Shown here piece by piece: positions 1 through 64,000 of a stretch of 64,000 nucleotides of DNA. A program made the translations under genes and the position numbers. The notes beneath the pieces are model-generated. The model ran no database searches. It saw nothing but the letters and a program-made list of their open reading frames with translations, and had not been told where the DNA came from. The first letter of the stretch is position 1; every line of letters starts with the position of its first letter. Origin of the DNA: Verrucomicrobiia bacterium (GTDB lineage Bacteria; Verrucomicrobiota; Verrucomicrobiia; Verrucomicrobiales; DEV007); contig JAUICH010000008.1 in the NCBI GenBank assembly GCA_030427505.1, positions 186,001-250,000 on the forward strand, in the 5' to 3' direction.

Positions 1-2
1 GC

Positions 3-317
3 CGGACCCCGCGCATCAACGCGAACGGCGGCCGTGACCACCACCCGCGTGCTTTCTCCGCGATGTTTGCGGGCGGCGGCATTCAGGGCGGTCAGGTCTT
101 CGGGAAATCCGACGACAAGGGTATCGCCGTCGAAGAAGACCCGGTCGAACCGAAAGACTTCAACGCCACCATCGCCTATGCCATGGGCATTCCGCTGGAC
201 AAGGTGGTTTACTCTCCCTCCGGCCGTCCGTTCCTGGTCGCCGGTCATGTGGCCGATCCGAAGGATCCCTCCAAGGTTCTGCCCGAAGGGAAACCGATTA
301 TGCAGTTCTTCTCCTGA
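3..317 (+). CDS. DUF1501 family protein, C-terminal fragment
   Basis: The reading frame is open from the left edge, so the start lies outside the window; about 104 residues are visible. It reads RTPRINANGGRDHHPRAFSA followed by a Gly-rich stretch with GGQVFGKSDDKG, which is typical of the C-terminal end of DUF1501 proteins. These are sulfatase/alkaline-phosphatase-fold, usually exported proteins abundant in Planctomycetota and Verrucomicrobiota and normally paired with a DUF1549/DUF1553 cytochrome-like gene. That partner would be upstream, out of view. The substrate is unknown. A strong hairpin terminator follows about 35 bases after the stop, so this is the last gene of its transcript. Confidence 0.82.
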   Translation, partial: RTPRINANGGRDHHPRAFSAMFAGGGIQGGQVFGKSDDKGIAVEEDPVEPKDFNATIAYAMGIPLDKVVYSPSGRPFLVAGHVADPKDPSKVLPEGKPIMQFFS

Positions 318-350
318 TTGGTTGCCATACTCCGAAGAGCTGTCTCTGAG

Positions 351-386
351 AGAAGGCCCGGTGGAAACACCGGGTCTTCTTTTTTG
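351..386 (+). terminator. Rho-independent terminator after the DUF1501 gene
   Basis: AGAAGGCCCGGTG, a GAAA tetraloop, then CACCGGGTCTTCT running into a T tract. The 13-bp stem has one G-T pair. Confidence 0.85.
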
Positions 387-591
387 TATCGAAACGTTTC
401 TTTGGCGCATGGCTGGGGGCCAGCGGGGAGGAAAAGCTTTCTTTGGACGCCGAATTTGAGTACGCTTCCCGGGATTTGGACCCCCGTGCGCGATCCCTCG
501 GTGATTCCGTGAAACCAAAGAGTCCTGCTGTCTGGTGAGTGATTTCACTGCTTGGAGGGACAGATAGACCGCGCGGATCTTCCCTCTTGCC

Positions 592-1902
592 ATGAACCCC
601 TCCACCAAGACTCAGCGCTTGACCAAAGAACGGCCCGCCAACATCGAGCGCGCCTACGCTCTTCTCAAAGAGAATGAGGCCTTCCTCGAAGCCGTCATCG
701 ACAGCTTGCCCGTGGCCCTTTTTGCCAAGGATGCCTCCGATGGCTTTCGCTTCATTCTGTGGAATAAGAAGCAGGAGCAGATCACGACCATTCCAAAGGA
801 AAAGGCTCTCGGAAAAACCGATTACGATCTTTTTTCGGGGGAGTCCGCCGACTACTTCCGGGAAGTCGATGAAGCCGTGCTGAGACGGGGCAAAATGATC
901 AACGTGCCGGAGGAAATTATTGCCACGGACAAACTGGGCGATATCTGGCTGCACACCGTCAAAGTGCCGGTAAAAGATCCGAACGGGCAGGGTACCGTGA
1001 TCGTCGGCATCAGTGAAGACATCACCGAAAAGGTAAAGTCCAAGGAGCAGCTCAAGCGGCTGAACGAAAATCTCAGCCAAGCGAATGAAGAACTGAAGAA
1101 CACCCAGATGCAGCTCATCCAGGCAGAGAAGATGGAGTCCATCGGCCGCCTGGCTGCCGGCGTCGCTCACGAGGTCAAAAACCCGTTGGCTCTGCTCCTC
1201 ATGGGGGTGGAGTACCTGTCCAGCGGGGTGGATCGGGAGGACGAGAACGTACCGGAAATCCTCGCGGAAATGCGGGAGGCCATCAACCGGGCGGACAGCA
1301 TCATCCGGGGGTTGGTGGACTTCTCTTCTCAGCGCCAGTTGGCTCTGGTCAAAACCGACATCCGGTCCACGATCGAACAAGTGCTCTTGCTGGTTCGCCA
1401 CGAAATCACCCGGAACAGCATTCAGGTGCAGGTGGATATGGAAGAAGAGCTCCCCGCCATCATGGCGGACAGCGCGAAGCTCGAACAGGTCTTCATTAAC
1501 CTCATGATGAATGCCATCCACGCGATGGAAGAGGTCCCCAAGGGCCGCTTGGAGGTGCGTACTTACACCGAGTATCTGACCGACATCGAACGGGACGAGG
1601 GAGCGCGCACGGCAGACCATTTGCGCATGGGAGATCTGGTAGTGGTGGTAGAGATCCTAGACAATGGGGGCGGAATTCCGGAGGAGCATCTCCAGAAAGT
1701 ATTCGACCCCTTCTTCACCACCAAGGCCACGGGCGTTGGCACGGGCTTGGGACTGTCCGTGGTTCGAAAGATTGTAGAGCTTCACAAAGGCGCCGTGGAT
1801 ATTACCAACCGGCCAGAAGGAGGAGTCAGGGTGAAGATTCGCTTCAAAGTACCGAGAAGAAAGGCGGAAGCCATTGACACCGCGCAAGCAACAGAGGCAT
1901 AA
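592..1902 (+). CDS. PAS-domain sensor histidine kinase
   Basis: 436 residues with no signal peptide or membrane segment, so probably a soluble sensor. Residues about 25-145 form a PAS domain ([14 protein letters not shown], ending VGISEDITE). A coiled-coil linker lies at about 145-180. The HisKA H-box is [10 protein letters not shown] with the phospho-acceptor His193. The HATPase_c domain shows the N-box ([12 protein letters not shown]), G1 (DNGGGIPEE), F-box (FDPFFTTK) and G2 (GTGLGLSVV), so all catalytic boxes are present. The response regulator gene begins about 20 bases downstream, and the two probably form a two-component pair. The PAS ligand cannot be inferred. Confidence 0.93.
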
Positions 1903-1922
1903 TCTTGTTAGTAGTACCCCCG

Positions 1923-2309
1923 ATGACAAAAATCCTCGTTATCGACGATGAAGTTGGCTTCACCAAGCTTCTGAAAATGAACTTGGAACGCACCGGAAAG
2001 TATGAGGTGCGGATAGAGAATGAGTCCACGAATGCGATTGCTATCGCGCGGGAATTTCAGCCGGATCTCATCCTGCTGGATATCGTAATGCCGGATATGG
2101 ATGGCGGCGATGTGGCCGCCATGATGCAGGCGGATCCGATGCTGGCGCGTACCCCAATCATCATGCTGACGGCTTTGGTTTCGCAAGGCGAGACCAGCAG
2201 CGACGCGGTGGCCCAAAGCGGTAACATGAATGTTCTGCCTAAGCCGGTGAACATGGAGTTGCTGACTCGTTGCATTGAAGAAGCGCTGGCCAGTGCCTCA
2301 CTGGATTAG
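1923..2309 (+). CDS. Single-domain response regulator (CheY-like)
   Basis: 128 residues made of a receiver domain only, with no output domain. It starts MTKILVIDDE (acidic pocket DD). The phospho-acceptor is Asp53 in LLDIVMPDMDG, the conserved Thr is in MLTALV and the Lys in LPKPV. I chose the ATG at 1923 over the TTG at 1905 because the receiver fold begins immediately after it. It lies directly downstream of the PAS kinase and is the probable phosphorylation target. The effect must pass through protein-protein contact or a phosphorelay, since no DNA-binding domain is present. Confidence 0.9.
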   Translation: MTKILVIDDEVGFTKLLKMNLERTGKYEVRIENESTNAIAIAREFQPDLILLDIVMPDMDGGDVAAMMQADPMLARTPIIMLTALVSQGETSSDAVAQSGNMNVLPKPVNMELLTRCIEEALASASLD

Positions 2310-2450
2310 CTAACTTTGTCGCTTCAAGTTCCTTCCCGCTCTTTGGCCGGAGCGGGACTTCCGGTTGGGATTGATAAGCTTGATCGAGCTGGTCCAGGGA
2401 TTCTTGGAATTCCTGGGGCGACAGTTGACGATTGGTCTATCTTGCCCGGC

Positions 2451-3371
2451 ATGGATTCTTCCGCCCATTCCAAACCGTTGCCCGTGGATGAAACCCGTTG
2501 TGTCTTGGCCGAAGGCGTCCTCTGGGACAGCCGGACGCAACGCCTTCTGTGGATCGATATTGAGGGAAATGTCCTTTTTGCCCGTCAGGATGGCATAACC
2601 AAAAAGTTCGTCCTCGACTCTTGCCCGGGCACCGTGGCGCTTACGGAGAATGAGGAATTGGTTCTCCTGGCTTTGAAGACTGGGTTGTTCCTGTTGGATT
2701 TGAGAACCGGAGATACGGAGTTTTTTGCGCCGTTTCCCAATTCTGGCGATCAGGCTGAATTGCGTTTCAATGATGGCAAGCCAGACCCCACGGGTCACCT
2801 GTGGGTGGGCACCATGCACTTGGACGGGTTGGAGGGGCGGGGTTCCCTCTATTGGTTTGCCGGGGAAACAGAGTTGTGGGAGGCCCGCGTTTCTTCCACC
2901 ACGGTGTCCAACGGGCTCGCCTGGTCCTCTGATGGCGGCACCTTCTTCTACACGGATAGTCCCACCCGCCGCATACGCGCGTTCGACTTTGACGGGCGGA
3001 CCGGTACGCTTTCGCGCGAGCGAACGGTCGTTTCTATTCCAGAAGGCTGGGGATACCCGGACGGTTTCACCATCGACAGCGAAGACAAGCTGTGGGTTGC
3101 CCATTGGGCCGGTGGCCGGGTGGTCCGGTACGACCCTGAGTCCGGCGATCCCATGGAAGTCATCGAGGTGGGTGTGCCCCAAGTCACCAGCTGCACCTTT
3201 GGCGGGCCGGACTTGAGGACGCTTTACATCAGCACCGCGCAGGGTTCCCGGGACGCCGGGTATGTGGACCTGGAGCGTTACCCGCTGAGCGGGGCGGTTT
3301 TCGAAGTGCGGACCAGCGTGGAGGGAACCAAGAGCCATCCCTTTCTCCGTCCGGCTGGGAGAAAAAGTTGA
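2451..3371 (+). CDS. SMP-30/gluconolactonase family sugar-lactone hydrolase
   Basis: 306 residues, a normal length for the six-bladed beta-propeller SMP-30/gluconolaconase/LRE family. Family signatures seen are EGVLWDSRTQRLLWIDIEG near the N-terminus (the Glu is a metal ligand), RFNDGKPDPTGHLWVGTM (the Asn/Asp metal site), VSNGLAWSSDG and PDGFTIDSEDKLWVAHWAGG. These enzymes hydrolyse aldonolactones using a divalent metal. The frame stays open upstream to 2316, but the ATG at 2451 gives the usual N-terminus. No signal peptide is seen, so it is probably cytosolic. The exact sugar substrate is unknown. Confidence 0.88.
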   Translation: MDSSAHSKPLPVDETRCVLAEGVLWDSRTQRLLWIDIEGNVLFARQDGITKKFVLDSCPGTVALTENEELVLLALKTGLFLLDLRTGDTEFFAPFPNSGDQAELRFNDGKPDPTGHLWVGTMHLDGLEGRGSLYWFAGETELWEARVSSTTVSNGLAWSSDGGTFFYTDSPTRRIRAFDFDGRTGTLSRERTVVSIPEGWGYPDGFTIDSEDKLWVAHWAGGRVVRYDPESGDPMEVIEVGVPQVTSCTFGGPDLRTLYISTAQGSRDAGYVDLERYPLSGAVFEVRTSVEGTKSHPFLRPAGRKS

Positions 3372-3392
3372 GAAGGGTTGCCATGCCCCCCA

Positions 3393-3440
3393 AAAAAGAA
3401 CGCTCCGTACCGCTTCAGCGGCCGGAGCGTCTTTTCTTTC
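3393..3440. terminator. Bidirectional terminator between convergent genes
   Basis: An A-rich tract, then ACGCTCCG, a GC-rich loop, CGGAGCGT and a T-rich tract. It can end both the lactonase transcript and the opposing amt transcript. Confidence 0.8.
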
Positions 3441-3497
3441 AATAGCCGGTTCCCAAACTGACGGGCCGGTTTGAAAAGGGGAAGGAGAGTACCGATC

Positions 3498-4793
3498 TCA
3501 GTTGGAGTAGCCGCTTTCCCCGTGCGAGGCCTGGTCCAGGCCCACGGTTTCGTCCGCCTCGGTCACCCGGAGTCCGACGACGACTTTTACGATCAGAAGG
3601 GCCACCACGGAGACAATGCCGCTCCAAGCCACGGTTACGAGGACGCTCTTTGCCTGGGTCACTACTTGGGAAGCCACATTGATCTCCGGGTCGCGTAGAA
3701 AGACGCCGGTCAGGATGGCGCCGACAATGCCGCCGACACCGTGCACGCCAAACACGTCCAAGCTGTCGTCGTATTTGAACATCCGCTTCAGGGTCGTGGC
3801 ACAGAAGTAACACAAGATGGCAGACGCGGCGCCGATCACGATGGACCCAAACACAGTGGTGGAACCTGAAGCCGGCGTGATGGCCACGAGTCCGGCCACG
3901 GCTCCGGTGGCGGCGCCCACGGCGGTGGGCTTGCCCGTTTTCAGCCATTCCACGAACATCCAGGCTAGCACGGCGGTGGCGGTGGCGACCTGGGTGGTGA
4001 TCATCGCCATGCCCGCGCTGGCGTTCGCGGCCGCGGCACTACCCGCGTTGAAGCCGAACCACCCCACCCACAGCAAGGCGGCGCCGATGACCGTAAAGGG
4101 CACGCTGTGCGGCGCCATGGTTGCCTTTCCGTAGCCCTCACGGGGGCCTACCATGATGCAGGCCACCAGGCCCGCGATGCCCGCGTTGATGTGCACCACG
4201 GTCCCGCCGGCGAAGTCCAGCACGCCCCAGTCAGCGAACAGGCCGCCGCCCCAGGCCATGTGCCACACGGGCACGTAGGAAAAGATCGCCCAGATGGTGG
4301 TGAACAGCAGCACGGCGATGAACTTCATCCGCTCGGCAAAGGCGCCGACGATCAGCGCGGGGGTGATGATGATGAAGGTCATCTGAAAGGTGATCCAGAC
4401 GCTTTCCGGAATGGAGTCGTTCACGGAGTCTTCCGTCAGCTTGCTCAGCATGAGATTTGAGAAATCGCCAAAGAAGGCCTTCTCATCCGAACCCGTGGCC
4501 AGGCTGTAGCCCAGGATGATCCACACCAGGGACATCACAGCGGCGATTACCAGGCACTGCATCAGCACGCTGAGGACGTTCTTGGCGCGGACCAAGCCGC
4601 CGTAGAAAAGAGCCAGACCGGGCAGCGTCATCAGTAGAACCAGGACCGTGGAGGTCAGCATCCACGCGGTGTCTCCCGTGTCGATGGCGGGCGGTGCGGA
4701 GGTAGCGGCGGCTGCCGCCTCCTGGGCGGCTCCGGATTGTGCGGCGAGCAGTCCGACACCGGACATGACTGCGAATAGCTTCAGGGTTTTCAT
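3498..4793 (-). CDS. amt: Ammonium transporter (Amt family)
   Basis: 431 residues, a normal Amt length. It has a cleavable signal-like N-terminus (residues 1-25, ending in an Ala-rich stretch), as in E. coli AmtB, followed by about 11 membrane helices. The twin pore histidines are His201 (TVVHINAG) and His351 (FGVHGVGG). Other Amt signatures are PGLALFYGGLVRAKNVLS and WVGWFGFNAGS. It moves ammonium/ammonia across the inner membrane. No glnK/glnB gene is adjacent, which is unusual because amt is generally paired with one. The gltB gene 12 kb away belongs to the same nitrogen-assimilation route. Confidence 0.95.
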   Translation of the reverse strand: MKTLKLFAVMSGVGLLAAQSGAAQEAAAAATSAPPAIDTGDTAWMLTSTVLVLLMTLPGLALFYGGLVRAKNVLSVLMQCLVIAAVMSLVWIILGYSLATGSDEKAFFGDFSNLMLSKLTEDSVNDSIPESVWITFQMTFIIITPALIVGAFAERMKFIAVLLFTTIWAIFSYVPVWHMAWGGGLFADWGVLDFAGGTVVHINAGIAGLVACIMVGPREGYGKATMAPHSVPFTVIGAALLWVGWFGFNAGSAAAANASAGMAMITTQVATATAVLAWMFVEWLKTGKPTAVGAATGAVAGLVAITPASGSTTVFGSIVIGAASAILCYFCATTLKRMFKYDDSLDVFGVHGVGGIVGAILTGVFLRDPEINVASQVVTQAKSVLVTVAWSGIVSVVALLIVKVVVGLRVTEADETVGLDQASHGESGYSN

Positions 4794-4895
4794 TGGAATG
4801 AGTTGGGTTGAGCGGTCCTTCAGTCAGTTCTTGATCATTTTCCTGGCAATCCCCCCAAGATTGATAACTGGGAGTATGGACAAGGAAAAATACTA

Positions 4896-4908
4896 ACCAG
4901 GAACTGGT
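4896..4908. promoter_or_regulatory. Small palindrome in the amt/sulfatase divergent intergenic region
   Basis: ACCAG-GAA-CTGGT, a perfect 5-3-5 dyad, lies in the 237-bp region between the divergent amt and sulfatase genes, about 100 bases upstream of the amt start. It could be an operator for either gene. There is no match to a site I can name. Confidence 0.25.
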
Positions 4909-5030
4909 AACAATGTTGGTTTTTCTGGTTCTATCTTATCCGGGGCTGGCTGACAAAAAGTTTTTCAGACGTATTCCGGGACGGATTTTGACAAGACAGG
5001 CTTTCGCCGGAACGCTAGGCTCCCACCGCC

Positions 5031-6485
5031 ATGAAAGCCCCGTTTCTCTCCTTCTCAGCCGTCTTGTCCGCCTTGGTTTGGATCTGTTTGCTCAGCGGGC
5101 CCATACCGCTAAAGGCCGCCGCGGGCGACAAGCCGAATGTCATCTACATCATGGCGGATGACCTCGGATACGGAGACCTGGGCTGCTACGGGCAGAAGAT
5201 CATGAAGACGCCGCGCATCGATGAAATGGCGGCGGAAGGCATGAAGTTCACCCAGCACTATGCGGGGAGCGCCCTCTGCGCGCCCACGCGTTCCTGCCTG
5301 ATGACCGGCACTCACACCGGACACACCCGGGTGCGAAACAATGGCGGCGCGGATGGCGACCTTCACCCGGAAGACTTTACGGTGGGCGAGCTTCTCAAGC
5401 AGGTGGGGTACGCCACCGGCGCCATCGGCAAATGGGGCGTGGGGGAAGCCGGCACCACCGGCATCCCGACCCGGCAGGGCTTCGACTTCTTCTTTGGTTA
5501 CCTGAATCAGTCCAACGCCCATCACTACTACCCGCCCTTCCTCTGGCGGAACGAGGAAAAGGAGCTCTACCCGGACAATCCGGAGAAGCGCACCCACTAC
5601 AGCCACGACCTGATGACGGACGAAGCGCTCGGGTTCATTCGGGAACACAAAGACGGTCCCTTTTTTCTCTATGTGCCCTACACCATTCCTCACGTGAGCC
5701 TTGATGTGCCGGAGGATTCCATGGCGCCCTATGTGGGTACCATTGAGGAGACCGAGCCTTACGGAACGCCGGGCGGTCAGCACTACCGCTACGAGGAGAA
5801 GCCGCATGCCGCCTTTGCCGGCATGGTTTCCCGCCTGGACCGGGACGTGGGCCGCATTCTCGACCTCGTGGAGGAACTCGGCATCGCGGAAAACACGCTG
5901 GTCATCTTCACGAGCGACAATGGTCCCACCTCCGCCGGGGGCGCGGACCCGAAGTTCTTCGATGGCAATGGCCCCCTGCGCGGTATCAAATTTGAATTCT
6001 ACGAAGGCGGCATTCGCGAGCCGATGATTGCCTGGTGGCCCGGCACCGTGGCCCCGGGCACGGAGAGCGATCACGTTTCCGCTCACTGGGATCTCATGCC
6101 CACCCTGGCGGAACTGACCGGACAACCCGTGCCGGAAAGTACGGACGGGATTTCCTTCCTTCCCACCCTGCTGGGAAACAGCGCGGAGCAGAAACAGCAC
6201 GCATTTCTGTATTGGGAATGGCCGGGCGGCGGGGGCGTGCAGGCCGTGCGCCAAGGGGACTGGAAAGGCATCCGCCACAAGCTCCAGAAAGACGCGGACG
6301 CGCCCATCGAACTCTACAACCTGGCGAACGACCTCGGCGAAGAAACCGACGTGGCGGCTCAGCACCCTGACGTGGTGGCGGAGATCCATCGCATTATGAC
6401 GGAGGAACGCATTGCGCCCGACCCGGACCCGCTCTTTACTCCCGCCAAGCCAAAGAAGGCCAAAAAGAAAAAGTCAGCGGAGTAA
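5031..6485 (+). CDS. Secreted type I (formylglycine) sulfatase
   Basis: 484 residues. A signal peptide spans about 1-31 (MKAPFLSFSAVLSALVWICL, ending in AAAG). The sulfatase fold starts at KPNVIYIMADDLGYGDLGCY (metal-binding Asp pair). The sulfatase motif is CAPTRS with Cys83, which an anaerobic or FGE-type enzyme would convert to formylglycine. Further signatures are GKWGVGE, FTSDNGPTS and GGIREPMIAWWPG. The Lys-rich tail (AKPKKAKKKKSAE) is unusual. It hydrolyses sulfate esters, probably of polysaccharides, in the periplasm or outside the cell; the substrate class cannot be read from sequence. The PLP enzyme gene starts 18 bases downstream, so co-transcription is likely. Confidence 0.94.
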   Translation: MKAPFLSFSAVLSALVWICLLSGPIPLKAAAGDKPNVIYIMADDLGYGDLGCYGQKIMKTPRIDEMAAEGMKFTQHYAGSALCAPTRSCLMTGTHTGHTRVRNNGGADGDLHPEDFTVGELLKQVGYATGAIGKWGVGEAGTTGIPTRQGFDFFFGYLNQSNAHHYYPPFLWRNEEKELYPDNPEKRTHYSHDLMTDEALGFIREHKDGPFFLYVPYTIPHVSLDVPEDSMAPYVGTIEETEPYGTPGGQHYRYEEKPHAAFAGMVSRLDRDVGRILDLVEELGIAENTLVIFTSDNGPTSAGGADPKFFDGNGPLRGIKFEFYEGGIREPMIAWWPGTVAPGTESDHVSAHWDLMPTLAELTGQPVPESTDGISFLPTLLGNSAEQKQHAFLYWEWPGGGGVQAVRQGDWKGIRHKLQKDADAPIELYNLANDLGEETDVAAQHPDVVAEIHRIMTEERIAPDPDPLFTPAKPKKAKKKKSAE

Positions 6486-6502
6486 ACTAATACAGGGCAT
6501 CC

Positions 6503-7654
6503 ATGAGCGGCGGCAGCGAAGAAGGTTTTGAGACCAGGGCTATCCACACAGGGCACGACTACGTGGACGGTACCGGCGCGGTCATTCCCCCGGTTTACCT
6601 GACTTCCACCTTCGAATACGGGAACGCTGGGGGGTTCGACTACACCCGCTCTGGGAACCCGAACTTTCGTCTCCTGGATCGCACCCTGGCCAGCCTGGAA
6701 GGCGGAAAATTCGCCACCGTGTTCGCCAGCGGCGTCTCCGCGATTACAGCCATCGTTTCCACGCTCAAGTCAGGCGACCTCGTCATCGCGGAAGAGAATG
6801 TCTATGGCTGCACCTTCCGCCTCTTTGCTCAGGTCTTTGAGAAGTTTGGGGTGCGGGTGAACTACTACGACTTCACTCAGCCGGCAGCGCTGGAAAGGAT
6901 CGCCGAAGAAAAGCCGGTCCTGGTCTGGATCGAATCGCCGACCAATCCGCTGCTGAAGATCATCGACATCTCTGCCGTTTCTCAAGCGGCGGACGCGGTG
7001 GGGAGCACGGTGGTGGTGGACAACACCTTTGCCTCCAGCTATGTGCAGCGGCCCTTGGAATTGGGCGCCCACCTGTCCTTGTTGAGCACGACCAAGTATA
7101 CCAATGGCCACTCCGATGCCCTGGGTGGCGCGGTGTGCACGAATTCCGAAGAATGGCGGGACAAGATGATTTTTGCCCAGAAGGCGCTCGGCCTGCAACC
7201 TTCTCCCTTTGACGCCTGGCTCACCCTGCGGGGGGTGAAGACTCAGTCTATCCGCATGGAACGCCACAGCGCGAACGGCCTGCGCTTTGCCGAGTTCCTG
7301 GAGCAGGAGGTAAAGCCAAAATACGTCCGCTACCCGCTCCTGCCGTCTCACCCGCAATACGAGATCGCGAAGCGCCAGATGAACGGCGGCTCCGGCATTG
7401 TGACCGTGGACTTCGGCCTGAGCCTGGAGAAGACGCTTCAGTTCGTGGAAAGCCTGCAATATTTCCCAAAGGCGGAGAGCCTGGGAGGCATCGAGTCTCT
7501 CTGCTGTCACCCGGCTTCCATGACCCACGCATCCGTGCCGAAAGAAACGCGGGAAAAGGTGGGGATCAGCGATTCGCTGGTGCGCTTCTCCGTGGGCATT
7601 GAAACCGTGGAAGACCTCATCGAAGACGTCCGGTCCGCCTTGGCGAAACTCTAG
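6503..7654 (+). CDS. Cys/Met metabolism PLP enzyme (cystathionine gamma-synthase/lyase type)
   Basis: 383 residues, the standard length for the transsulfuration enzyme family (fold-type I). Residues seen are YTRSGNPN (Tyr/Arg for phosphate binding), ASGVSAITAI, the PLP-stacking Tyr in ENVYGCTFRL, VVDNTFASSY (Asp for the pyridine nitrogen) and the Schiff-base lysine Lys198 in LLSTTKYTNGHSD. The C-terminus (ESLCCHPASMTH, LVRFSVGIETVEDLI) is canonical. It acts on cysteine, homocysteine or O-acyl-homoserine. Sequence alone does not separate gamma-synthase, gamma-lyase and methionine gamma-lyase. The next gene encodes a second, divergent family member. Confidence 0.92.
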   Translation: MSGGSEEGFETRAIHTGHDYVDGTGAVIPPVYLTSTFEYGNAGGFDYTRSGNPNFRLLDRTLASLEGGKFATVFASGVSAITAIVSTLKSGDLVIAEENVYGCTFRLFAQVFEKFGVRVNYYDFTQPAALERIAEEKPVLVWIESPTNPLLKIIDISAVSQAADAVGSTVVVDNTFASSYVQRPLELGAHLSLLSTTKYTNGHSDALGGAVCTNSEEWRDKMIFAQKALGLQPSPFDAWLTLRGVKTQSIRMERHSANGLRFAEFLEQEVKPKYVRYPLLPSHPQYEIAKRQMNGGSGIVTVDFGLSLEKTLQFVESLQYFPKAESLGGIESLCCHPASMTHASVPKETREKVGISDSLVRFSVGIETVEDLIEDVRSALAKL

Positions 7655-7719
7655 GCACTCCCATTGCTGTCCGCTTGACTGACCGGCTTCCGCTGCTTTC
7701 CGTTCTCCCATTTCATCTG

Positions 7720-9225
7720 ATGCGCGATCTCCTCACAGACCCGGCCTGTTCCGCGGAAGATTTGGGCTGTCCCTTGCCGGACTCCCCGCACGCGGTGTCT
7801 GTCTGCCTGCCGCGCTGGGCGGATGTGGTGGGTTATGAGGAACAGCACCAGCCGACCGTGGACCGGATGCAGTGCGGGTATCCGCGTTTCTTCTTACATC
7901 CTAAAGTCCGCCATCTGTTTGCGGAAGCGGAGAAACAGTGTGCTGAGAGTGGCGAACACTGCGTGGTCTATCCCTCGCGTCAGCCGGCGGAAAGGTGCGT
8001 GGCTTATGTCAGGGAGAAAGGTGGCAATGCGGATCTGGGCCGCGTGGTGAAAACCGGGTGGGGGCAGTTGCATGCCGCGGTCGTGCCGGCGGAGAACCTG
8101 CCGGAAGCAATGGCCTACTGGCGACATTGCGGGGAAGTTGTCAGCAGCCGCCTGGCCGAAGCCATTTCACAGGGACAAGATCCCGAAGCGGATGAAGACG
8201 CGGGCCGCGCCGCCAAGGAAGAGATCCGCCAGCGCCTGGCTCAGGTGAGCGGTCAGAATAAAGAAGACGTGTTCCTGTTTCCCAGCGGCATGGCGGCGGT
8301 GTTCACCGTCCACCGCATTCTGAACGAACTCTTCCCCGGGCGAAAGAGCGTGCAGCTCGAGTTTCCCTATGTGGATGTTTTGAAGATCCAGGAGGAGTTC
8401 GGTCCCGGCGTTCACTTCATTCCCCTGATCAAAGACGGAGGCGTGGAGGAGGTGGAGGCGCTACTGGCCAAGGGCGAAACTCCGGCCGCCGTGTACTGCG
8501 AACTGGCCAGCAATCCGCTTCTCCGCAGTGTGGATGTGTTAGGGCTGAAGCCGGTGCTTGAGGCCGCGGGTGTGCCCATGATCGTGGATGACACGGTGGG
8601 CTGTGTGTTGAACATCGATGCCTTTCGCGCCGCCGATGTGGTGACCTCCAGCCTGACCAAGTATTTCTCCGGTTCCGGCGACGTCATGGCGGGCTCCGTC
8701 ATCCTGCGGCACGACTCACCATTTCGCGAGGCGTTCCGCGAGCGTCTGTTGGCGGCGGGAGGCATGGACGAACTCTGGACCGGGGACGCCGTGGTGCTGG
8801 CCACGAATTCCCGCGGCTTTCAGGACAGAGTCGCCAAGATCAACCAAAACGCGGACCGCCTTTTCTCCTACCTCGAAAACCATCCTAAGGTGGAAGCTGT
8901 GTGGTATCCCCGGAATCAAATGCCGGAGATCTATCGCCAGATCCATCGCGAGAGCGGTGGCTACGGCGGCCTGTTGTCTATCCTGCTGAAAGATCCGGCC
9001 CGCGCCGCGCCCCGGTTCTACGATGCCCTGCGTATTTCAAAAGGACCAAGCCTGGGGACGAATTTTTCCCTGGTCTGCCCCTACACGCTGCTGGCGCATT
9101 ACCAGGAACTGGACTGGGCCGCCCGCTGCGGCGTGGACCGCCACCTCATCCGCATCTCCGTGGGTCTGGAGGATCCGGAAGACTTGATCCAGCGCTTTGA
9201 CGAAGCCTTCGCGGCGGCGGGGTGA
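7720..9225 (+). CDS. Long, fungal-type cystathionine gamma-synthase-like PLP enzyme
   Basis: About 501 residues, over 100 longer than the neighbouring family member because of an extra N-terminal domain. That domain carries PHAVSVCLPRWADVVGYEEQ and GYPRFFLHPKV, which I recall from the fungal STR2/MET-type cystathionine gamma-synthases and some bacteria. The PLP core begins near residue 180: FPSGMAAVFTVHR, ELASNPLLRSVD, IVDDTVGCVLN and the lysine in SSLTKYFSGSGD. The C-terminus is LIRISVGLEDPEDLIQRF. The likely reaction is formation of cystathionine from an O-acyl-homoserine and cysteine for methionine synthesis. The frame extends to a TTG at 7675; ATG 7720 was preferred, and neither has a clear ribosome site. 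It follows the first PLP gene by 65 bases. Confidence 0.78.
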   Translation: MRDLLTDPACSAEDLGCPLPDSPHAVSVCLPRWADVVGYEEQHQPTVDRMQCGYPRFFLHPKVRHLFAEAEKQCAESGEHCVVYPSRQPAERCVAYVREKGGNADLGRVVKTGWGQLHAAVVPAENLPEAMAYWRHCGEVVSSRLAEAISQGQDPEADEDAGRAAKEEIRQRLAQVSGQNKEDVFLFPSGMAAVFTVHRILNELFPGRKSVQLEFPYVDVLKIQEEFGPGVHFIPLIKDGGVEEVEALLAKGETPAAVYCELASNPLLRSVDVLGLKPVLEAAGVPMIVDDTVGCVLNIDAFRAADVVTSSLTKYFSGSGDVMAGSVILRHDSPFREAFRERLLAAGGMDELWTGDAVVLATNSRGFQDRVAKINQNADRLFSYLENHPKVEAVWYPRNQMPEIYRQIHRESGGYGGLLSILLKDPARAAPRFYDALRISKGPSLGTNFSLVCPYTLLAHYQELDWAARCGVDRHLIRISVGLEDPEDLIQRFDEAFAAAG

Positions 9226-9273
9226 ATGTGAATGGTCCAAGTATTCTCTACTCCAACGAGCCGTCAGTTTACC

Positions 9274-9470
9274 GAGGGCCGAAGGCCCGCCGCATACCAG
9301 CCTGGGGCGTCAAGCCCCAGGAAAAGATGCAGGAGAAATACGAGGGCTGAAAGCCCGGCGCATCTGTCGAGGGCACGCCATCGTCCAGGGGAATGCGCCG
9401 GGCATTCAGCCCTTTTCAGTTTTCGATCACGTTTACCTGGGGCTTGACGCCCCAGGCTGGTATGCGCCCC
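9274..9470. repeat. Nested REP/REPIN-like inverted repeat cluster
   Basis: The outer arms at 9291-9321 and 9436-9466 are perfect 31-base reverse complements, each containing its own hairpin (CCTGGGGCGTCAAGCCCCAGG). An inner pair at 9343-9363 and 9393-9413 (AGGGCTGAAAGCCCGGCGCAT and its complement, one mismatch) sits within them. A third relative of the inner unit is at 9275-9295 (AGGGCCGAAGGCCCGCCGCAT). The structure is two inverted REP pairs nested in each other, typical of REPIN elements mobilised by a RAYT transposase encoded elsewhere. It fills most of the 350-base gap between the convergent PLP enzyme and rtcB genes. Confidence 0.8.
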
Positions 9471-9575
9471 ACCTTTGGTGCGGAGAGAAGCAGAAATCGG
9501 AGAGAACCAGATTGGAAGCTCGAAGGTCTCAATACACCTCCTGGGATTGAAGCTACAAGTGATTGTCGGCCATTC

Positions 9576-11156
9576 TCACTCTTCCCAGCCCCTCGATTTC
9601 CCGCCCTTCAGTGACTGACGCAGCTTGCGGCGGCCGGCGCGGTGCTCGATCTGGCGCTTCTGTTTGGGCGTCAGGTCTTTTTCGCGTTCCCAGGGTTTCG
9701 GACCCGTGTCGCCGGCCATGATGCACCCCAGCGGCTCGATCTGGGCCACCACGTCAGCCAGTTCGAAGCGGTCAATCTGTTCCCGCACTTGAGTGGCGGA
9801 CTTGTAGGCCACGGGTGTTTCGGACAGGTCCGCCCTTCCGTAAAACCAGCGGATGTCCAAGCCCTTGGTCGTCTTGGCGATGGTTCGGGCGATCAGGTCC
9901 TCGTCCAGGGAGCCGTCTTTTTTGCGGAAATCCCGCAGGGTGGCGGTGCGCGAACGGTTCCGGCCCGCGCCGTGCGGACAGAAAGAAAGGTAGGTTTCAT
10001 TGTCGCGGCCCAGCGTCATCAGGATGGGCGCCGCCATGTTCAGCGGAATGAGGCCCAGCAGCGGGCGTCCCTCCGCGTCTTTCCAGGCTGGCGTGGCGCC
10101 CTTTCCGTGGAGGAAAATGTCGCCGCGCCGCCACACGAAATTGTGCTCGTTGCCGAACTCCGTGATCTTGGCCGCCTCGACCCGTTCCAGGAAGCGGTGG
10201 TGAATGCTCTGGTGGTTCGCCTTGGTCCAGCGGCCCACATATTGCAGGGCTTCCCAGTATTCCTGGCCCACGTCAGAGGTGGCGTCCAGCCAGGCGGCGG
10301 CCTTGGGGATGTTCTCCGCCACGCGGGCGGTTTCTTTCAGCGCTGCCTTTTGGCCGCGTTTGTAAACCTGGGCGCCCAGTCCGCGGGAACCGTGGTGAGT
10401 GACCAGCACGTAGAAGCCCGCCTCCGGGTTCCCGGCGTCGTGAAGTGGCTTGGCTACTTCGTCATATCCTTGCTTGGAGAGCACGTTCACCAGGTCTGGT
10501 CCCGGCGTCAGCTTTCCGATGTAGGCAAAGTGGTTTCCATCTCCCTGGTCGGCCATGTGAATGGCGGCATGGTGCTGCAGGCCGTTCAGGAATTTGTTGT
10601 CCCACACGCTTTCCTCCACCACGGGGTGGGGGACCAGGTCCTGTGGCTTGCGGCCGCCCACGCCAAAGCGGGTGGAGGCCATCAGGGAGTCCAGCATCTG
10701 GCCGGTGTCCTTTTCGCAGCGGAACACCGTGGCGTACATGGAGCAGCAGATGTCCGCGCTGTGGGCGGACGGGATGATGGCGTTCTTCACCGCGATGGCT
10801 CCGCCCACGGGGATGGTTGCTTCCGCGGCGCCGGCCGGACACGCGTCCGGCATGACGGCCCCGGCCTCGATGACCGGGCTTTTCAGAAGCTGCCGCATGA
10901 AACGGCGCACCGCCTGGATGTTGTTCTCGTCCTCGGGGCCGGTGGCCTCAATCGCTTCGCCAAAACCCAGTGGCGCGTCCCGGAGCCGCAGTTTGGCCGG
11001 AGCTTTGGGATAGTCCCGGGCCAGGAGTTTCAGAATGTAGTCCTTGTCTCCGATTCCCCGGGCCTCGTACGCGGCGGCGGCGTCCAGCAGGTCCCGGAAT
11101 TGTCCGGAAGGCTGCCAGCCGGCGTCAATCAGATCCTGGCCGTTAACAAGAGACAT
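9576..11156 (-). CDS. rtcB: RtcB-type RNA-splicing ligase
   Basis: 526 residues. The RtcB active-site motifs are recognisable though divergent: SADICCSM (Asp and Cys metal ligands, normally GVDIGCGM), GDGNHFAYIG (Asn/His), THHGSRGLG, NHQSIHHRF, HNFVWRRGDIFLHGKGATPA and PHGAGRNRSR with the histidine that takes GMP. RtcB joins 2',3'-cyclic phosphate and 5'-OH RNA ends using GTP and Mn2+. The C-terminus is basic (KQKRQIEHRAGRRKLRQSLK). No archease or RtcA/RtcR gene is adjacent. The gene converges with the PLP enzyme and diverges from the sigma factor gene. Confidence 0.9.
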   Translation of the reverse strand: MSLVNGQDLIDAGWQPSGQFRDLLDAAAAYEARGIGDKDYILKLLARDYPKAPAKLRLRDAPLGFGEAIEATGPEDENNIQAVRRFMRQLLKSPVIEAGAVMPDACPAGAAEATIPVGGAIAVKNAIIPSAHSADICCSMYATVFRCEKDTGQMLDSLMASTRFGVGGRKPQDLVPHPVVEESVWDNKFLNGLQHHAAIHMADQGDGNHFAYIGKLTPGPDLVNVLSKQGYDEVAKPLHDAGNPEAGFYVLVTHHGSRGLGAQVYKRGQKAALKETARVAENIPKAAAWLDATSDVGQEYWEALQYVGRWTKANHQSIHHRFLERVEAAKITEFGNEHNFVWRRGDIFLHGKGATPAWKDAEGRPLLGLIPLNMAAPILMTLGRDNETYLSFCPHGAGRNRSRTATLRDFRKKDGSLDEDLIARTIAKTTKGLDIRWFYGRADLSETPVAYKSATQVREQIDRFELADVVAQIEPLGCIMAGDTGPKPWEREKDLTPKQKRQIEHRAGRRKLRQSLKGGKSRGWEE

Positions 11157-11491
11157 GGGTAGGGAAGGTGGCTCCGATTCAACAATAGGTCCAGTCTTGG
11201 AGCCAGAGTTGGTAAGACTGGCCGGAACTCAACGTCATTCTCAGAAGAGCGGCGAAAGATTCGGTTGCCGAAGGCCGCGACGGATGCGCGGAAGGAGAGC
11301 GGAAATCTCGCCCCGTCATCGCGCCATGTCACAAATGAGAATAGGACGCCAAGAAATACTAGACGAACCAATTTTTAGTCTTGTCAAGGGTCTTAAAATT
11401 TTAGTAACCTTTATTACTTTAGATTCCAAGAACTTGGCGCGGGTTCTTTGGGATTTTATTGAACAAAAAAAGAGAATCCGCGTCCATACAC

Positions 11492-11519
11492 TTGACAAAT
11501 CGGGAAAAAAGAGTAGAAC
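11492..11519 (+). promoter_or_regulatory. Probable sigma-70-type promoter for the sigma factor gene
   Basis: TTGACA at 11492-11497, a 16-base spacer, then TAGAAC at 11514-11519 (4 of 6 to TATAAT). It predicts a leader of about 190 bases before the sigma gene. The rest of the 560-base gap (11157-11716) is locally AT-rich and holds no convincing gene. A short dyad GATAAG/CTTATC lies in the leader at 11604-11629. Confidence 0.5.
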
Positions 11520-11716
11520 AGGCGCCCACATCCGACCCAGCCAAGGCGAATCTCGCGATTTTTTCGCGCTTAAATGAACTAATCCGGCGGGTAGCGACGT
11601 TTAGATAAGGTAGGGCGCAAGATCTTATCCGGCCTGACAAGGTGAGATCCTGGCTGGCCGTGCCCTTTTTCTCCGCTTCTAAAGCACTCACTCACCTTAA
11701 AACTTAGGATACAGCA

Positions 11717-12667
11717 ATGGCTAATTTGGAACTAGACGGCGGTATTAAGATTTACCTCCGCGAAATTGGGAAGACGCCTCTTCTGACCCGCGAAGAAGAG
11801 GTCGAGCTCGCCGAACGCATTAAGAATGGCGACGAAGAAGCGCGTGCCCACATGATCAAGGCGAACTTGCGCCTGGTGGTGAAGATCGCTCAGGACTACG
11901 CGAACTACGGCCTGCCGTTGCTCGACCTGATCTCGGAAGGGAACATCGGCCTGATGAAGGCGGTGGAGCGTTTCGACCCCAACAAGGGTGGCAAGCTCAG
12001 CACCTACGCCGCGTGGTGGATCAAGCAGTCTATCAAGCGCGCGCTGGCCAACCAGAGCAAGACCATCCGCCTGCCCGTCCACATGGTGGACAAGATCTCC
12101 AAGATGCGCCGTGTGGCCATGGTTCTTTCCGAAGAGCTGGGCCGTGAGCCCACCGACGAGGAACTGGCGGAAGAAATCGGGATCGACCGCGCGAAGCTGT
12201 CCCACCTGAAGTCCGCGGCCCTGCGCCCGGCGTCCCTGGACGCTCCGATCAGCGATGACGACACGACTGAGTTCGGTGAAATCATCGGTGACGAACGCGC
12301 CCAGACTCCGCTGGAACTGCTCAGCCACAAGAACATGCACCTTCAGCTCGACGGGCTGTTGGAAGTGCTGGACGAGCGCGAGCGGAAAATCATCGACGCC
12401 CGCTTCGGTCTGATGGGGCAGAAGCCCAAGACCCTGGAAGAAGTCGGCCAGGAATTTGGCGTGACCCGCGAGCGGATTCGTCAGCTGCAGAACATCGCGC
12501 TGAAGAAATTGCGCCGCGCGCTTCAGAAGCGTGAAGATCCTGGTCCGCGCCCCTTGCGCAACACCAAGCCCAAGAAAGGCCGCAAGTCCAAGGATTACGA
12601 AGAGGAGTTGGACGACGATTTGGATGGTTTCGAGTTCGACCTTGAGGAAACCATCTTGGCGATGTAA
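11717..12667 (+). CDS. RpoD/SigA-type RNA polymerase sigma factor, short form
   Basis: 316 residues without region 1.1. Region 1.2 is [22 protein letters not shown]. Region 2 includes [39 protein letters not shown] and the 2.4 promoter-recognition helix [20 protein letters not shown]. Region 3 contains [20 protein letters not shown]. Region 4 has the helix-turn-helix [29 protein letters not shown]. The C-terminus continues in a basic then very acidic tail ([19 protein letters not shown]), which is unusual. Region 2.4/4.2 identity is high enough for a primary or closely related group 2 sigma factor; which one cannot be decided without the genome. It is a single-gene transcript ending in a strong terminator. 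Confidence 0.9.
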
Positions 12668-12711
12668 TCGCCAAACCAGTCGAAACAAACATTCATCCAC
12701 CCCGGTGGAGA

Positions 12712-12744
12712 AAAGGGCGCCCCAAAAGCGGGCGCCCTTTTTTT
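12712..12744 (+). terminator. Rho-independent terminator after the sigma factor gene
   Basis: AAAGGGCGCCC, an 8-base loop, then GGGCGCCCTT running into an unbroken T tract. Confidence 0.92.
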
Positions 12745-12934
12745 GTTTAGGTTGGTTGGTTCGAAGCGTGACGTCGTGAAGAGGTGGTCCTCGACCTCCG
12801 GGCGAGGAACTTTCGCGCCGGACTGACGAATCAAGCCGGAGGCCGGTCCGTGCGAAACGTAGACGATTCGGGTTCTCTTGAAGTTGATTCCAGGTCCAAA
12901 CAGGACTGAAGAGTTACCTTTTTTCTGCCTTCGC

Positions 12935-12982
12935 GAACGCGCTCGGAGATCGCGTTCCGTTCCGCCTTGAAACCAAAGGCGG
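12935..12982 (-). terminator. Two hairpins downstream of pyk
   Basis: CCGCCTT/AAGGCGG (12962-12982) and GAACGCG/CGCGTTC (12935-12957) lie 60-105 bases past the pyk stop. No T run follows on the minus strand, so termination is only a possibility. The rest of 12745-13040 shows no gene. Confidence 0.3.
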
Positions 12983-13040
12983 ATCGCTTTGAAACACGGG
13001 CCGTTTGAATCTGTTTCCCCAATTCGGAGAGGCTGCCACT

Positions 13041-14444
13041 TCAGGCTTTCCGCAGAAGGATTGCGTTGGTGTCGAACTCTCCGGTCAAAACGTCGCTAAG
13101 GATCACGATCGGGTCGCCAGCGTCGATCAGGCCGCGCGCTTTCAGGATGTCCATGGCGTTATTAATAGTGACATCAGGTTCGGTGGCGAACTCCATGACG
13201 AAAGGCGTGATAGCGCGGTTCATGTGGAGAGCACGGGCCACCTTTTCATCCGGCGAAAACGCAAAGATCGGGGAGTGTTTGGGCCGGCAATGGGCCACGT
13301 AGTTGGCCAGGACTCCCCGCGCGGTGAAGACCAGGATCACGGAGTCATTCAGGGAATCCGCCAGGACCACGGCGGACTTCACCGTGTGTTGCTTTTCGGT
13401 CTTCAACACCGCGTCCTGCGCGTAGCCAGCACAGGGCTCCCGTTCCATGCGCCGGGCAATGCGGTCGAGTATTTCAATACAACGCACGGGATATTTGCCG
13501 ACGCTGGTTTCGCCGCTCACCATCACGGCGTCCGCTTGCTCGAAGATGGCGTTGGAAACGTCCGTCACCTCCGCCCGGGTAGGCACCGGGTTCTCGATCA
13601 TGGACTCCAGCATGTGGGTGGCCACGATGACTTTCCGGCCGATGCGGGCGCATTCGCGCAGAATGGTCCGCTGAATGACGGGCAGCTCTTCAATGTGCAC
13701 CTCGATCCCCAGATCTCCGCGAGCCACCATGACGGCGTCGCTGGCCAGGATGATTTCCTCCAGGTTCTTGACAGCCTCCTGGTCCTCGATCTTGGCGACA
13801 ATCTTGGCGCGGCAGGACTTTTCCTCCAGCAACTCGCGCAGGTCGTTCACGTGGCCGCCGTCCCGCACAAAGCTGATGGCGACAAAGTCCACTTCCAACT
13901 CCACCGCCAGTTCGAGGTCCACGAGGTCCTTTTTCGTGAGGGACGGCAGGTTTACCCGGATTCCCGGCAGGTTGATGTGCCGGCGCGAACCCATCTTCCC
14001 GGCCGTGAGCGTCTTGCAGATGACGCGGGATCCTTCAATGCGGAGAATCTTGAAATGGATCTCTCCATTGTCTACCAGCATGATGTTTCCCACCGCCACA
14101 TCCTGGGCCAGGCCGTCGTAGTTCGTCGTCGTGGAATTCGGTTCGGACGGCTCCGTGTCCATGGCCCGGAACTCCATGATGTCTCCTTTTGCCAGTTCGA
14201 TGGGCGTCTCGAGAACTCCCGTCCGGATGGAAGGTCCCTGGAGGTCGATCAGAGTGGCGACGCTGCGGTCCTGTTCGGCACTCTGATGGCGAATAAACGA
14301 CACCATCTGGCGCACCCAGTCGTGCGGAGCGTGGCTCATATTCAGCCGGAAAACATCCACCCCGGCCTCAATCAGTTCTCCGATGGATTCTTCCGATGCC
14401 GTGGCCGGACCCAGGGTGGCAATAATTTTAGTCTTTCGAAGCAT
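13041..14444 (-). CDS. pyk: Pyruvate kinase
   Basis: 467 residues, normal for bacterial pyruvate kinase. It starts MLRKTKIIATLGPATASEE (substrate-binding region) and continues with DVFRLNMSHA, the metal/substrate lysine in AKIEDQEAV, MVARGDLGIEV and MLESMIENPVPTRAEVTDVSNAI, the family signature. The C-terminal domain is complete. It converts phosphoenolpyruvate and ADP to pyruvate and ATP. The conserved LQGPKIR loop reads LQGPSIR here. It lies 94 bases downstream of glgX on the same strand, so glycogen breakdown and lower glycolysis may be co-expressed. Confidence 0.96.
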   Translation of the reverse strand: MLRKTKIIATLGPATASEESIGELIEAGVDVFRLNMSHAPHDWVRQMVSFIRHQSAEQDRSVATLIDLQGPSIRTGVLETPIELAKGDIMEFRAMDTEPSEPNSTTTNYDGLAQDVAVGNIMLVDNGEIHFKILRIEGSRVICKTLTAGKMGSRRHINLPGIRVNLPSLTKKDLVDLELAVELEVDFVAISFVRDGGHVNDLRELLEEKSCRAKIVAKIEDQEAVKNLEEIILASDAVMVARGDLGIEVHIEELPVIQRTILRECARIGRKVIVATHMLESMIENPVPTRAEVTDVSNAIFEQADAVMVSGETSVGKYPVRCIEILDRIARRMEREPCAGYAQDAVLKTEKQHTVKSAVVLADSLNDSVILVFTARGVLANYVAHCRPKHSPIFAFSPDEKVARALHMNRAITPFVMEFATEPDVTINNAMDILKARGLIDAGDPIVILSDVLTGEFDTNAILLRKA

Positions 14445-14538
14445 GATGTCAGGAGTGAGAGAGCGCTGCCTGCTTCGATTTTCTTCGAAGGCATACAGTC
14501 AATCATTCACCGGACAGCAATTTGCCTGCCCGGTCGAG

Positions 14539-16803
14539 TCACGATGATGTCACGGCGGCGCCCGCCTTGGTGTTTACCGTTTCTTCGGATGGCGGCCGTT
14601 GCCGGAGTTTGAGAGGCCGGGTCTCGTCATCCATGCCGGAAGCGTCCATCTCCTCGGCTTGTGGCACGGGTTGGCAGGCATCGCGAGTACTGCCTTCCGC
14701 CAGGACCCAGACCTGGATGCTGCGCGCCACGACTTTGACCTTGGTGCAGGCCTTGATCAGGGCGGGATCGGAATGGACGAAACCCTCCTCATGATGCGTG
14801 TCGATCATCAGGGTCCAGCAGACGGAATGTTCCACCCCCGGAAGGCGGAAGGTCTTGTTGTCGTAGTGCGCGTTAAAGATCAGCAGAATGGAGTCCGTCT
14901 GAAGATCACCCGGTTCCACGGCCTGGCGGTTTACGAAAACGGCCACGGAACCCGGTTCGTCGGCATGCCAGCGTTCGGCGGGCATGGCCGCTCCTGAAGG
15001 ATCGAACCAAGCCAGGTCCAGCGAGGTGGTCCCGTGGATCGGCCGGCCCGAGAAAAAGCGGCGCCGCCGCAGGACGGGGTGTTTCCGGCGGAATCTGACC
15101 AGCCGGCACACGAAGTTGAAAAACGCCTCGTCCTCGGGAGAGAGATCCCAATTCAGCCAACTGATCTCGCTGTCCTGGCAATAGGCGTTGTTGTTGCCGC
15201 CTTGGGTGCGGCCCATTTCGTCGCCGCCACAGATGAAGGGCACGCCCAGAGACATCATCATGGTGGTCAGGAAATTCCGGCGCTGCCGCAGCCGGACGGC
15301 CCGGATGTTCGGATCGTCCGTTTCGCCTTCCGTGCCGTGGTTCCAGGAGATGTTGTGAGAGTCTCCGTCCCGGTTGTTCTCGCCGTTGGCCTCGTTGTGT
15401 TTGTCGTTGTAGGACACCAAGTCCTTCAGCGTGAACCCGTCGTGAGACGTGATCATGTTGATGCTGGCGTGCGCCTCGCGTCCGTTGTGGCGGAACAGGT
15501 CTTCACTGCCCGTCAGGCGGGTGGCGAACTCCGCCAGGGTCTTGTGCGCGCCGACGTGGAAGCGCCGCATGGCATCGCGGAATTTCCCGTTCAGTTCGTG
15601 CCAGCCGATGGGAAAGCCTCCCACTTGGTAACCGCCCCGGCCCAGGTCCCAGGGCTCCGCGATCATTTTCACCGTGGAGAGCACGGGGTCCTGGTGCACC
15701 GCTTTCAGGAAAGATCCGGTGGGATTGAAGTTAGTGGGTTCCCTCGCCACCGTGACGCCCAAGTCAAAGCGAAAGCCGTCCACATGCATTTCCGTGACCC
15801 AGTAGCGCAGGCTTTCCAGCACCATCTTCAGGGTCTGCGGATGGGGCACGTTCATGGAGTTCCCGCAGCCGGTGAAATCCTGGTAGGCGCCCCGGTCGTT
15901 CGGCAGGGTCCGGTAGTAGACCAGGTTATCGATACCGCGGAAGCAGCACGTCGGGCCCATGTGCCAGGTTTCCCCCGTGTGGTTGTAAACCACGTCCAGA
16001 ATGACCTCGATACCCGACCGGTGCAGGGCTTTCACCATTTCCTTGAACTCCCGAACCTGCTCGCCACGGACGCCTTTTGAAGAGAAGCGCGCTTCCGGGG
16101 CAAAGTAGCCAACGGTGTTGTAGCCCCAGTAGTTGGTAAACCCGCGTTCCACCAGGAACCCGTCGTCCAGGTGGTGATGCACTGGGAGCAACTGAATGGC
16201 AGTGACGCCCAGCTTTTTAAGATGCCGGATGGCGGGTTCGCTGGCCAGCCCGGCATAGGTGCCGCGTAAGTTTTCGGGAATTTCCGGATGGCGCTTGGTG
16301 AAGCCTTTGACATGGGCTTCGTAGATCAGCGTATCGCCCCAGGGAATGCGGGGAAGGCGGTCGCCCTCCCAGTCGAAGCGGTCGTCCACGACGACGCTCT
16401 TGGAAAGATCGCGGCCGCTGTCGCGCCGGTCCTTGCGCTTTTTGTCCAGGACTGTCATCGAGGCGGCCCAGGCCGTCGGACCGGTGATGGCCTTGGCGTA
16501 GGGGTCCAGCATCAGCTTGTAGCCGTTGAAAAATTGCCCGGCCTTGGGCTGCCAGGGACCATGGACCCGGTAACCGTAAAGCTGTCCTGGGCCAATACCC
16601 TTTAAGGCCACGTACCAGACGTGGTCGTGCTGATTCGGCATGCGGACGCGGGCGATCTCCTTCGATTCGTCCTCCGAATCGTAGAGACACAACTCCACGG
16701 CATGGCCGTGCTGAGAGAACAGGGCAAAATTGACCGACCCGTCCTCCAGAATGGAGACCCCAAGACGCTTGGGCGAGCCGGGCAAGACTTCCAGGTTAAG
16801 CAT
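14539..16803 (-). CDS. glgX: Glycogen debranching enzyme
   Basis: 754 residues. An N-terminal CBM48 (residues about 10-110, PGSPKRLGVSILEDGSVNFA) precedes a GH13 catalytic barrel: VILDVVYNHTGE, the nucleophile Asp in VDGFRFDLGV, the acid/base Glu in MIAEPWDLG and the transition-state Asp in TSHDGFTL. The GlgX/TreX hallmarks GGDEMGRTQGGNNNAYCQD and ISWLNWDL are present. It hydrolyses alpha-1,6 branches of glycogen limit dextrins. A C-terminal extension of about 50 polar residues is unlike the usual enzyme. It sits between gltB (49 bases upstream) and pyk (94 bases downstream), all on the minus strand. Confidence 0.94.
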   Translation of the reverse strand: MLNLEVLPGSPKRLGVSILEDGSVNFALFSQHGHAVELCLYDSEDESKEIARVRMPNQHDHVWYVALKGIGPGQLYGYRVHGPWQPKAGQFFNGYKLMLDPYAKAITGPTAWAASMTVLDKKRKDRRDSGRDLSKSVVVDDRFDWEGDRLPRIPWGDTLIYEAHVKGFTKRHPEIPENLRGTYAGLASEPAIRHLKKLGVTAIQLLPVHHHLDDGFLVERGFTNYWGYNTVGYFAPEARFSSKGVRGEQVREFKEMVKALHRSGIEVILDVVYNHTGETWHMGPTCCFRGIDNLVYYRTLPNDRGAYQDFTGCGNSMNVPHPQTLKMVLESLRYWVTEMHVDGFRFDLGVTVAREPTNFNPTGSFLKAVHQDPVLSTVKMIAEPWDLGRGGYQVGGFPIGWHELNGKFRDAMRRFHVGAHKTLAEFATRLTGSEDLFRHNGREAHASINMITSHDGFTLKDLVSYNDKHNEANGENNRDGDSHNISWNHGTEGETDDPNIRAVRLRQRRNFLTTMMMSLGVPFICGGDEMGRTQGGNNNAYCQDSEISWLNWDLSPEDEAFFNFVCRLVRFRRKHPVLRRRRFFSGRPIHGTTSLDLAWFDPSGAAMPAERWHADEPGSVAVFVNRQAVEPGDLQTDSILLIFNAHYDNKTFRLPGVEHSVCWTLMIDTHHEEGFVHSDPALIKACTKVKVVARSIQVWVLAEGSTRDACQPVPQAEEMDASGMDDETRPLKLRQRPPSEETVNTKAGAAVTSS

Positions 16804-16852
16804 TGCCGGTCTGTTCCATCAAGGTTTTGGGGTCTTAGCGAATGGGGGTCAG

Positions 16853-19800
16853 TTACTTTCCGGCGGGAGTGGAGGCGGCGGCGGCGGCAATGCCGGGCAG
16901 CCGGGTGCCTTTGGCTTCGGGCGCGTCTTCCAACTTGGTGATCCGTTGAGCGCTCTTTGGCCGGACCTTGACAAACTGATGCTGGAAGGAGTCCCAATCA
17001 TTCAGGATTTGCCGGGCCCGTTCGCTGCCGGTGTAGGCCAGGTGTTGTTCGATGAGGCCCCGCACTTTCTGAAGATCTTTTTCGCTTTGGACCTGTCCCA
17101 CCTGGATCATCTCTGGGTTGAAGAGTTTTCCGAAGTGGCCTTCTTCATCCAGAACGAAGGCGGTGCCACCGCTCATGCCGGCGCCGAAGTTCTTCCCGGT
17201 GGTGCCGAGAATGACGACGGTGCCGTTGGTCATGTACTCGCAGCCGTGGTCGCCCACGCCTTCCACCACGGCGGTGCCGCCGGAATTGCGCACGCAGAAG
17301 CGTTCGCCCGCTTTGCCGCAGGCAAAGAGGCGGCCGCCAGTGGCGCCATACATGACCGTGTTCCCCATGATGGAGTTTTTGTGGGAGGGGAACTTGTGAC
17401 CCGGCAGCGGCTTGATGATGATCTCACCCCCGGCCATGCCTTTACCCACATAGTCGTTGGCCTCACCGGTGAGGGTGATGCGGATGCCGCCAGCGAGGAA
17501 GGTGGCGAAACTCTGGCCCGCGCTGCCTTCGAAGTGAAGATCGATTGTGCCATCCGGCAGGCCGTTGTTTCCGTACAGGGCGGCGACCCGTCCGGCCAGT
17601 TTGGTCCCCACGTTGCGCTGGATGTTTTCCACCTTGTAGCTTTTCTGAACCGGCTGGCGGTTTTCGATGGCCGGCAGGATTTCTTCCAGGATGGTGTCGT
17701 CCAAAGGCTTGGCGTGAATGCCGTCGTTCCGCTCCTGCATACAGATGCGGGGCAACTCTTCCTTGGAGTTCTTGCCCACGTCGTAAAGGATGCGGTCGAG
17801 CTTAATGGAATTCGCTTTCGGATGGCCCGGGACCTCCCGTTGACGGAGGAACTCGGGACGACCGATCAGGTCATCCAGCTTGGCCACGCCCAGGTTCGCC
17901 ATGATCTGGCGGGTTTCTTCCGCCACGGCGTTGAAGAAGTTTACCACGTTATCCACCGTGCCCTTGAACTTGGCGCGGAATTTCGGGTCCTGAGTGGCCA
18001 CGCCCACGGGGCAGGTATTCAGGTGGCAGCGGCGCACAAACACGCAGCCCATGGCAATGAGGGCGATGGTGCCGAAGTTGAACTCTTCCGCGCCCAGGAT
18101 GGCGGCGTGAACGATGTCCACGCCCGTGCGCAGGCCGCCGTCCGTCCGGAGCCGCACGCGGTTGCGCAGGCCGTTGAGCATGAGAACCTGCTGCGTTTCC
18201 GCGAGACCGATTTCCCAGGGCAGGCCGGCGTATTTGATGGAACTGAGGGGCGAGGCGCCCGTGCCGCCCTCGTGCCCGCTGATGAGAATGATGTCCGCGT
18301 TGGCCTTGGCCACGCCCGCGGCAACGGTTCCCACGCCGGTTTCCGCCACCAGTTTCACGCAGACACGGGCCCTTGGGTTTACTTCCTTCAGGTCGTGAAT
18401 GAGCTGGGCGAGGTCTTCGATGGAATAAATGTCATGGTGCGGTGGCGGGCTGATCAAGGTGACGCCGGGCTGAGTATGGCGCAGCCGGGCAATCAGGCCG
18501 TTCACCTTGTGGCCGGGGAGCTGACCGCCTTCACCGGGCTTGGCGCCCTGGGCCATCTTGATCTCCAGTTCCTCCGCGTTCACCAAGTAGTGCGCGGAGA
18601 CGCCGAAGCGGCCGGAAGCGATCTGCTTGATCTTCGAAGCCGCCCAGTCGCCATTTGGATACGGAGTGAAGCGGCGCGGATCTTCTCCGCCTTCGCCGGA
18701 ATCGGACTTTCCGCCGATGCGGTTCATGGCGATGGCCAGCGTTTCGTGGGCCTCGGGGCTTATGGCTCCCAGAGACATGGCCGCCGTGGTGAAGCGGCGG
18801 CGGATGTTTTCCACGGGCTCCACTTCGTCGATGGAGATCGGCCCGCTCTCGCTGGGGACCAGTTCCAGCAGGTCGTGCAGAGCGACCGGCCGGTTTTCCA
18901 GCACGGCTTTCACATACTCCTCGTAGTCGTCCGGGTCGTTGGTGCGGACAAACGAATGGAAAGGCTTGATGACCTGACCGGTCAGGGCGTGGATCTCACC
19001 GTCACGGCGCTGGCGGAAATTGCCGGGATCTTCCAGGGCAAGGGGCGAACCGTTGTCCGCCACGGCTTCAAAGCCCAGTTTGTGGCGGGTGAGGCTTTCG
19101 GTGGCGATTTCCTTGAAGCCCACGCCTTCGATCTGAGACGGAGTGCCTGTAAAGCAGCGGGAAATCAGCTCCGTGCCCAAGCCGACGGCTTCGAAGATCT
19201 GCGCGCCCTGATAGCTGTTGAGCACTGAAATGCCCATCTTGGACATGATCTTGAGCACGCCTTTTTCCAGCGCCTTGTGGTAGTGCAACAGCGCATCGGA
19301 AGGCATCAACTCCGAGAAGTTGTTTTTCACGTCCGTCCGCATCATTTCCAGGATGCTTTCGTGAGCCAGGTATGGGCATACCGCGGTGGCGCCGAAGCCG
19401 ATCAGGCAGGCCATCTGGTGCGTGTCGCGAGCCTCGCCGGAATCGATGATGAGGCTGCAGGACATGCGCCGCCGCTTGGCGACCAGGTGGTGATGCACCG
19501 CGCCGGTAACCATGAGGGCCGGGACGGCCACGCGCTCCGAGTTCACGGCGCGATCGGAGAGAATCAGGATGCGGGCGCCTTCGTCGATAGCCCGCACGGC
19601 TTCGTCGCAAATGCGGGTCACGGCTTTCTCGAGCCCTTCCGGTCCTTCGGAGACGGGCCAGGTGGTATCGATGGTGACGGTTGGGAAGTCTTCGGCCACC
19701 GTCTTCAGTTTTTCCAACTGGTGGGTGAAGAGGAAAGGATTCTCCAGGTGAATCACGCGGGCATGAGCGGGCGATTCGCCGAGGAAGTTGCCTTCCGCGC

Positions 19801-21454
19801 CGAGGTCGGCCTCCAGCGACATGACGAGATGCTCCCGGATAGGGTCGATGGGCGGGTTCGTGACTTGGGCAAAGAGCTGCTTAAAGTAGGCTGGCAAGAG
19901 CTTGGGCCGCAGGGAGAGGACGGACAGCGCCGCGTCGTCACCCATGCTGTAGACCACCTCCTGGCTGTCCTTCATCATGGGAGTGATGACCATGTCCAGT
20001 TCCTCCCGGTCCACGCCGAAGGCCACTTGGAGGCGGGAAAGTTCCAGCGGATCCGGGTGGTCGCCGGAGATCGGAGGGGTGGAGCTGACGTGATCTTTCA
20101 GCTTGATGCGGTTCTCCCGCAGCCACTGAGCATAGGGCGCCTGCGCGGCCAGCTCTTCCTTGATCTGCTTGTCGTAGCGGACTTCTCCGCGGACGGTATC
20201 GACCAGAATGATTTCGCCGGGGGCGAGACGGCCCTTCTTGATCGTGGTGGAGTCGTCGTAGCGGGTGGCGCCCACTTCGGAACCCAGGGAGAAAATGTTG
20301 TCTTCCGTGATCTTGTAACGCGCCGGGCGCAGGCCATTCCGGTCCAGGCTGGCGGCCACGACTTGACCGTCCGTGTAGACGAGACCCGCCGGGCCGTCCC
20401 AGGGTTCGCAGAAACAGCTGTGGTACTTATAGAATGCCGCGACTTCCGGAGGGGTGAAGGGATCGATTCGCCAGGCCGCCGGGACCAGCATGGCCATGGC
20501 GTGGGGCAGAGACCGGCCGGAGAGGACGAGCAGCTCCAAAGCGTTGTCCAAGCTGGCGGAGTCGGAGGACTTTGCGTCCGTCAGGTTGCGCAGCAATTCG
20601 ATGTCGTCGCCCCAGATGTGACTTTCGAAGAGACCCTCCCGCGCCTTCATCCAGTTCCGGTTGCCGCGCAGGGTATTGATCTCCCCGTTGTGCGCCAGCA
20701 TGCGGAAAGGCTGAGCCAGCGCCCAAGTGGGGAAGGTGTTGGTGGAGAAACGCTGGTGGTAGAGACAGATGGCCGTCTCGTAATCTTCGTTCGCCAGGTC
20801 CAGGTAAAATTTTTCCAGAGCCGTGGCCACCAGGAAGCCCTTGTAGGAAATCAGGCGGTGCGACAGGGAAGGGATGTAGAGCCGTTCGAGCTTTTCTTCG
20901 GCGGCCTGAATTTCGATCTCCCGGCGGGCCAGGTAGAGGGTCCGCTCGAAAGCATCTTCGTTCATGCTTTCCGGGCGCTTCAAGAGCAGGTGCTGAATGT
21001 CCGGCTGGGTGGCGATGGCTTTGGCTCCCAGCGCGTCTTGATTCACTGGGACCTGGCGCCAGCCAATGACGCCAATGCCGCGTTTCCGCATGACACCCTC
21101 GGCCAAGACACGGGCCTTCAGGTTGTCGTCATGGTCCGGCTTGGCCAGGAAGAAAACGCCCACCGCGAGTTCGTGGGGCTCGGTGATCTTTCCGCCCAGG
21201 CGTTCGGCCTCGGGAAGGAGGATCTTGTAGGGAAGCTGGGTGGAAACGCCGGCGCCGTCCCCGGTCTTGCCGTCCGCGTCGATGGCGCCGCGGTGAACCA
21301 TGTTGCACACCGAAGTAATGCCCATGGAGAGAATCTTGTGGCTGGCTTCACCCAAGAGGTGCGCCACGACCCCCACACCGCAGGAATCCCGTTCCAGTTC
21401 AGGACGATGCAAGGAGCGATTCTGAGGATCGAGTTCAGGGGGCGTCATCATCAT
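16853..21454 (-). CDS. gltB: Glutamate synthase, large subunit
   Basis: About 1533 residues from the first of three consecutive ATG codons at 21454; the open frame runs on to 21568. After a short propeptide comes ERDSCGVG, whose Cys (residue 24) becomes the N-terminal nucleophile of the glutaminase domain (about 24-430). The central domain, the FMN-binding synthase domain (GHEGGTGASPLSSIKYAG) and the 3Fe-4S cysteines in CVFVRRCHLNTCPVGVA follow, then the C-terminal GXGXG beta-helix (GGTAVVEGVGDHGCEYMTNG). It makes two glutamates from glutamine and 2-oxoglutarate. The small subunit gltD is not adjacent, so it may be elsewhere or the enzyme may be ferredoxin-dependent. The length favours the bacterial alpha subunit. 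Confidence 0.95.
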   Translation of the reverse strand: MMMTPPELDPQNRSLHRPELERDSCGVGVVAHLLGEASHKILSMGITSVCNMVHRGAIDADGKTGDGAGVSTQLPYKILLPEAERLGGKITEPHELAVGVFFLAKPDHDDNLKARVLAEGVMRKRGIGVIGWRQVPVNQDALGAKAIATQPDIQHLLLKRPESMNEDAFERTLYLARREIEIQAAEEKLERLYIPSLSHRLISYKGFLVATALEKFYLDLANEDYETAICLYHQRFSTNTFPTWALAQPFRMLAHNGEINTLRGNRNWMKAREGLFESHIWGDDIELLRNLTDAKSSDSASLDNALELLVLSGRSLPHAMAMLVPAAWRIDPFTPPEVAAFYKYHSCFCEPWDGPAGLVYTDGQVVAASLDRNGLRPARYKITEDNIFSLGSEVGATRYDDSTTIKKGRLAPGEIILVDTVRGEVRYDKQIKEELAAQAPYAQWLRENRIKLKDHVSSTPPISGDHPDPLELSRLQVAFGVDREELDMVITPMMKDSQEVVYSMGDDAALSVLSLRPKLLPAYFKQLFAQVTNPPIDPIREHLVMSLEADLGAEGNFLGESPAHARVIHLENPFLFTHQLEKLKTVAEDFPTVTIDTTWPVSEGPEGLEKAVTRICDEAVRAIDEGARILILSDRAVNSERVAVPALMVTGAVHHHLVAKRRRMSCSLIIDSGEARDTHQMACLIGFGATAVCPYLAHESILEMMRTDVKNNFSELMPSDALLHYHKALEKGVLKIMSKMGISVLNSYQGAQIFEAVGLGTELISRCFTGTPSQIEGVGFKEIATESLTRHKLGFEAVADNGSPLALEDPGNFRQRRDGEIHALTGQVIKPFHSFVRTNDPDDYEEYVKAVLENRPVALHDLLELVPSESGPISIDEVEPVENIRRRFTTAAMSLGAISPEAHETLAIAMNRIGGKSDSGEGGEDPRRFTPYPNGDWAASKIKQIASGRFGVSAHYLVNAEELEIKMAQGAKPGEGGQLPGHKVNGLIARLRHTQPGVTLISPPPHHDIYSIEDLAQLIHDLKEVNPRARVCVKLVAETGVGTVAAGVAKANADIILISGHEGGTGASPLSSIKYAGLPWEIGLAETQQVLMLNGLRNRVRLRTDGGLRTGVDIVHAAILGAEEFNFGTIALIAMGCVFVRRCHLNTCPVGVATQDPKFRAKFKGTVDNVVNFFNAVAEETRQIMANLGVAKLDDLIGRPEFLRQREVPGHPKANSIKLDRILYDVGKNSKEELPRICMQERNDGIHAKPLDDTILEEILPAIENRQPVQKSYKVENIQRNVGTKLAGRVAALYGNNGLPDGTIDLHFEGSAGQSFATFLAGGIRITLTGEANDYVGKGMAGGEIIIKPLPGHKFPSHKNSIMGNTVMYGATGGRLFACGKAGERFCVRNSGGTAVVEGVGDHGCEYMTNGTVVILGTTGKNFGAGMSGGTAFVLDEEGHFGKLFNPEMIQVGQVQSEKDLQKVRGLIEQHLAYTGSERARQILNDWDSFQHQFVKVRPKSAQRITKLEDAPEAKGTRLPGIAAAAASTPAGK

Positions 21455-21679
21455 GGTCGTAGTAAAGCGTCTAGGTGGTGGCGGCAGCGAATGCAGGCAA
21501 TGGTTTTTGACGGATCGTAAGGCGAGTCTTTCCTGGGAGTTTTCCCTCTTCCCGGAAGCGAGTGGCAAGGGAAAACCGCCCGTGCCAAGTCCCGGTCAGC
21601 GAAGTCATCTCCGCCGCTCCGGGACCCGTACCATAGACGGATTGAAGTTGGCCGTCAAAACTGTGTGCATCGGTAGGAA

Positions 21680-21699
21680 AGCCCTGCGCCTAAAGGGCT
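21680..21699. repeat. Short REP-like dyad between gltB and the small membrane protein gene
   Basis: AGCCCT, 8 bases, AGGGCT. The remainder of the 450-base gap (21455-21904) shows no gene; its last 60 bases before 21905 are AT-rich and probably hold the promoter. Confidence 0.3.
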
Positions 21700-21904
21700 G
21701 GCAAGTTTAATGCCAATCGGGGGGGCGTCAAATCCACCACTGGGTGGGAAAAGTGCGGTTTTCGTAACGAATCGCGTAAAAATCCCCGTCCACGCGGGAG
21801 AATCCGGCAAGAGTACCGAGGGTTTTTCGAAGGTTCCTTCCATCCCTACATTTCTGGTTTCTGTAATTAATTGGAAAATCCATAAAATTAACGGATATTT
21901 CTCC

Positions 21905-22309
21905 ATGCTGGAGACTAAAGACGAGCGCCGCTTGGAAGCACGTCACCTGGCTCAAGACCTCGCGCTGCGAGGCCTGGATGCGGAGGACATTTTTGAAGGG
22001 CTGTTCGACGCGGGGCTTCACCGGGAAATCTCCGATGATGAGATCGATGGAATCATTCGAGAGGTGGCCGTGGCGGATCGTTTCAAATCCGGTCACGGGC
22101 CCATCTTGAATCCTGTCTTCCGGGCTTTTGGAGGAGTGGTGGGGGTGTGGAACCTGGTGCTGCGGATCTTTGGCGCGGTGGTGCTGGTTGGAGGGGGCGT
22201 GGTTTGGTATTTCTTCGGATTCGACATGGTGCCACTCATTGCGATCATTGTGGGCCTGCTTCTCTTTCTGGCCCCCGGACGCGCGTTTTCAGACATCTTC
22301 GAGGACTGA
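21905..22309 (+). CDS. Small membrane protein of unknown function
   Basis: 134 residues from the ATG at 21905; the frame is open further upstream but that part looks non-coding. The N-terminal half is soluble and charged (ETKDERRLEARHLAQDLALR, then GLDAEDIFEGLFDAGLHRE), helical and reminiscent of a small regulatory-fold domain. Two hydrophobic segments follow, at about 80-100 (VWNLVLRIFGAVVLVGGGVV) and 106-125 (MVPLIAIIVGLLLFLAPG). I do not recognise the family. The feoA gene begins 141 bases downstream, so a functional link with iron uptake is possible but unsupported. Confidence 0.7.
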   Translation: MLETKDERRLEARHLAQDLALRGLDAEDIFEGLFDAGLHREISDDEIDGIIREVAVADRFKSGHGPILNPVFRAFGGVVGVWNLVLRIFGAVVLVGGGVVWYFFGFDMVPLIAIIVGLLLFLAPGRAFSDIFED

Positions 22310-22387
22310 GTGGGGACTCGCGCTGACTGGCGCAAAATCGGGCTTTTCAACCCTCGGACGCGCGTTACAGTGATCGCGCATGAGACT

Positions 22388-22418
22388 CAGTTTCAATTAA
22401 AGCTCCTTATAGAAACTG
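22388..22418. promoter_or_regulatory. Inverted repeat upstream of feoA
   Basis: CAGTTTC, 17 AT-rich bases, GAAACTG: a perfect 7-bp dyad placed 32 bases before the feoA start. It could be an operator for a dimeric metal regulator. It does not resemble the classical Fur box. Confidence 0.35.
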
Positions 22419-22450
22419 GAACCCACCTAGAGAAGGCTATTGTGGAAGCG

Positions 22451-22696
22451 ATGGAAGAAACCCTCACCCTGTCGGCGCTTCGCCCTGGCGAAAAAGCAGT
22501 CATTGTTCGCTACCTTTCTGTTGATGAATCGCTACTGCGCTTCCGTGAAATGGGGCTGCTGCCTGGTACGGCGGTAAAGCTGGTTCGCCGCGCGCCCTTG
22601 GGAGATCCCATAGAGATATCCGTTCGCGGTTCGCTGCTGTCCGTGCGGGTGCCGCAGGCGGCCTTGATAGAAGTGGCGCGGCCGGAAGAAGCGTAA
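22451..22696 (+). CDS. feoA: FeoA-domain protein of the ferrous iron uptake system
   Basis: 81 residues from ATG 22451 (upstream bases GTGGAAGCG offer a weak ribosome site), the normal FeoA size. The longer open frame from 22310 adds a segment unlike FeoA. It is an SH3-like beta-barrel: LSALRPGEKAVIVRYL, LLRFREMGLLPGTAVKLVRR, PLGDPIEISVRGSLLSVR. It is a cytosolic partner of FeoB. It is followed after 73 bases by feoB and lies behind the inverted repeat at 22388-22418. Confidence 0.9.
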   Translation: MEETLTLSALRPGEKAVIVRYLSVDESLLRFREMGLLPGTAVKLVRRAPLGDPIEISVRGSLLSVRVPQAALIEVARPEEA

Positions 22697-22769
22697 GGCC
22701 GAGCATCGGGGCTACCCGGCCCGGCAAGAGAACAGAGAAAAGGCAGAGCAGAGCGACTTTATTAGCATT

Positions 22770-24797
22770 GTGAGCGCGAAGGTGGAATCTCCGGACACGG
22801 TTTCCGCGGCGAAGGCCCGCCGTGTGTTTGCCTTGGTGGGAAATCCGAACTGCGGTAAGACCACCCTGTTTAACGCCCTCACCGGTCTGCGCCAGCGGGT
22901 CACGAACTATCCCGGGGTGACCGTGGAGCGGAAGGAAGGCACCTGCTTTTCCCAGCACGGAGAGGAATACCTCATCATTGACCTCCCCGGCGCCTACAGC
23001 CTGAAAGCGCGTTCTCCTGATGAGGAGATCCTCCGCGACGTTATCCTGGGACGGAGGAAAGATTCGCCCAAGCCGGATGCGGTGATCTGCGTTCTCGACG
23101 CCAGCAACGCGGAGCGGAATCTTTTTCTGGCCAGCCAGATCATCGAGCTGGGCGTGCCGGTGATCCTGGCGCTAAACATGACGGACGTCGCCGAGGCGCG
23201 GAAGATCCACCTGGACCCGCAGAAGCTCAGCGACGCGCTGGGGGTGCCGGTCATCCCGATGCAGGCCAATGCGCGGAAAGGCATCATCGAGTTGAGGATC
23301 GCCATGAGCCATCCTGAACTCCAGATTTCTCACCACAAAGTGGCGCTGCCAGAGGCCATCGAAAAGGCGATCAACGAAGCTGGTGACAAGACTTTGGGCC
23401 GGGCGGCCCTCTACATTCCAGAGGAGCTGAAGCCGCATGGGCATCATGAGTCTTGGGAAGATCACCTGATCGCCTCCCGGTATGAGACCATCCAGCAAAT
23501 TTGTGAAGAAGTGGTAAGACACCACGAACCGGACTCCGTCACCATGACGGACCGGCTGGACGCCATCTTTCTGCACAAGTTCTGGGGCTGGGCCGCCATG
23601 GCGGGCATTCTGGGACTCTTGTTCTTCCTGATCTTCCGGTTCGCGGAGTATCCCATGGGCTGGATTGAGAGCCTCTTTGGCGCCGCCAGCGACGCGGTGA
23701 CCAACGCCATGCCGGAAGGGGATTTGCGCGACCTGATCACGGACGGTGTGATCGCCGGCGTGGGTGGGGTCGTTATTTTCCTGCCGCAAATCATCATTCT
23801 GTTTTTCTTCATCGGCGTCATGGAAGACACCGGCTACATGTCGCGCGTGGCTTTCATGATGGACCGGGCCATGAGTAAGGTGGGCCTGAGCGGGAAGTCC
23901 TTCATCCCTCTGCTCAGTTCCTACGCTTGCGCCGTGCCGGGCATCATGGGCACGCGCACCGTGGAAAATCCCAAGGACCGGCTCATCACCATCCTGGTGG
24001 CGCCTTTCGCCTCCTGCACTGCGCGGGTCCCGGTATACCTGCTGATGATCGCCACCATCGTGCCTGCGGAGAAGGCCCCGGCTTTGACCAAGGCGGGCTA
24101 CATGCTGGGACTCTACCTGCTGGGCACCATCGGCATCTTTGTTTTCGCGGCTATCTTCAACAAGGTGCTGAAGCGGAGGGCCGCGACTCACCAGATCATT
24201 GAGCTGCCCACTTACAAAAGGCCGTCCATGAAAGCGGTGGGCTTGCATCTGTGGGAACGGTCTTTCCTCTTTGTGCGCCGGGCGGGGACGATCATTCTCG
24301 GCATTTCCATTCTGCTTTGGGCGCTGGAAACCTATCCCAAGCAAGCGGAAGGGGACGCGGGCGACCAACTCGCGCAAAGCTACGCCGGCCGCATGGGGAA
24401 GGCCATCGAACCGGTGATCGAGCCCCTGGGCTTCGACTGGCGCTGCGGGATCGGGCTCGTCATGTCTTTCGCCGCCCGTGAGGTGTTCGTGAGTGCCATG
24501 TCCGTGACGTTCCATGTGGAAGACGCGGACAACGAAGAAGCCGCCATGACCGAACTGCGCCACCGGATGAAAGCCGCCACCCGCGACGATGGGACGCAAC
24601 TCTTCACGCCGCTCGTGTGCCTGAGTCTGATGGTCTTCTACGTCTTCGCCATGCAGTGCGTCAGCACGCTGGCGATTGTGCGAAGGGAAACCAACTCCTG
24701 GAGGTGGCCCCTGTTTCAGCTGGGCTACATGACCGTGGTCGCCTACCTGGCTTCCCTGATCGTATACCAGGGCGGGAGGCTGCTCGGTTTTAGTTAG
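22770..24797 (+). CDS. feoB: Ferrous iron transporter FeoB
   Basis: 675 residues from a GTG start. The N-terminal G domain has G1 GNPNCGKT (24-31), G3 DLPG (71-74) and G4 NMTD (136-139). A GDI-like helical linker follows, then a membrane domain of about 8 helices with the two Gate motifs (GYMSRVAFMMDRAMSKVGL, then SYACAVPGIMGTRTVENPKD with the conserved Cys, and ASCTARVPVYLL). It takes up Fe2+ across the inner membrane and is linked to GTP hydrolysis. It is somewhat shorter than E. coli FeoB (773 residues), but both gates are present. It follows feoA and precedes a small Cys-rich peptide gene typical of feo operons. Confidence 0.96.
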   Translation: MSAKVESPDTVSAAKARRVFALVGNPNCGKTTLFNALTGLRQRVTNYPGVTVERKEGTCFSQHGEEYLIIDLPGAYSLKARSPDEEILRDVILGRRKDSPKPDAVICVLDASNAERNLFLASQIIELGVPVILALNMTDVAEARKIHLDPQKLSDALGVPVIPMQANARKGIIELRIAMSHPELQISHHKVALPEAIEKAINEAGDKTLGRAALYIPEELKPHGHHESWEDHLIASRYETIQQICEEVVRHHEPDSVTMTDRLDAIFLHKFWGWAAMAGILGLLFFLIFRFAEYPMGWIESLFGAASDAVTNAMPEGDLRDLITDGVIAGVGGVVIFLPQIIILFFFIGVMEDTGYMSRVAFMMDRAMSKVGLSGKSFIPLLSSYACAVPGIMGTRTVENPKDRLITILVAPFASCTARVPVYLLMIATIVPAEKAPALTKAGYMLGLYLLGTIGIFVFAAIFNKVLKRRAATHQIIELPTYKRPSMKAVGLHLWERSFLFVRRAGTIILGISILLWALETYPKQAEGDAGDQLAQSYAGRMGKAIEPVIEPLGFDWRCGIGLVMSFAAREVFVSAMSVTFHVEDADNEEAAMTELRHRMKAATRDDGTQLFTPLVCLSLMVFYVFAMQCVSTLAIVRRETNSWRWPLFQLGYMTVVAYLASLIVYQGGRLLGFS

Positions 24798-24897
24798 CGA
24801 GGGACGGCTGCGGAGCCGGTGGTCTGCGCCGGAATGGCGCTGGAAAGAAAGACAAATCGGCGGACGTGGTTTCGCTCTTTCTAATAGGAAAGTTTTT

Positions 24898-25086
24898 ATG
24901 AACGCAGACTGGCAAACCTGGGCAGCCCCGGCAGTGGTCGCCGTCACGGCGGCTGGCTTTGTCTGGCGCTTTGTCCGCAATCGCCGCCGCGCCAAGTCTG
25001 GGAAGGGCTGCGGTCACGGCTGTGGGTGCGGGGTTCCGAGCGTGCGTGGAAAGGCCCCGAAATTGGGTCTGGGAAAGGGCCGGTAG
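24898..25086 (+). CDS. FeoB-associated Cys-rich small membrane protein
   Basis: 62 residues. One N-terminal membrane helix (WAAPAVVAVTAAGFVWRFV) is followed by a basic stretch and a Cys/Gly/His cluster KGCGHGCGCG, which could bind metal. This layout matches the FeoB-associated Cys-rich membrane protein family found after feoB in many bacteria. AGGAAAG lies 7-13 bases before the ATG, one of the clearer ribosome sites in the window. Its role in iron transport is inferred from position and family only. Confidence 0.82.
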   Translation: MNADWQTWAAPAVVAVTAAGFVWRFVRNRRRAKSGKGCGHGCGCGVPSVRGKAPKLGLGKGR

Positions 25087-25109
25087 GATCGAAGTGTGCC
25101 GCGCGCGAG

Positions 25110-25556
25110 ATGAGTGAAGCCCTGGCAACGGACTCACCCAAAAGGCGGAAAAGACCGGGCGTTATCGATTGGCTGGTAGTCGCTTTGGTAGGCGTAATGT
25201 TGGCAGTGTCGGTCGGCTTGCTCTTCTCGAGTATGCTGGAAATGGCGAAACGGGCTTCCTGGATGGAAGAGGCAAGCGCTGTCTTCAGTGGCTGCAAGGC
25301 CTATGCCGGAGAGCACGAAGGCAATTTTCCCCCGGAGTTGGGCGGCCTCTACCCGGAATACGTGGAAAGACAATTCTCGTTGCGGGATAAGGAAGGAAAT
25401 CCTCTTTGGATCTACCATCCGGGCCTGAATGTCGCGAGCCCTCCTGACCAGCCTTTGTTCTGGTCCCGGGAACCCGCCGGAAAGTTTGGCTACGCGGGTT
25501 TTTCGGTGAACGGCGACTTCTGGGAAAAACCGGAGGTGCCGGTCAGGCAGCCGTGA
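25110..25556 (+). CDS. Single-pass membrane protein with pseudopilin-like periplasmic domain
   Basis: 148 residues from ATG 25110, 24 bases after the Cys-rich gene. A basic N-terminus (SPKRRKRPG) leads into one membrane helix (VIDWLVVALVGVMLAVSVGLLFSSML). The periplasmic part (GCKAYAGEHEGNFPPELGGL, PLFWSREP, GFSVNGDFWEK) resembles the variable domain of type II secretion/DUF1559-like pseudopilins of this phylum, but the usual prepilin cleavage motif (G followed by FTLIE) is absent. Function unknown. Confidence 0.7.
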   Translation: MSEALATDSPKRRKRPGVIDWLVVALVGVMLAVSVGLLFSSMLEMAKRASWMEEASAVFSGCKAYAGEHEGNFPPELGGLYPEYVERQFSLRDKEGNPLWIYHPGLNVASPPDQPLFWSREPAGKFGYAGFSVNGDFWEKPEVPVRQP

Positions 25557-25616
25557 ACCGCTCGAGTCTGATCGCGCTGAGGTCCTGGTCAATCCCGGTT
25601 CCCGGAAAGTAGCGCC

Positions 25617-26474
25617 TCAGGAATCGAACCGCGAACTGGCGGGATAAGAACCCAGGTTGCGGATGCGGAGAGAGACGGCTTCGGCGGCTTTAAGGGCCTC
25701 CACGGCGGCATCATCCACGGAACTGCCTTCGATCTCGACGAAGAAGCGGTACTTGTTCGGTTGACCCATGATGGGGCGGGACTCGATGCGCTTCAGGTTC
25801 ACGCCGGACTTGGCGAAGGGTTCCAGAAAATGGAAGAGACTGCCGGAGGAGTCCGGAAGTTCCACCGCGAGGCTGGTCTTGGTGTTTTCCGGCGAAGGCG
25901 GATTGGCTTCGTGACCCACGACGAAGAACTGGGTGACGTTCGGCACCTCCGCCTGAATGGGGTAGTGCAGGACATCCAGGCCATAGCGCTCCGCGTTTTC
26001 CCGGGGCCCAATGGCGGCTGAGCCTTTTTCCTGGGAGGCAAAGATGACGGCGTTGGACGTGCTGGGCGTGGTGACCTGCTGAGCCTTCGGGTAGTGGGTC
26101 TTCAGCCACTTCTCGCAGTGGTGGAAGGGCGCGAAGTGCGAGTAAATCTTCGAGATGGAATCGCCCTCCCGGCCGAGCAGGGCCAGCTTGACGTTCAGGG
26201 CGATCTCTTCCCGGATGTGGATGCGGCTCTGTTCGCTGACGATCCGGTCCACCGTGGCGGTGATGATGCCTCCGGATGAGTTTTCGATGGGCACCACGGC
26301 CAAGCAATCCGGCGTTTCGTCCAGATAGTCGAACACCTCGTCCACGGAGGGACAGGGGACCAGAGTGGTGCCGTTGCCGTAACGTTTTCGCGCGACTAAA
26401 TGGGAGAAACTACCTTCGGGTCCGAGATAAGCGACGGAGGAGGAGGATCGTTCAGCTTCCAGCATTTCAGTCAT
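25617..26474 (-). CDS. Prephenate dehydratase-like protein (PDT plus ACT), divergent
   Basis: 285 residues from ATG 26474 (the frame reaches a TTG at 26492). PDT domain: VAYLGPEGSFSHLVARKRYG and AVVPIENSSGGIITATVDRI. The normally invariant Thr-Arg-Phe catalytic motif reads NVTQFFVVG, so the arginine is Gln. The ACT domain keeps the Phe-binding ESRP (NLKRIESRPIMGQPNKYRFF). The canonical enzyme converts prephenate to phenylpyruvate; the Gln replacement raises the question whether this one does. A second, complete CM-PDT-ACT gene lies 1.1 kb away on the same strand, with a repeat array between them. Confidence 0.85.
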   Translation of the reverse strand: MTEMLEAERSSSSVAYLGPEGSFSHLVARKRYGNGTTLVPCPSVDEVFDYLDETPDCLAVVPIENSSGGIITATVDRIVSEQSRIHIREEIALNVKLALLGREGDSISKIYSHFAPFHHCEKWLKTHYPKAQQVTTPSTSNAVIFASQEKGSAAIGPRENAERYGLDVLHYPIQAEVPNVTQFFVVGHEANPPSPENTKTSLAVELPDSSGSLFHFLEPFAKSGVNLKRIESRPIMGQPNKYRFFVEIEGSSVDDAAVEALKAAEAVSLRIRNLGSYPASSRFDS

Positions 26475-26737
26475 AGGGAGAGTTACCGGCAATGGGGCCG
26501 GTAACTTACGGTTTAAGAATATGTCGACAAACCTATTTTCGTGCCAGTATCGGCAGGAATCAGTCGAGTTGCTTCACTTTTCGGGGGATGGAGTGATTTG
26601 GCGTGTTTCGCCCCCCCGTTCCACGGTCTGGGACCGGGGGTGAGCTGGAAAGCTTACCCAATAACGGGTGGAAAATCCATTCTTTCGGCGAAATTCCTGA
26701 AAATCAGGAAGACCGGAGGGTGGAGGGAGGCGGAGGG

Positions 26738-27546
26738 GAATGGCCGCAACAAGGCGCAAGAGACGCAAAAATGGGATAGAGCGGTGGGAGCGCGCTTTGG
26801 GTTTCTGAACCACGGAGGACTCAGAGAGCACAGAGAAGTTGGAACTGCGGGGAAACTGACCGGTTCCTCGATGATTCCGGGACGTTTCGCACGTCGGTCC
26901 AAACTTCCTCTATAGACATTTTTTGCGCCTCTTGCGCTTTTTTGCGGCTATTGCGCCGCCCTTTAGGGTCAGCGTGGCGGGCCAAACGCATTCTCTGAAC
27001 CACAGAGGACTCAGAGAGCACAGAGAAGATAGGGCTTTTCGGCGGCTGACCGGTTTCTCGAAGACTCCAAGGCACTTCAAATGCCGGTCAAAGCGTCCCT
27101 CTCAGGATAATTTTTTGCGCCTCTTGCGCCTCTTGCGCCTCTTGCGCCTTTTTGCGGCTATTCCGCCGTCCTTAGGGGCAGCGTGGCGGGCCAAACGCAT
27201 TCTCTGAACCACAGAGGACTCAGAGGGCACAGAGAGTTTGGCGCTTTGGGGAAGCTGGCTGGTTCCTCGATGATTCCGGGACGTTTCGCACGTCGGTCCA
27301 AACTTCCTCAATAGACATTTTTTGCGCCTCTTGCGCCTTATTGCGGCTATTGCGCCGCCCTTTAGGGTCAGCGTGGCGGGCCAAACACATACTCTGAACC
27401 ACAGAGGACTCAGAGAGCACAGAGAAGATAGGGCTTTTCGGCGGCTGACCGGTTTCTCGAAGACTCCAAAGGCATTTCAAATGCCGGTCAAAGCGTCCCT
27501 CTCAGGACAACTTTTTGCGCTTCTTGCGCCTTTTTGCGGCTATTCC
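26738..27546. repeat. Tandem array of about 190/209-bp repeat units
   Basis: Four units start with GAACCACAGAGGACTCAGAG or a close variant at 26807, 26997, 27206 and 27396. Units 1 and 3 are near-identical (190 bases), as are units 2 and 4 (209 and about 150 bases), so a 399-base dimer has been duplicated. Each unit ends in a TTTTTGCGCC/TTGCGGCTATT stretch and, except the last, in GGTCAGCGTGGCGGGCCAAA or similar. An inverted copy of that stretch stands just before the array (26738-26771, GAATGGCCGCAACAAGGCGC onward), so the array has inverted ends. It nearly fills the gap between the two dehydratase genes. The part 26475-26737 holds no other recognisable feature. Confidence 0.85.
27115..27150. 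repeat. 9-bp tandem repeat (TTGCGCCTC) inside array unit 2
   Basis: Three exact copies of TTGCGCCTC plus TTGCGCCTT, back to back. The equivalent place in the other units has one or two copies, so this spot has expanded by slippage. Confidence 0.85.
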
Positions 27547-27558
27547 TTCCCCGCTACC

Positions 27559-28623
27559 CTAATCGAGAGCCGCGGGGCGGGGGAAGCTGCCGAGGACGGT
27601 GACGCGCTGGCCTTTGCCTTCCAGGGTGCGGACGGTCTGCTGGAGGTGGGGCTCGGTGATGTGGCCTTTGATCTCCAGGTAGAAGGAAAAACGGTCCTTT
27701 TTCCCCGTGGGATGGCTTTCCATCTGGGCGACGTCCACCTCCAGGTCGGCCAGGGCCCGGAGGGTTTCGATCACGGAGGTAGTGTTGATCTCGTCCGCCA
27801 CGCAGATAGCCGTCATGTCGTTCCCAGTGGGCGGACACTCGCGGCGGCCGACCACCACGAAACGGGTGGTGTGAGTTTCGTTTTCGATGTTCCGGGCAAT
27901 GGGCGGAACCTGGTTGATGCGGGCGGCCAGGAGGGAGCCGACGGCGGCGGAGCCTTCCTCCTCCTTGGCCAGGGTGGCGGCGCGTTCGGTGCTGGAAACG
28001 GTGACCTGCTCCGCGTCGCCCAAGTGCTGGCGGAGCCAGTCGCGGCTCTGGGCCAGCACGCCGGGGTGGCCGAAGACTTTCCGGATGTCGTTCAGTTCCT
28101 CCAGGGACATCAGGCAGACGTGGACGGGGATGAGGAGCTGGGCGCAGATCTTCAGCGGCGTCTTGGCGAAGAGATCCAGGGTGTGGCGCACCGCGCCTTC
28201 CGTGGTGTTTTCGATGGGGACTACGCCATAGTCCGCCAGGCCTCGGTGAACCTGGTCGAAGACGTCGGAAAGGTTGAACTGAGGCAGGTAGTGAACGCTG
28301 CCGCCGAATTTTTCGATGGCGGCCTGGTGGGTCCAGGTGCCTTTCGGGCCCAGGTAGGCGATTTTCAGGTCTTCCTCCAGCGCCAGGGCGGCGGACATGA
28401 TTTCCCGGTAAATCGCGCGGATGGACTTTTCGGGGAGACGGCCTTCGCTCTTCTCGACCAGGCGGCGGAGCAGGGCTTCTTCCCGTTCCGGCGCGTAGAT
28501 CTCCAGGCCGTCCCGCTTTTTGATGACGCCTACCTCGTGGACCAGGTCGGCGCGCTCGTTGAGCAGCTTGAGGAGCTGCGTATCGATGGCGTCAATCTTG
28601 ACCCGTATTTCGTCGAGCGTCAT
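27559..28623 (-). CDS. pheA: Bifunctional chorismate mutase/prephenate dehydratase (P-protein)
   Basis: 354 residues. AroQ chorismate mutase at about 1-85 (MTLDEIRVKIDAIDTQLLKL, ERADLVHEVGVIKK, YAPEREE). PDT at about 88-265 with AYLGPKGTWTHQAAIEKFG, VPIENTTEGAV and the intact TTRFVVVG catalytic motif. ACT domain at about 275-350, where ESRP appears as MESHPTGKKDRFSFYLEIKG. It takes chorismate through prephenate to phenylpyruvate for phenylalanine synthesis and is probably feedback-inhibited by Phe. The variant ESHP may alter that control. Its neighbour at 25617-26474 is a second PDT. scpB stops 65 bases upstream on the same strand. Confidence 0.95.
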   Translation of the reverse strand: MTLDEIRVKIDAIDTQLLKLLNERADLVHEVGVIKKRDGLEIYAPEREEALLRRLVEKSEGRLPEKSIRAIYREIMSAALALEEDLKIAYLGPKGTWTHQAAIEKFGGSVHYLPQFNLSDVFDQVHRGLADYGVVPIENTTEGAVRHTLDLFAKTPLKICAQLLIPVHVCLMSLEELNDIRKVFGHPGVLAQSRDWLRQHLGDAEQVTVSSTERAATLAKEEEGSAAVGSLLAARINQVPPIARNIENETHTTRFVVVGRRECPPTGNDMTAICVADEINTTSVIETLRALADLEVDVAQMESHPTGKKDRFSFYLEIKGHITEPHLQQTVRTLEGKGQRVTVLGSFPRPAALD

Positions 28624-28688
28624 GGCGTGGTGGCGACTGGCGTTGGGAAAAGGTCAGTAGTGAAAGGCCAGAGCAGATCCTCTTCCAG

Positions 28689-29555
28689 TTACGCGTCTTC
28701 TGGCTTTTCCTCTTCCGGTTCGGTTTCGGAATCAGGCGATTCGTCGGCGGTGACGGCAGCCAATTCTTCGGTTTCGGTTTCCGTCTCTGCTTCCGCTTCG
28801 GGTTCGGACTCGTTTTCGGCAGCGGCGTCTTCCCCGGCGCTGTCTGCCGTTTCAACAACCGTTTCTTCTTCCGCCGGAGTTTCAGTCTCGGGCTCTTCCG
28901 TGCTTTCTTCCTCCGCGCCCTTTTTCGGCGTAGCGCCGAGGGAAAGCTGCTGTTCCTGTTCGGAGCCGCCGTTGGCGTCCGCGCCCTTCGGCAGCATGAC
29001 CTGGCGCAGCTCTCCGGAGTTCGGCAAATCGTCCAGGTGACGGATGCCGAAGTGCTCCAGGAAGGTGTCCGTGGTTTCGTAAAGGAGCGGTTTGCCCGGC
29101 AGATCGGCTCGCCCGCCGATCTTGACCAGGCCGCGGTCGATGACCTTTTGCAGCACGCCGTCCACGCTCACGCCGCGCACGGCTTCGATGTCCGCCTTCG
29201 TAATGGGCTGGCGGTAGGCGATGATGGCGAGAGTTTCCAGGGCGGGGGGGCTGAGGCGTTCCGGCTTCGAGTCGGGCAGGAGGGCGCGGATGTAGTCCGC
29301 GAATTCCGGGCGGGTCACCAGGCGCCAGCCGTGGGCGTTTTCCACCAGGCGAATGGCCCGGCCGGTGGACTGGTAGATTTCGATCAGGTCCTGCAGGGCC
29401 TGGTCCACTTCCTTGGCCGTGATCTTCTGGAGCGCGGCGTCGGGATCGCCCAGTTCTTCCTCGTTGGCGCGGCGGACGGCCTTGGCGATTTCCTGGGTGG
29501 TGAGGGGCTCCGGGGCGGCGAATATCAGCGCTTCAACTATCTGCGTCAGTTCCAT
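28689..29555 (-). CDS. scpB: Segregation and condensation protein B
   Basis: 288 residues. The two winged-helix domains occupy about 1-185 ([76 protein letters not shown]), the usual ScpB core. The last 95-100 residues are a very acidic, low-complexity Glu/Thr/Ala tail absent from most ScpB proteins. ScpB dimers join ScpA and SMC in the bacterial condensin that compacts and segregates the chromosome. scpA ends 27 bases upstream; the two are almost certainly co-transcribed. Confidence 0.95.
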
Positions 29556-29582
29556 GAAGGGTAAAAAACGGAAAGGCGGGGG

Positions 29583-30317
29583 TCAGGTATTTTCCACACG
29601 GTGAATTTCGATGTCACCGAGAATCGCATCCTGGCGGACGCGAAATTGGTTCATTTTCATCAGCTCCAGCACGGCCAGGAAAGTCACGATGACCTCCCCT
29701 TTTGAGTTGGCCTGTTCAAAGATCAGGGAAAACAGCAGGGAACCGCCGGGCGGAATGAGTTCCAGCAGGTGCTCGATCTTTTCGCTGACCGTCCAGCGGT
29801 CGTCGATGATTTCGCCGAGGTCCTCCGTTTCCTCGAAGCGTTTCAGGACGTTCTGGAAGGCGCGGATCAGGTCGAAGATGGAGACGTCCGCCAGGGGGCG
29901 GGTTTCTTCCTCGTCGCGTTCGATCTCCTCCGGCAGGTGGCCGAAGAAGTCGGACTGCTCCTGCTCCCGGCGCTGAAGGAATTCGGCGGCGTCCTTGAAT
30001 TTCTTATACTCGATGAGCTGGCGGATGAGGTCCCAGCGGGGATCTTCCTCCTCCGCGTCTTCCTCCGGCGGCTGCTGGTGCTTCGGCAGCAGGGAGCGGC
30101 TCTTGATGTAAATGAGGTTGGACGCCATGACGATGAACTCTCCCGCCAGGGAGATGTTCAGCAGCTTAAAGGCATCCATGTAGGCCAGGTACTGCGTGGT
30201 GATCCGGTCGATGGAGATGTCGTAAATATCGACCTCGTCCTTCTTGATCAAAAAGAGGAGCAGATCGAGGGGGCCCTCGAAAATCTCCATCTTAACTTTG
30301 TAGTCGGTCTCTACCAC
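29583..30317 (-). CDS. scpA: Segregation and condensation protein A (kleisin)
   Basis: About 244 residues from a GTG at 30317; the open frame extends to a TTG at 30362. ScpA hallmarks are YKVKMEIFEGPLDLLLFLIK at the N-terminus, VDIYDISIDRITTQYLAYMD, AGEFIVMASNLIYIKSRSLLP and a C-terminal winged helix (VIVTFLAVLELMKMNQFRVR). As the kleisin it bridges the SMC heads. The start is uncertain because neither candidate has a ribosome site. It is divergent from the sulfatase at 30431. Confidence 0.94.
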   Translation of the reverse strand: MVETDYKVKMEIFEGPLDLLLFLIKKDEVDIYDISIDRITTQYLAYMDAFKLLNISLAGEFIVMASNLIYIKSRSLLPKHQQPPEEDAEEEDPRWDLIRQLIEYKKFKDAAEFLQRREQEQSDFFGHLPEEIERDEEETRPLADVSIFDLIRAFQNVLKRFEETEDLGEIIDDRWTVSEKIEHLLELIPPGGSLLFSLIFEQANSKGEVIVTFLAVLELMKMNQFRVRQDAILGDIEIHRVENT

Positions 30318-30430
30318 GAGCGGGAAAAAAGAAAGGCGTTCACCAAAGCCGAGCCTGCGCAAAAAGCAAGATGCTGGAACCCGGCATTGCAGTCCGGACA
30401 GGATTCCGCAAAATGGCCCATAAAGAAACC

Positions 30431-32002
30431 ATGAAAGCCCCTTTGTTCACCCTGCTGCTGGCGGTGGCCGTTCTTTTGACGGCCCCGGTGGTCCGCTCCG
30501 CCGAGCCGGACCGGCCCAATATCCTCTTCGCGATTTCAGACGACCAGTCTTTTCCGCACGCCTCCGCCTACGGTTGCGAGTTCGTGCACACGCCCGCCTT
30601 CGACCGGATCGCCGGAAAAGGGGTGCTCTTCATGAATGCCTTTGCCCCTTCGCCGGGGTGCAGCCCTTCCCGGGCCGCCATGCTGACGGGGCGCTTTCCG
30701 TGGATGATCGAAAACGCCGGGACGCACGCCAGCGAGTTTCCCGCCAAATACGTGACCTACCCGGACCTGCTGGAACAGGGCGGCTACTTCGTGGGCTACA
30801 CTGGGAAAGGCTGGGGACCGGGCAATTGGAAAGAAAGCGGCCGCACCCGGAATCCGGCGGGGCCGGAATTTTCCAAGCTGAAACTGCCCAAAGGCACCAC
30901 GCCGGAGGGCATCAGCAGCAATGACTACTCCGGCAACTTCAAGGCCTTCCTGGAGCAGCGCCCGGCGGGGAAACCGTTCTTCTTCTGGTACGGCGCCACG
31001 GAACCGCACCGCTCTTACAAGAAAGGCATCGGCCTGGAGCAGGGGAAAAAGCTGGAGGACGTGACCGTGCCGGAATTCCTGCCCGACACCCTCGAGGTGC
31101 GGAGCGACCTGCTGGATTACGCGGTGGAGATCGAGTGGTTCGACAGTCACCTGGGCCGGATGCTGGACCTCCTGGAGGCGAATGGAGAGCTGGACAACAC
31201 CCTGGTGGTCATCACCTCGGACAACGGCATGCCCTTTCCCCGGGCCAAGGCGAACTGCTACGAATACGGCATCCACCTGCCCCTGGCGGTCAGTTGGCCC
31301 GCCAAGGTGCCCGGCGGCCGGGTGGTGAAAGACGTGGTGAGCCTGGCGGAATTTTGCCCCACCTTCCTGGAAGTGGCCGGGGTGGAGCATCCCGGAGGCG
31401 ACTACCCCCTGGCGACCGCCTCGCTCCTACCCGTGCTGGAAAGCGAAAAGGACGGCCAGGTGGACCCGGCCCGGCTCTATACCTATTCCTCCCGCGAGCG
31501 GCACTCCTCCTCCCGCTGGAATAACCTGGCCTACCCTCAGAGGGCGCTGCGGACGGAGCAGTATCTGTTCATCCGCAACTTCAAGCCCGAGCGCTGGCCC
31601 GCCGGCGCGCCCCAGAAGATGGGCGAGGGGAACTACCCGAAAGACGTCACCCAACTCGGCCCCATGCATGGTGGCTATCACGACATCGACGCCTGCCCGA
31701 CCCTGGATTTCCTGGTCGAAAACCGCGATGACGAAAAGATCGGCCGCTACCTGGGCATGGCCGTGGCCAAGCGGCCCGCCGTGGAGATGTACGACATTAA
31801 GAACGATCCCGCCTGCCTCGCCAACCTCGCCAGCGATCCCGAACACGCCGGCGTCCGGGAAGCCCTGGAACGCCAGCTCAATCTCTACCTGGAAGAAACC
31901 AACGACGCCCGCGTCACCGCCCCCGACGGCGGCGACATCTGGGAAACCTACATGCGGTATTCCAAAATACGGACGTTTCCGAAGCCGGATTGGGCGGAGT
32001 AG
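30431..32002 (+). CDS. Secreted type I (formylglycine) sulfatase
   Basis: 523 residues from ATG 30431 (the frame is open from 30371), which places a clean signal peptide at 1-24 (MKAPLFTLLLAVAVLLTAPV). RPNILFAISDDQS supplies the metal-binding Asp pair. The sulfatase motif is CSPSRA with Cys77. Other motifs are GKGWGPGNW, FFFWYGATEPHR and VVITSDNGMPFPRAKANCYE, the last typical of heparan N-sulfatase-like members (S1_8-type), which is a suggestion only. Serine replaces the usual Thr/Ala in the middle of the CxPxR motif, which is permitted. It borders the accessory island on its left side. Confidence 0.93.
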   Translation: MKAPLFTLLLAVAVLLTAPVVRSAEPDRPNILFAISDDQSFPHASAYGCEFVHTPAFDRIAGKGVLFMNAFAPSPGCSPSRAAMLTGRFPWMIENAGTHASEFPAKYVTYPDLLEQGGYFVGYTGKGWGPGNWKESGRTRNPAGPEFSKLKLPKGTTPEGISSNDYSGNFKAFLEQRPAGKPFFFWYGATEPHRSYKKGIGLEQGKKLEDVTVPEFLPDTLEVRSDLLDYAVEIEWFDSHLGRMLDLLEANGELDNTLVVITSDNGMPFPRAKANCYEYGIHLPLAVSWPAKVPGGRVVKDVVSLAEFCPTFLEVAGVEHPGGDYPLATASLLPVLESEKDGQVDPARLYTYSSRERHSSSRWNNLAYPQRALRTEQYLFIRNFKPERWPAGAPQKMGEGNYPKDVTQLGPMHGGYHDIDACPTLDFLVENRDDEKIGRYLGMAVAKRPAVEMYDIKNDPACLANLASDPEHAGVREALERQLNLYLEETNDARVTAPDGGDIWETYMRYSKIRTFPKPDWAE

Positions 32003-32093
32003 GGGTTAGGGAGGAAAATCGCAATTTTGACCTTGTTGCTTTGACTGGTTGCGTCTACACGGACTAAGGGTACAAGAATATGGTTATCCAGGG

Positions 32094-32219
32094 GTTGAGA
32101 ATTCTTGACTGACCCGAATGGCACGTAGTTAACGCCGATTTCGTCCCTCTAGCAGCCCTGTTTATCGGGGAAATGGAGGTCGTAAAGCTGCTTATCTACG
32201 TGCCATTCTTGACTGACCC
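32094..32219. mobile_element. Degenerate copy of the GACTGACCC element
   Basis: ATTCTTGACTGACCC occurs as a 15-base direct repeat at 32101-32115 and 32205-32219. Between the copies lies a perfect 12-base inverted pair AATGGCACGTAG (32117-32128) / CTACGTGCCATT (32196-32207). The terminal sequence matches the ends of the complete element at 33226-33381. It looks like nested or rearranged copies of the same short non-autonomous element. Confidence 0.6.
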
Positions 32220-32220
32220 T

Positions 32221-32370
32221 TTTTCCCTAGCCACAAACCAAGCAAACCTTGTATTCATGAAGGAAGACCGCTACGCCCACCAGAAAGGGTTTCGGATCAT
32301 ACTTGCGATAGAGGCCGAAATCGAATTGCCCAATCGTGTGAAGTTTGAGCTGGCGCGTTTGACCCACTAG
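32221..32370 (+). pseudogene. Probable truncated cassette gene
   Basis: An open frame ending at 32370 (visible ending PNRVKFELARLTH) runs out of the repeat element to its left. An ATG at 32173 exists but lies inside the element, so the original start is probably lost. The stop is only 14 bases before the attC-like site at 32385, as expected for the 3' end of a cassette gene. No family is recognised. Confidence 0.35.
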
Positions 32371-32384
32371 CCGAAATCTGTGAG

Positions 32385-32510
32385 GGCTAACAAGACGCGG
32401 ATGAACAACTGCCTGCCCGCGTCGAGTCGGAAGCGAAATGAACGTGCAAACTTCAACCCCGAACTCGGAGCGCGCTGACTGCAGGCAGTGACGTCGCTTT
32501 GACGTTCTAC
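32385..32510 (+). repeat. attC-like integron recombination site 1
   Basis: Left core GGCTAAC (32385-32391) followed by AAGACG; right core GTTCTAC (32504-32510). Between them the strand folds on itself: ACTGCCTGC (32408-32416) pairs with GCAGGCAGT (32481-32489). Further in, CGCG (418-421) pairs with CGCG (471-474) and CGAGT (423-427) with ACTCG (463-467), with unequal bulges, leaving a variable loop of about 35 bases. This cruciform plan with RYYYAAC/GTTRRRY-like ends (one mismatch in each) is that of an integron attC. The next gene starts 36 bases beyond. Confidence 0.65.
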
Positions 32511-32546
32511 AGAGAACGAATCCGCTAAACGGTAAACTCTCGATTC

Positions 32547-33224
32547 ATGGAAAAGCGCAATCAGCAGATCGCAATCGCTGGAGTCATTGGGACGTTTATA
32601 GCGGCAGGAGCCGCTGTATTGGTCATTCCAGAAGTCAGAATATTTTTTGGGCTCGATGATCCCCACCAAGTCCAAGTTCAGAATCATCTTTATCAATCTC
32701 AAGATGCTCAGAGCGCAGAAAAGTCTTTTCCAATTATACTCGTAGGTGAAGACGGCGAGGAACTTGATGGATCTGTGGTCGATGTCCAATTCCTGCTCAC
32801 CTACAATGATGATTCACGAATCGGAATTCCGATTTACTACGGGTATTGCAATACAACCGAGGCAACTCAGAAAGTATCCTATTCGCGTTGGTATGCAAAT
32901 GCTCCTCTTATTGGCGGAGAGGTTTCCCTAAGCGACAATGGCTTTGAATTTGTGCGAGAATTCCGTGAAGATGTGAGCCTCACAGCCAAAAACTGTTCTA
33001 GCCTCTACTATTCGACCTATCGAATAAACAAATCCAGCTATCCGATTCCCGCGGGAAGATACCAAATAAGGTTAGAGCTCTTTACAGATGAGGCGTTGGT
33101 TGCCGTAGCGAATGTGTGGTTGAAGCTGTTACCGAATCTCCCTGTTCGGGAGCACGACGGAAGAATTTTTGATCCTGAAGATTACCTCTCCCGTCCGCCA
33201 GTGAAGATCCAATCAGTCGAATAA
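32547..33224 (+). CDS. Orphan membrane-anchored protein, cassette gene
   Basis: 225 residues. An N-terminal membrane anchor (IAIAGVIGTFIAAGAAVLVI) follows a short positive start (MEKRNQQ). The rest is a probable extracytoplasmic beta-rich domain (IILVGEDGEELDGSVVDVQF, then IPAGRYQIRLELFTDEALVA). It has no motif I recognise. The gene is visibly more AT-rich than its core-genome neighbours. It starts shortly after attC-like site 1. A short repeat element is inserted one base after its stop, apparently into its own recombination site. Confidence 0.7.
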   Translation: MEKRNQQIAIAGVIGTFIAAGAAVLVIPEVRIFFGLDDPHQVQVQNHLYQSQDAQSAEKSFPIILVGEDGEELDGSVVDVQFLLTYNDDSRIGIPIYYGYCNTTEATQKVSYSRWYANAPLIGGEVSLSDNGFEFVREFREDVSLTAKNCSSLYYSTYRINKSSYPIPAGRYQIRLELFTDEALVAVANVWLKLLPNLPVREHDGRIFDPEDYLSRPPVKIQSVE

Positions 33225-33225
33225 G

Positions 33226-33381
33226 AAAAGGGGTCAGTCAAAAAATTTAGACACTGTGGGCCGAAGTTGGATTGGCCGCGCCGGATGGAGGATTTTAAGA
33301 GAGACGCCTGCTATCGTCTCCGCTAGAGGGGCAATAGTCCGATTATTGAGATGAGTTGAGAATTTTTGACTGACCCCTTTT
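33226..33381. mobile_element. MITE-like element with 19-bp terminal inverted repeats
   Basis: AAAAGGGGTCAGTCAAAAA at 33226-33244 and its perfect complement at 33363-33381 bound a 156-base element with no coding capacity. The interior has GGATGGAGGATTTTAA, also seen in the partial copy at 35092. No target-site duplication is obvious. It appears to have landed in the attC of the preceding cassette. Confidence 0.75.
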
Positions 33382-33455
33382 CCTTTCCTTTTCGGCGGCT
33401 GTTCGAAAATCATTTACGTCATGCAAGAATTGCCGTGACTATTTCCATGGCATTA

Positions 33456-33462
33456 GTTAGGT
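33456..33462 (+). repeat. Right core of a disrupted attC-like site
   Basis: GTTAGGT fits the integron R' consensus GTTRRRY exactly and stands just before the next cassette gene. The left half was not found; the MITE at 33226-33381 lies where it should be. Confidence 0.4.
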
Positions 33463-33528
33463 AAAGAATTTTACCAATGGACGGCTCGATTTTCGGCAAC
33501 GTCGTTCTTATTCAAAATAGAAAGAAAA

Positions 33529-34185
33529 ATGAAATTATCTTTATTTTGGGACATTGTGACGCGCCGAATCACGGGCGCAACGAGGATTGCCGCGACACTG
33601 CTACTGGCCTTCTGCGGCCTTGTGACCACTGCTTGCGTCACGACAACAACGTCGAACCCCTTATCCGCTGAAGAGCAAAAATTGGTCGGAACGTGGACTC
33701 TCCAACAAGGGCCTGCTGCCACTGTAGTACAGTACCAAGAGAATCGCAGGGCTCGATCAACAGCGATTTACCAAGGCAGAACATATACCGGCACGAGTCG
33801 CTGGCAACTAGTGAACGGGCAGCTTGCTTACAGCAGCGGCATCATATACCGTCTCAACTTCATAGATAATGGCCAGGTTCAGGTTACGCTTGTCGATGGG
33901 AACGGCAGACTGCCTCGTTCCCTTGGGGGCACGCACAGGATGTATAAGTATTCACAGAGTCCAAGCGCAAGCCCTCAAGGCGCACTTGCCTACCTCGAAA
34001 CAAAGCGGCCTTCTCGAAGTGGGGGCGGTATGTCTGAATCTGAAGCGCTTGCCGCAATGGCGCTTCTCATTGGTCTGATGGGTGCAATGGACGGACCTTC
34101 TGATTCATACGACCAGCGCGAAATTGATCGCAACAACGCCATAATTAGCGCCCAATCACAACAAATGGGAACCAATTCTTGGTAG
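33529..34185 (+). CDS. Predicted lipoprotein, cassette gene
   Basis: 218 residues. The N-terminal hydrophobic stretch (AATLLLAFCGLVTTAC) ends in a plausible lipobox Cys. A small beta domain opens with EEQKLVGTWTLQ, as in lipocalin-like lipoproteins (GTYTGTSRWQLVNGQL follows in similar style). A Gly/Met-rich hydrophobic segment (SEALAAMALLIGLMGAMDG) lies near the C-terminus. No specific family is recognised. It sits between the R' core at 33456 and attC-like site 2 at 34231, as a cassette gene would. Confidence 0.65.
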   Translation: MKLSLFWDIVTRRITGATRIAATLLLAFCGLVTTACVTTTTSNPLSAEEQKLVGTWTLQQGPAATVVQYQENRRARSTAIYQGRTYTGTSRWQLVNGQLAYSSGIIYRLNFIDNGQVQVTLVDGNGRLPRSLGGTHRMYKYSQSPSASPQGALAYLETKRPSRSGGGMSESEALAAMALLIGLMGAMDGPSDSYDQREIDRNNAIISAQSQQMGTNSW

Positions 34186-34230
34186 GCGATTTGCTTGTGC
34201 TACGTAACATTTCGCTAACGCGAACCACAA

Positions 34231-34327
34231 ACATAACAAGGCGGCGATACAAACTGCGGCACTCGAGACCCTTCCCACCCTCAGCATACCGCGCCGTTTG
34301 CGCCGTGGTACGCATCTGATGTTCGGC
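34231..34327 (+). repeat. attC-like integron recombination site 2
   Basis: Left core ACATAAC followed by AAGGCGGC; right core GTTCGGC (34321-34327). The inner arms CAAACTGCGGC (34250-34260) and GCGCCGTTTG (34291-34300) pair with one bulge. The next gene's ATG is 6 bases past the right core, the usual tight spacing in cassette arrays. Confidence 0.65.
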
Positions 34328-34332
34328 AAAAA

Positions 34333-35055
34333 ATGATGTTGCGAGACGGAGTTGAATACCTACACCACCTTGAAGCGCTGCATAAACAGTCGCGGATCAA
34401 GAGCAACGGGACGCTGAAGCCTTTAATGGATGAACTGAGACTGGCGGGAGCGTATCTGGAGACTTTGTATATTGTTTCTACGTGCGCAAGCGGTTGCAAG
34501 GGAGGAGATCATCTGCACGAGTATTTAGCGGGGCGCTGCTACAACTTGGGGTGCGCGGCGTTCAGTCTCATTCGGATTGGATACTATGACGAAGCTCTGA
34601 GCCTGATTCGTAGCATGGGAGAGATCGCGAACCTTCAATCCCTATTTCTCACTGATTCTGACGAAGAGATAAGGTGGCGGGAGAGCACAAAGAGGGAGAG
34701 GATCCGAGATTTCGGGCCAGCAGCGATCCGCAGAAAGCTGGAAAATTCGGGCGGCCTCCTCCTGATGGATGCTGATACGTATTCGTCGCTCTGCGAGCAG
34801 GCAACCCATGTCACGCCTGACACCGAGCCGAATAGTTTTACAAAGGATGGCCATCCGAGGGTCGGCCCTCATCAACAGGAAGAAGGAGCGAAGAGAGCAA
34901 TTTCAGGACTAGCCCTTATGTTGGGTTTCCTAGCATTGGGATGTTCGAAATTTACAGGAAATGACGCTTTGTTTGAAGAGATTTCACAAGTCTTCGAGGC
35001 AACGACTGATGCTGAATCTGAGAACCCGACTGCCGAACAAGATGGCGCTGACTAA
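34333..35055 (+). CDS. Orphan helical protein, cassette gene
   Basis: 240 residues, mostly alpha-helical by composition. The N-terminal half has GAYLETLYIVSTCASGC and FSLIRIGYYDEALSLIRSMG, the second reminiscent of hypothetical proteins often carried by environmental gene cassettes. One hydrophobic segment (ISGLALMLGFLALGC) lies near residue 200, followed by an acidic tail. Function unknown. Its TAA stop is inside the GACTAAC core of attC-like site 3, and its start follows site 2 by 6 bases, so it is the best-defined cassette of the island. Confidence 0.7.
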   Translation: MMLRDGVEYLHHLEALHKQSRIKSNGTLKPLMDELRLAGAYLETLYIVSTCASGCKGGDHLHEYLAGRCYNLGCAAFSLIRIGYYDEALSLIRSMGEIANLQSLFLTDSDEEIRWRESTKRERIRDFGPAAIRRKLENSGGLLLMDADTYSSLCEQATHVTPDTEPNSFTKDGHPRVGPHQQEEGAKRAISGLALMLGFLALGCSKFTGNDALFEEISQVFEATTDAESENPTAEQDGAD

Positions 35056-35091
35056 CCCGCTGCCGCCGTCGAGTCGGGAAAAAGAGTCGGG
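35050..35091 (+). repeat. attC-like site 3, left half only
   Basis: GACTAAC is followed by CCGCTGCCGCCGTCGAGTCG; the CGTCGAGTCGG part also occurs in the left arm of site 1. The sequence then stops abruptly at the repeat element that starts at 35092, so the right half is missing. Confidence 0.5.
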
Positions 35092-35185
35092 AAAAAGGGT
35101 CAGTCAAAAATTCTTGACACTTCTTAGGCTGAAGAAAGGCTGGCTGTGCCGAATGGAGGATTTTAAAATCTCTTTTATAAAATCC
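35092..35185. mobile_element. Partial MITE-like element and AT-rich dyad
   Basis: AAAAAGGGTCAGTCAAAAAT matches the left end of the 33226 element with one change. The interior GAATGGAGGATTTTAA matches its interior too. No right terminal repeat is seen. The end of the fragment contains GGATTTTAAAA, 4 bases, TTTTATAAAATCC (35158-35185), an AT-rich dyad 50 bases before the antitoxin-like gene. It could serve as promoter or operator for that pair. Confidence 0.6.
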
Positions 35186-35235
35186 CTGCGTCACGGGCGG
35201 ATTGATTTTGCGCCTTCATTCTGCTAGGTTTCGCC

Positions 35236-35412
35236 ATGATCGCGGATTCCCTGAGGACTCAGATCGAAGCGCTCTCCTCAGACGAGCGTCGCGAACTCGT
35301 TGCGTTTCTCACCAAGTTGGAGTTGGAGTCTGACGAGGAATATTGGGACCGGGTGCGGAGGAGGCTGGCGGATGACTCCTCCGAAAAATGGGTTCCAGCC
35401 GACCAACTTTGA
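35236..35412 (+). CDS. Small antitoxin-like protein
   Basis: 58 residues: a helical, acidic protein (MIADSLRTQIEALSSDERRE, then FLTKLELESDEEYWDRVRRR) ending KWVPADQL. Size, charge and the SSDERRELV pattern recall the addiction-module antitoxins that precede RelE/ParE-type toxins. The next gene starts 3 bases after its stop, and the TGAAGGATG junction suggests coupled translation. Confidence 0.6.
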   Translation: MIADSLRTQIEALSSDERRELVAFLTKLELESDEEYWDRVRRRLADDSSEKWVPADQL

Positions 35413-35415
35413 AGG

Positions 35416-35676
35416 ATGCCGCGAGACTATCGCGTGTTTGTGAACCTTGAGTGCCTTGACGTTCTCAAAAAGACGGGCAAGCGCCGTGAAGCTGTCATTG
35501 GTTTCTTTCGTGTCCTCGGATCAATCGCCCATCTGGGGGGCGATTTTCAGATGATCGACCCAGAGTCTTCCCGCCGGTTCGAAGTCACTCACGTCGCTGG
35601 ATTTGCGATTACTTGGTGGGTCGACGCCGCCGTTTACGAAGTGAAGGTCGTCGACGTTCATCCGATCGCAAATTAG
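35416..35676 (+). CDS. Small RelE/ParE-like toxin candidate
   Basis: 86 residues of a mixed alpha/beta protein: KKTGKRREAVIGFFRVLGSI, GGDFQMIDPESSRRFEV and a strand-rich C-terminus (FAITWWVDAAVYEVKVVDVH). The FEV...FAITWWV...VKVVDV pattern fits the C-terminal sheet of RelE/ParE-fold toxins, but no catalytic residue can be assigned. Pairing with the small gene just upstream supports a toxin-antitoxin module, a common passenger of integron cassettes. It closes the accessory island. Confidence 0.5.
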   Translation: MPRDYRVFVNLECLDVLKKTGKRREAVIGFFRVLGSIAHLGGDFQMIDPESSRRFEVTHVAGFAITWWVDAAVYEVKVVDVHPIAN

Positions 35677-35760
35677 GAGAAGTGAGTTTGGACGTTCTCC
35701 AAAAAATAGATGATTGAGCCGGGTGAGAGTGAGATCAACAGACTGCGGAATCGGTCCACC

Positions 35761-37209
35761 TTACTCTTCCGGCTTTTCCCGTTTTCCCGGGCCCTGGCGG
35801 GCCCGCTGGGGATCGTAGTCCGGGTTGGGGTGCATGAGTTGGGCGCCGGTGGCTTGGCGCCAGTTTTCGAGCATGGTGCGGAGGGTCTTGGCGCGGTCGG
35901 GTTGTTGGGTGGCGAGGTTGGTGGTTTCGCTGAGGTCTTCGGCCAGGTTGTAGAGTTCGAGGCTGCCGTCTTCGTAGCGTTCGATGAGTTTCCAGCTTCC
36001 CGCGCGGACGGCGCCGTAGGGGCCGGTGTTGCCGGCGTGGTAGTGGGGGAAGTGCCAGAAGAGGGCTTCGCGTTCCAGGCTGGCTTTGGGGTTTTTGAGG
36101 AGGGGTACCAGGCTGAGGCCGTCCATGGTGGCGTTGTGCGCGGCTTCGCCGGGGGCGCCGGAGGCGGCCAGGATAGTGCGGTAAAAGTCGATGCTGCACA
36201 CGGGATCCGCGCAGACGCCGCCGGGCTGGGTGACGCCGGGCCACTTCACGATGAGCGGCACGCGGTGGCCGCCTTCGTAGGCGGAACCTTTGCCGCGGCG
36301 GAGCGGGGCGTTGTCCGTGATGCCGGTTTCGCCGAGCTTGTCCGTGCCGGTGTATTTGTGGCTCAGGCCGCCGTTGTCGGAGGAGAAGATGACCAGGGTG
36401 TTTTCCGTCAGGCCCAGTTCCTCCAGCTTGGCCAGGACGCGGCCCGCGCTTTCGTCCAGGCTCTGGGTCATGGCGGCGTAGGCGGCATTGTCATGGACCG
36501 CGCCGTCTTTGATGAGGCCCTCGTATTTCTTCACCAGCTCCGGTTTTCCCTGAATGGGGGTGTGCACGACGTAGTAGGGGAAGTAGATGAAGAAGGGTTC
36601 GTCCTTCCACTGGTCGATCAGTTTCAGGCACTGGGTGGTGAGGTGATCGGTCAGGTAGTCGCCCTCCTTCGCCTCCGGCAGATCGAGTTTGTTTGGCAGA
36701 AAATAGCCGCCGGGGGGCGAACCGCTTTCCGTGCCGCCGATGTTCACGTCAAAGCCCTGGTGCTCCGGCAGGAACTCGCCGCCGCCGAGGTGCCATTTGC
36801 CGATGTGGGCGGTGTGATAGCCGGCGGCTTGCAGCGCTTCGGCGATGGTGGTGTGGCGCTGCTCCAGGTGGAGCGTCCAGTCCGGGGGACTGAGCTTCGC
36901 GTAGGGCAGCTTCGTGCCGGGAATCCAGTTCGTGACATGCAGGCGGGCCGGATACATACCGGTCATGACAGCGGCGCGGGTGGGGGAGCAGACCGTGCAG
37001 GCGGCGTAAGCGTCGGTGAAGCGGACCCCCTCCGCGGCGAGGCGGTCGAGGTTGGGTGTTTCGTGGAGGTCGCTCCCGTAGCAGCCTAGCCCGTTCCAGC
37101 CCAGGTCATCCGCGAGCAGAAGAACAATGTTAGGACGCTCCGCGCCGTGAGCCGTTCCGAGCAAAAAAGCGCCAGAAACCAGAAAGAAAAGCCAGTGTTT
37201 CATCGTCAT
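35761..37209 (-). CDS. Secreted type I (formylglycine) sulfatase
   Basis: 482 residues (480 if the second ATG, at 37203, is used). A signal peptide spans 1-22 (MKHWLFFLVSGAFLLGTAHG). RPNIVLLLADDLGWNGLGCY is followed by the sulfatase motif CSPTRA, Cys74 counted from the first ATG. GKWHLGGGEF, VIFSSDNGGLSH and KGSAYEGGHRVPLIVKWPG complete the active site. The C-terminus is Pro/Arg/Glu-rich. It acts on sulfate esters outside the cytoplasm; the substrate is unknown. It converges with the cassette island and is divergent from the TPR-peptidase operon. Confidence 0.94.
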   Translation of the reverse strand: MTMKHWLFFLVSGAFLLGTAHGAERPNIVLLLADDLGWNGLGCYGSDLHETPNLDRLAAEGVRFTDAYAACTVCSPTRAAVMTGMYPARLHVTNWIPGTKLPYAKLSPPDWTLHLEQRHTTIAEALQAAGYHTAHIGKWHLGGGEFLPEHQGFDVNIGGTESGSPPGGYFLPNKLDLPEAKEGDYLTDHLTTQCLKLIDQWKDEPFFIYFPYYVVHTPIQGKPELVKKYEGLIKDGAVHDNAAYAAMTQSLDESAGRVLAKLEELGLTENTLVIFSSDNGGLSHKYTGTDKLGETGITDNAPLRRGKGSAYEGGHRVPLIVKWPGVTQPGGVCADPVCSIDFYRTILAASGAPGEAAHNATMDGLSLVPLLKNPKASLEREALFWHFPHYHAGNTGPYGAVRAGSWKLIERYEDGSLELYNLAEDLSETTNLATQQPDRAKTLRTMLENWRQATGAQLMHPNPDYDPQRARQGPGKREKPEE

Positions 37210-37318
37210 CTTAAAGAACCCTATTTCCCGTTCCAGCCGGACGCTAATCCCTGATTAACAGGGGGTCGAGCCTGAATCCCGCTTTACGGCTGGCAGGAAA
37301 AACGCTTCATTGTCCTTC

Positions 37319-40081
37319 ATGATCGTTCCTCACCCCCGTTCGATCGTCGCGCTTCCGGCTGCCCTGGTATTGGCGCCGCTGGCGATGACGATGTGGGGTT
37401 CGTTGGCCCTGGGGCAGGCGGACTACCAGCGGTCGTTCGACGAGCAGAATCTGCCGCCCGTGCTGGAGGTCCTGGAGACGGGGGAATACGAACTCTGCGA
37501 GCGCATTTGCAGCGTGGCGATCCAGCGCGGCCAGCCCGCCCTGGAGTGGCGGACCATGAAAGTCCGGGCCATGATGGCCCAGGGCCGGGCCCAGGAAGCC
37601 TACGAATTCGCCCACGAAATTCTGGCGAACTATCCGAAGAGCCTACCGGGGCTGATGTTCGTCTATGACCTGGCCGACCAACTGGGCGATCAGGAAACGG
37701 CGGATGAGATCCTGCTCCAGTTCAATGATGTCGCGCTCGCGCTGAAGAAGGAAGACCGCACGCCTTCGGACTGGATCGCCATGGGGAAAGCCGCCCTCGC
37801 GCTGGGGGCCGATCCGCAGACCGTGCTGAAGCAGTATTTCGAACCCGCCCGGCGCATGCACAAAGAGACCGATCCGCCACCAGTGGGGGTCTACCTGGCT
37901 GTCGGCGACCTGGCCCTGGAGAAGTTTGATTACAGCCGCGCGGCAGACGAGTTCCGGGCTGGGCTGAAGGCGTATCCGAACGACCCGGACCTGCGCTTTG
38001 GCCTGGCGGAAGCCTATTTCCCCAGCGACCGGCAGAAGGCCATGGAGACCGTGGACCGGGTGCTGGAGCGCAACCCCAAGCACATCGGTGGCATTCTGCT
38101 GCGCGCGGAATACTGGATCGATTCCGAGCAATACAAGGATGCCGAGGAACTGCTGGGCATGCTCTTTTCCTTCAACCCCTCGGAGCCCAGGGGCTGGGCC
38201 TACCAGGCGGTGTTGGGGGAACTAGCGTATGCCGACGCAAAATTGTTCGAGAACTTCCGGAGCAAAGCCCTGGAACGCTGGGATCAGGACCCGGAAATCG
38301 ATCACCTGATCGGCCGGGTGCTGTCGCGGAACTACCGTTTCGCCGAGGGAGAAGCCCGGCAGCGGGCTGCCCTGGAGATGAACCCAAACTTTCTGCCCGC
38401 CAAGTTGCAACTGGCGCTCGATCTCCTGCGCCTGGGTGAAGAGGAAGAAGCCTGGAAACTGGCGGAAGAAGTGGCCGCGGCGGACCCCTACAACGTGGTG
38501 GCTCATAACCTGACGATCCTGCGGGACCAGATCAAAAACTTCGAGGTCATCTCCACGCCCGAGTTTCTCGTCCAGATGCCGAAGGACGAGGTGAAAATCT
38601 ACGGGGACCGCGCTTTGGAAATTCTCGTGGAGGCCCGTAAGGTACTCTGCGAGAAATACGGACTGGAACTGAACGAGCCCGTCCTGGTGGAGTTCTTCCC
38701 GGAGCAGCAGGACTTCGCCATCCGCACCTTTGGGAACCTGGGCGGGCAGGGCATCCTGGGCGCCTGCTTTGGCGCGGTGGTCACCATGAACAGCCCCGGC
38801 GGCCTGGCGGCGGGTCACCAGAACTGGGAGGCCACGCTGTGGCATGAGTTCTGTCACGTGGTGACTTTGTCAGTCACGAAGAACAAGATGCCCCGCTGGC
38901 TCAGTGAAGGCATTTCCGTGTATGAGGAAATGGAGCGCAACGAAGTATGGGGCCAGAAGATGACGCCGCGCTACCGGGAGATGATCCTGGGTGAGGACGC
39001 CCTGACGCCCGTGGGCCAACTGAGCAGCGCGTTCATCAGCCCGGAAAGCGGGGAGGCTTTGATGTTCGCTTACTACCAGTCCATGCTGGTGGTGAAGTAT
39101 CTGATCGATACCTACGGCATCGAATCGTTCCGGGGCATTTTGAGAGACCTGGGAGACGGCGAACTGATCAACGACGCCATCTCCAGCAACACGGCGCCCA
39201 TCGAAGACGTGGAAGCGGATTTCGATCACTACGCCGCTCAACTGGCGCAGAACCTGGGGAAAGGCGTGGACTGGACGATTCCTCAAGGTGAGGAGTTGCA
39301 GGCCTTGAAGAACCCGTCGGACCTGGCGGCTTACCTTGAAAAGCACCCGGAGAATCACTGGGCGCGGCAGACTCACACGATGAGCCTGCTTTCGATGAAG
39401 CGATGGGCGGAAGCCGCGGACTCCGCCCAGGCCTTGATCGACCTGTTTCCTGGCTACCTGGAAGAGAACAACGGCTACTGGCTGAAGGCGATGGCCTGCC
39501 GGGAACTGAATCGGGAAGGAGATGAAGCGGCCGCCCTGAGCGCATTGGCCGCCCGTTCCGCGGATGCGATGGGGGCCTACGATCGCCTGCTGGATTTGAA
39601 CCTGGAAGCTAAGCGATGGGAAGAGGTGGAAACCAACGCCCGCCGGATCCTGGCGGTGAATCCCTTCCAGCGGAAACCGCATTACTGCCTGGGGGTGGCA
39701 GATGAAGCCCTGGCCCACCGGGGGCAAGCCGTGGACTCCTTCGAGCGTCTGCTTCTCTTGCGTCCTGAGAACCCGGCGGAAGTGCGCTATCGGCTGGCCC
39801 GGTTGTTGAGAGAAGACGACGCGGCTGAGGCGAAGCGTTACCTGCTGGATGCGCTGGCTGAGGCGCCGCGTTACCGGGACGCGCATTCCCTCTTGTTGGA
39901 AATGAATCAGCCGAAGTCCAAAGCGCCAGCTTCGGGGCCGGCCGCCACGCCGAAGCCCGGTAAGGCCCCAGCGAAAGACACCCCAAATCCTGACGGGCTT
40001 CACCCTGAAAAATCCAAAGAGAACCGCGCCGGGCCAGCGCCCGCAACTGAACCTGAAGGGAAAACGAGAGCAGAGCCATGA
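37319..40081 (+). CDS. TPR-containing zinc metallopeptidase (MA clan), exported
   Basis: 920 residues from ATG 37319. An N-terminal hydrophobic export signal (about 5-30) ends in LALGQA. Many TPR-like repeats fill about 40-400 (e.g. ALYPNDPDLRFGLAEAYFPS-type helices) and again about 670-860. Between them lies a gluzincin peptidase: HEFCH with His509, Glu510 and His513, and the third ligand Glu530 in WLSEGISVYEE. The C-terminus is Pro/Ala/Lys-rich. It overlaps the DUF4159 gene by 4 bases and heads the long MoxR cluster, so it probably acts on envelope proteins together with that system. The substrate is unknown. Confidence 0.85.
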   Translation: MIVPHPRSIVALPAALVLAPLAMTMWGSLALGQADYQRSFDEQNLPPVLEVLETGEYELCERICSVAIQRGQPALEWRTMKVRAMMAQGRAQEAYEFAHEILANYPKSLPGLMFVYDLADQLGDQETADEILLQFNDVALALKKEDRTPSDWIAMGKAALALGADPQTVLKQYFEPARRMHKETDPPPVGVYLAVGDLALEKFDYSRAADEFRAGLKAYPNDPDLRFGLAEAYFPSDRQKAMETVDRVLERNPKHIGGILLRAEYWIDSEQYKDAEELLGMLFSFNPSEPRGWAYQAVLGELAYADAKLFENFRSKALERWDQDPEIDHLIGRVLSRNYRFAEGEARQRAALEMNPNFLPAKLQLALDLLRLGEEEEAWKLAEEVAAADPYNVVAHNLTILRDQIKNFEVISTPEFLVQMPKDEVKIYGDRALEILVEARKVLCEKYGLELNEPVLVEFFPEQQDFAIRTFGNLGGQGILGACFGAVVTMNSPGGLAAGHQNWEATLWHEFCHVVTLSVTKNKMPRWLSEGISVYEEMERNEVWGQKMTPRYREMILGEDALTPVGQLSSAFISPESGEALMFAYYQSMLVVKYLIDTYGIESFRGILRDLGDGELINDAISSNTAPIEDVEADFDHYAAQLAQNLGKGVDWTIPQGEELQALKNPSDLAAYLEKHPENHWARQTHTMSLLSMKRWAEAADSAQALIDLFPGYLEENNGYWLKAMACRELNREGDEAAALSALAARSADAMGAYDRLLDLNLEAKRWEEVETNARRILAVNPFQRKPHYCLGVADEALAHRGQAVDSFERLLLLRPENPAEVRYRLARLLREDDAAEAKRYLLDALAEAPRYRDAHSLLLEMNQPKSKAPASGPAATPKPGKAPAKDTPNPDGLHPEKSKENRAGPAPATEPEGKTRAEP

Positions 40082-40980
40082 AGACCCGTGCCCTTTTCTC
40101 AATCCACTGGCGCCGGTTGGCCATGGCGCTTGTTTCCCTGGTGGTTCCGGCGCTGGTCTCCGCGCAGGAAAGTAGCGGTGAGGGTGGAACGCCGAAGAAC
40201 TTCGGGGTCACGGATGGCTCCGCGCCCGAGAGCGCGCGGGACTACCGCTATGGGCGATATGAAGACTTTCCCACTTGGGATGTTAGCAAGGAAACGCCGA
40301 ACGACATTTTCACTTTCGCCCGGCTGCGCTACCAGTCCGGCACCTGGATGGGGCGGCGGAGCAAGTGGCTGATCGACTACCCGGACAGCGACTTGAATTT
40401 TTCGTATCGCCTGCAGCAGCTCACCTCCCTGGAGGTGAATCCAGAGCCAGTGGTGGTGGACATCGATCCGGAGCAACTCCGGCATTATCCCTTCGTCTAC
40501 ATGCTGGAAGCGGGCGACATCTACTTGTCCGATGACGAGGCCCGCATCCTCCGGGAGTATCTCCTGAATGGCGGCTTTATCATGGTGGACGATTTCTGGG
40601 GCTACCGGGAGTGGGACAATTTCTACCAGGGCCTGAAACAGATCTTTCCCGACCGGGAGCCTCAGGAGCTAAGCCTGGATCATCCCATCTTTCACATCGT
40701 ATTTGAGCTGAAGATCAAGCCGCAGATTCCGGCGGTGGGGATCGCCCTTCAGAACCGGGACCTGGGTATCACCTATGAGTCCAAAAATGGTTCCGAGGTA
40801 GCGCAATACAAAGGGGTCTATGACGACAACGGCCGCATGTGCATGATGATCTGTTTCAATACCGACCTCGGAGACGGCTGGGAAGAGGAGGGAACCGATC
40901 CCTGGTATTTTAGAGAGTTCTCCGAAAAGTATGCCTACCCACTGGGGATCAATATCATTTTTTATGCCCTGACCCACTGA
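40078..40980 (+). CDS. Exported DUF4159 protein
   Basis: 300 residues. A signal peptide spans about 1-29 (RRLAMALVSLVVPALVSAQE). The DUF4159 domain covers about 65-300: FTFARLRYQSGTWMGRRSKW, LRHYPFVYMLEAGDIYLSDD, LREYLLNGGFIMVDDFWGYR, LDHPIFHIVF and a C-terminal YPLGINIIFYALTH. The fold resembles glutamine-amidotransferase-like domains found in MoxR/BatA clusters; no catalytic role is known. The start ATG overlaps the peptidase stop (ATGA), so the two are translationally coupled. Confidence 0.85.
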   Translation: MKTRALFSIHWRRLAMALVSLVVPALVSAQESSGEGGTPKNFGVTDGSAPESARDYRYGRYEDFPTWDVSKETPNDIFTFARLRYQSGTWMGRRSKWLIDYPDSDLNFSYRLQQLTSLEVNPEPVVVDIDPEQLRHYPFVYMLEAGDIYLSDDEARILREYLLNGGFIMVDDFWGYREWDNFYQGLKQIFPDREPQELSLDHPIFHIVFELKIKPQIPAVGIALQNRDLGITYESKNGSEVAQYKGVYDDNGRMCMMICFNTDLGDGWEEEGTDPWYFREFSEKYAYPLGINIIFYALTH

Positions 40981-41042
40981 CCGAAACGGCCTTGGGCCGG
41001 ACATGAATTAAGCCCAAATTTCTCACCAAGTTCCAACATCCT

Positions 41043-42089
41043 ATGTCAACGCCATCCATTCCGATACGAGAAGACGACCCCGAGTTCGAAAAGGAGCGGG
41101 CGACCGTGGATAAACTTCACGCGGCCTACAGCACCATTACCGAAGAGTTGTCCAAGGTCATCATCGGACAGAAAGAAGTGGTGGAGCAGATGCTCATCGC
41201 GCTGCTGGCGGGCGGGCACAGTATCGTGACAGGGCCTCCCGGCCTGGCGAAGACCTTGCTGATAAAAACGCTGTCCCAGCTTTTCAGCCTGAGTTTCCAG
41301 CGCATTCAGTTCACGCCTGACCTGATGCCGGCGGACATTACCGGCACGGAGATCCTCGAAGAGACCGAGCACGGCCGGGAACTGGTCTTCGCGAAAGGTC
41401 CCATCTTCGCGAACATGATCCTGGCGGATGAAATCAACCGCACGCCGCCAAAGACCCAGTCCGCCCTGTTGGAGGCCATGCAGGAGCACCAGGTGACCGT
41501 GGCGGGGGAGAGCATGAAGCTGGAGGAACCTTTCTTCGTGTTGGCCACGCAGAACCCCATCGAAATGGAGGGCACCTACCCGCTGCCGGAAGCCCAGTTG
41601 GACCGTTTCATGATGAACATCGTGATCGACTACCTGAGCGAAGACGATGAAGTGGCGGTGGTGACCCAAACCACGGGCGAGTTCAAGGCGAAGATCGAAG
41701 CCATGTTCACCGGGCAGGACTTGATTCAGTGTCAGGAGATTGTGCGGAAGGTGCCCATCGCGGAAGACGTGGCGCGTTATGCCGTGCGCCTGGCGGCGGC
41801 GTCGCGGCCGGGGCGGGAAGGCGTGCCGGACTTCGTGAACGAGTGGGTGAACTGGGGCGCCGGCCTGCGCGCCGGGCAGTACCTGGTCCTGGGCGGCAAG
41901 ACGCGGGCGCTCTTGAAAGGCCGGTCCCACGTGACGATCGAAGACATCCGGACCCTGGCGCTGCCGGTGCTGCGCCACCGTATCCTGGTGAACTACCGGG
42001 CCCAGGCCGAAGGCGTCAGCGTGGATGACGTGATCGCCCGGTTGATCGACAGCGTGCCGGAGAAAGCCGCCGCCAAAGTTAAAGCCTGA
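41043..42089 (+). CDS. MoxR-family AAA+ ATPase
   Basis: 348 residues. Walker A GPPGLAKT (64-71), Walker B MILADEINR (Asp/Glu at 129-130), sensor ATQNPIEMEGTYPLPEAQLD with arginine-finger region DRFMM, and a C-terminal lid with LKGRSHVTIEDIRTLALPVL. MoxR ATPases work as chaperones that insert cofactors or metals, or remodel VWA-domain partners. The partners are encoded next: a DUF58 protein 11 bases downstream and a BatA-like protein. Cytosolic. Confidence 0.95.
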   Translation: MSTPSIPIREDDPEFEKERATVDKLHAAYSTITEELSKVIIGQKEVVEQMLIALLAGGHSIVTGPPGLAKTLLIKTLSQLFSLSFQRIQFTPDLMPADITGTEILEETEHGRELVFAKGPIFANMILADEINRTPPKTQSALLEAMQEHQVTVAGESMKLEEPFFVLATQNPIEMEGTYPLPEAQLDRFMMNIVIDYLSEDDEVAVVTQTTGEFKAKIEAMFTGQDLIQCQEIVRKVPIAEDVARYAVRLAAASRPGREGVPDFVNEWVNWGAGLRAGQYLVLGGKTRALLKGRSHVTIEDIRTLALPVLRHRILVNYRAQAEGVSVDDVIARLIDSVPEKAAAKVKA

Positions 42090-42100
42090 CCGAAGAGGGC

Positions 42101-43108
42101 ATGAAGGACGCCTCCGCCACCGCCGCAAGAACCGGCGCCCCGCCGAGAAGCATGGGCTTTCTCGACACGGCCGCGCTGATGCGCATCAAGTCCCTGGAAC
42201 TGCGCGCCCGCGTGGTGGTGGAGGGTTTTCTCAAGGGCCTCCACCGCAGCCCGTATCATGGCTTTTCCGTGGAGTTCAGCGAGTATCGCCAGTACGTGCA
42301 GGGAGACGATCCCCGCTACATTGACTGGAAAGTGCTGGCGCGGAGCGACCGGGTGTTCATCAAGAAGTTTGAGGACGAGACCAACCTGCGCTGCCAGTTG
42401 CTGGTGGATAACAGCCGGTCCATGGCCTACGGCAGCGGGGAGGTTACCAAGGCACAGTACGCCGCGACCCTGGCCGCGACGCTGGCCTGTTTCCTGATGG
42501 CTCAGGGCGATGCCGTGGGGCTGACGACCTTTGATGAGAAAGTGGATCAGCACGTACCGGCCCGGAACCGGCCCGGACACCTGAGACGGGTGATGCTTCA
42601 CCTGGAGAAAGCCCCTTCCGGAAAGGGCACCGACGTGTCCCAGCCGCTGGCTCATGTGAGCGAACTGATGACCCGGCGGGGCATTCTGGTACTGGTCTCG
42701 GATCTGTTGGCGCCCCTAGACACCCTGGAAACGCAGCTTTCCTATCTGTCCGCCGCCGGACATGACGTGGTGGTGTTTCAGGTCATGGATCCCATGGAGT
42801 TGAGCTTCGACTTTCAGAAAGCCACCCACTTCCGGGACCTGGAGTCCGGCGCCGATCTGTATGTGGACCCTGGAGTGGCGCGGGCTGGTTACTTGAAAAG
42901 GCTGCAAGCTCACCTGGATGCCCTGCGGCGCACCTGTGAAAAGCACGGCATCGAGTACCACCTGCTGCCCACGGACCGTCCCCTGGAGTTGATGCTGCAT
43001 GACTTCATCGTGGCGCGCCGCCGGGTGTCCTTGCCGGCGCGGGCGCGGAACCTGAGCAGTGGAGGCGGTGGTAAGGGAGGCAGCACTTCGAACCGGAACG
43101 CCGCGTGA
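42101..43108 (+). CDS. DUF58 domain protein
   Basis: 335 residues. The DUF58 signature is DPRYIDWKVLARSDRVFIKK followed by FEDETN. A VWA-like fold carries the MIDAS-type motif LLVDNSRSMAYG and LVLVSDLLAPLD. No membrane helix is seen, so it is cytosolic. In MoxR-Bat loci it is the immediate partner of the ATPase. It overlaps the next gene by 4 bases (GTGA). Confidence 0.93.
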   Translation: MKDASATAARTGAPPRSMGFLDTAALMRIKSLELRARVVVEGFLKGLHRSPYHGFSVEFSEYRQYVQGDDPRYIDWKVLARSDRVFIKKFEDETNLRCQLLVDNSRSMAYGSGEVTKAQYAATLAATLACFLMAQGDAVGLTTFDEKVDQHVPARNRPGHLRRVMLHLEKAPSGKGTDVSQPLAHVSELMTRRGILVLVSDLLAPLDTLETQLSYLSAAGHDVVVFQVMDPMELSFDFQKATHFRDLESGADLYVDPGVARAGYLKRLQAHLDALRRTCEKHGIEYHLLPTDRPLELMLHDFIVARRRVSLPARARNLSSGGGGKGGSTSNRNAA

Positions 43109-45267
43109 ATTTTCTTTTCCCTTTATACTTGTTAGGAGCCGCGGCGGTGATTGCGCCGCTGCTCTATCATTTGCGGCGCCGGCCGCCGAAGGAGCACCTG
43201 CCGTTCAGCTCCCACATGTTCCTGGAAAAGAGCCCGGAACTCCTGACGCGGCGCAGTAGGCTGGAGCACCTGCTGTTGCTCCTCCTGCGTTGCCTGGCCA
43301 TTGCCTTGTTGGCCCTGGCCTTTTCCCGTCCGTTTTTGCGCACTGAGATGCCCGCGGTCGAGGTGACTGGGGCCGCCCGGCTGCTGATGCTGGACACCAG
43401 TGCCTCCATGCGCAGGGCGGGGCTTTGGGAGAAAGCGGTGGAAGAAGCCAAGGCCGCCATCGCCAAGAGCGGAGACGGAGACCTGCTGGCGCTGATGACC
43501 TTCGACCGCCAGCCATCGCTCAAGATGAGTTTTGAAGACTGGCGCAGCTTACCCGTCGAGCAGCGAAAGGAACGGGCGCGGCAGATTGTGGACGGATTGA
43601 AGCCCGGTTGGGCCTCCTCCGATGGAGGCGCGGCGTTGATCCAGGCCGCCGGGATCATGGATGAAGTCGTCTCCGCCGGTGAACAGGAAGGGAGCCGCGA
43701 TCGTCAAATCATCGTGGTGAGTGATTTTCAGGAAGGTCTGAACCTGGACGCGCTGGCCGGGTTCGCCTGGCCGCAGGACCTTGCCGTGGAGCCCCGCCTC
43801 CTCCAACCGAAGGATTTGGACAACTTCGGTTTGGCTCTGGTGGCCGCCCAGGCGGACGACGAAGCAGACGAGTTTGAAGAAGAAGCCGCCTCGGTTTCCG
43901 CTGGCGAAAGTGAGCTACCCGGGGAGAACATCCAGGTCCGGGTGCGCAATACGCGGGACTCCGCCGTGGAGCGTTTCTCACTTTATTGGAAAGACGAACC
44001 AGCGCGGGGACTGAAAGGCGGCATCAATCCCGGCGCCAGCCGCATCCTGACCGCGCCACCCCGGACCGATCCTACCAAGGACGGCGTGCTGGTGATGGAT
44101 GGCGACAGTGAAGACTTTGATAACCTGGCCTACGTGACCCGGCTACAGCCCCGGCCGGTGCGGGTGCTTTATCATGGGGAAAAAGTTTCCGAGACCGACA
44201 CGTCCTCCGCGTTTTTCTACTTCAGCCGGGCCATGCAGCCGACAGATACCTTCGAGCCGACGGTCAGTGTGCACAAGAAAGGCACGCCCGCGGAACTCCA
44301 GGACATCGACTTCGTTGTGGCAACCGCCTCCTTCGCCGAGGCTCAGTTACCGGCCTTAACCCGGTGGGTCGAAAATGGCGGCACCTTGCTCTATGCCATG
44401 CGTGAGGGCGACACTGGAGAGAGTCTTCAAGGGCTAACCGGGCTGACGGGCCTGAAAGGCAGCGAAGCCCAGGTAACTGAGTATGCCATGCTGGCGGATT
44501 TGGACTTCGAACATCCGTTGCTGCTCTCTTTCGCCAAAGCCCGGGTGCGCGACTTTACGAAGGTGCACTTCTGGAAGCACCGCTCGCTTTCCTGGCCGGA
44601 GACGGAGGACGGGAAAGTGGTTCGCGTGGCGAACTTCGACGACGGCCAACCAGCCTGGCTGGAGGTGCCTCGCGGCAAGGGGAAGGTCCTGGTGTTTGCT
44701 TCGTCGTGGGCGCCCTCGGACAGCCAGTTGGCCTTGTCCACGAAGTTTGTGCCGTTGCTCTATTCAGCTTTCCGTCTGGCGGGCTATTCCGCCAGCCGGC
44801 CGCCGCTTTACTACGTGGGTGACGTGTTGCAACTGCCGCCCGGAGTCGCATCCGTGACCCTTCCCGGTGGCGAAAGCCGGAAAGTTCCAGCCGCGGGGGG
44901 GAGCTTCGCGGAGACCAGCGAGCCTGGCATTTACACAGCTGACACCGGGACGCGGGTCTATTCTTACGCGGTCAACGTGGCGCCGTCTGAAAGCCGGGTG
45001 TCGCCAATGGAGATGGAACGCTTGAACGAGCTTGGCGTGGTGCTGGCGGCCACGGCAGATGGCGCTACCGGTGGCGCCGTGGCGGGAGAGAGCCCGGAAG
45101 ACACGCAGCGCAAACAGGCGGACCGAGAGCTGGAACAACATCAGCGCATGTGGTGGTGGCTACTTTTAGCGGCGGGAGCGATTTTGTTAGTGGAGACTTG
45201 GCTGGCTGGCCGTGCCCGCCGCGCCAGACCGGCGGCGGATACTTCCGCCACCGTTACCGCTGGTTAA
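43105..45267 (+). CDS. BatA-like membrane protein with VWA domain
   Basis: 720 residues from a GTG overlapping the DUF58 stop. The N-terminal BatA domain (MNFLFPLYLLGAAAVIAPLL, YHLRRRPPKEHLPFSS) has two membrane helices (about 4-22 and 55-75). A periplasmic VWA domain has a canonical MIDAS DTSAS (97-101). Further extracytoplasmic domains include a segment with GGTLLYAMREGD resembling a glutamine-amidotransferase-like fold. The last helix (WWWLLLAAGAILLVETWLAG) is near residue 690. It is the likely envelope partner of the MoxR ATPase. Confidence 0.9.
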   Translation: MNFLFPLYLLGAAAVIAPLLYHLRRRPPKEHLPFSSHMFLEKSPELLTRRSRLEHLLLLLLRCLAIALLALAFSRPFLRTEMPAVEVTGAARLLMLDTSASMRRAGLWEKAVEEAKAAIAKSGDGDLLALMTFDRQPSLKMSFEDWRSLPVEQRKERARQIVDGLKPGWASSDGGAALIQAAGIMDEVVSAGEQEGSRDRQIIVVSDFQEGLNLDALAGFAWPQDLAVEPRLLQPKDLDNFGLALVAAQADDEADEFEEEAASVSAGESELPGENIQVRVRNTRDSAVERFSLYWKDEPARGLKGGINPGASRILTAPPRTDPTKDGVLVMDGDSEDFDNLAYVTRLQPRPVRVLYHGEKVSETDTSSAFFYFSRAMQPTDTFEPTVSVHKKGTPAELQDIDFVVATASFAEAQLPALTRWVENGGTLLYAMREGDTGESLQGLTGLTGLKGSEAQVTEYAMLADLDFEHPLLLSFAKARVRDFTKVHFWKHRSLSWPETEDGKVVRVANFDDGQPAWLEVPRGKGKVLVFASSWAPSDSQLALSTKFVPLLYSAFRLAGYSASRPPLYYVGDVLQLPPGVASVTLPGGESRKVPAAGGSFAETSEPGIYTADTGTRVYSYAVNVAPSESRVSPMEMERLNELGVVLAATADGATGGAVAGESPEDTQRKQADRELEQHQRMWWWLLLAAGAILLVETWLAGRARRARPAADTSATVTAG

Positions 45268-45296
45268 ATGTGGATGGAACGAGAAGGCCTTTCATT

Positions 45297-45310
45297 CCGG
45301 CTTGAGCCGG
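45297..45310. promoter_or_regulatory. 14-bp perfect palindrome between the BatA-like and DUF4175-like genes
   Basis: CCGGCTTGAGCCGG lies in the only gap over 70 bases in the middle of the operon (45268-45349). It may be an mRNA hairpin or a protein site. Confidence 0.3.
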
Positions 45311-45349
45311 TGACGAAGGTGGGAACGAAAGAATGAGGAGAGACAGACC

Positions 45350-48300
45350 ATGATCGACCGAGTGCTAGCCAAGAAGCTGGAGCCGCTCATCGCGGCGGAG
45401 ACGCTTTGCCGCCAACGGCGCGTGATCGCCCTAACCTTTACCCTGGGGGCGGCCGTCCTGGCGGTCGTGGCGGCGGGTTGCGCCGCGGAGTGGTGGACGC
45501 TTTCCCGGTGGCCAGCGTTTGGGCTCGTTGCCTTGGTCTTGGTGGCGGGCTGGGCCGCCTGGAAACTGGCCGGCCGGATTCCGGTGGATCTCAGGACCGT
45601 GGCCCGCCGGGTGGAAGACGTTCACCCAGACTTGCAGGCGGCGTTGCTGACGGCGGTCGAGCAAGAACCTCAGAATGGAGAACGCCTGGGTTTTCTCCAG
45701 GAGCGCGTGGTCTTTGAAGCAGTCAGCCACGCCGTGGATCACCATGACTGGCGGAGCACGGGCCGGCGTCGCTACCTTGGCGCTGGCTGGTTATACGGAT
45801 TTTCCATGCTCCTGGTGGCGGTCTCTATCGGAGCGCTCATTTTTGCCACCGTCCCTCGGACTGTCGAAGTGATCGTCGAAAATGTCCCAGGGATTGAGGA
45901 GGAACCGCCGGTAGCAGAAATCTCCGTGACGCCCGGAGACGCCGAAGTAGAGCGGGACACGCGGCTGGTGGTGGAAGCGCGCTTCGAAGGAAAAGTACTT
46001 CCGGCGGGCGCGGACATCGTGATGACGCCCCTGGAAGAAGGGGCAGTGGAGACCCGCATTCCCATGCGCGGAACCGTAGAGGAAAGTGTCTTTGGTGGCT
46101 TAATTACCAAGGTAGAAAAAGACGCGGAATACCGGGTGGAGTTTAAGGGCGGGCAGTCTGAAACCTTTAAGATCACGACCTACGAGCATCCGCGAATGGA
46201 AGAAGCGGACGCTACCATCACACCGCCGGAATACGCCAAGCAGGAACCGAAGGAGATCAAGAACGTTCAGAAATTCAGCGTGCTGGAGGGGTCCAAAGTC
46301 GATTTCCGCATCAAGATCAACAAACCCGTGGTGGCGGCCGAACTCTTCGGCGAGGACGAAACGGTCATCCCGCTGACGCCCAGCGCGGACGATCCCACGG
46401 TGCTGGAAGGCAAGATGCAGCCGGGCGACTCCCAGAAGTACCGCGTGCACCTGGTGGATGCCGCCGACCGGGCCAACAAGCGGCCGCCGTGGTTGACGGT
46501 GAATGTGAAAAAGAACCTGCCGCCAAAAATCGATCTCACTTTCCCGAAGCGAGACGTGGCGGTGTCCGCCCTGCAGGAACTGCCGCTGGAGGCCAAAGTC
46601 TGGGACGATCTGGGCGTGACCCGCAGCGGAGCGACCCTGGTCTTCGACGGGAAGGAGAAAGACGTACTGCTGAGCGAGGAAGAACTGAAGGGCGGAAAGA
46701 AGCACGACCTGGAGACACTGCTCTCCATGGAAGACTACAAAGCCGAGCCACGTCAGTTGGTGGCTTACTATTTCTGGGCAGAAGACCAGGGCCCATCGGG
46801 CGAAACGCGCCGCTCCATGAGCGACATGTTCTTTGCCGAGGTTCGGCATTTTGAAGACATCTTCCGCGAAGGCCAGTCCGCCGGCGGTCAGGGCCAGGGA
46901 GAGGGCGGCGAGTCCGAGAAATTGCTGAAGCTTCAGAAAGACGTCATCAACGCTACTTGGAAACTGGTGCGCGACACCGCGGGCGGGAAGACCTTTGACC
47001 AAGCCGGGAGTGACGTGGATGTGGTGAAGCAATCCGAAGAGGTGGCCATCGGAAAAGTCCAGGAATCACTGGAACGCGTGGAAGACGCGGAGATCCGGGA
47101 GTTTTTCCAGAAGGCTGCCGAGTCCATGGAACAAGCCGTGGGTGAGTTGGAGGGCGTGCTGAACACGAAAGACACGAAGGAATTGACCACCGCTCTCGCC
47201 ACGGAACGCGCCGCCTACGAATGGCTCATCAAGGCGCAGAGCCGGGAGCACCAGGTGACGCGGGCCCAGAACTCACAAGGAAGCGGGCAGCAGGCACAAG
47301 AGAAGCAACTCATGCAGTTGGAACTAAAGCAGGAGGATCAACGCTACGAAGAACAGCGTGAAGCCACGGAAGAAGCGATGATGGATCCTCAGCAGCAAGA
47401 GAACCTGCAGGTCTTGAACCGGCTGAAAGAACTGGCCCGGCGTCAGGAGGCCATTGCGGAAAAGATCAAGGAACTGGAAAATCTTCTCGAAGAAGCCAAG
47501 ACCGAGGCTGAGAAAGACGAATTGCGCCGTCAGCTCAAGCGTCTCCAGGAAGAGCAGGAACAGTTGCTGCGCGACTTGGACGACTTGATGGAGCGCATGG
47601 ACGAACCGGACAACCGGCCCAACATGGCCCAGGAACGTGAGGAACTGGAGCAAACCCGCGAGAACGTGCGGGAGACCGCCGAGCAGTTGGAGCAGGAACA
47701 ACTGGCGGACGCCGCGAACTCCGCCACCCGGGCGCAGCGGGACCTCGAACAGACGCGCGATGAGTTCCGGGAACGCACCGCGAACCAATTTGAAGACGAC
47801 CTGCGTTCCATGCGCGACCGGGCGCGGGAACTCGCGTCCAACCAGGAAACCCTTTCCGGAAAAATGGATGAGCGCAATGAAACGGGAGATCCCTTCGACA
47901 GGGAAACAGGGCCCCTGGCGAATCTGGAACTGGGCCGGGAGATGCAGGAACAGATGGACTTGCTGGATGGCCTCTTGAAGGACATGCAGCGCGTCAGCGA
48001 AGAAGCGGATGTCGCGGAACCGCTTCTCTCCACGAAACTCTATGAAGCGGTGCGCCGGGCCCAGACCCAGCGGGTGGAGGAGAACCTGGCTGAAGCGCGA
48101 GACTATGTGAAGTTCGGCGCCAAGGACCGTGCCCAGGAAGCGGACGCCCAGGCGTCGCGGGGCATCGATCAATTGAAAGAGGACGTCGAACGCGCCGCGG
48201 AAGCGGTCCTCGGAAGCGAGACCGACGCTTTGCGCATGGCACAGTCCGAGCTGGATGATCTCATTCGGCAGGTAGAAGAGAAAGAAATGAAGAACGGTCA

Positions 48301-49303
48301 GGCCGGGCAGGAGGGACAGGCCGGGGAGACCAAGCCCATGGAACTGGCCGACGCCCGGGACTCAAAGGGTCAGTCCCCGGGCCAGCAGGGCAACCAAGGA
48401 GAGGAAGAAGGCGAGAAAGGCCGCCAGGCAGGGGCCGGTCAGCAACCGGGCCAACAACCTGAGGGCCAGGAAGGTCAGGAAGGACAAGGCCAACACCCCG
48501 GCAAAGGTCAGGGGCAGCAGGAAGGTAAAGAACCCACCCAAGCTGGCAAGGGCCAGCAACCGGGCCCCGGGCAAGGTCAAGAGGGTCAACTAGGACAGCA
48601 GCCGGGTCAAGGTCAGGAGGGGCAAGAACCCGGTCAGCAGGGCCAGGAAGGACAAGGTCAAGGCCAGGGCCAGGGGCAAGAAGGACAGCAAGCCGGACAA
48701 GGCCAGGGCCAAGGGGGTGAAGGCCAACAACCCGGTCAGGGACAAGGCACCGGTGAGCAGCCGGGCCAACAACCTGGCCAACAACCTGGCAAGGGCCAAT
48801 CGGGATCGTTGGCCGGTGGGATGACGGCGGGCGGCGCGGACAACGGCGGTGGCGGCGGGTCTGCCAACTATGGAGGTGGGGACGACCGGCGCCGGCGCCT
48901 GCTTGGGGGCGTGGGACGGCCCGCGTTTTTCGATCAAGCCTCCGAAGCCCGTCCGGAAGACGAGGCACCCCTGACGGGAGAAGAATTTGCCGAATGGTCA
49001 GACCGCTTGCGTAGCGTGGAGGAGATTCTGGAAATGCCCGACTTGAAAAACAACGCCGCCCGGGTGTTGGACAACGCGCGTTCCATGCGCATCGACTACC
49101 GGCGGAACAACCTGCCACCCCAGGTGGATGACATCCAGACGCGCATCATCGATCCGCTGGTGGAACTGCGCAGCCGCGTTTCCGAAGAGTTGGCCAAGCG
49201 GAACCAGGAGAATCCGTTAGTGCCCATCGACCGCGACCCGGTGCCGCCGGAATATCGCGACCTGGTGCGCCGGTATTACACTGAACTGGGAACCGGGCGG
49301 TGA
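45350..49303 (+). CDS. Giant DUF4175-like membrane protein with coiled coil and Gln/Gly-rich tail
   Basis: 1317 residues. Two membrane helices at about 25-70 and a third at about 145-167 (YGFSMLLVAVSIGALIFATV) anchor it. Periplasmic Ig-like domains follow (VEVIVENVPGIEEEPPVAEI onward, ATITPPEYAKQEP typical of DUF4175). Residues about 510-980 are almost entirely charged coiled coil (RREQEQ-type Glu/Gln/Lys/Arg heptads). Residues about 983-1155 are Gln/Gly/Pro low complexity (GQQPGQ, GQGQ repeats). A conserved helical C-terminus follows (EEFAEWSDRLRSVEEILEMP). It is a probable envelope scaffold of the MoxR system. It overlaps the next gene by 4 bases (GTGA). Confidence 0.82.
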   Translation: MIDRVLAKKLEPLIAAETLCRQRRVIALTFTLGAAVLAVVAAGCAAEWWTLSRWPAFGLVALVLVAGWAAWKLAGRIPVDLRTVARRVEDVHPDLQAALLTAVEQEPQNGERLGFLQERVVFEAVSHAVDHHDWRSTGRRRYLGAGWLYGFSMLLVAVSIGALIFATVPRTVEVIVENVPGIEEEPPVAEISVTPGDAEVERDTRLVVEARFEGKVLPAGADIVMTPLEEGAVETRIPMRGTVEESVFGGLITKVEKDAEYRVEFKGGQSETFKITTYEHPRMEEADATITPPEYAKQEPKEIKNVQKFSVLEGSKVDFRIKINKPVVAAELFGEDETVIPLTPSADDPTVLEGKMQPGDSQKYRVHLVDAADRANKRPPWLTVNVKKNLPPKIDLTFPKRDVAVSALQELPLEAKVWDDLGVTRSGATLVFDGKEKDVLLSEEELKGGKKHDLETLLSMEDYKAEPRQLVAYYFWAEDQGPSGETRRSMSDMFFAEVRHFEDIFREGQSAGGQGQGEGGESEKLLKLQKDVINATWKLVRDTAGGKTFDQAGSDVDVVKQSEEVAIGKVQESLERVEDAEIREFFQKAAESMEQAVGELEGVLNTKDTKELTTALATERAAYEWLIKAQSREHQVTRAQNSQGSGQQAQEKQLMQLELKQEDQRYEEQREATEEAMMDPQQQENLQVLNRLKELARRQEAIAEKIKELENLLEEAKTEAEKDELRRQLKRLQEEQEQLLRDLDDLMERMDEPDNRPNMAQEREELEQTRENVRETAEQLEQEQLADAANSATRAQRDLEQTRDEFRERTANQFEDDLRSMRDRARELASNQETLSGKMDERNETGDPFDRETGPLANLELGREMQEQMDLLDGLLKDMQRVSEEADVAEPLLSTKLYEAVRRAQTQRVEENLAEARDYVKFGAKDRAQEADAQASRGIDQLKEDVERAAEAVLGSETDALRMAQSELDDLIRQVEEKEMKNGQAGQEGQAGETKPMELADARDSKGQSPGQQGNQGEEEGEKGRQAGAGQQPGQQPEGQEGQEGQGQHPGKGQGQQEGKEPTQAGKGQQPGPGQGQEGQLGQQPGQGQEGQEPGQQGQEGQGQGQGQGQEGQQAGQGQGQGGEGQQPGQGQGTGEQPGQQPGQQPGKGQSGSLAGGMTAGGADNGGGGGSANYGGGDDRRRRLLGGVGRPAFFDQASEARPEDEAPLTGEEFAEWSDRLRSVEEILEMPDLKNNAARVLDNARSMRIDYRRNNLPPQVDDIQTRIIDPLVELRSRVSEELAKRNQENPLVPIDRDPVPPEYRDLVRRYYTELGTGR

Positions 49304-51669
49304 TGTTGTTTTCCTGGATAGCTCCTGGCGAGTCCCTGAGGATGGCGGGCGGGCAAGTGGCCTGGACCGTTGCGGGGATCGTGGTCTTGTTCGGGCTTAT
49401 CTTGTTGGTTTGGGACTACCGCCGTCGCAGGCGGCGTCCCTTGGCCGGCTGGATCGCATTTTTTGCAAAGACCGCGGCCCTGGCGCTGTTGGCCCTGGCC
49501 ATCCTGGAGCCGATGGTGACCGGGGAGTCTCCGCGTAAGGGGGCCAATGACTTCGTCGTTCTGGCGGATAACAGCCGGGGCATGATGCTGGCGAAAGGTA
49601 CGGCGGCGGATCCGCAAAAGGCATTCGCCACGTCTTCGGGCGAGCTTCCAGAGTGGATGGAAGAGCTGGAGAACACCTTCCGCGTGCAGTCCTTTGCCTT
49701 CGACCGCCGTCTGCGGCGTGTGTCAGATCTGTCGAGTCTGGACTACGCGGGCGAAGGGTCTGCCATGGGTTCTGCCTTGGGAGCTTTGTCAGACCGCTAC
49801 CAGAAGCGGCCGCTGGCCGGCGTGCTGGTGGTCACGGACGGAAACGCCACGGATGAGATCGATTGGGACCGGCTTCTCGACGAAAGCGAAAAATCCCAAG
49901 CCCCCATCTTTCCCGTGGTTGCTGGGGGCAGCGACGAACCGGACCTGGGCTTTACCGGCGCGGTGGTCACGCAGACTTCGTTTGAGGACGCTCCGGTCTC
50001 CGTGGCGGCCACCGTCTCCGCGCAGGGTTTTGCGGGGAAGTCCGCGGACGTAGTGGTGAAAGGCGAGGACGGAAAGGAACTGACTCGCGAAAACCATCTC
50101 TTTGAAGACGCGGAAGCCAGCCACGTCTTCAGTCTTCGCATACCCCTGGCCAAGCCGGGCGTGTCATTCCTGACGCTGGAGGTCGAAGAGTCCGGGAAGA
50201 AGCCAGACCAGGTGGCGGAAGCGACCGAGGAGAATAACCGCTACACCGTCGCGGTGGACCGGGGCGCGGATCAATACCGGGTGCTTTACGTCACCGGCCG
50301 GCCGAACTGGGAATACAAATTCTTCAATCGAGCCCTGAGCGGAGATTCCCAGATCCAGCTCGTCAGCCTGGTGCGGATCGCGAAACGGGAGCCGAAGTTC
50401 GAGTGGCGCGGAAGGGTGGGGGAGATGTCCAACCCCCTCTTTCGTGGGTTCCAGAATGAAGCGGTGGAAGAGTCTCAGCGCTACGATCAGCCGGTCTTGA
50501 TTCGCATGAACACGCGGGACAAGGACGAACTGAGCCAGGGCTTTCCGAAAGACCGGGAGAACCTCTTTGGCGAGTACCACGCCGTCATCATCGACGACCT
50601 GGAGGCGGAGTTTTTCACCCAGGAACAGATGACCCTCCTGGAGAACTTCGTCAGTCTTCGGGGCGGTTCGCTGTTGATGCTGGGCGGCCAGGAATCGTTC
50701 CAGCCTGGCGGCTATGATAAAACGCCGATTGGGCGCATGCTGCCGGTCTATCTCGATCAGTTGGACAGGAACCCGGCTTCCGAAGACGCGCGCTTCGATC
50801 TGACCCGGGAAGGAAATCTGGAGCCCTCTGTCCGTCTGCGGCCGGACGAGCGCGAGGAAGAGATTCGCCTGGCCATGATGCCGGGATTTTACGTGGTGAA
50901 CCGGCTGTTTGCCATTAAGCCGGGCGCCAGCGTTCTGGCGACCGTGAAGGACGATGCCGGTCAGACCCACCCCGCCATCGTCACCCAGCGCTACGGAGAA
51001 GGGCGCTCCGCCGCCATGACCGTGGGCGACCTCTGGCGTTGGGGGATGATGGATGAGAAGGCGCGGGAAGACATGGAGAAAGCCTGGCGCCAGTTGGTGA
51101 GGTCGCTCGTGGTGGACGTGCCGGACTTGATTGAGCTGGAAACCCGGCGCGAAGGCACCGATGCGGCGGACCGGGTCAATCTTTCCGTCCGCGTCCGGGA
51201 CAAAGCCTACCGGCCCCTGGGCAGCGCCTCGGTGAAATTCGAGATTACCGAACCCAGCGGCGAGGTCAGCGAACTCTACGCCGAACCCAGCCTGGCCGAG
51301 GCGGGGCTGTATGAGGCCGCCTACTACCCGGACTCTCCCGGTGGCTACCGCGTCCAGGCCGTGGTGACGGATGAAGAAAGCGAGCCACTGGGCACGGCGG
51401 AGACAGGTTGGAGCCTGAACCCCAATGCCGATGAATATCGCAACCTCCGGCCCAATCGCGAGCTGTTGGAAAAGTTGGCACAGCAGACCGGCGGTAAGGT
51501 CTTGAGCCTGGGTGAACTGGGCGAGTTTGCCTCGTCCGTGAAGGACCTGGACGTGCCCGTCATGGAAGTGTGGACCCGGCCCCTCTGGCATGCGCCCTGG
51601 GTCATCGCCATCATCCTGGCATTGCTGGCGCTGGAATGGGGACTGCGGCGTTGGAGTGGAGGCATATGA
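49300..51669 (+). CDS. Membrane protein with degenerate VWA and glutamine-amidotransferase-like domains
   Basis: 789 residues from a GTG overlapping the preceding stop. Two N-terminal helices (QVAWTVAGIVVLFGLILLVW, then AFFAKTAALALLALAILEPM). A VWA-like domain has a degraded MIDAS (LADNSRGMML). A class I amidotransferase-like domain lies at about 425-520 (FTQEQMTLLENFVSLRGGSL, GGQESFQPGGYDKTPIGRML), with no catalytic Cys at the nucleophile elbow. The last helix is WVIAIILALLALEWGLRRW. Such proteins accompany MoxR/DUF58 genes in Verrucomicrobiota and Planctomycetota; they are thought to be structural or sensory. Confidence 0.85.
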   Translation: MMLFSWIAPGESLRMAGGQVAWTVAGIVVLFGLILLVWDYRRRRRRPLAGWIAFFAKTAALALLALAILEPMVTGESPRKGANDFVVLADNSRGMMLAKGTAADPQKAFATSSGELPEWMEELENTFRVQSFAFDRRLRRVSDLSSLDYAGEGSAMGSALGALSDRYQKRPLAGVLVVTDGNATDEIDWDRLLDESEKSQAPIFPVVAGGSDEPDLGFTGAVVTQTSFEDAPVSVAATVSAQGFAGKSADVVVKGEDGKELTRENHLFEDAEASHVFSLRIPLAKPGVSFLTLEVEESGKKPDQVAEATEENNRYTVAVDRGADQYRVLYVTGRPNWEYKFFNRALSGDSQIQLVSLVRIAKREPKFEWRGRVGEMSNPLFRGFQNEAVEESQRYDQPVLIRMNTRDKDELSQGFPKDRENLFGEYHAVIIDDLEAEFFTQEQMTLLENFVSLRGGSLLMLGGQESFQPGGYDKTPIGRMLPVYLDQLDRNPASEDARFDLTREGNLEPSVRLRPDEREEEIRLAMMPGFYVVNRLFAIKPGASVLATVKDDAGQTHPAIVTQRYGEGRSAAMTVGDLWRWGMMDEKAREDMEKAWRQLVRSLVVDVPDLIELETRREGTDAADRVNLSVRVRDKAYRPLGSASVKFEITEPSGEVSELYAEPSLAEAGLYEAAYYPDSPGGYRVQAVVTDEESEPLGTAETGWSLNPNADEYRNLRPNRELLEKLAQQTGGKVLSLGELGEFASSVKDLDVPVMEVWTRPLWHAPWVIAIILALLALEWGLRRWSGGI

Positions 51670-51696
51670 GATTTTGACCGATTAGGAAGTAAAGAA

Positions 51697-52743
51697 ATGA
51701 TCAACCTCACGTCAGTCAGTCGCACCTTTCAGAGAATTGCCTTTTTGGTGTTTTTGTCAGGGTGTTGGTGCCTGTTCTCCGGGTCGCCGGTTGCCGCGGC
51801 CGCGCCCCAGCGTGGCTGGACCGTCCTGGTCGTGGTGGGAGCGGAAGGCGCGGAAAACTATGGCAAGGAATTCGATGAAGCCGCCCGCCGGTGGCGAGAT
51901 GCCTGTGGTCTGGGTGGGGTCTCCTGCGAGGTAATCGGTCTGGAGGCCAAAAAGGGCGGCAAGAGTGACTTCGACGCTCTGAAAGACGAACTCGCCAAGG
52001 CCGCGAAGGAAAAGAAAGAAACGCCCCTCTGGGTCGTGTTGATTGGTCACGGCACCTTTGACGGACGTTCTGCCAAGTTCAATCTACGCGGGCCGGACGT
52101 TTCCGCCCAGGAATTGGCCGCCTGGCTGAAGCCCGTGAAGCGGCCGCTGGTGGTGGTGAACACCGCCTCATCCAGTTCGCCGTTCCTGAACACCGTCGCG
52201 GGGAAAGACCGCATTGTTATTACCGCCACAAAGAGCCCGGACGAGATCTTCTACACTCGGTTTGGCGAGTACATGGCCGACGCCATTGGCGGCAAGCCGG
52301 AGGCGGATGCCGACAACGACGAGCAAGTCTCCCTCCTGGAAGCCTTTCTCTACGCCTCGAACCGCGTGCAGGAGTACTACGACAAAGAAGGACTGCTCGC
52401 CACGGAACACGCGATTATCGACGACAATGGCGACGGCAAAGGCACCCGGGCCGACTGGTTCGAAGGGGTTCGCGTAGTCAAGTCGCCCGCCGAGGGCGAG
52501 GAACCCGACGGCCTCCGTGCTCACCAACTCCACCTTGTTCCGAACGAACTGGAGGCCCTGATGCCCGAACCCCTGCGCAAGCAGCGGGACGAACTGGAGC
52601 TTCAGGTAAGAGCCCTGATCCGGCAGAAGGATGAATTGCCGGAAGATGACTACTATAAGAAGCTGGAGGCGCTCTTTCTGAAGATCGCGAAGATCTACGA
52701 TGAGGTTGAGTCCGGCCTGAAGCGGGAGGGCGACAGCGGATAG
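51697..52743 (+). CDS. Exported caspase/C13-like protein lacking the catalytic cysteine
   Basis: 348 residues with a strong ribosome site (AGGAAG, 7 bases before ATG). A signal peptide spans about 1-36 (IAFLVFLSGCWCLFSGSPVA). The domain has the strand-loop of clan CD peptidases: LWVVLIGHGTFDG with the catalytic-type His, then LVVVNTASSSSPFL where the active-site Cys would be expected. Thr/Ala/Ser stand there instead. Acidic DADNDEQVSLLEAFLYASNR and a C-terminal charged helix follow. It may be a pseudo-protease that binds rather than cuts. It belongs to the MoxR gene train. Confidence 0.7.
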   Translation: MINLTSVSRTFQRIAFLVFLSGCWCLFSGSPVAAAAPQRGWTVLVVVGAEGAENYGKEFDEAARRWRDACGLGGVSCEVIGLEAKKGGKSDFDALKDELAKAAKEKKETPLWVVLIGHGTFDGRSAKFNLRGPDVSAQELAAWLKPVKRPLVVVNTASSSSPFLNTVAGKDRIVITATKSPDEIFYTRFGEYMADAIGGKPEADADNDEQVSLLEAFLYASNRVQEYYDKEGLLATEHAIIDDNGDGKGTRADWFEGVRVVKSPAEGEEPDGLRAHQLHLVPNELEALMPEPLRKQRDELELQVRALIRQKDELPEDDYYKKLEALFLKIAKIYDEVESGLKREGDSG

Positions 52744-52814
52744 CCGCGTCTGACTTTTCTCGATCTGCTCGCCTTCCCTTTTGATCTTTTCCCACGGACG
52801 GCCATCTTGGGAAC

Positions 52815-54959
52815 GTGAAACGGATCGGCCTGACGAAACGCGCCCACGTCTCCCGTGGTGGGAGACTGGTGGCCGTGATCGCCCTAGTGCTGATGGTAGG
52901 GCTGGCGGGCTTCTTTTCCCACACCCTGGGCTGGGTGCTGTGGGTGATCCTGGGGCTGGGTTGCGTGGGACTGGCCGGCTTGCTGTCCTGGAAGTCCACG
53001 GATGAAGGACCGGAAGGTCTCCAAGAGTCCCTGATTCGCGCCGCGCGGGAGGCCATGGAGAAGGAGATGGAAACCATCGACCAGAAGCGGCGCGAGTTTG
53101 CCAAAATGGTCATGGCCTACGGCGAGTGGCTGGAGTTTCCAAACTTCGAGGAATTGAAAGCCCAGGACTGGGTCGCGGAGGTGAAGTCGGAAAAAGATTC
53201 CGAGATCCGCCGCCTGGTCGATGCCGAGTCTGACCGGATGCTCGCGCAATTCACAAAAGGCGCCTACTGGGAGGGCGGCGTCTTTCAGCACCGCCTGCTC
53301 ATGGGGGAGGTGTTGCAGTTCGTGGAGTCCATCGCCAAAACTTATCAGCCGGAATCCACGCGTCCGTTGCTGGAAACGAACCTGGAAGCGGTGCTGAAGG
53401 CCATCAACCGGGCGTCTTTGCACGTTATTCTTCTACTGGAAGAACTGCCGCTGATCGATCTGAAGGATTACAACCTGCGCAAACTCTACGAAGGCATCCG
53501 CCGCGCGGGCAATGTGTATAAGAAGTACGAGGAAATCTCGCCCTTGCTGGAGCCCGTGCGCTACCTCTGGCAGACCAGCAAGTTTCTGCTCACGTCCAAT
53601 CCCGTGCTGGCGGCGGGCTGGATCGCGGGCACGGAGCTGGCCCGCTACGGCACGAAGAAGATCGGGAAAAAGATGGTGGACGCCTACCTGCTTTCCCTGG
53701 TGCGCCAGTCCCTGCGCATCATCGCCACGGAGACCGCCACCATTTTCGACCGCACCCACCGTTACCGGGACCCGGACTGGGTCTATGGCGTGGAACTGAC
53801 GCACCTGGTCAGTGCGTTTCCGCTGTCCCGCGAAACCCTGCGCGGTGCGTTCCGGGAACTGGGCAAAGTGCCGTTGGCCAGCACCTACGACCGCATTTTC
53901 CTTTACCGTTGCCTGGCCCAGCACATCAGCCCGAAGCCACAGCTCTTTGCCCAGGCCGATCTGTTGCCCATTGAGTTGAGAGAGCAACTGGCCACCCGGC
54001 TCACTCATTTCTTCAAACGCTTCGTCCACGGCAGGCAGTCTTCCAAGGTGCTCGAATGGAAGGAAGGCGTGGAAGAGCGCCTCCAGATTTCTCTGGACGT
54101 GGAAGTGATCGAGGGGCCGCACTCCCGCCGCGAGTTGATTGTGAACTCTCTGGAGTCTCTAGCCTCGTTTCTTCACAGCGTCACGGCCTGCCGCTCGGAG
54201 AGGGTGGTGGACCTGCTTCGCTCCACCCAACTCTACCGCATGCTCAGCCCGGAAGCCGGGGAAGCCGCGCTGCGGGGGCTGAGAGCCCAGAAGGAAGAGG
54301 ACTTTTTCTTTCCCGATCTGGAACCGTCCAGCGACCTGGTGAAACCCTACCTGGAAGACATCTGCGACTTGGACGCCCGCGTGGGAGACCGCTCGCTACG
54401 CAGCTATTGGGTGGCCCGGGAAGCCGCGGAGTACTTCCGGTTCGATGGCTGGAAAACCCTGGAGCGCCGTCTGGCCAAGCACTACGCGGCTACCGCTTCG
54501 CGATCCCTGGTGCCCGAGAGCCCGGAACGGGCGGTACCGGAATCCCTCGCCTACATCCTGCCTGAGTTCCTGGAAGAGGGCGAGCGACCCTCGTTTCTCT
54601 ACCGGGAGGTAACCATCGATCACGCGAAGCCCAACGCCCAGTGGGCGGAACTGGAGCGCGAATATTCCCGCCGCTTTCTCGTGGGCACCTCCGCCAATCG
54701 CGTGCTGCTCTTTGCGCAGAATCCGAACCGGCCAAATCACGAACCCGAGAAGACGGTATTGCTCTGGGAAGCGGACTCCCCGGGTGTCCAGGCCAGCTTT
54801 GAGGGCCGGCTCGGGGTGCGGGACTGCATTCTCCAGGGCGGGCTCTGGCACTTCGACCGGGACGATGGGGGCCGCCGGGTTCGTATTCCCGGCATGCGCT
54901 TTAAGAGCCAGCGGGGGTACCTGGCGGCGTTGCGGGATTTCCTGGGCATCGCCAAGTAA
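52815..54959 (+). CDS. Large membrane-anchored protein of unknown function
   Basis: 714 residues from a GTG start. Two adjacent hydrophobic helices at about 18-58 (LVAVIALVLMVGLAGFFSHT, VLWVILGLGCVGLAGLLSW) are followed by a long mostly helical cytoplasmic or periplasmic region (EKEMETIDQKRREFAKMVMA, LASTYDRIFLYRCLAQHISP). There is no motif I recognise. The C-terminal 120 residues look like a beta-rich domain (SANRVLLFAQNP, LGVRDCILQGGLWHFDRDDG). It follows the C13-like gene by 71 bases on the same strand and is probably the last member of the MoxR cluster. Confidence 0.75.
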   Translation: MKRIGLTKRAHVSRGGRLVAVIALVLMVGLAGFFSHTLGWVLWVILGLGCVGLAGLLSWKSTDEGPEGLQESLIRAAREAMEKEMETIDQKRREFAKMVMAYGEWLEFPNFEELKAQDWVAEVKSEKDSEIRRLVDAESDRMLAQFTKGAYWEGGVFQHRLLMGEVLQFVESIAKTYQPESTRPLLETNLEAVLKAINRASLHVILLLEELPLIDLKDYNLRKLYEGIRRAGNVYKKYEEISPLLEPVRYLWQTSKFLLTSNPVLAAGWIAGTELARYGTKKIGKKMVDAYLLSLVRQSLRIIATETATIFDRTHRYRDPDWVYGVELTHLVSAFPLSRETLRGAFRELGKVPLASTYDRIFLYRCLAQHISPKPQLFAQADLLPIELREQLATRLTHFFKRFVHGRQSSKVLEWKEGVEERLQISLDVEVIEGPHSRRELIVNSLESLASFLHSVTACRSERVVDLLRSTQLYRMLSPEAGEAALRGLRAQKEEDFFFPDLEPSSDLVKPYLEDICDLDARVGDRSLRSYWVAREAAEYFRFDGWKTLERRLAKHYAATASRSLVPESPERAVPESLAYILPEFLEEGERPSFLYREVTIDHAKPNAQWAELEREYSRRFLVGTSANRVLLFAQNPNRPNHEPEKTVLLWEADSPGVQASFEGRLGVRDCILQGGLWHFDRDDGGRRVRIPGMRFKSQRGYLAALRDFLGIAK

Positions 54960-54999
54960 GAAGTGTTCCCCGCCGGAGCTTTTCGGCTAGGATGGGAAA

Positions 55000-56688
55000 G
55001 TGATCGACCCCTCCACGACCCCCAACGATCCTAGATCGTTCCCAAGCCAGGCAGATGCCGCCTCGGGAACACCCGTGTCTCATGGCGGGAAAGCAGAGCG
55101 GCCGCGGGAGCAGAACGAGCATCTGTCGTTTTTCCGGTATATCTGGGGTCCGGTCAGCTACACAATGGCCCGCCGCCTGATCGTGCGGGGCATGGCGCTG
55201 GTCTATCTGATCGCCATTGTTTCCTGGTGGGTCCAGGCGCCGGATCTGGTGGGCGAGGACGGCTTGGTCCCGGCCGGGGCACAACTGGAGCGAATTCAGG
55301 CTTACTTTGAAAATAATGGAGGAAGCGCGTTTTGGAACTACCCCACGCTGTTTCACTGGGGCTTCAGCGACGGGTGGCTGATGGCGGCCTGTCTGGTGGG
55401 GACCGTGCTGGCGGTGCTGGCGCTGGCGGGCGTTTTCCAGGGCCCCTGCTTCCTGTTGCTCTGGGGGATTTACCTTTCGCTGGCGAACACGGGCGGCATT
55501 TTCATGAGCTACCAGTGGGACACCCTGCTGCAGGAGGCGGGTCTGCTGGTGCTGTTCCTGGCGCCGTGGCAAGCCTGGGCCCACTGGCGCACCGCGGACG
55601 AGCCGGATACCTGGGCCTCCCGGCTGGGCATCCTGCTGTTTCAGTGGCTGCTCTTCCGGCTCATGTTCTTCTCCGGCTACACAAAGATGACGGCGGGCGA
55701 CCCCAGTTGGAAAGACGGCACCGCCATGACCTACCACTACCTGACCCAGCCTCTTCCGGCTTGGACGGCCTGGTTTGCTCATCAATTACCCCGCTGGTTC
55801 CACGTCGGCTCCTGCTGGATCATGCTGATGATCGAACTGGTGGTCCCGTTTTTCATCTTCTTCGGCAGCCGGGTCCGGTGGGTGGCCGGCCTGCTGACGG
55901 CGGGCCTCATGGCTCTGATCTTCCTGACCGGGAACTACAACTTTTTCAACATCCTCACCGGAGTATTGTGCTTGAGCTGCTTCGCGGACCGTGTCTGGCC
56001 GCGATGGCTCTTGAGATGGACCGGTATGCGGGTGCCAGAAATTCCGCGATCTTTGGGAACTCAGTGGCAGGTTTTCCGGTCGCTGGAAACCTGGCCCGCC
56101 GCCTTGCGGGATGGCTTCGCCACGGTGTGCGGAGGGGCGATCTTTCTGGTCTCTCTGGTGGTCTGCTACACCCAGTTGGCGGACAACCCCGCGAACCGGA
56201 ATCCGATGGTCCGGTTCGTTAGTTCCAAAATAGCGCCTTTCCGGGCCGTGAACGGATACGGGCTGTTCCGCGTGATGACCAAGGACCGGCCGGAGATCGT
56301 CCTGGAAGGCAGCCCGGACGGAGTGGAATGGCGGGAATACGACCTGCGCTGGAAGCCCGGCCCGCTGGACGAACGGCCCCGCTTCGTCGCCCCACACCAG
56401 CCCCGGCTGGACTGGCAGTTCTGGTTTTTTGCCCTGGAAAGGCGCTATCACCCTCAATCGCGAAACGCGGAGTGGTTCTCCACGCTCTTGGTCAAACTCC
56501 TGAACGGAGACGAGTCCGCGCAGGTCTTCTTTGAGGAAAATCCCTTTCCAAACCAGCCGCCCAAGTATCTCCGGGCACTGCTCTACTTGTACGACTTCAC
56601 TACGGCGGAAGAGCGGCGGGAAACGGGGGACTGGTGGAAACGGAAACCCCAGAGATTGTTTTTGGGCGAGGTATCCCGCCGGGAATGA
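55000..56688 (+). CDS. Lipase maturation factor-like membrane protein
   Basis: 562 residues from a GTG start (GGGAAA just before it). There are about 8 membrane helices. The family signature region is FMSYQWDTLLQEAGLLVLFL followed by APW, then FRLMFFSGYTKMTAGDPSWK and TAMTYHYLTQPLPAWTAWFA, which match LMF1-type lipase maturation factors. The C-terminal part after about 370 is soluble (EIVLEGSPDGVEWREYDLRW, RLDWQFWFFALERRYHPQ) as in the family. In animals LMF1 folds lipases in the ER; the bacterial role is unknown. It starts 40 bases after the unknown membrane protein gene, so it may be read through from that operon. Confidence 0.85.
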   Translation: MIDPSTTPNDPRSFPSQADAASGTPVSHGGKAERPREQNEHLSFFRYIWGPVSYTMARRLIVRGMALVYLIAIVSWWVQAPDLVGEDGLVPAGAQLERIQAYFENNGGSAFWNYPTLFHWGFSDGWLMAACLVGTVLAVLALAGVFQGPCFLLLWGIYLSLANTGGIFMSYQWDTLLQEAGLLVLFLAPWQAWAHWRTADEPDTWASRLGILLFQWLLFRLMFFSGYTKMTAGDPSWKDGTAMTYHYLTQPLPAWTAWFAHQLPRWFHVGSCWIMLMIELVVPFFIFFGSRVRWVAGLLTAGLMALIFLTGNYNFFNILTGVLCLSCFADRVWPRWLLRWTGMRVPEIPRSLGTQWQVFRSLETWPAALRDGFATVCGGAIFLVSLVVCYTQLADNPANRNPMVRFVSSKIAPFRAVNGYGLFRVMTKDRPEIVLEGSPDGVEWREYDLRWKPGPLDERPRFVAPHQPRLDWQFWFFALERRYHPQSRNAEWFSTLLVKLLNGDESAQVFFEENPFPNQPPKYLRALLYLYDFTTAEERRETGDWWKRKPQRLFLGEVSRRE

Positions 56689-56708
56689 GGGGCGTTTGCT
56701 CCCTTTCG

Positions 56709-56736
56709 TTGAGAAAGCCGGGCCGGGTGGTATAGT
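56709..56736 (+). promoter_or_regulatory. Near-consensus sigma-70-type promoter for rseP-ispG
   Basis: TTGAGA (5 of 6), 16-base spacer, TATAGT (5 of 6). It predicts a transcript start near 56743 and an 80-base leader before rseP. Confidence 0.65.
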
Positions 56737-56826
56737 TGCGCCTCAGCCAACTGCCTTGGCAATGCCAGTAATTGGTTGTTTCTACCGTAAAAACCTTCCA
56801 TTTCCATAATACCTGTCACCCCCCTC

Positions 56827-58416
56827 ATGGAGGCAATAATCGATTTTCTCAAAGTCATCGGCATTCTCTTGCTGGTTGTCATGGTCTTTAACGTGCTCAT
56901 CATCGTGCACGAATGGGGTCACTTTCTGGCCGCCCGTTGGCGTGGGCTGAAGGTGGACCGGTTTCAGATTTGGTTCGGCAAACCCATCTGGAAAAAGACC
57001 TACAATGGCGTGCAGTACGGCTTGGGTAGCATTCCCGCCGGCGGCTTCGTCGCCCTGCCCCAGATGGCGCCCATGGAGGCCATCGAAGGGAAAAACACGG
57101 AGGAAGGCGGACAGCGGGAGGAATTGCCCCCCATCAGCCCGCTGGACAAGATCATCGTAGCCTTTGCCGGGCCGCTTTTCAGTTTCTTGCTGGCGGTCTT
57201 TTTCGCCGTCGTCGTCTGGGTGGTCGGAAAGCCGGAAGCCGCCAATGCCGCCAGCCACAACGTGGGCTGGGTGTACCCCGAAAGTCCGGCCGCGGCCGCG
57301 GGTTTCCAGGTGGGAGACGAGATCGTTTCCGTGGACGGAAAGCCCATCAAGCATTTCCACGGCATGATCGACAGCGTGGACTGGAACGTCATTACCAGCG
57401 AGAGGGAACAGATTCCCTTTGTCATCAACCGGCCCGGCAAGGGGGAGATGACGTTGACCCTTGAGAAGGACCTCGATAAGGACCGGGAAGAACAGCGGAA
57501 AGAGGACGAAAAGCTTTCCTGGTACTCCCGCCTCTTCTACGCGATTTTCAGCCGTCCGGGGCTGTTCGATTCCGGGCTCCGTGGGGAGGAGATCCCCATG
57601 ATTGCGAATGTGTTGGAACACGGTCCCGCGGACGAAGCCGGCCTGCGATCAAAGGACCTGATTGTGAAGATTGACGGAAAACCGGTCACGAGCCGTTTTC
57701 AGGTGATCGATTTCATCGACAGTCAAGAAGGCAAGACCTTCGACTTGACCTATCAGCGGGACGGGGTGGACCACACGGTTCAAATCACGCCACGCGTGCC
57801 GGACCGGATTCCCAAGAGCATCCAGGAAGAGCTGGAAAAAGAAAACAAGACCTTCCCTCCGAAGGCAGGCTTTGACTGGGACGATTGGGGCAAGTCCAAG
57901 ATCGACAAACCCACTCCCATTGCCCAGATCACGGACAGTTTCCGCGTCATCACGAATACCCTGAGTGCCGTGTTCTCTCCGAAAACCGGTGTCTCCGCGA
58001 GCCATCTCAGCGGTCCCGTGGGGATCATGGACCTTTACTACCGGCTGTTCGATCACCCGGACGGCTGGCGTCTCGTTATCTGGTTCAGCGTGGTGCTGAA
58101 TATCAACCTGGCCATTTTGAACCTGCTGCCCCTGCCGGTTTTGGACGGGGGCCACATCGTGATGGGGATCTTGGAGGGAATCCGGAGGAAGCCGCTTAAC
58201 TTCCGGGCGCTCGAAGTCATTCAGACGGTCTGTGTCGTCTTTCTTCTCGGGTTCATGCTGTTTGTGACCATGAAAGACACCGGGGCTCTCTTTGGCCGAA
58301 ACCGGGAAATGCCGGCGTATCTGCCACCCGATCAACGGGAACAACAGGCAAAGCCCGAGACCCAAGACCCTTCGCCGGAGCCTGCCGCGCCGGAAACGGC
58401 GCCCGCCGGACAGTAG
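56827..58416 (+). CDS. rseP: RseP/site-2 family intramembrane zinc protease
   Basis: 529 residues. The active site HEWGH lies in the first helix (His28, Glu29, His32). The third ligand is in LPLPVLDGGH near residue 440. Two PDZ domains are visible: GWVYPESPAAAAGFQVGDEI and NVLEHGPADEAGLRSKDLIV. It has about 4 membrane helices. A Pro/Glu/Ala-rich C-terminal tail of about 35 residues is extra. It cuts membrane-bound anti-sigma factors or remnant signal peptides. The next gene is ispG, the classic rseP-ispG order, with a 41-base gap carrying a small hairpin (GTAGCG/CGCTAC at 58413-58431). Confidence 0.95.
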   Translation: MEAIIDFLKVIGILLLVVMVFNVLIIVHEWGHFLAARWRGLKVDRFQIWFGKPIWKKTYNGVQYGLGSIPAGGFVALPQMAPMEAIEGKNTEEGGQREELPPISPLDKIIVAFAGPLFSFLLAVFFAVVVWVVGKPEAANAASHNVGWVYPESPAAAAGFQVGDEIVSVDGKPIKHFHGMIDSVDWNVITSEREQIPFVINRPGKGEMTLTLEKDLDKDREEQRKEDEKLSWYSRLFYAIFSRPGLFDSGLRGEEIPMIANVLEHGPADEAGLRSKDLIVKIDGKPVTSRFQVIDFIDSQEGKTFDLTYQRDGVDHTVQITPRVPDRIPKSIQEELEKENKTFPPKAGFDWDDWGKSKIDKPTPIAQITDSFRVITNTLSAVFSPKTGVSASHLSGPVGIMDLYYRLFDHPDGWRLVIWFSVVLNINLAILNLLPLPVLDGGHIVMGILEGIRRKPLNFRALEVIQTVCVVFLLGFMLFVTMKDTGALFGRNREMPAYLPPDQREQQAKPETQDPSPEPAAPETAPAGQ

Positions 58417-58457
58417 CGTAAAAGGCGCTACCTGTGCTACCATACGGTACACAAGGT

Positions 58458-60281
58458 ATGCTTCCCTATTGCGAGAATCCATTCCGTTACCAGCGGCGCG
58501 TCACCCGGGAGGTGCGCGTGGGGCCCGTCGGCATTGGCGGAGCCAACCCCATTCGTGTCCAGTCCATGCTGACTTCAGACACGCGGGACGCTGAGGCCTG
58601 CGTGAAAGAAGCCCTGGAGCTGGCGGAGGTGGGCTGTGAAATCGTCCGCGTCACTGCCCAGACGCGGGTCATCGCGCAAAACCTGGAACCCATTGTGGCG
58701 GGCATTCGCGCTGCGGGCTGTGAGGTGCCGATTGTGGCCGACATCCATTTCAAGCCGGATGCCGCGCTGGAAGCCGCCAAGTGGGTGGAGAAAGTGCGCG
58801 TCAATCCCGGCAACTATGCCGACAAGAAGAAGTTCCAGGTTCGCGAATACACGGATACCGAATACGAGGCGGAACTGGAGCGCATTGAGGAACAGTTTTC
58901 CCCATTGGTGACCCTTTGCCAGGAGCGCGGGGTGGCCATGCGGATCGGCACGAATCACGGCTCCCTGAGCGACCGCATCATGAACCGGTATGGCGACACG
59001 CCGCTGGGCATGGTGGAAAGCGCGCTTGAGTTCGCCCGCATCGCCCGGCAACACGGCTATCACCAGTTCGTCTTTTCCATGAAGGCGAGCAATCCGAAGG
59101 TCATGATCGAGGCCTACCGTCTGCTGGTGGCCCGGCTGGCGGAGGAAGGACCGGACTGGAACTACCCCATTCACCTGGGCGTTACCGAGGCCGGCGACGG
59201 CGAAGACGGCCGCATCAAGAGCGCCATCGGTATCGGCTCGCTACTGGCGGACGGCATTGGAGATACGATCCGGGTTTCTCTCACGGAAGACAGCATTCAC
59301 GAAATTCCCGTGGCGCGAAAGTTGATCGAAACGGTTCAGGCTGAGGTGTCGCGTTTTGAGAGGCCTTTGATCGAAAACGATCTCCTCCCATGGGACCTCT
59401 ACTCCTACGAACGCCGCAAGTCCGAGCCGCTGGCGGTGGATGGCCTGGAATTGGGCGGCGAACACGAGGTAAAGGTCTACACGTCCCGGAAGAAGTGGGA
59501 CGCCCTGGCGCACAAGCTAGACCGGCTGGGAGATTTCAAACCGGAAGCGGTGGTTGAAGATTCCCCGGTAGTGGAGATCGATCCGCGGGATCACGACGCC
59601 GTGCGGGCCATTAACGGGGCAGAGAATCCTCAACTTGTGACCGTCCTCAATGGTCTGGAAATTCCGCCGGTGGCGGCTTTCCGCCTTCTCGCATCGCGGC
59701 TGGATGCCCGGCACCCCATTCTCTTAAAGGACACCCTCCATCCCGTGGAGGAAGCGGGGCGCGACTTCGTGGAAACCCTGCTCGGTTCCAGCGTCGCCAT
59801 TGGCGCGTTGCTCAGCGATGGGGTGGGGGATGCCGTCATCGTTCAGGGCGAAGAAGCCCCCGGTCAGTCCCTGCGGCTGGCCTACAACATCCTTCAAGCG
59901 GCCGGCGCCCGCATCTTCAAGACCGACTACGTTGCCTGTCCCTCCTGCGGCCGGACACTCTTCAATCTCCAGACCACCACGCAGAAAATCCGCGAAGCCA
60001 CCGGCCACCTCAAGGGCGTTCGGATCGCCGTCATGGGCTGCATCGTCAACGGCCCTGGCGAAATGGCGGATGCCGACTTCGGGTACGTGGGTGGCGCGCC
60101 GGGCAAGATCAATCTCTACGTCGGCAAAGAGGCCGTGAAGTTCAACATCCCGGAAGCCGAAGCCGTGGACCGGTTGATCGATCTCATCAAAGAGCACGAA
60201 CGGTGGATCGAGGCGCCTGAAAAGACCGCTGAGGATGCTGATGTGGAATCCGCTCAGACGGTGGTGGGGGCGCAAGCGTGA
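58458..60281 (+). CDS. ispG: 4-hydroxy-3-methylbut-2-enyl diphosphate synthase, three-domain form
   Basis: 607 residues from ATG 58458; the frame also has a GTG at 58434. A TIM barrel (RRVTREVRVGPVGIGGANPI, ADIHFKPDAALEAAKWVEKV, HLGVTEAGDGEDGRIKSAIG) is followed by the large central insert (about 300-500) seen in plants, Chlamydia, Bacteroidetes and Verrucomicrobiota. The C-terminal 4Fe-4S domain has CPSCGRTLFNL and VMGCIVNGPGEMADADFGYV (three Cys ligands). It converts MEcPP to HMBPP in the non-mevalonate isoprenoid pathway. Confidence 0.96.
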   Translation: MLPYCENPFRYQRRVTREVRVGPVGIGGANPIRVQSMLTSDTRDAEACVKEALELAEVGCEIVRVTAQTRVIAQNLEPIVAGIRAAGCEVPIVADIHFKPDAALEAAKWVEKVRVNPGNYADKKKFQVREYTDTEYEAELERIEEQFSPLVTLCQERGVAMRIGTNHGSLSDRIMNRYGDTPLGMVESALEFARIARQHGYHQFVFSMKASNPKVMIEAYRLLVARLAEEGPDWNYPIHLGVTEAGDGEDGRIKSAIGIGSLLADGIGDTIRVSLTEDSIHEIPVARKLIETVQAEVSRFERPLIENDLLPWDLYSYERRKSEPLAVDGLELGGEHEVKVYTSRKKWDALAHKLDRLGDFKPEAVVEDSPVVEIDPRDHDAVRAINGAENPQLVTVLNGLEIPPVAAFRLLASRLDARHPILLKDTLHPVEEAGRDFVETLLGSSVAIGALLSDGVGDAVIVQGEEAPGQSLRLAYNILQAAGARIFKTDYVACPSCGRTLFNLQTTTQKIREATGHLKGVRIAVMGCIVNGPGEMADADFGYVGGAPGKINLYVGKEAVKFNIPEAEAVDRLIDLIKEHERWIEAPEKTAEDADVESAQTVVGAQA

Positions 60282-60304
60282 GTACGGACGCCCTTTGTTG
60301 GGAA

Positions 60305-60451
60305 ACCACAGAGAACACGGAGGACACAGAGCTTGGGAACCACAGACGATGCAGATGGCATGAGATCGGGAACAGCGCCAGTACAGAACATCTGTGATAT
60401 CAGAGTAATCAGCGGTCCAAAAATCTCTGTGTCCTCAGTGCTCTCTGTGGT
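60305..60451. repeat. 147-bp element bounded by 27-base inverted repeats (ACCACAGAG family)
   Basis: ACCACAGAGAACACGGAGGA onward at 60305-60331 is complementary at 25 of 27 positions to 60425-60451. A third, shorter relative (AACCACAGACGATGCAGATG) lies at 60339-60358. The core ACCACAGAG...ACACAGAG is the same as that opening each unit of the array at 26807-27546. It fills most of the 206-base gap between ispG and trmB. Confidence 0.8.
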
Positions 60452-60487
60452 CAAGAAAAGAGGTTAGCTCCCGTCTAGCAGACTTGC

Positions 60488-61135
60488 ATGGCCGCCGCGA
60501 AAAGCCGTCAGGATCCGTTTCCGTACCCGAACGAGGTGTATCCCACCGACTGGTTCCGGCGGTTGGAACTCGGAGAAGTGTTTGAGCGTCAGGAGGCGCC
60601 GGTGGAAGTCGATCTGGGCTGTGGGGATGGGGGCTTTTTGCTGGCGATGGCGGAGGCGTATCCGCAGCGGAACTTTCTTGGCGTGGAACGCTTGCTGGGA
60701 AGGGTGAGAAAGGTCTGCCGGGGAGCGGACAAACGGGGCCTGACGAATGTGCGCGCCCTGCGGGTTGAGACGACCTATGCCATCGAGTGGCTGCTGCCCC
60801 GGGCCTTCGCGGACCGCGTTCACCTGCTCTTCCCCGATCCCTGGCCAAAGGAAAAACACCGGAAGCATCGGCTCATGTTGCAGGCCGGGTTTCTACGCTC
60901 CGTGCACCATCTCTTGAAACCAGGTGGGGAGTTTATTTTCAAGACGGATCACGAAGACTACTTTTCGGAAGCGTCCGCGTTTGTGAAAGAAGAAGGCCTG
61001 GAATGGTTTGTCCCAATACCCTGGGAAGAAGGTGAGTCCGGCAAGGACCCCGCATTCTACGCGGAGACCGACTTCGAGCGACACTGGAAAACTCAGGGCT
61101 GCACGATCCAGGCTCTGCGGTTGAAAAGAGTGTAG
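60488..61135 (+). CDS. trmB: tRNA (guanine-N7)-methyltransferase
   Basis: 215 residues. SAM-binding motif VEVDLGCGDGGFLLAMAEAY, then NFLGVERLLGRVRKV and the TrmB signature LLFPDPWPKEKHRKHR with KTDHEDYFSEA. It makes m7G46 in tRNA variable loops. The size and all motifs are typical. It stands alone behind the ACCACAGAG repeat; no ribosome site is obvious. Confidence 0.95.
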   Translation: MAAAKSRQDPFPYPNEVYPTDWFRRLELGEVFERQEAPVEVDLGCGDGGFLLAMAEAYPQRNFLGVERLLGRVRKVCRGADKRGLTNVRALRVETTYAIEWLLPRAFADRVHLLFPDPWPKEKHRKHRLMLQAGFLRSVHHLLKPGGEFIFKTDHEDYFSEASAFVKEEGLEWFVPIPWEEGESGKDPAFYAETDFERHWKTQGCTIQALRLKRV

Positions 61136-61195
61136 CGCCAGGGTCAGGAGAGGAGTTCGGAAATCAGCATTGGCAGACTGGCATTGGGTGTTTAA

Positions 61196-61213
61196 TTGCT
61201 AAAAAAATAGCAA
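61196..61213. promoter_or_regulatory. TTGCTA/TAGCAA dyad upstream of the VWA lipoprotein gene
   Basis: TTGCTA, six A residues, TAGCAA, about 80 bases before the start. It may be an operator or a hairpin in the leader. Confidence 0.3.
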
Positions 61214-61289
61214 AAAGGATTGACGGTTCGCGGCGGAGACGAGAAACTTCGACGAGTTCAAATTCTCCCAAAGCTCTTCCTTGGACAAC

Positions 61290-62957
61290 ATGAAAATCAA
61301 TCTCGGCTATTTGTGTTCCAGTATTGCTAAAAACTTAGCGGTATGTGTATTGCTGGGGATAGCGCTTTTGATTTGCGGCTGTCTCGCGGTGTCTCCTCAA
61401 GCTAACTTGACAGCATACAATCCTCTCAGATCGGGAAAGGCTCCCGTCATGGCGGCGGGGGCGATTCCCTTATACGCCCCGGCGTCATCTTCTGCTTATT
61501 CAGCCGGAGCATTGCCCCGGGAGCAGCGCTACGACCCGGGCTTCAATACGGAACGTTATGACGAGATCGAGGAGAACGCTTTCCTCGCCGTGGGGCGGCA
61601 TCCCTTGTCCACCTTTGCCGCGGATGTGGATACCGCGTCATACGCGAATGTCCGCCGCTTCATCAACGAAAAGAATCCGGTGCCGAAGGGCGCGGTGAGG
61701 ATTGAGGAAATGCTGAACTACTTTGCCTACGACTATCCCGCGCCGGGAGATGAAGCGCTGTTCTCTGTTTCCACCGAAGTCGCTGCCAGTCCGTGGACGC
61801 CGGAGCACCGGCTGTTACGCATCGGCATCCGGGGGGAAGAAATACCCGAGTTCGAGCGCGAGCCGGCGAACTTGGTCTTTCTCATCGACGTCTCAGGATC
61901 CATGAGCGATCCGGACAAGCTGCCGCTGGTGAAACGCAGCCTGCAGATGCTCGCGGAACAGTTGGACGGGAGAGACCGCATCGCCATGGTGGTGTACGCG
62001 GGCGCGGCGGGAATGGCGCTGCCTTCCACGCCGTGTTCGGAAACGGCAAAGATCGTGCGGGCTCTGGACGACTTGAAAGCTGGGGGCTCCACCAATGGCG
62101 GGCAAGGCATCAAGCTGGCCTACAAGACCGCGCGGAACCACTTCATCCAGGGCGGGATCAACCGCGTCATCCTGGCCACGGATGGAGACTTTAACGTAGG
62201 GGTGACCAATGAAAGCGACTTGGTCGATCTGATTGAAGAAAACGCGAAATCCGGCGTGTTTCTGACTGTGTTAGGCTATGGCACGGGAAACCTGAACGAT
62301 TCCAATCTCGAGAAACTCGCAAACAAGGGGAACGGCAACTATGCCTATATCGATTCTCTGCTGGAAGCGCGCAAAGCGCTGGTGGAAGAGATGGGCGGTT
62401 CCCTCGTTACCATTGCCAAGGACGTGAAATTCCAGGTGGAGTTCAATCCCGCCACCGTTCAGGCCCATAGGCTCCTGGGATATGAGAACCGGTTGCTGGC
62501 GGATGAGGACTTTAACGATGATACCAAGGACGCGGGGGAGATAGGGGCTGGGCACCGGATGACCGCGCTGTATGAAATCGTGCCAGCTGGGGTGAAGTTG
62601 GATCTACCGGGAGTCGATCCGTTGAAGTATCAGAAGACGGGCGCCACCCATACTCCGGGGGCCGCCAGTGGCGAGCTGTGCACCGTGAAGATCCGCTACA
62701 AACAGCCTTCCGGTTCCAAGAGCAGTCTGATCAGTCATGTGGTTCCAGATGATCCGAAAGACTTTTCCGCGGCTTCGGCGGACTTCAAATTTGCCGCGTC
62801 CGTGGCAGCCTTTGGCATGTGGCTGAGGGATTCCCAGCATAGGGGGACGACCTCAAAAGAAAAGGTTCTGGCCTGGGCGGAGGCGGGGCGCGGCTTGGAC
62901 CGCTTTGGATACCGGAACGAGTTCATGGACTTGGTTCGCCGGGCCCGGAGGGGCTGA
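61290..62957 (+). CDS. YfbK-like VWA lipoprotein
   Basis: 555 residues from ATG 61290 (a TTG lies 9 bases before). A lipoprotein signal is seen: LLGIALLICGC with lipidated Cys31. The YfbK N-terminal domain has FLAVGRHPLSTFAADVDTAS, YANVRRFINEKNPVPKGAVR and IEEMLNYFAYDYP. The VWA domain has an intact MIDAS (DVSGSMSD) and FLTVLGYGTGNLNDSNLEKL. The C-terminal DUF3520 domain includes AASVAAFGMWLRDSQHRGTT. It probably sits in the outer or inner membrane facing the periplasm; the ligand is unknown. Its 3' end overlaps the opposing comEC end by 35 bases. Confidence 0.9.
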   Translation: MKINLGYLCSSIAKNLAVCVLLGIALLICGCLAVSPQANLTAYNPLRSGKAPVMAAGAIPLYAPASSSAYSAGALPREQRYDPGFNTERYDEIEENAFLAVGRHPLSTFAADVDTASYANVRRFINEKNPVPKGAVRIEEMLNYFAYDYPAPGDEALFSVSTEVAASPWTPEHRLLRIGIRGEEIPEFEREPANLVFLIDVSGSMSDPDKLPLVKRSLQMLAEQLDGRDRIAMVVYAGAAGMALPSTPCSETAKIVRALDDLKAGGSTNGGQGIKLAYKTARNHFIQGGINRVILATDGDFNVGVTNESDLVDLIEENAKSGVFLTVLGYGTGNLNDSNLEKLANKGNGNYAYIDSLLEARKALVEEMGGSLVTIAKDVKFQVEFNPATVQAHRLLGYENRLLADEDFNDDTKDAGEIGAGHRMTALYEIVPAGVKLDLPGVDPLKYQKTGATHTPGAASGELCTVKIRYKQPSGSKSSLISHVVPDDPKDFSAASADFKFAASVAAFGMWLRDSQHRGTTSKEKVLAWAEAGRGLDRFGYRNEFMDLVRRARRG

Positions 62958-64000
62958 GAGATTTGTCGTTCGCTGCATCACTCTGGCCTTGGTTGCCAAC
63001 CGAAGGCAGGGGCTGGACGGTGAAGGTCTGTCCATTCAGATACCCACGGAGCCTCAGCCGTGGTCCGTCTGAGGAGATCGTCACCGCTCCAGTCTCCGAC
63101 TGGTCAAAGAGCGTGATGCCTTGTGCTTCGAGAAACTTTCGCCAGGCTTCGGGAATCCGTTCGTTGTCCGGGAAGTCCGCGTTTGTGGAAATAACGGCAG
63201 ACGGAGAGGCGGCGCGGATGAACTCCTCCAGCCCGCTGTAGTCGTCCCGGTGCCGGCCTTTCACCAGCACGTTGCAGTGCAGGGAGGGTTCGTTTTCGAG
63301 GAGCCATTTTTCGGTGATGAATCCGCTGTCGGAAAGAAACAGGATCTTCCACGGACCGTGCTCCAGGCGCAGGACCAGGCAGCGGTCGTCCGCCACCCGT
63401 TGGCCGGGATAGCCGGGCGGAGGGAAGAGCGTTTCCAGGCGAGTGTCCGGGCCCAGTTTCCACGCATCCCCACGCACTGCTTGGCGCAGCCGGTGACGAT
63501 CCGGTCCGAGCGCTTCCAGGAAGATGTCATAGGAGGGCGAGCGGTTTTCCAGAGCGGTCTCGATGAGCTGCCGGGGATGATAAGCTTCGCTTATCAGGCT
63601 GGCGCCCGCGATGTGGTTGGCGTCGCCATGAGTGAGTGCCAGGCCGTCCAGCCGGTTGACGCCGTGTTGTTCCAGCCACCCGCCAGTGACAAAGGCGGCC
63701 GCGTTTTCGTCTCCGCAGTCGATCAGCCATTCCGTCCGGCGGCCCCAGCCTCGCCGCACGGTGATCGCCTGCGCGCCTCCGGCATCGGCGGTGTCGAACA
63801 CCACGACCTCACAGCCTTTCCCACGGCCCAGGGTAGCGGGGGAAACATGGAAACTGCCGCCCGGAATAGTGGCGAAACCGGAGACCAGGAGAGTGATCAG
63901 TTTTACCAGGGCACAGTTGATGAGGTTGGTCAGGCTGCTTAGCCAGAAAAGATGGACGAGCGAGAATGCCAGGCTGATCATCGCGGCGGAAAGCACCGGC
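62923..64000 (-). CDS. comEC: ComEC/Rec2 DNA-uptake protein, C-terminal part
   Basis: About 359 residues are visible; the frame is open to the right edge, so the start and most of the membrane channel lie outside. The visible part begins in the last membrane segments (SLVHLFWLSSLTNLINCALV, KLITLLVSGF). It continues into the metallo-beta-lactamase-like domain of ComEC: VFDTADAGGAQAITVRRGWG, LIDCGDENAA, LALTHGDANHIAGA (the usual HxDxDH reads HGDANH), ILFLSDSGFITEKWLLE and VLVKGRHRDDYSG. It transports transformed single-stranded DNA across the inner membrane. The 3' end overlaps the VWA lipoprotein gene on the other strand by 35 bases. Confidence 0.87.
   Translation of the reverse strand, partial: PVLSAAMISLAFSLVHLFWLSSLTNLINCALVKLITLLVSGFATIPGGSFHVSPATLGRGKGCEVVVFDTADAGGAQAITVRRGWGRRTEWLIDCGDENAAAFVTGGWLEQHGVNRLDGLALTHGDANHIAGASLISEAYHPRQLIETALENRSPSYDIFLEALGPDRHRLRQAVRGDAWKLGPDTRLETLFPPPGYPGQRVADDRCLVLRLEHGPWKILFLSDSGFITEKWLLENEPSLHCNVLVKGRHRDDYSGLEEFIRAASPSAVISTNADFPDNERIPEAWRKFLEAQGITLFDQSETGAVTISSDGPRLRLRGYLNGQTFTVQPLPSVGNQGQSDAANDKSLSPSGPGEPSP

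Follow-up and report, generated by a model that had tools for sequence, protein, structure and literature searches.

Structure of the locus

A cluster of three main genes and two small ORFs, interspersed with integron-type recombination sites (attC), is located in the analyzed stretch of 64,000 nt (hereinafter, the window), with one sulfatase gene on each side (Table 1). It comprises approximately three to four cassettes. Two attC sites are complete, one of them clear and the other weak, and two more are half sites. The order and strand given in the preliminary description, that is, short genes on one strand alternating with attC sites, are reproduced here, as is the higher AT content: GC is 0.503 over 32006–35700, compared to 0.636 and 0.645 for the sulfatase genes on either side. 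In two relatives the same neighbors are present and the cassettes absent, the interval being occupied by other genes; an empty sulfatase–sulfatase junction is not observed in the genome set examined, which has a single member of the genus.

Table 1. Recombination sites, genes and repeats of the cassette cluster (positions in the window).
Feature	Position	Strand	Comment
Composite repeat upstream of site 1	32094–32226		Short inverted-repeat element 32116–32208 between direct repeats ATTCTTGACTGACCC
attC site 1, complete	32385–32510	+	Left core GGCTAAC followed by AAG; stem; right core GTTCTAC
Cassette gene 1, 225 aa	32547–33224	+	No known family; by eye, the N-terminus is hydrophobic
Repeat element	33225–33382		Perfect 20-nt terminal inverted repeats; at the expected place of the cassette 1 attC
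Lone right core	33456–33462	+	GTTAGGT; cassette 2 may start here; weak by itself
Cassette gene 2, 218 aa	33529–34185	+	Lipoprotein-like N-terminus (by eye)
attC site 2, shorter, weaker	34231–34327	+	Cores ACATAAC (left) and GTTCGGC (right)
Cassette gene 3, 240 aa	34333–35055	+	Weak DUF5677; stop codon within site 3
attC site 3, left half	35032–35077	+	Left core GCCGAAC (35032–35038)
Same repeat element, one-ended copy	35091–35166		After half site 3; 78% over 76 nt to 33225–33298
Small ORF, 58 aa	35236–35412	+	From sequence
Small ORF, 86 aa	35416–35676	+	From sequence
attC site 4, right half	35683–35700	+	Regarded as closing the array on the right; overlooked in the preliminary description

Identification of attC sites

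Candidate sites were identified with a stem finder, superseded by a pattern-based finder and then by two covariance models. Model R1 has as seeds 24 attC sites from related genomes, chosen by hand. Sites of the studied genome were excluded, as were second copies of a site where loci overlapped; of the near-identical 106-nt sites of one relative (G040), a single one was retained. As the pattern finder demanded AACAAG, all R1 seeds contain it, and the model is biased accordingly. Model R2 is specific for the studied genome, the window being excluded. All 16 pairs of the predicted attC stem show double-sided changes with pairing kept in at least one sequence of the seed alignment.

The preliminary description had proposed attC sites at three positions, and our own model, used in place of IntegronFinder, is positive at two of them, the third being a half site. 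Sites 1 and 2 are matched at exactly the coordinates initially proposed, and R1 with default filters yields no further match in the window. Site 1 scores 88.6 bits with R1 (E 3.3e-17 for the 64-kb window) and 92.4 bits with R2; genome-wide, where 150 of 1919 candidates were scored, it ranks eighth of the 45 matches listed with E≤1. It is the only site that is unambiguous taken alone. Site 2 scores 21.8 bits with R1 (E 0.0045, same window) and 20.4 bits with R2 (E 0.0024); it is not among these 45 genome-wide matches, where another match, of 21.9 bits, has E 0.41, and would not be prominent at genome scale.

Half sites were ranked over 127,966 window positions with profiles built from 70 of 71 sites (24 from relatives and 47, including weak matches, from the studied genome, none from the window; one was too short and was dropped). 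The three best left-half matches in the window are sites 1, 2, and 3. For site 2, the first 18 nt rank 1st, the last 18 nt 8th, and the last 14 nt 13th. An attC site is expected to form a hairpin with extra-helical bases from its bottom strand. The stem is supported by covariation in the model; the DNA folding energy at sites 1 and 2 is close to that of shuffled sequences (z-scores –0.74 and +1.14, respectively, compared to –2.71 and –2.00 for two reference attC sites), and these sites are not set apart by folding energy alone.

Half sites and complementarity of the cores

Site 3 had been described as a truncated attC. Its left half is real: the first 18 nt rank 3rd in the window, and a 32-nt stretch has 91% identity to one of the attC sites in the array on contig C29 of the same genome (L093:2930-3054). 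The left core, though, is GCCGAAC at 35032, while GACTAAC at 35050, taken for it initially, is internal to the site. With full models, scores of site 3 are at the noise level (7.0 bits with R1; 12.2 bits with R2, the fourth of 45 matches, E 0.3). The right half of site 4 ranks 1st by 18 nt and 2nd by 14 nt; its possible left stem arm (35587–35609) is located within the 86-aa ORF, the 23-nt arms being 78% complementary (folding z-score –1.16). The second-best right half, at 35450 in the same ORF, and other high-ranking positions within genes were taken as chance matches.

Cores of neighboring sites tend to be complementary: six or seven matches are observed in 27 of 41 neighboring pairs (one of these, with four matches, being sites 1 and 2 of the window), compared to 20% of non-neighbors (seven matches in 3%, six in 17%). 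When the core at the start of a cassette is compared with the left core of the cassette's own attC, cassette 3 (GTTCGGC of site 2 and GCCGAAC of site 3) has seven matches of seven, and cassette 2 (the lone core and ACATAAC of site 2), six of seven; for cassette 1 the attC is missing. The lone core at 33456, which was part of the preliminary description, has this partial complementarity to site 2 but ranks only 3000 to 5206 among half-site matches.

The nearest candidate core to the left of site 1 is GTTAGGG at 32005, with a 5/7 fit to the left core of site 1 (by eye); this signal is too weak, and we do not claim a left end there. The same applies to position 33216, a left core candidate with half-site ranks 109 and 343.

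Cassette genes

The three main ORFs, all on the plus strand, start near a right core and stop near the next left core, the second core being weak. The distances from the core to ATG are 36, 66, and 5 bases, so that the initially reported range of 6–36 bases does not include the 218-aa ORF; the stop codon of gene 3 is within site 3.

The observation that these genes lack recognizable families is nearly true. Gene 1 has no match in Pfam, NCBIfam, or PADLOC; gene 2 has a below-cut-off match to an NCBIfam lipoprotein (E 0.0035); and gene 3, the exception, matches DUF5677, also below the Pfam cut-off (E 0.00046). A scan of genome contigs with gene 3 yielded no relative. Following gene 3, the last cassette may contain two ORFs in one. 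The 58-aa ORF has only weak sub-threshold matches (57 of 58 residues searched), and the 86-aa ORF has none in Pfam, NCBIfam, or PADLOC; from sequence considerations, they could be an antitoxin and a toxin, respectively. Fold models of two ORFs of the cluster were unusable (pLDDT 48.9 for the 86-aa ORF and 34.9 for the other one modeled).

Among 288 genomes of the order, genes 1 (E≤1e-5) and 3 are found in the studied genome only, and gene 2 in three genomes, the studied one included; each is present in a single copy in the studied genome. Hence the three main genes are absent from at least 285 of the 287 other genomes. This distribution, the relatives-only match of site 1, and the coincidence of the three sites with the best left-half matches of the window all argue against ordinary vertical genes accompanied by chance hairpins, an explanation with which the unremarkable folding energies of sites 1 and 2 agree, but which we consider extremely improbable. 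Of the observations initially named as speaking for it, that is, no attC match at any site and gene order conserved in relatives, neither was made.

Integron components elsewhere in the genome

In IntegronFinder usage, a CALIN is a cluster of attC sites without an integron integrase. The default of IntegronFinder 2 for a CALIN is two or more attC sites, as stated in an excerpt of PMC9024848, and two, sites 1 and 2, are identified here with the relatives-only model, site 2 being weak. An integrase gene is absent from the window, as the preliminary description had noted, and the insert has no integrase match. Relics of an integrase or attI are not observed in the window either, the best tblastn match to the integrase having E 2.7 and being located outside the insert. 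Thus intI and attI beside the array, as in a complete integron, are lacking in the window; both are present on contig C27.

The genome search that had been suggested for an integron integrase retrieved it on this contig, in full length and together with an attI-like sequence and a cassette. Out of eight TIGR02249 matches in the genome, found on C27, C54, C51, and C18 and none on C56, only that on C27 exceeds the cut-off (361.9 bits vs. 265). Residues 11–321 of this integrase align with 2a3v ('IntI4'), the Vibrio cholerae integrase. Out of 22 loci with relatives of the C27 integrase, those of eight Verrucomicrobia-type MAGs are 60 to 66% identical to it over the best segment, and the taxon of the studied genome is deduced from them. 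Among the matches listed, attC sites are found on four further contigs, C19, C29, C36, and C52. The attC sites of the genome are approximately 125 nt long, mostly of the NNNNAAC-AAG type on the left and GAC-GTT on the right. The window shares this attC type with the genome's own integron (C27, with arrays on C29, C52, C19, and C36), but the latter has the integrase, the attI-like sequence and up to 28 sites per contig, while the window has neither of the former and four sites or half sites.

Based on these data, we are confident that the cluster is, as the preliminary description had proposed, a CALIN; it is a well-supported further example and not a novel type of system. It shares with known CALINs the attC sites, the genes on one strand, the lack of a nearby integrase and the location apart from the genome's integrase, the latter as in Xanthomonas, where CALINs are separate from the integrase of the genome according to an excerpt of PMC12444791. 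It differs in that repeat elements interrupt one attC and seemingly replace another, and in its Verrucomicrobia-type host.

Integrons have previously been reported in Verrucomicrobiota, and integrases on the cassette strand are known in spirochaetes. Counting the studied genome, attC matches are present in 43 of the 57 genomes searched (26 of 29 genera), and 25 of the 57 have an integrase with E≤1e-60. Hence attC sites are common in this lineage, even if, as initially remarked, little described.

Origin of the cluster

The cluster probably originated by off-target insertion or rearrangement, followed by repeat damage. In the former case, the integron integrase would have placed the cassettes through recombination between the folded attC bottom strand and a non-attI target of the attG type. 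Insertion of cassettes into attG sites (Loot et al. 2024, as cited in excerpts of PMC12444791 and PMC11023631) would account for cassettes located away from attI; the attG target in the window is putative. Given that the cluster is a CALIN, we assign off-target insertion about even chances.

A rearrangement could instead have moved a piece of a larger array of the same genome, which would also yield a CALIN. The arrays on C29, C19, and C52 share the attC type with the window and have GC of 0.523 to 0.538. On the other hand, the three main genes are single-copy (compatible with a move without duplication), and, in the loci of the genome that were compared, similarity to the insert is restricted to repeats and two short attC matches. 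We regard this origin as possible, though doubtful. Similarly, a CALIN would arise if an in-place integron had lost its own integrase. The arrays on C36 and C19 each have an attI-like copy upstream and no integrase match on the contig, so separation of array and integrase does occur in this genome; the window, however, has no attI-like sequence and no integrase relic, and loss in place seems unlikely.

As a case from beyond the usual Proteobacteria, the locus confirms that cassettes of integrons settle on the chromosome away from the integrase and decay there. With attC matches and integrases so common in it, the order is a usable natural system for studying the placement and loss of stray cassettes.

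Repeat elements

It is known that attC sites are targets of some insertion sequences and group IIC introns. After off-target insertion or rearrangement, repeat elements of the GGGTCAGTC family would have interrupted site 3 and, apparently, taken the place of the attC that followed gene 1; with this damage, only site 1 looks competent. In the window, members of this family interrupt site 3, occupy the expected place of the cassette 1 attC and are present upstream of site 1; on C36, the family is found beside the attI-like copy lacking an integrase. Loci at integron parts constitute two of about six genomic loci of the family, while the arrays make up approximately 0.5% of the genome; the loci were grouped by us from 15 of 17 matches, two being set aside as chance by eye. 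A preference of the family for integron recombination sites, perhaps as a non-autonomous element that is attracted by attC/attI structures and locks cassettes in place, seems quite improbable.

Sequences with at most two changes from GGGTCAGTC are absent from the examined loci of other genomes, mostly integrase surroundings and a few gene neighborhoods. A link to REP-type elements is unsupported, since the four Y1-transposase genes (PF01797) are located on other contigs than the repeat element. The ends of the composite repeat upstream of site 1 match both sides of a DDE transposase gene on contig C48.

attC sites of the cassette cluster

The stretch at 32003-35760, lying between two sulfatase genes and proposed in the preliminary description to be a group of integron cassettes that lacks an integrase, is a real, ordinary CALIN (an attC cluster lacking an integron integrase) with visible decay: the class is already known, while the example is new. 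For a non-circular test in the genome under study (6.4 Mb, 56 contigs; window G000:C56:186001-250000), attC sites were first collected in related genomes, from stretches surrounding integron integrases. An alignment of 24 chosen sites served to build a covariance model, R1; its stem has 16 predicted pairs, and for every one of them one or more sequences are changed on both sides with pairing kept. Applied to the 64 kb window with default filters, R1 matches sites 1 and 2 (see the table) at exactly the coordinates proposed for two hairpins, to the base, and nothing else at E up to 10. A second model, R2, was built from 47 own-genome matches outside the window and recovers both. Only site 1 retains both halves of a typical attC, and site 2 would not stand out on the genome-wide scale.

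Features of the cassette cluster and related loci
Feature	Location	Strand	Remark
Site 1, complete attC	32385-32510	+	R1 88.6 bits, E 3.3e-17; R2 92.4 bits
Site 2, complete attC	34231-34327	+	R1 21.8 bits, E 0.0045; R2 20.4 bits
Site 3, left half	35032		core GCCGAAC
Site 4, right half	35683-35700		
Gene 1	32547-33224	+	
Gene 2	33529-34185	+	
Gene 3	34333-35055	+	
Lone core	33456-33462		GTTAGGT
Repeat copy	33225-33382		perfect 20-nt inverted ends
One-ended repeat-element copy	from 35091		
Small gene pair	35236-35676		
Short GAATGGC...GCCATTC elements	32094-32226; L124:2851-4434; L096:1418-1548; L095:10653-10765		flanked by TTGACTGACCC
Acido-Lenti-1 RNA (RF01687)	9275-9321	-	41.6 bits
attI-like sequence	L096 (G000:C36):1252-1366		upstream of attC sites
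attI-like sequence	L094 (G000:C19):6578-6656		upstream of attC sites
Integrase, L047	G040:C1:2267125-2268069	+	
Integrase, L038	G014:C46:926-1867	+	
Distant strong attC matches	G040:C1, near 1443183, 1594677, 1718106; 2727629-2733329		>200 kb from both integrases

Half sites and probable repeat damage

The third of the proposed hairpin sites is only a half. With filters off, R1 yields 13 matches in 31500-36300, the third of which, 35032-35046, is at noise level, and R2 gives 35032-35126 12.2 bits (E 0.3, rank 4 of 45 matches). When 70 attC sites were turned into profiles of their first or last 18 nt and these were run over both window strands (127,966 positions), the best three left halves were nevertheless those of sites 2, 1 and 3; site 3 is therefore an attC left half. 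Its core and the site 2 right core are complementary at 7/7 positions, and 32 nt of site 3 are 91% identical to part of an attC from the C29 array. At the expected place of its right half the one-ended repeat-element copy starts; another copy of this element, behind gene 1, occupies the expected attC place of cassette 1. The lone core reported earlier, past the latter repeat, is complementary to the site 2 left core at 6/7 positions; by itself it is unremarkable.

The top right half, site 4, was absent from the preliminary description; it has rank 2 with a 14-nt profile, compared to ranks 3 (18 nt) and 1 (14 nt) for site 1, and 8 and 13 for site 2. The right-half match at 35450 (rank 2, 18 nt) falls within an 86-aa ORF and is probably due to chance. 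For the left end of the array the nearest candidate is a weak one, a core at 32005 (GTTAGGG) that fits the left core of site 1 at only 5/7 positions.

In integrons, one strand of a cassette's attC forms a fold, and the integrase recombines this site, normally with attI. As single-stranded DNA, sites 1 and 2 fold no better than shuffled sequences (46/200 and 175/200 shuffles at least as good, respectively), which counts against the CALIN reading, as do the genome-wide weakness of site 2 and the weak left end. The site 4 candidate shows only a slight gain (26/200), while two reference attC sites fold better (3/200 and 6/200).

Cassette genes and neighbourhood

The short genes had been called orphans, and indeed, at E<=1e-5, genes 1 and 3 have no relative outside their own genome among 288 genomes of the order; two distant ones (30 and 35% identity) exist for gene 2. 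The GC content is 0.503 in the insert, 0.636 and 0.645 in the flanking sulfatase genes, and 0.523 to 0.538 in other array stretches of the genome. The insert genes are not vertical genes. ScpA and the TPR gene are about 7 kb apart in the window and 4 to 5 kb in two genomes from another genus of the family, where different genes lie between and no cassette gene, sulfatase match >80 bits or attC match was found in the interval; neither genome thus offers an empty site, which also counts against the reading. In G012, another relative, the TPR gene has two attC sites upstream of it. The small gene pair resembles toxin-antitoxin pairs in its arrangement; family searches do not support this identity, and the fold model is poor.

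Integrase, other arrays and origin

Out of eight integrase-family matches in the genome, none is on C56, and one, on C27, exceeds the integron integrase family cut-off (361.9 bits vs 265). This protein has 324 aa, its best solved relative being 2a3v, named IntI4 (E 1.2e-68). Beside it are an attI-like core, the first cassette gene, an attC and the contig end, with 138 nt separating the integrase from the cassette gene. Relatives of these 138 nt are present on two contigs on which no integrase match lies, C36 (86% over 115 nt) and C19 (84% over 79 nt); a GGGTCAGTC repeat flanks the C36 copy on what would be its integrase side. The end of the C27 locus (L009) and the start of the C36 locus (L096) are identical over 108 bases, on the other strand; apparently the same cassette is present in two arrays and has broken the assembly.

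At E up to 1 the genome-wide R1 list (150 of 1919 candidates scored) has 45 entries; for 42 the E-value is below 0.002, and 43 are located on C19, C27, C29, C36, C52 and C56. Cores are complementary at 6 or 7 positions in 27 of 41 neighbouring pairs, compared to 20% of non-neighbours; one of the 41 is the pair of sites 1 and 2, with only 4 matching positions, as the attC between them is missing.

Sequence comparison found no relative of the 138-nt stretch in the window. The routes to CALINs named in a review are off-target insertion, intI loss and rearrangement (PMC8618304). Since the cassettes sit where no attI-like sequence was found, recombination with a non-attI target is the likeliest: they would have been recombined into another target, of attG type, and the inserted cluster would then have decayed. 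With neither an attI nor an intI relic found, off-target insertion is favoured over intI loss; rearrangement is a less likely alternative.

Distribution in the order

Verrucomicrobiota are listed among phyla with integrons (PMC8618304), and CALINs are treated as a standard class (PMC9024848, PMC12444791); in the literature on integrons, attC and CALIN in Verrucomicrobia, covered mostly outside subscription papers, we found no title on this order. Integron parts of this kind are common in it, as attC matches (E up to 0.001) occur in 43 and an integrase (E up to 1e-60) in 25 of the 57 genomes searched, own genome counted. The relative G040, a single contig with two integrases, has strong attC matches far from both, so assembly effects alone do not explain dispersed attC sites in the order. 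One of its integrases (L047), like that of G014 (L038), is upstream of attC sites on the same strand, not in the usual divergent layout, which is seen for the other (L055).

Repeats and other observations

The short GAATGGC...GCCATTC copies look like non-autonomous derivatives of an element on C48, because a DDE_Tnp_1 transposase gene there lies between similar ends. Other repeat families are found near GGGTCAGTC copies. Their units are 83 to 243 nt long in L124; in L095:8500-12500 they measure 71 to 254 nt. The Acido-Lenti-1 RNA in the window scores over the gathering score.
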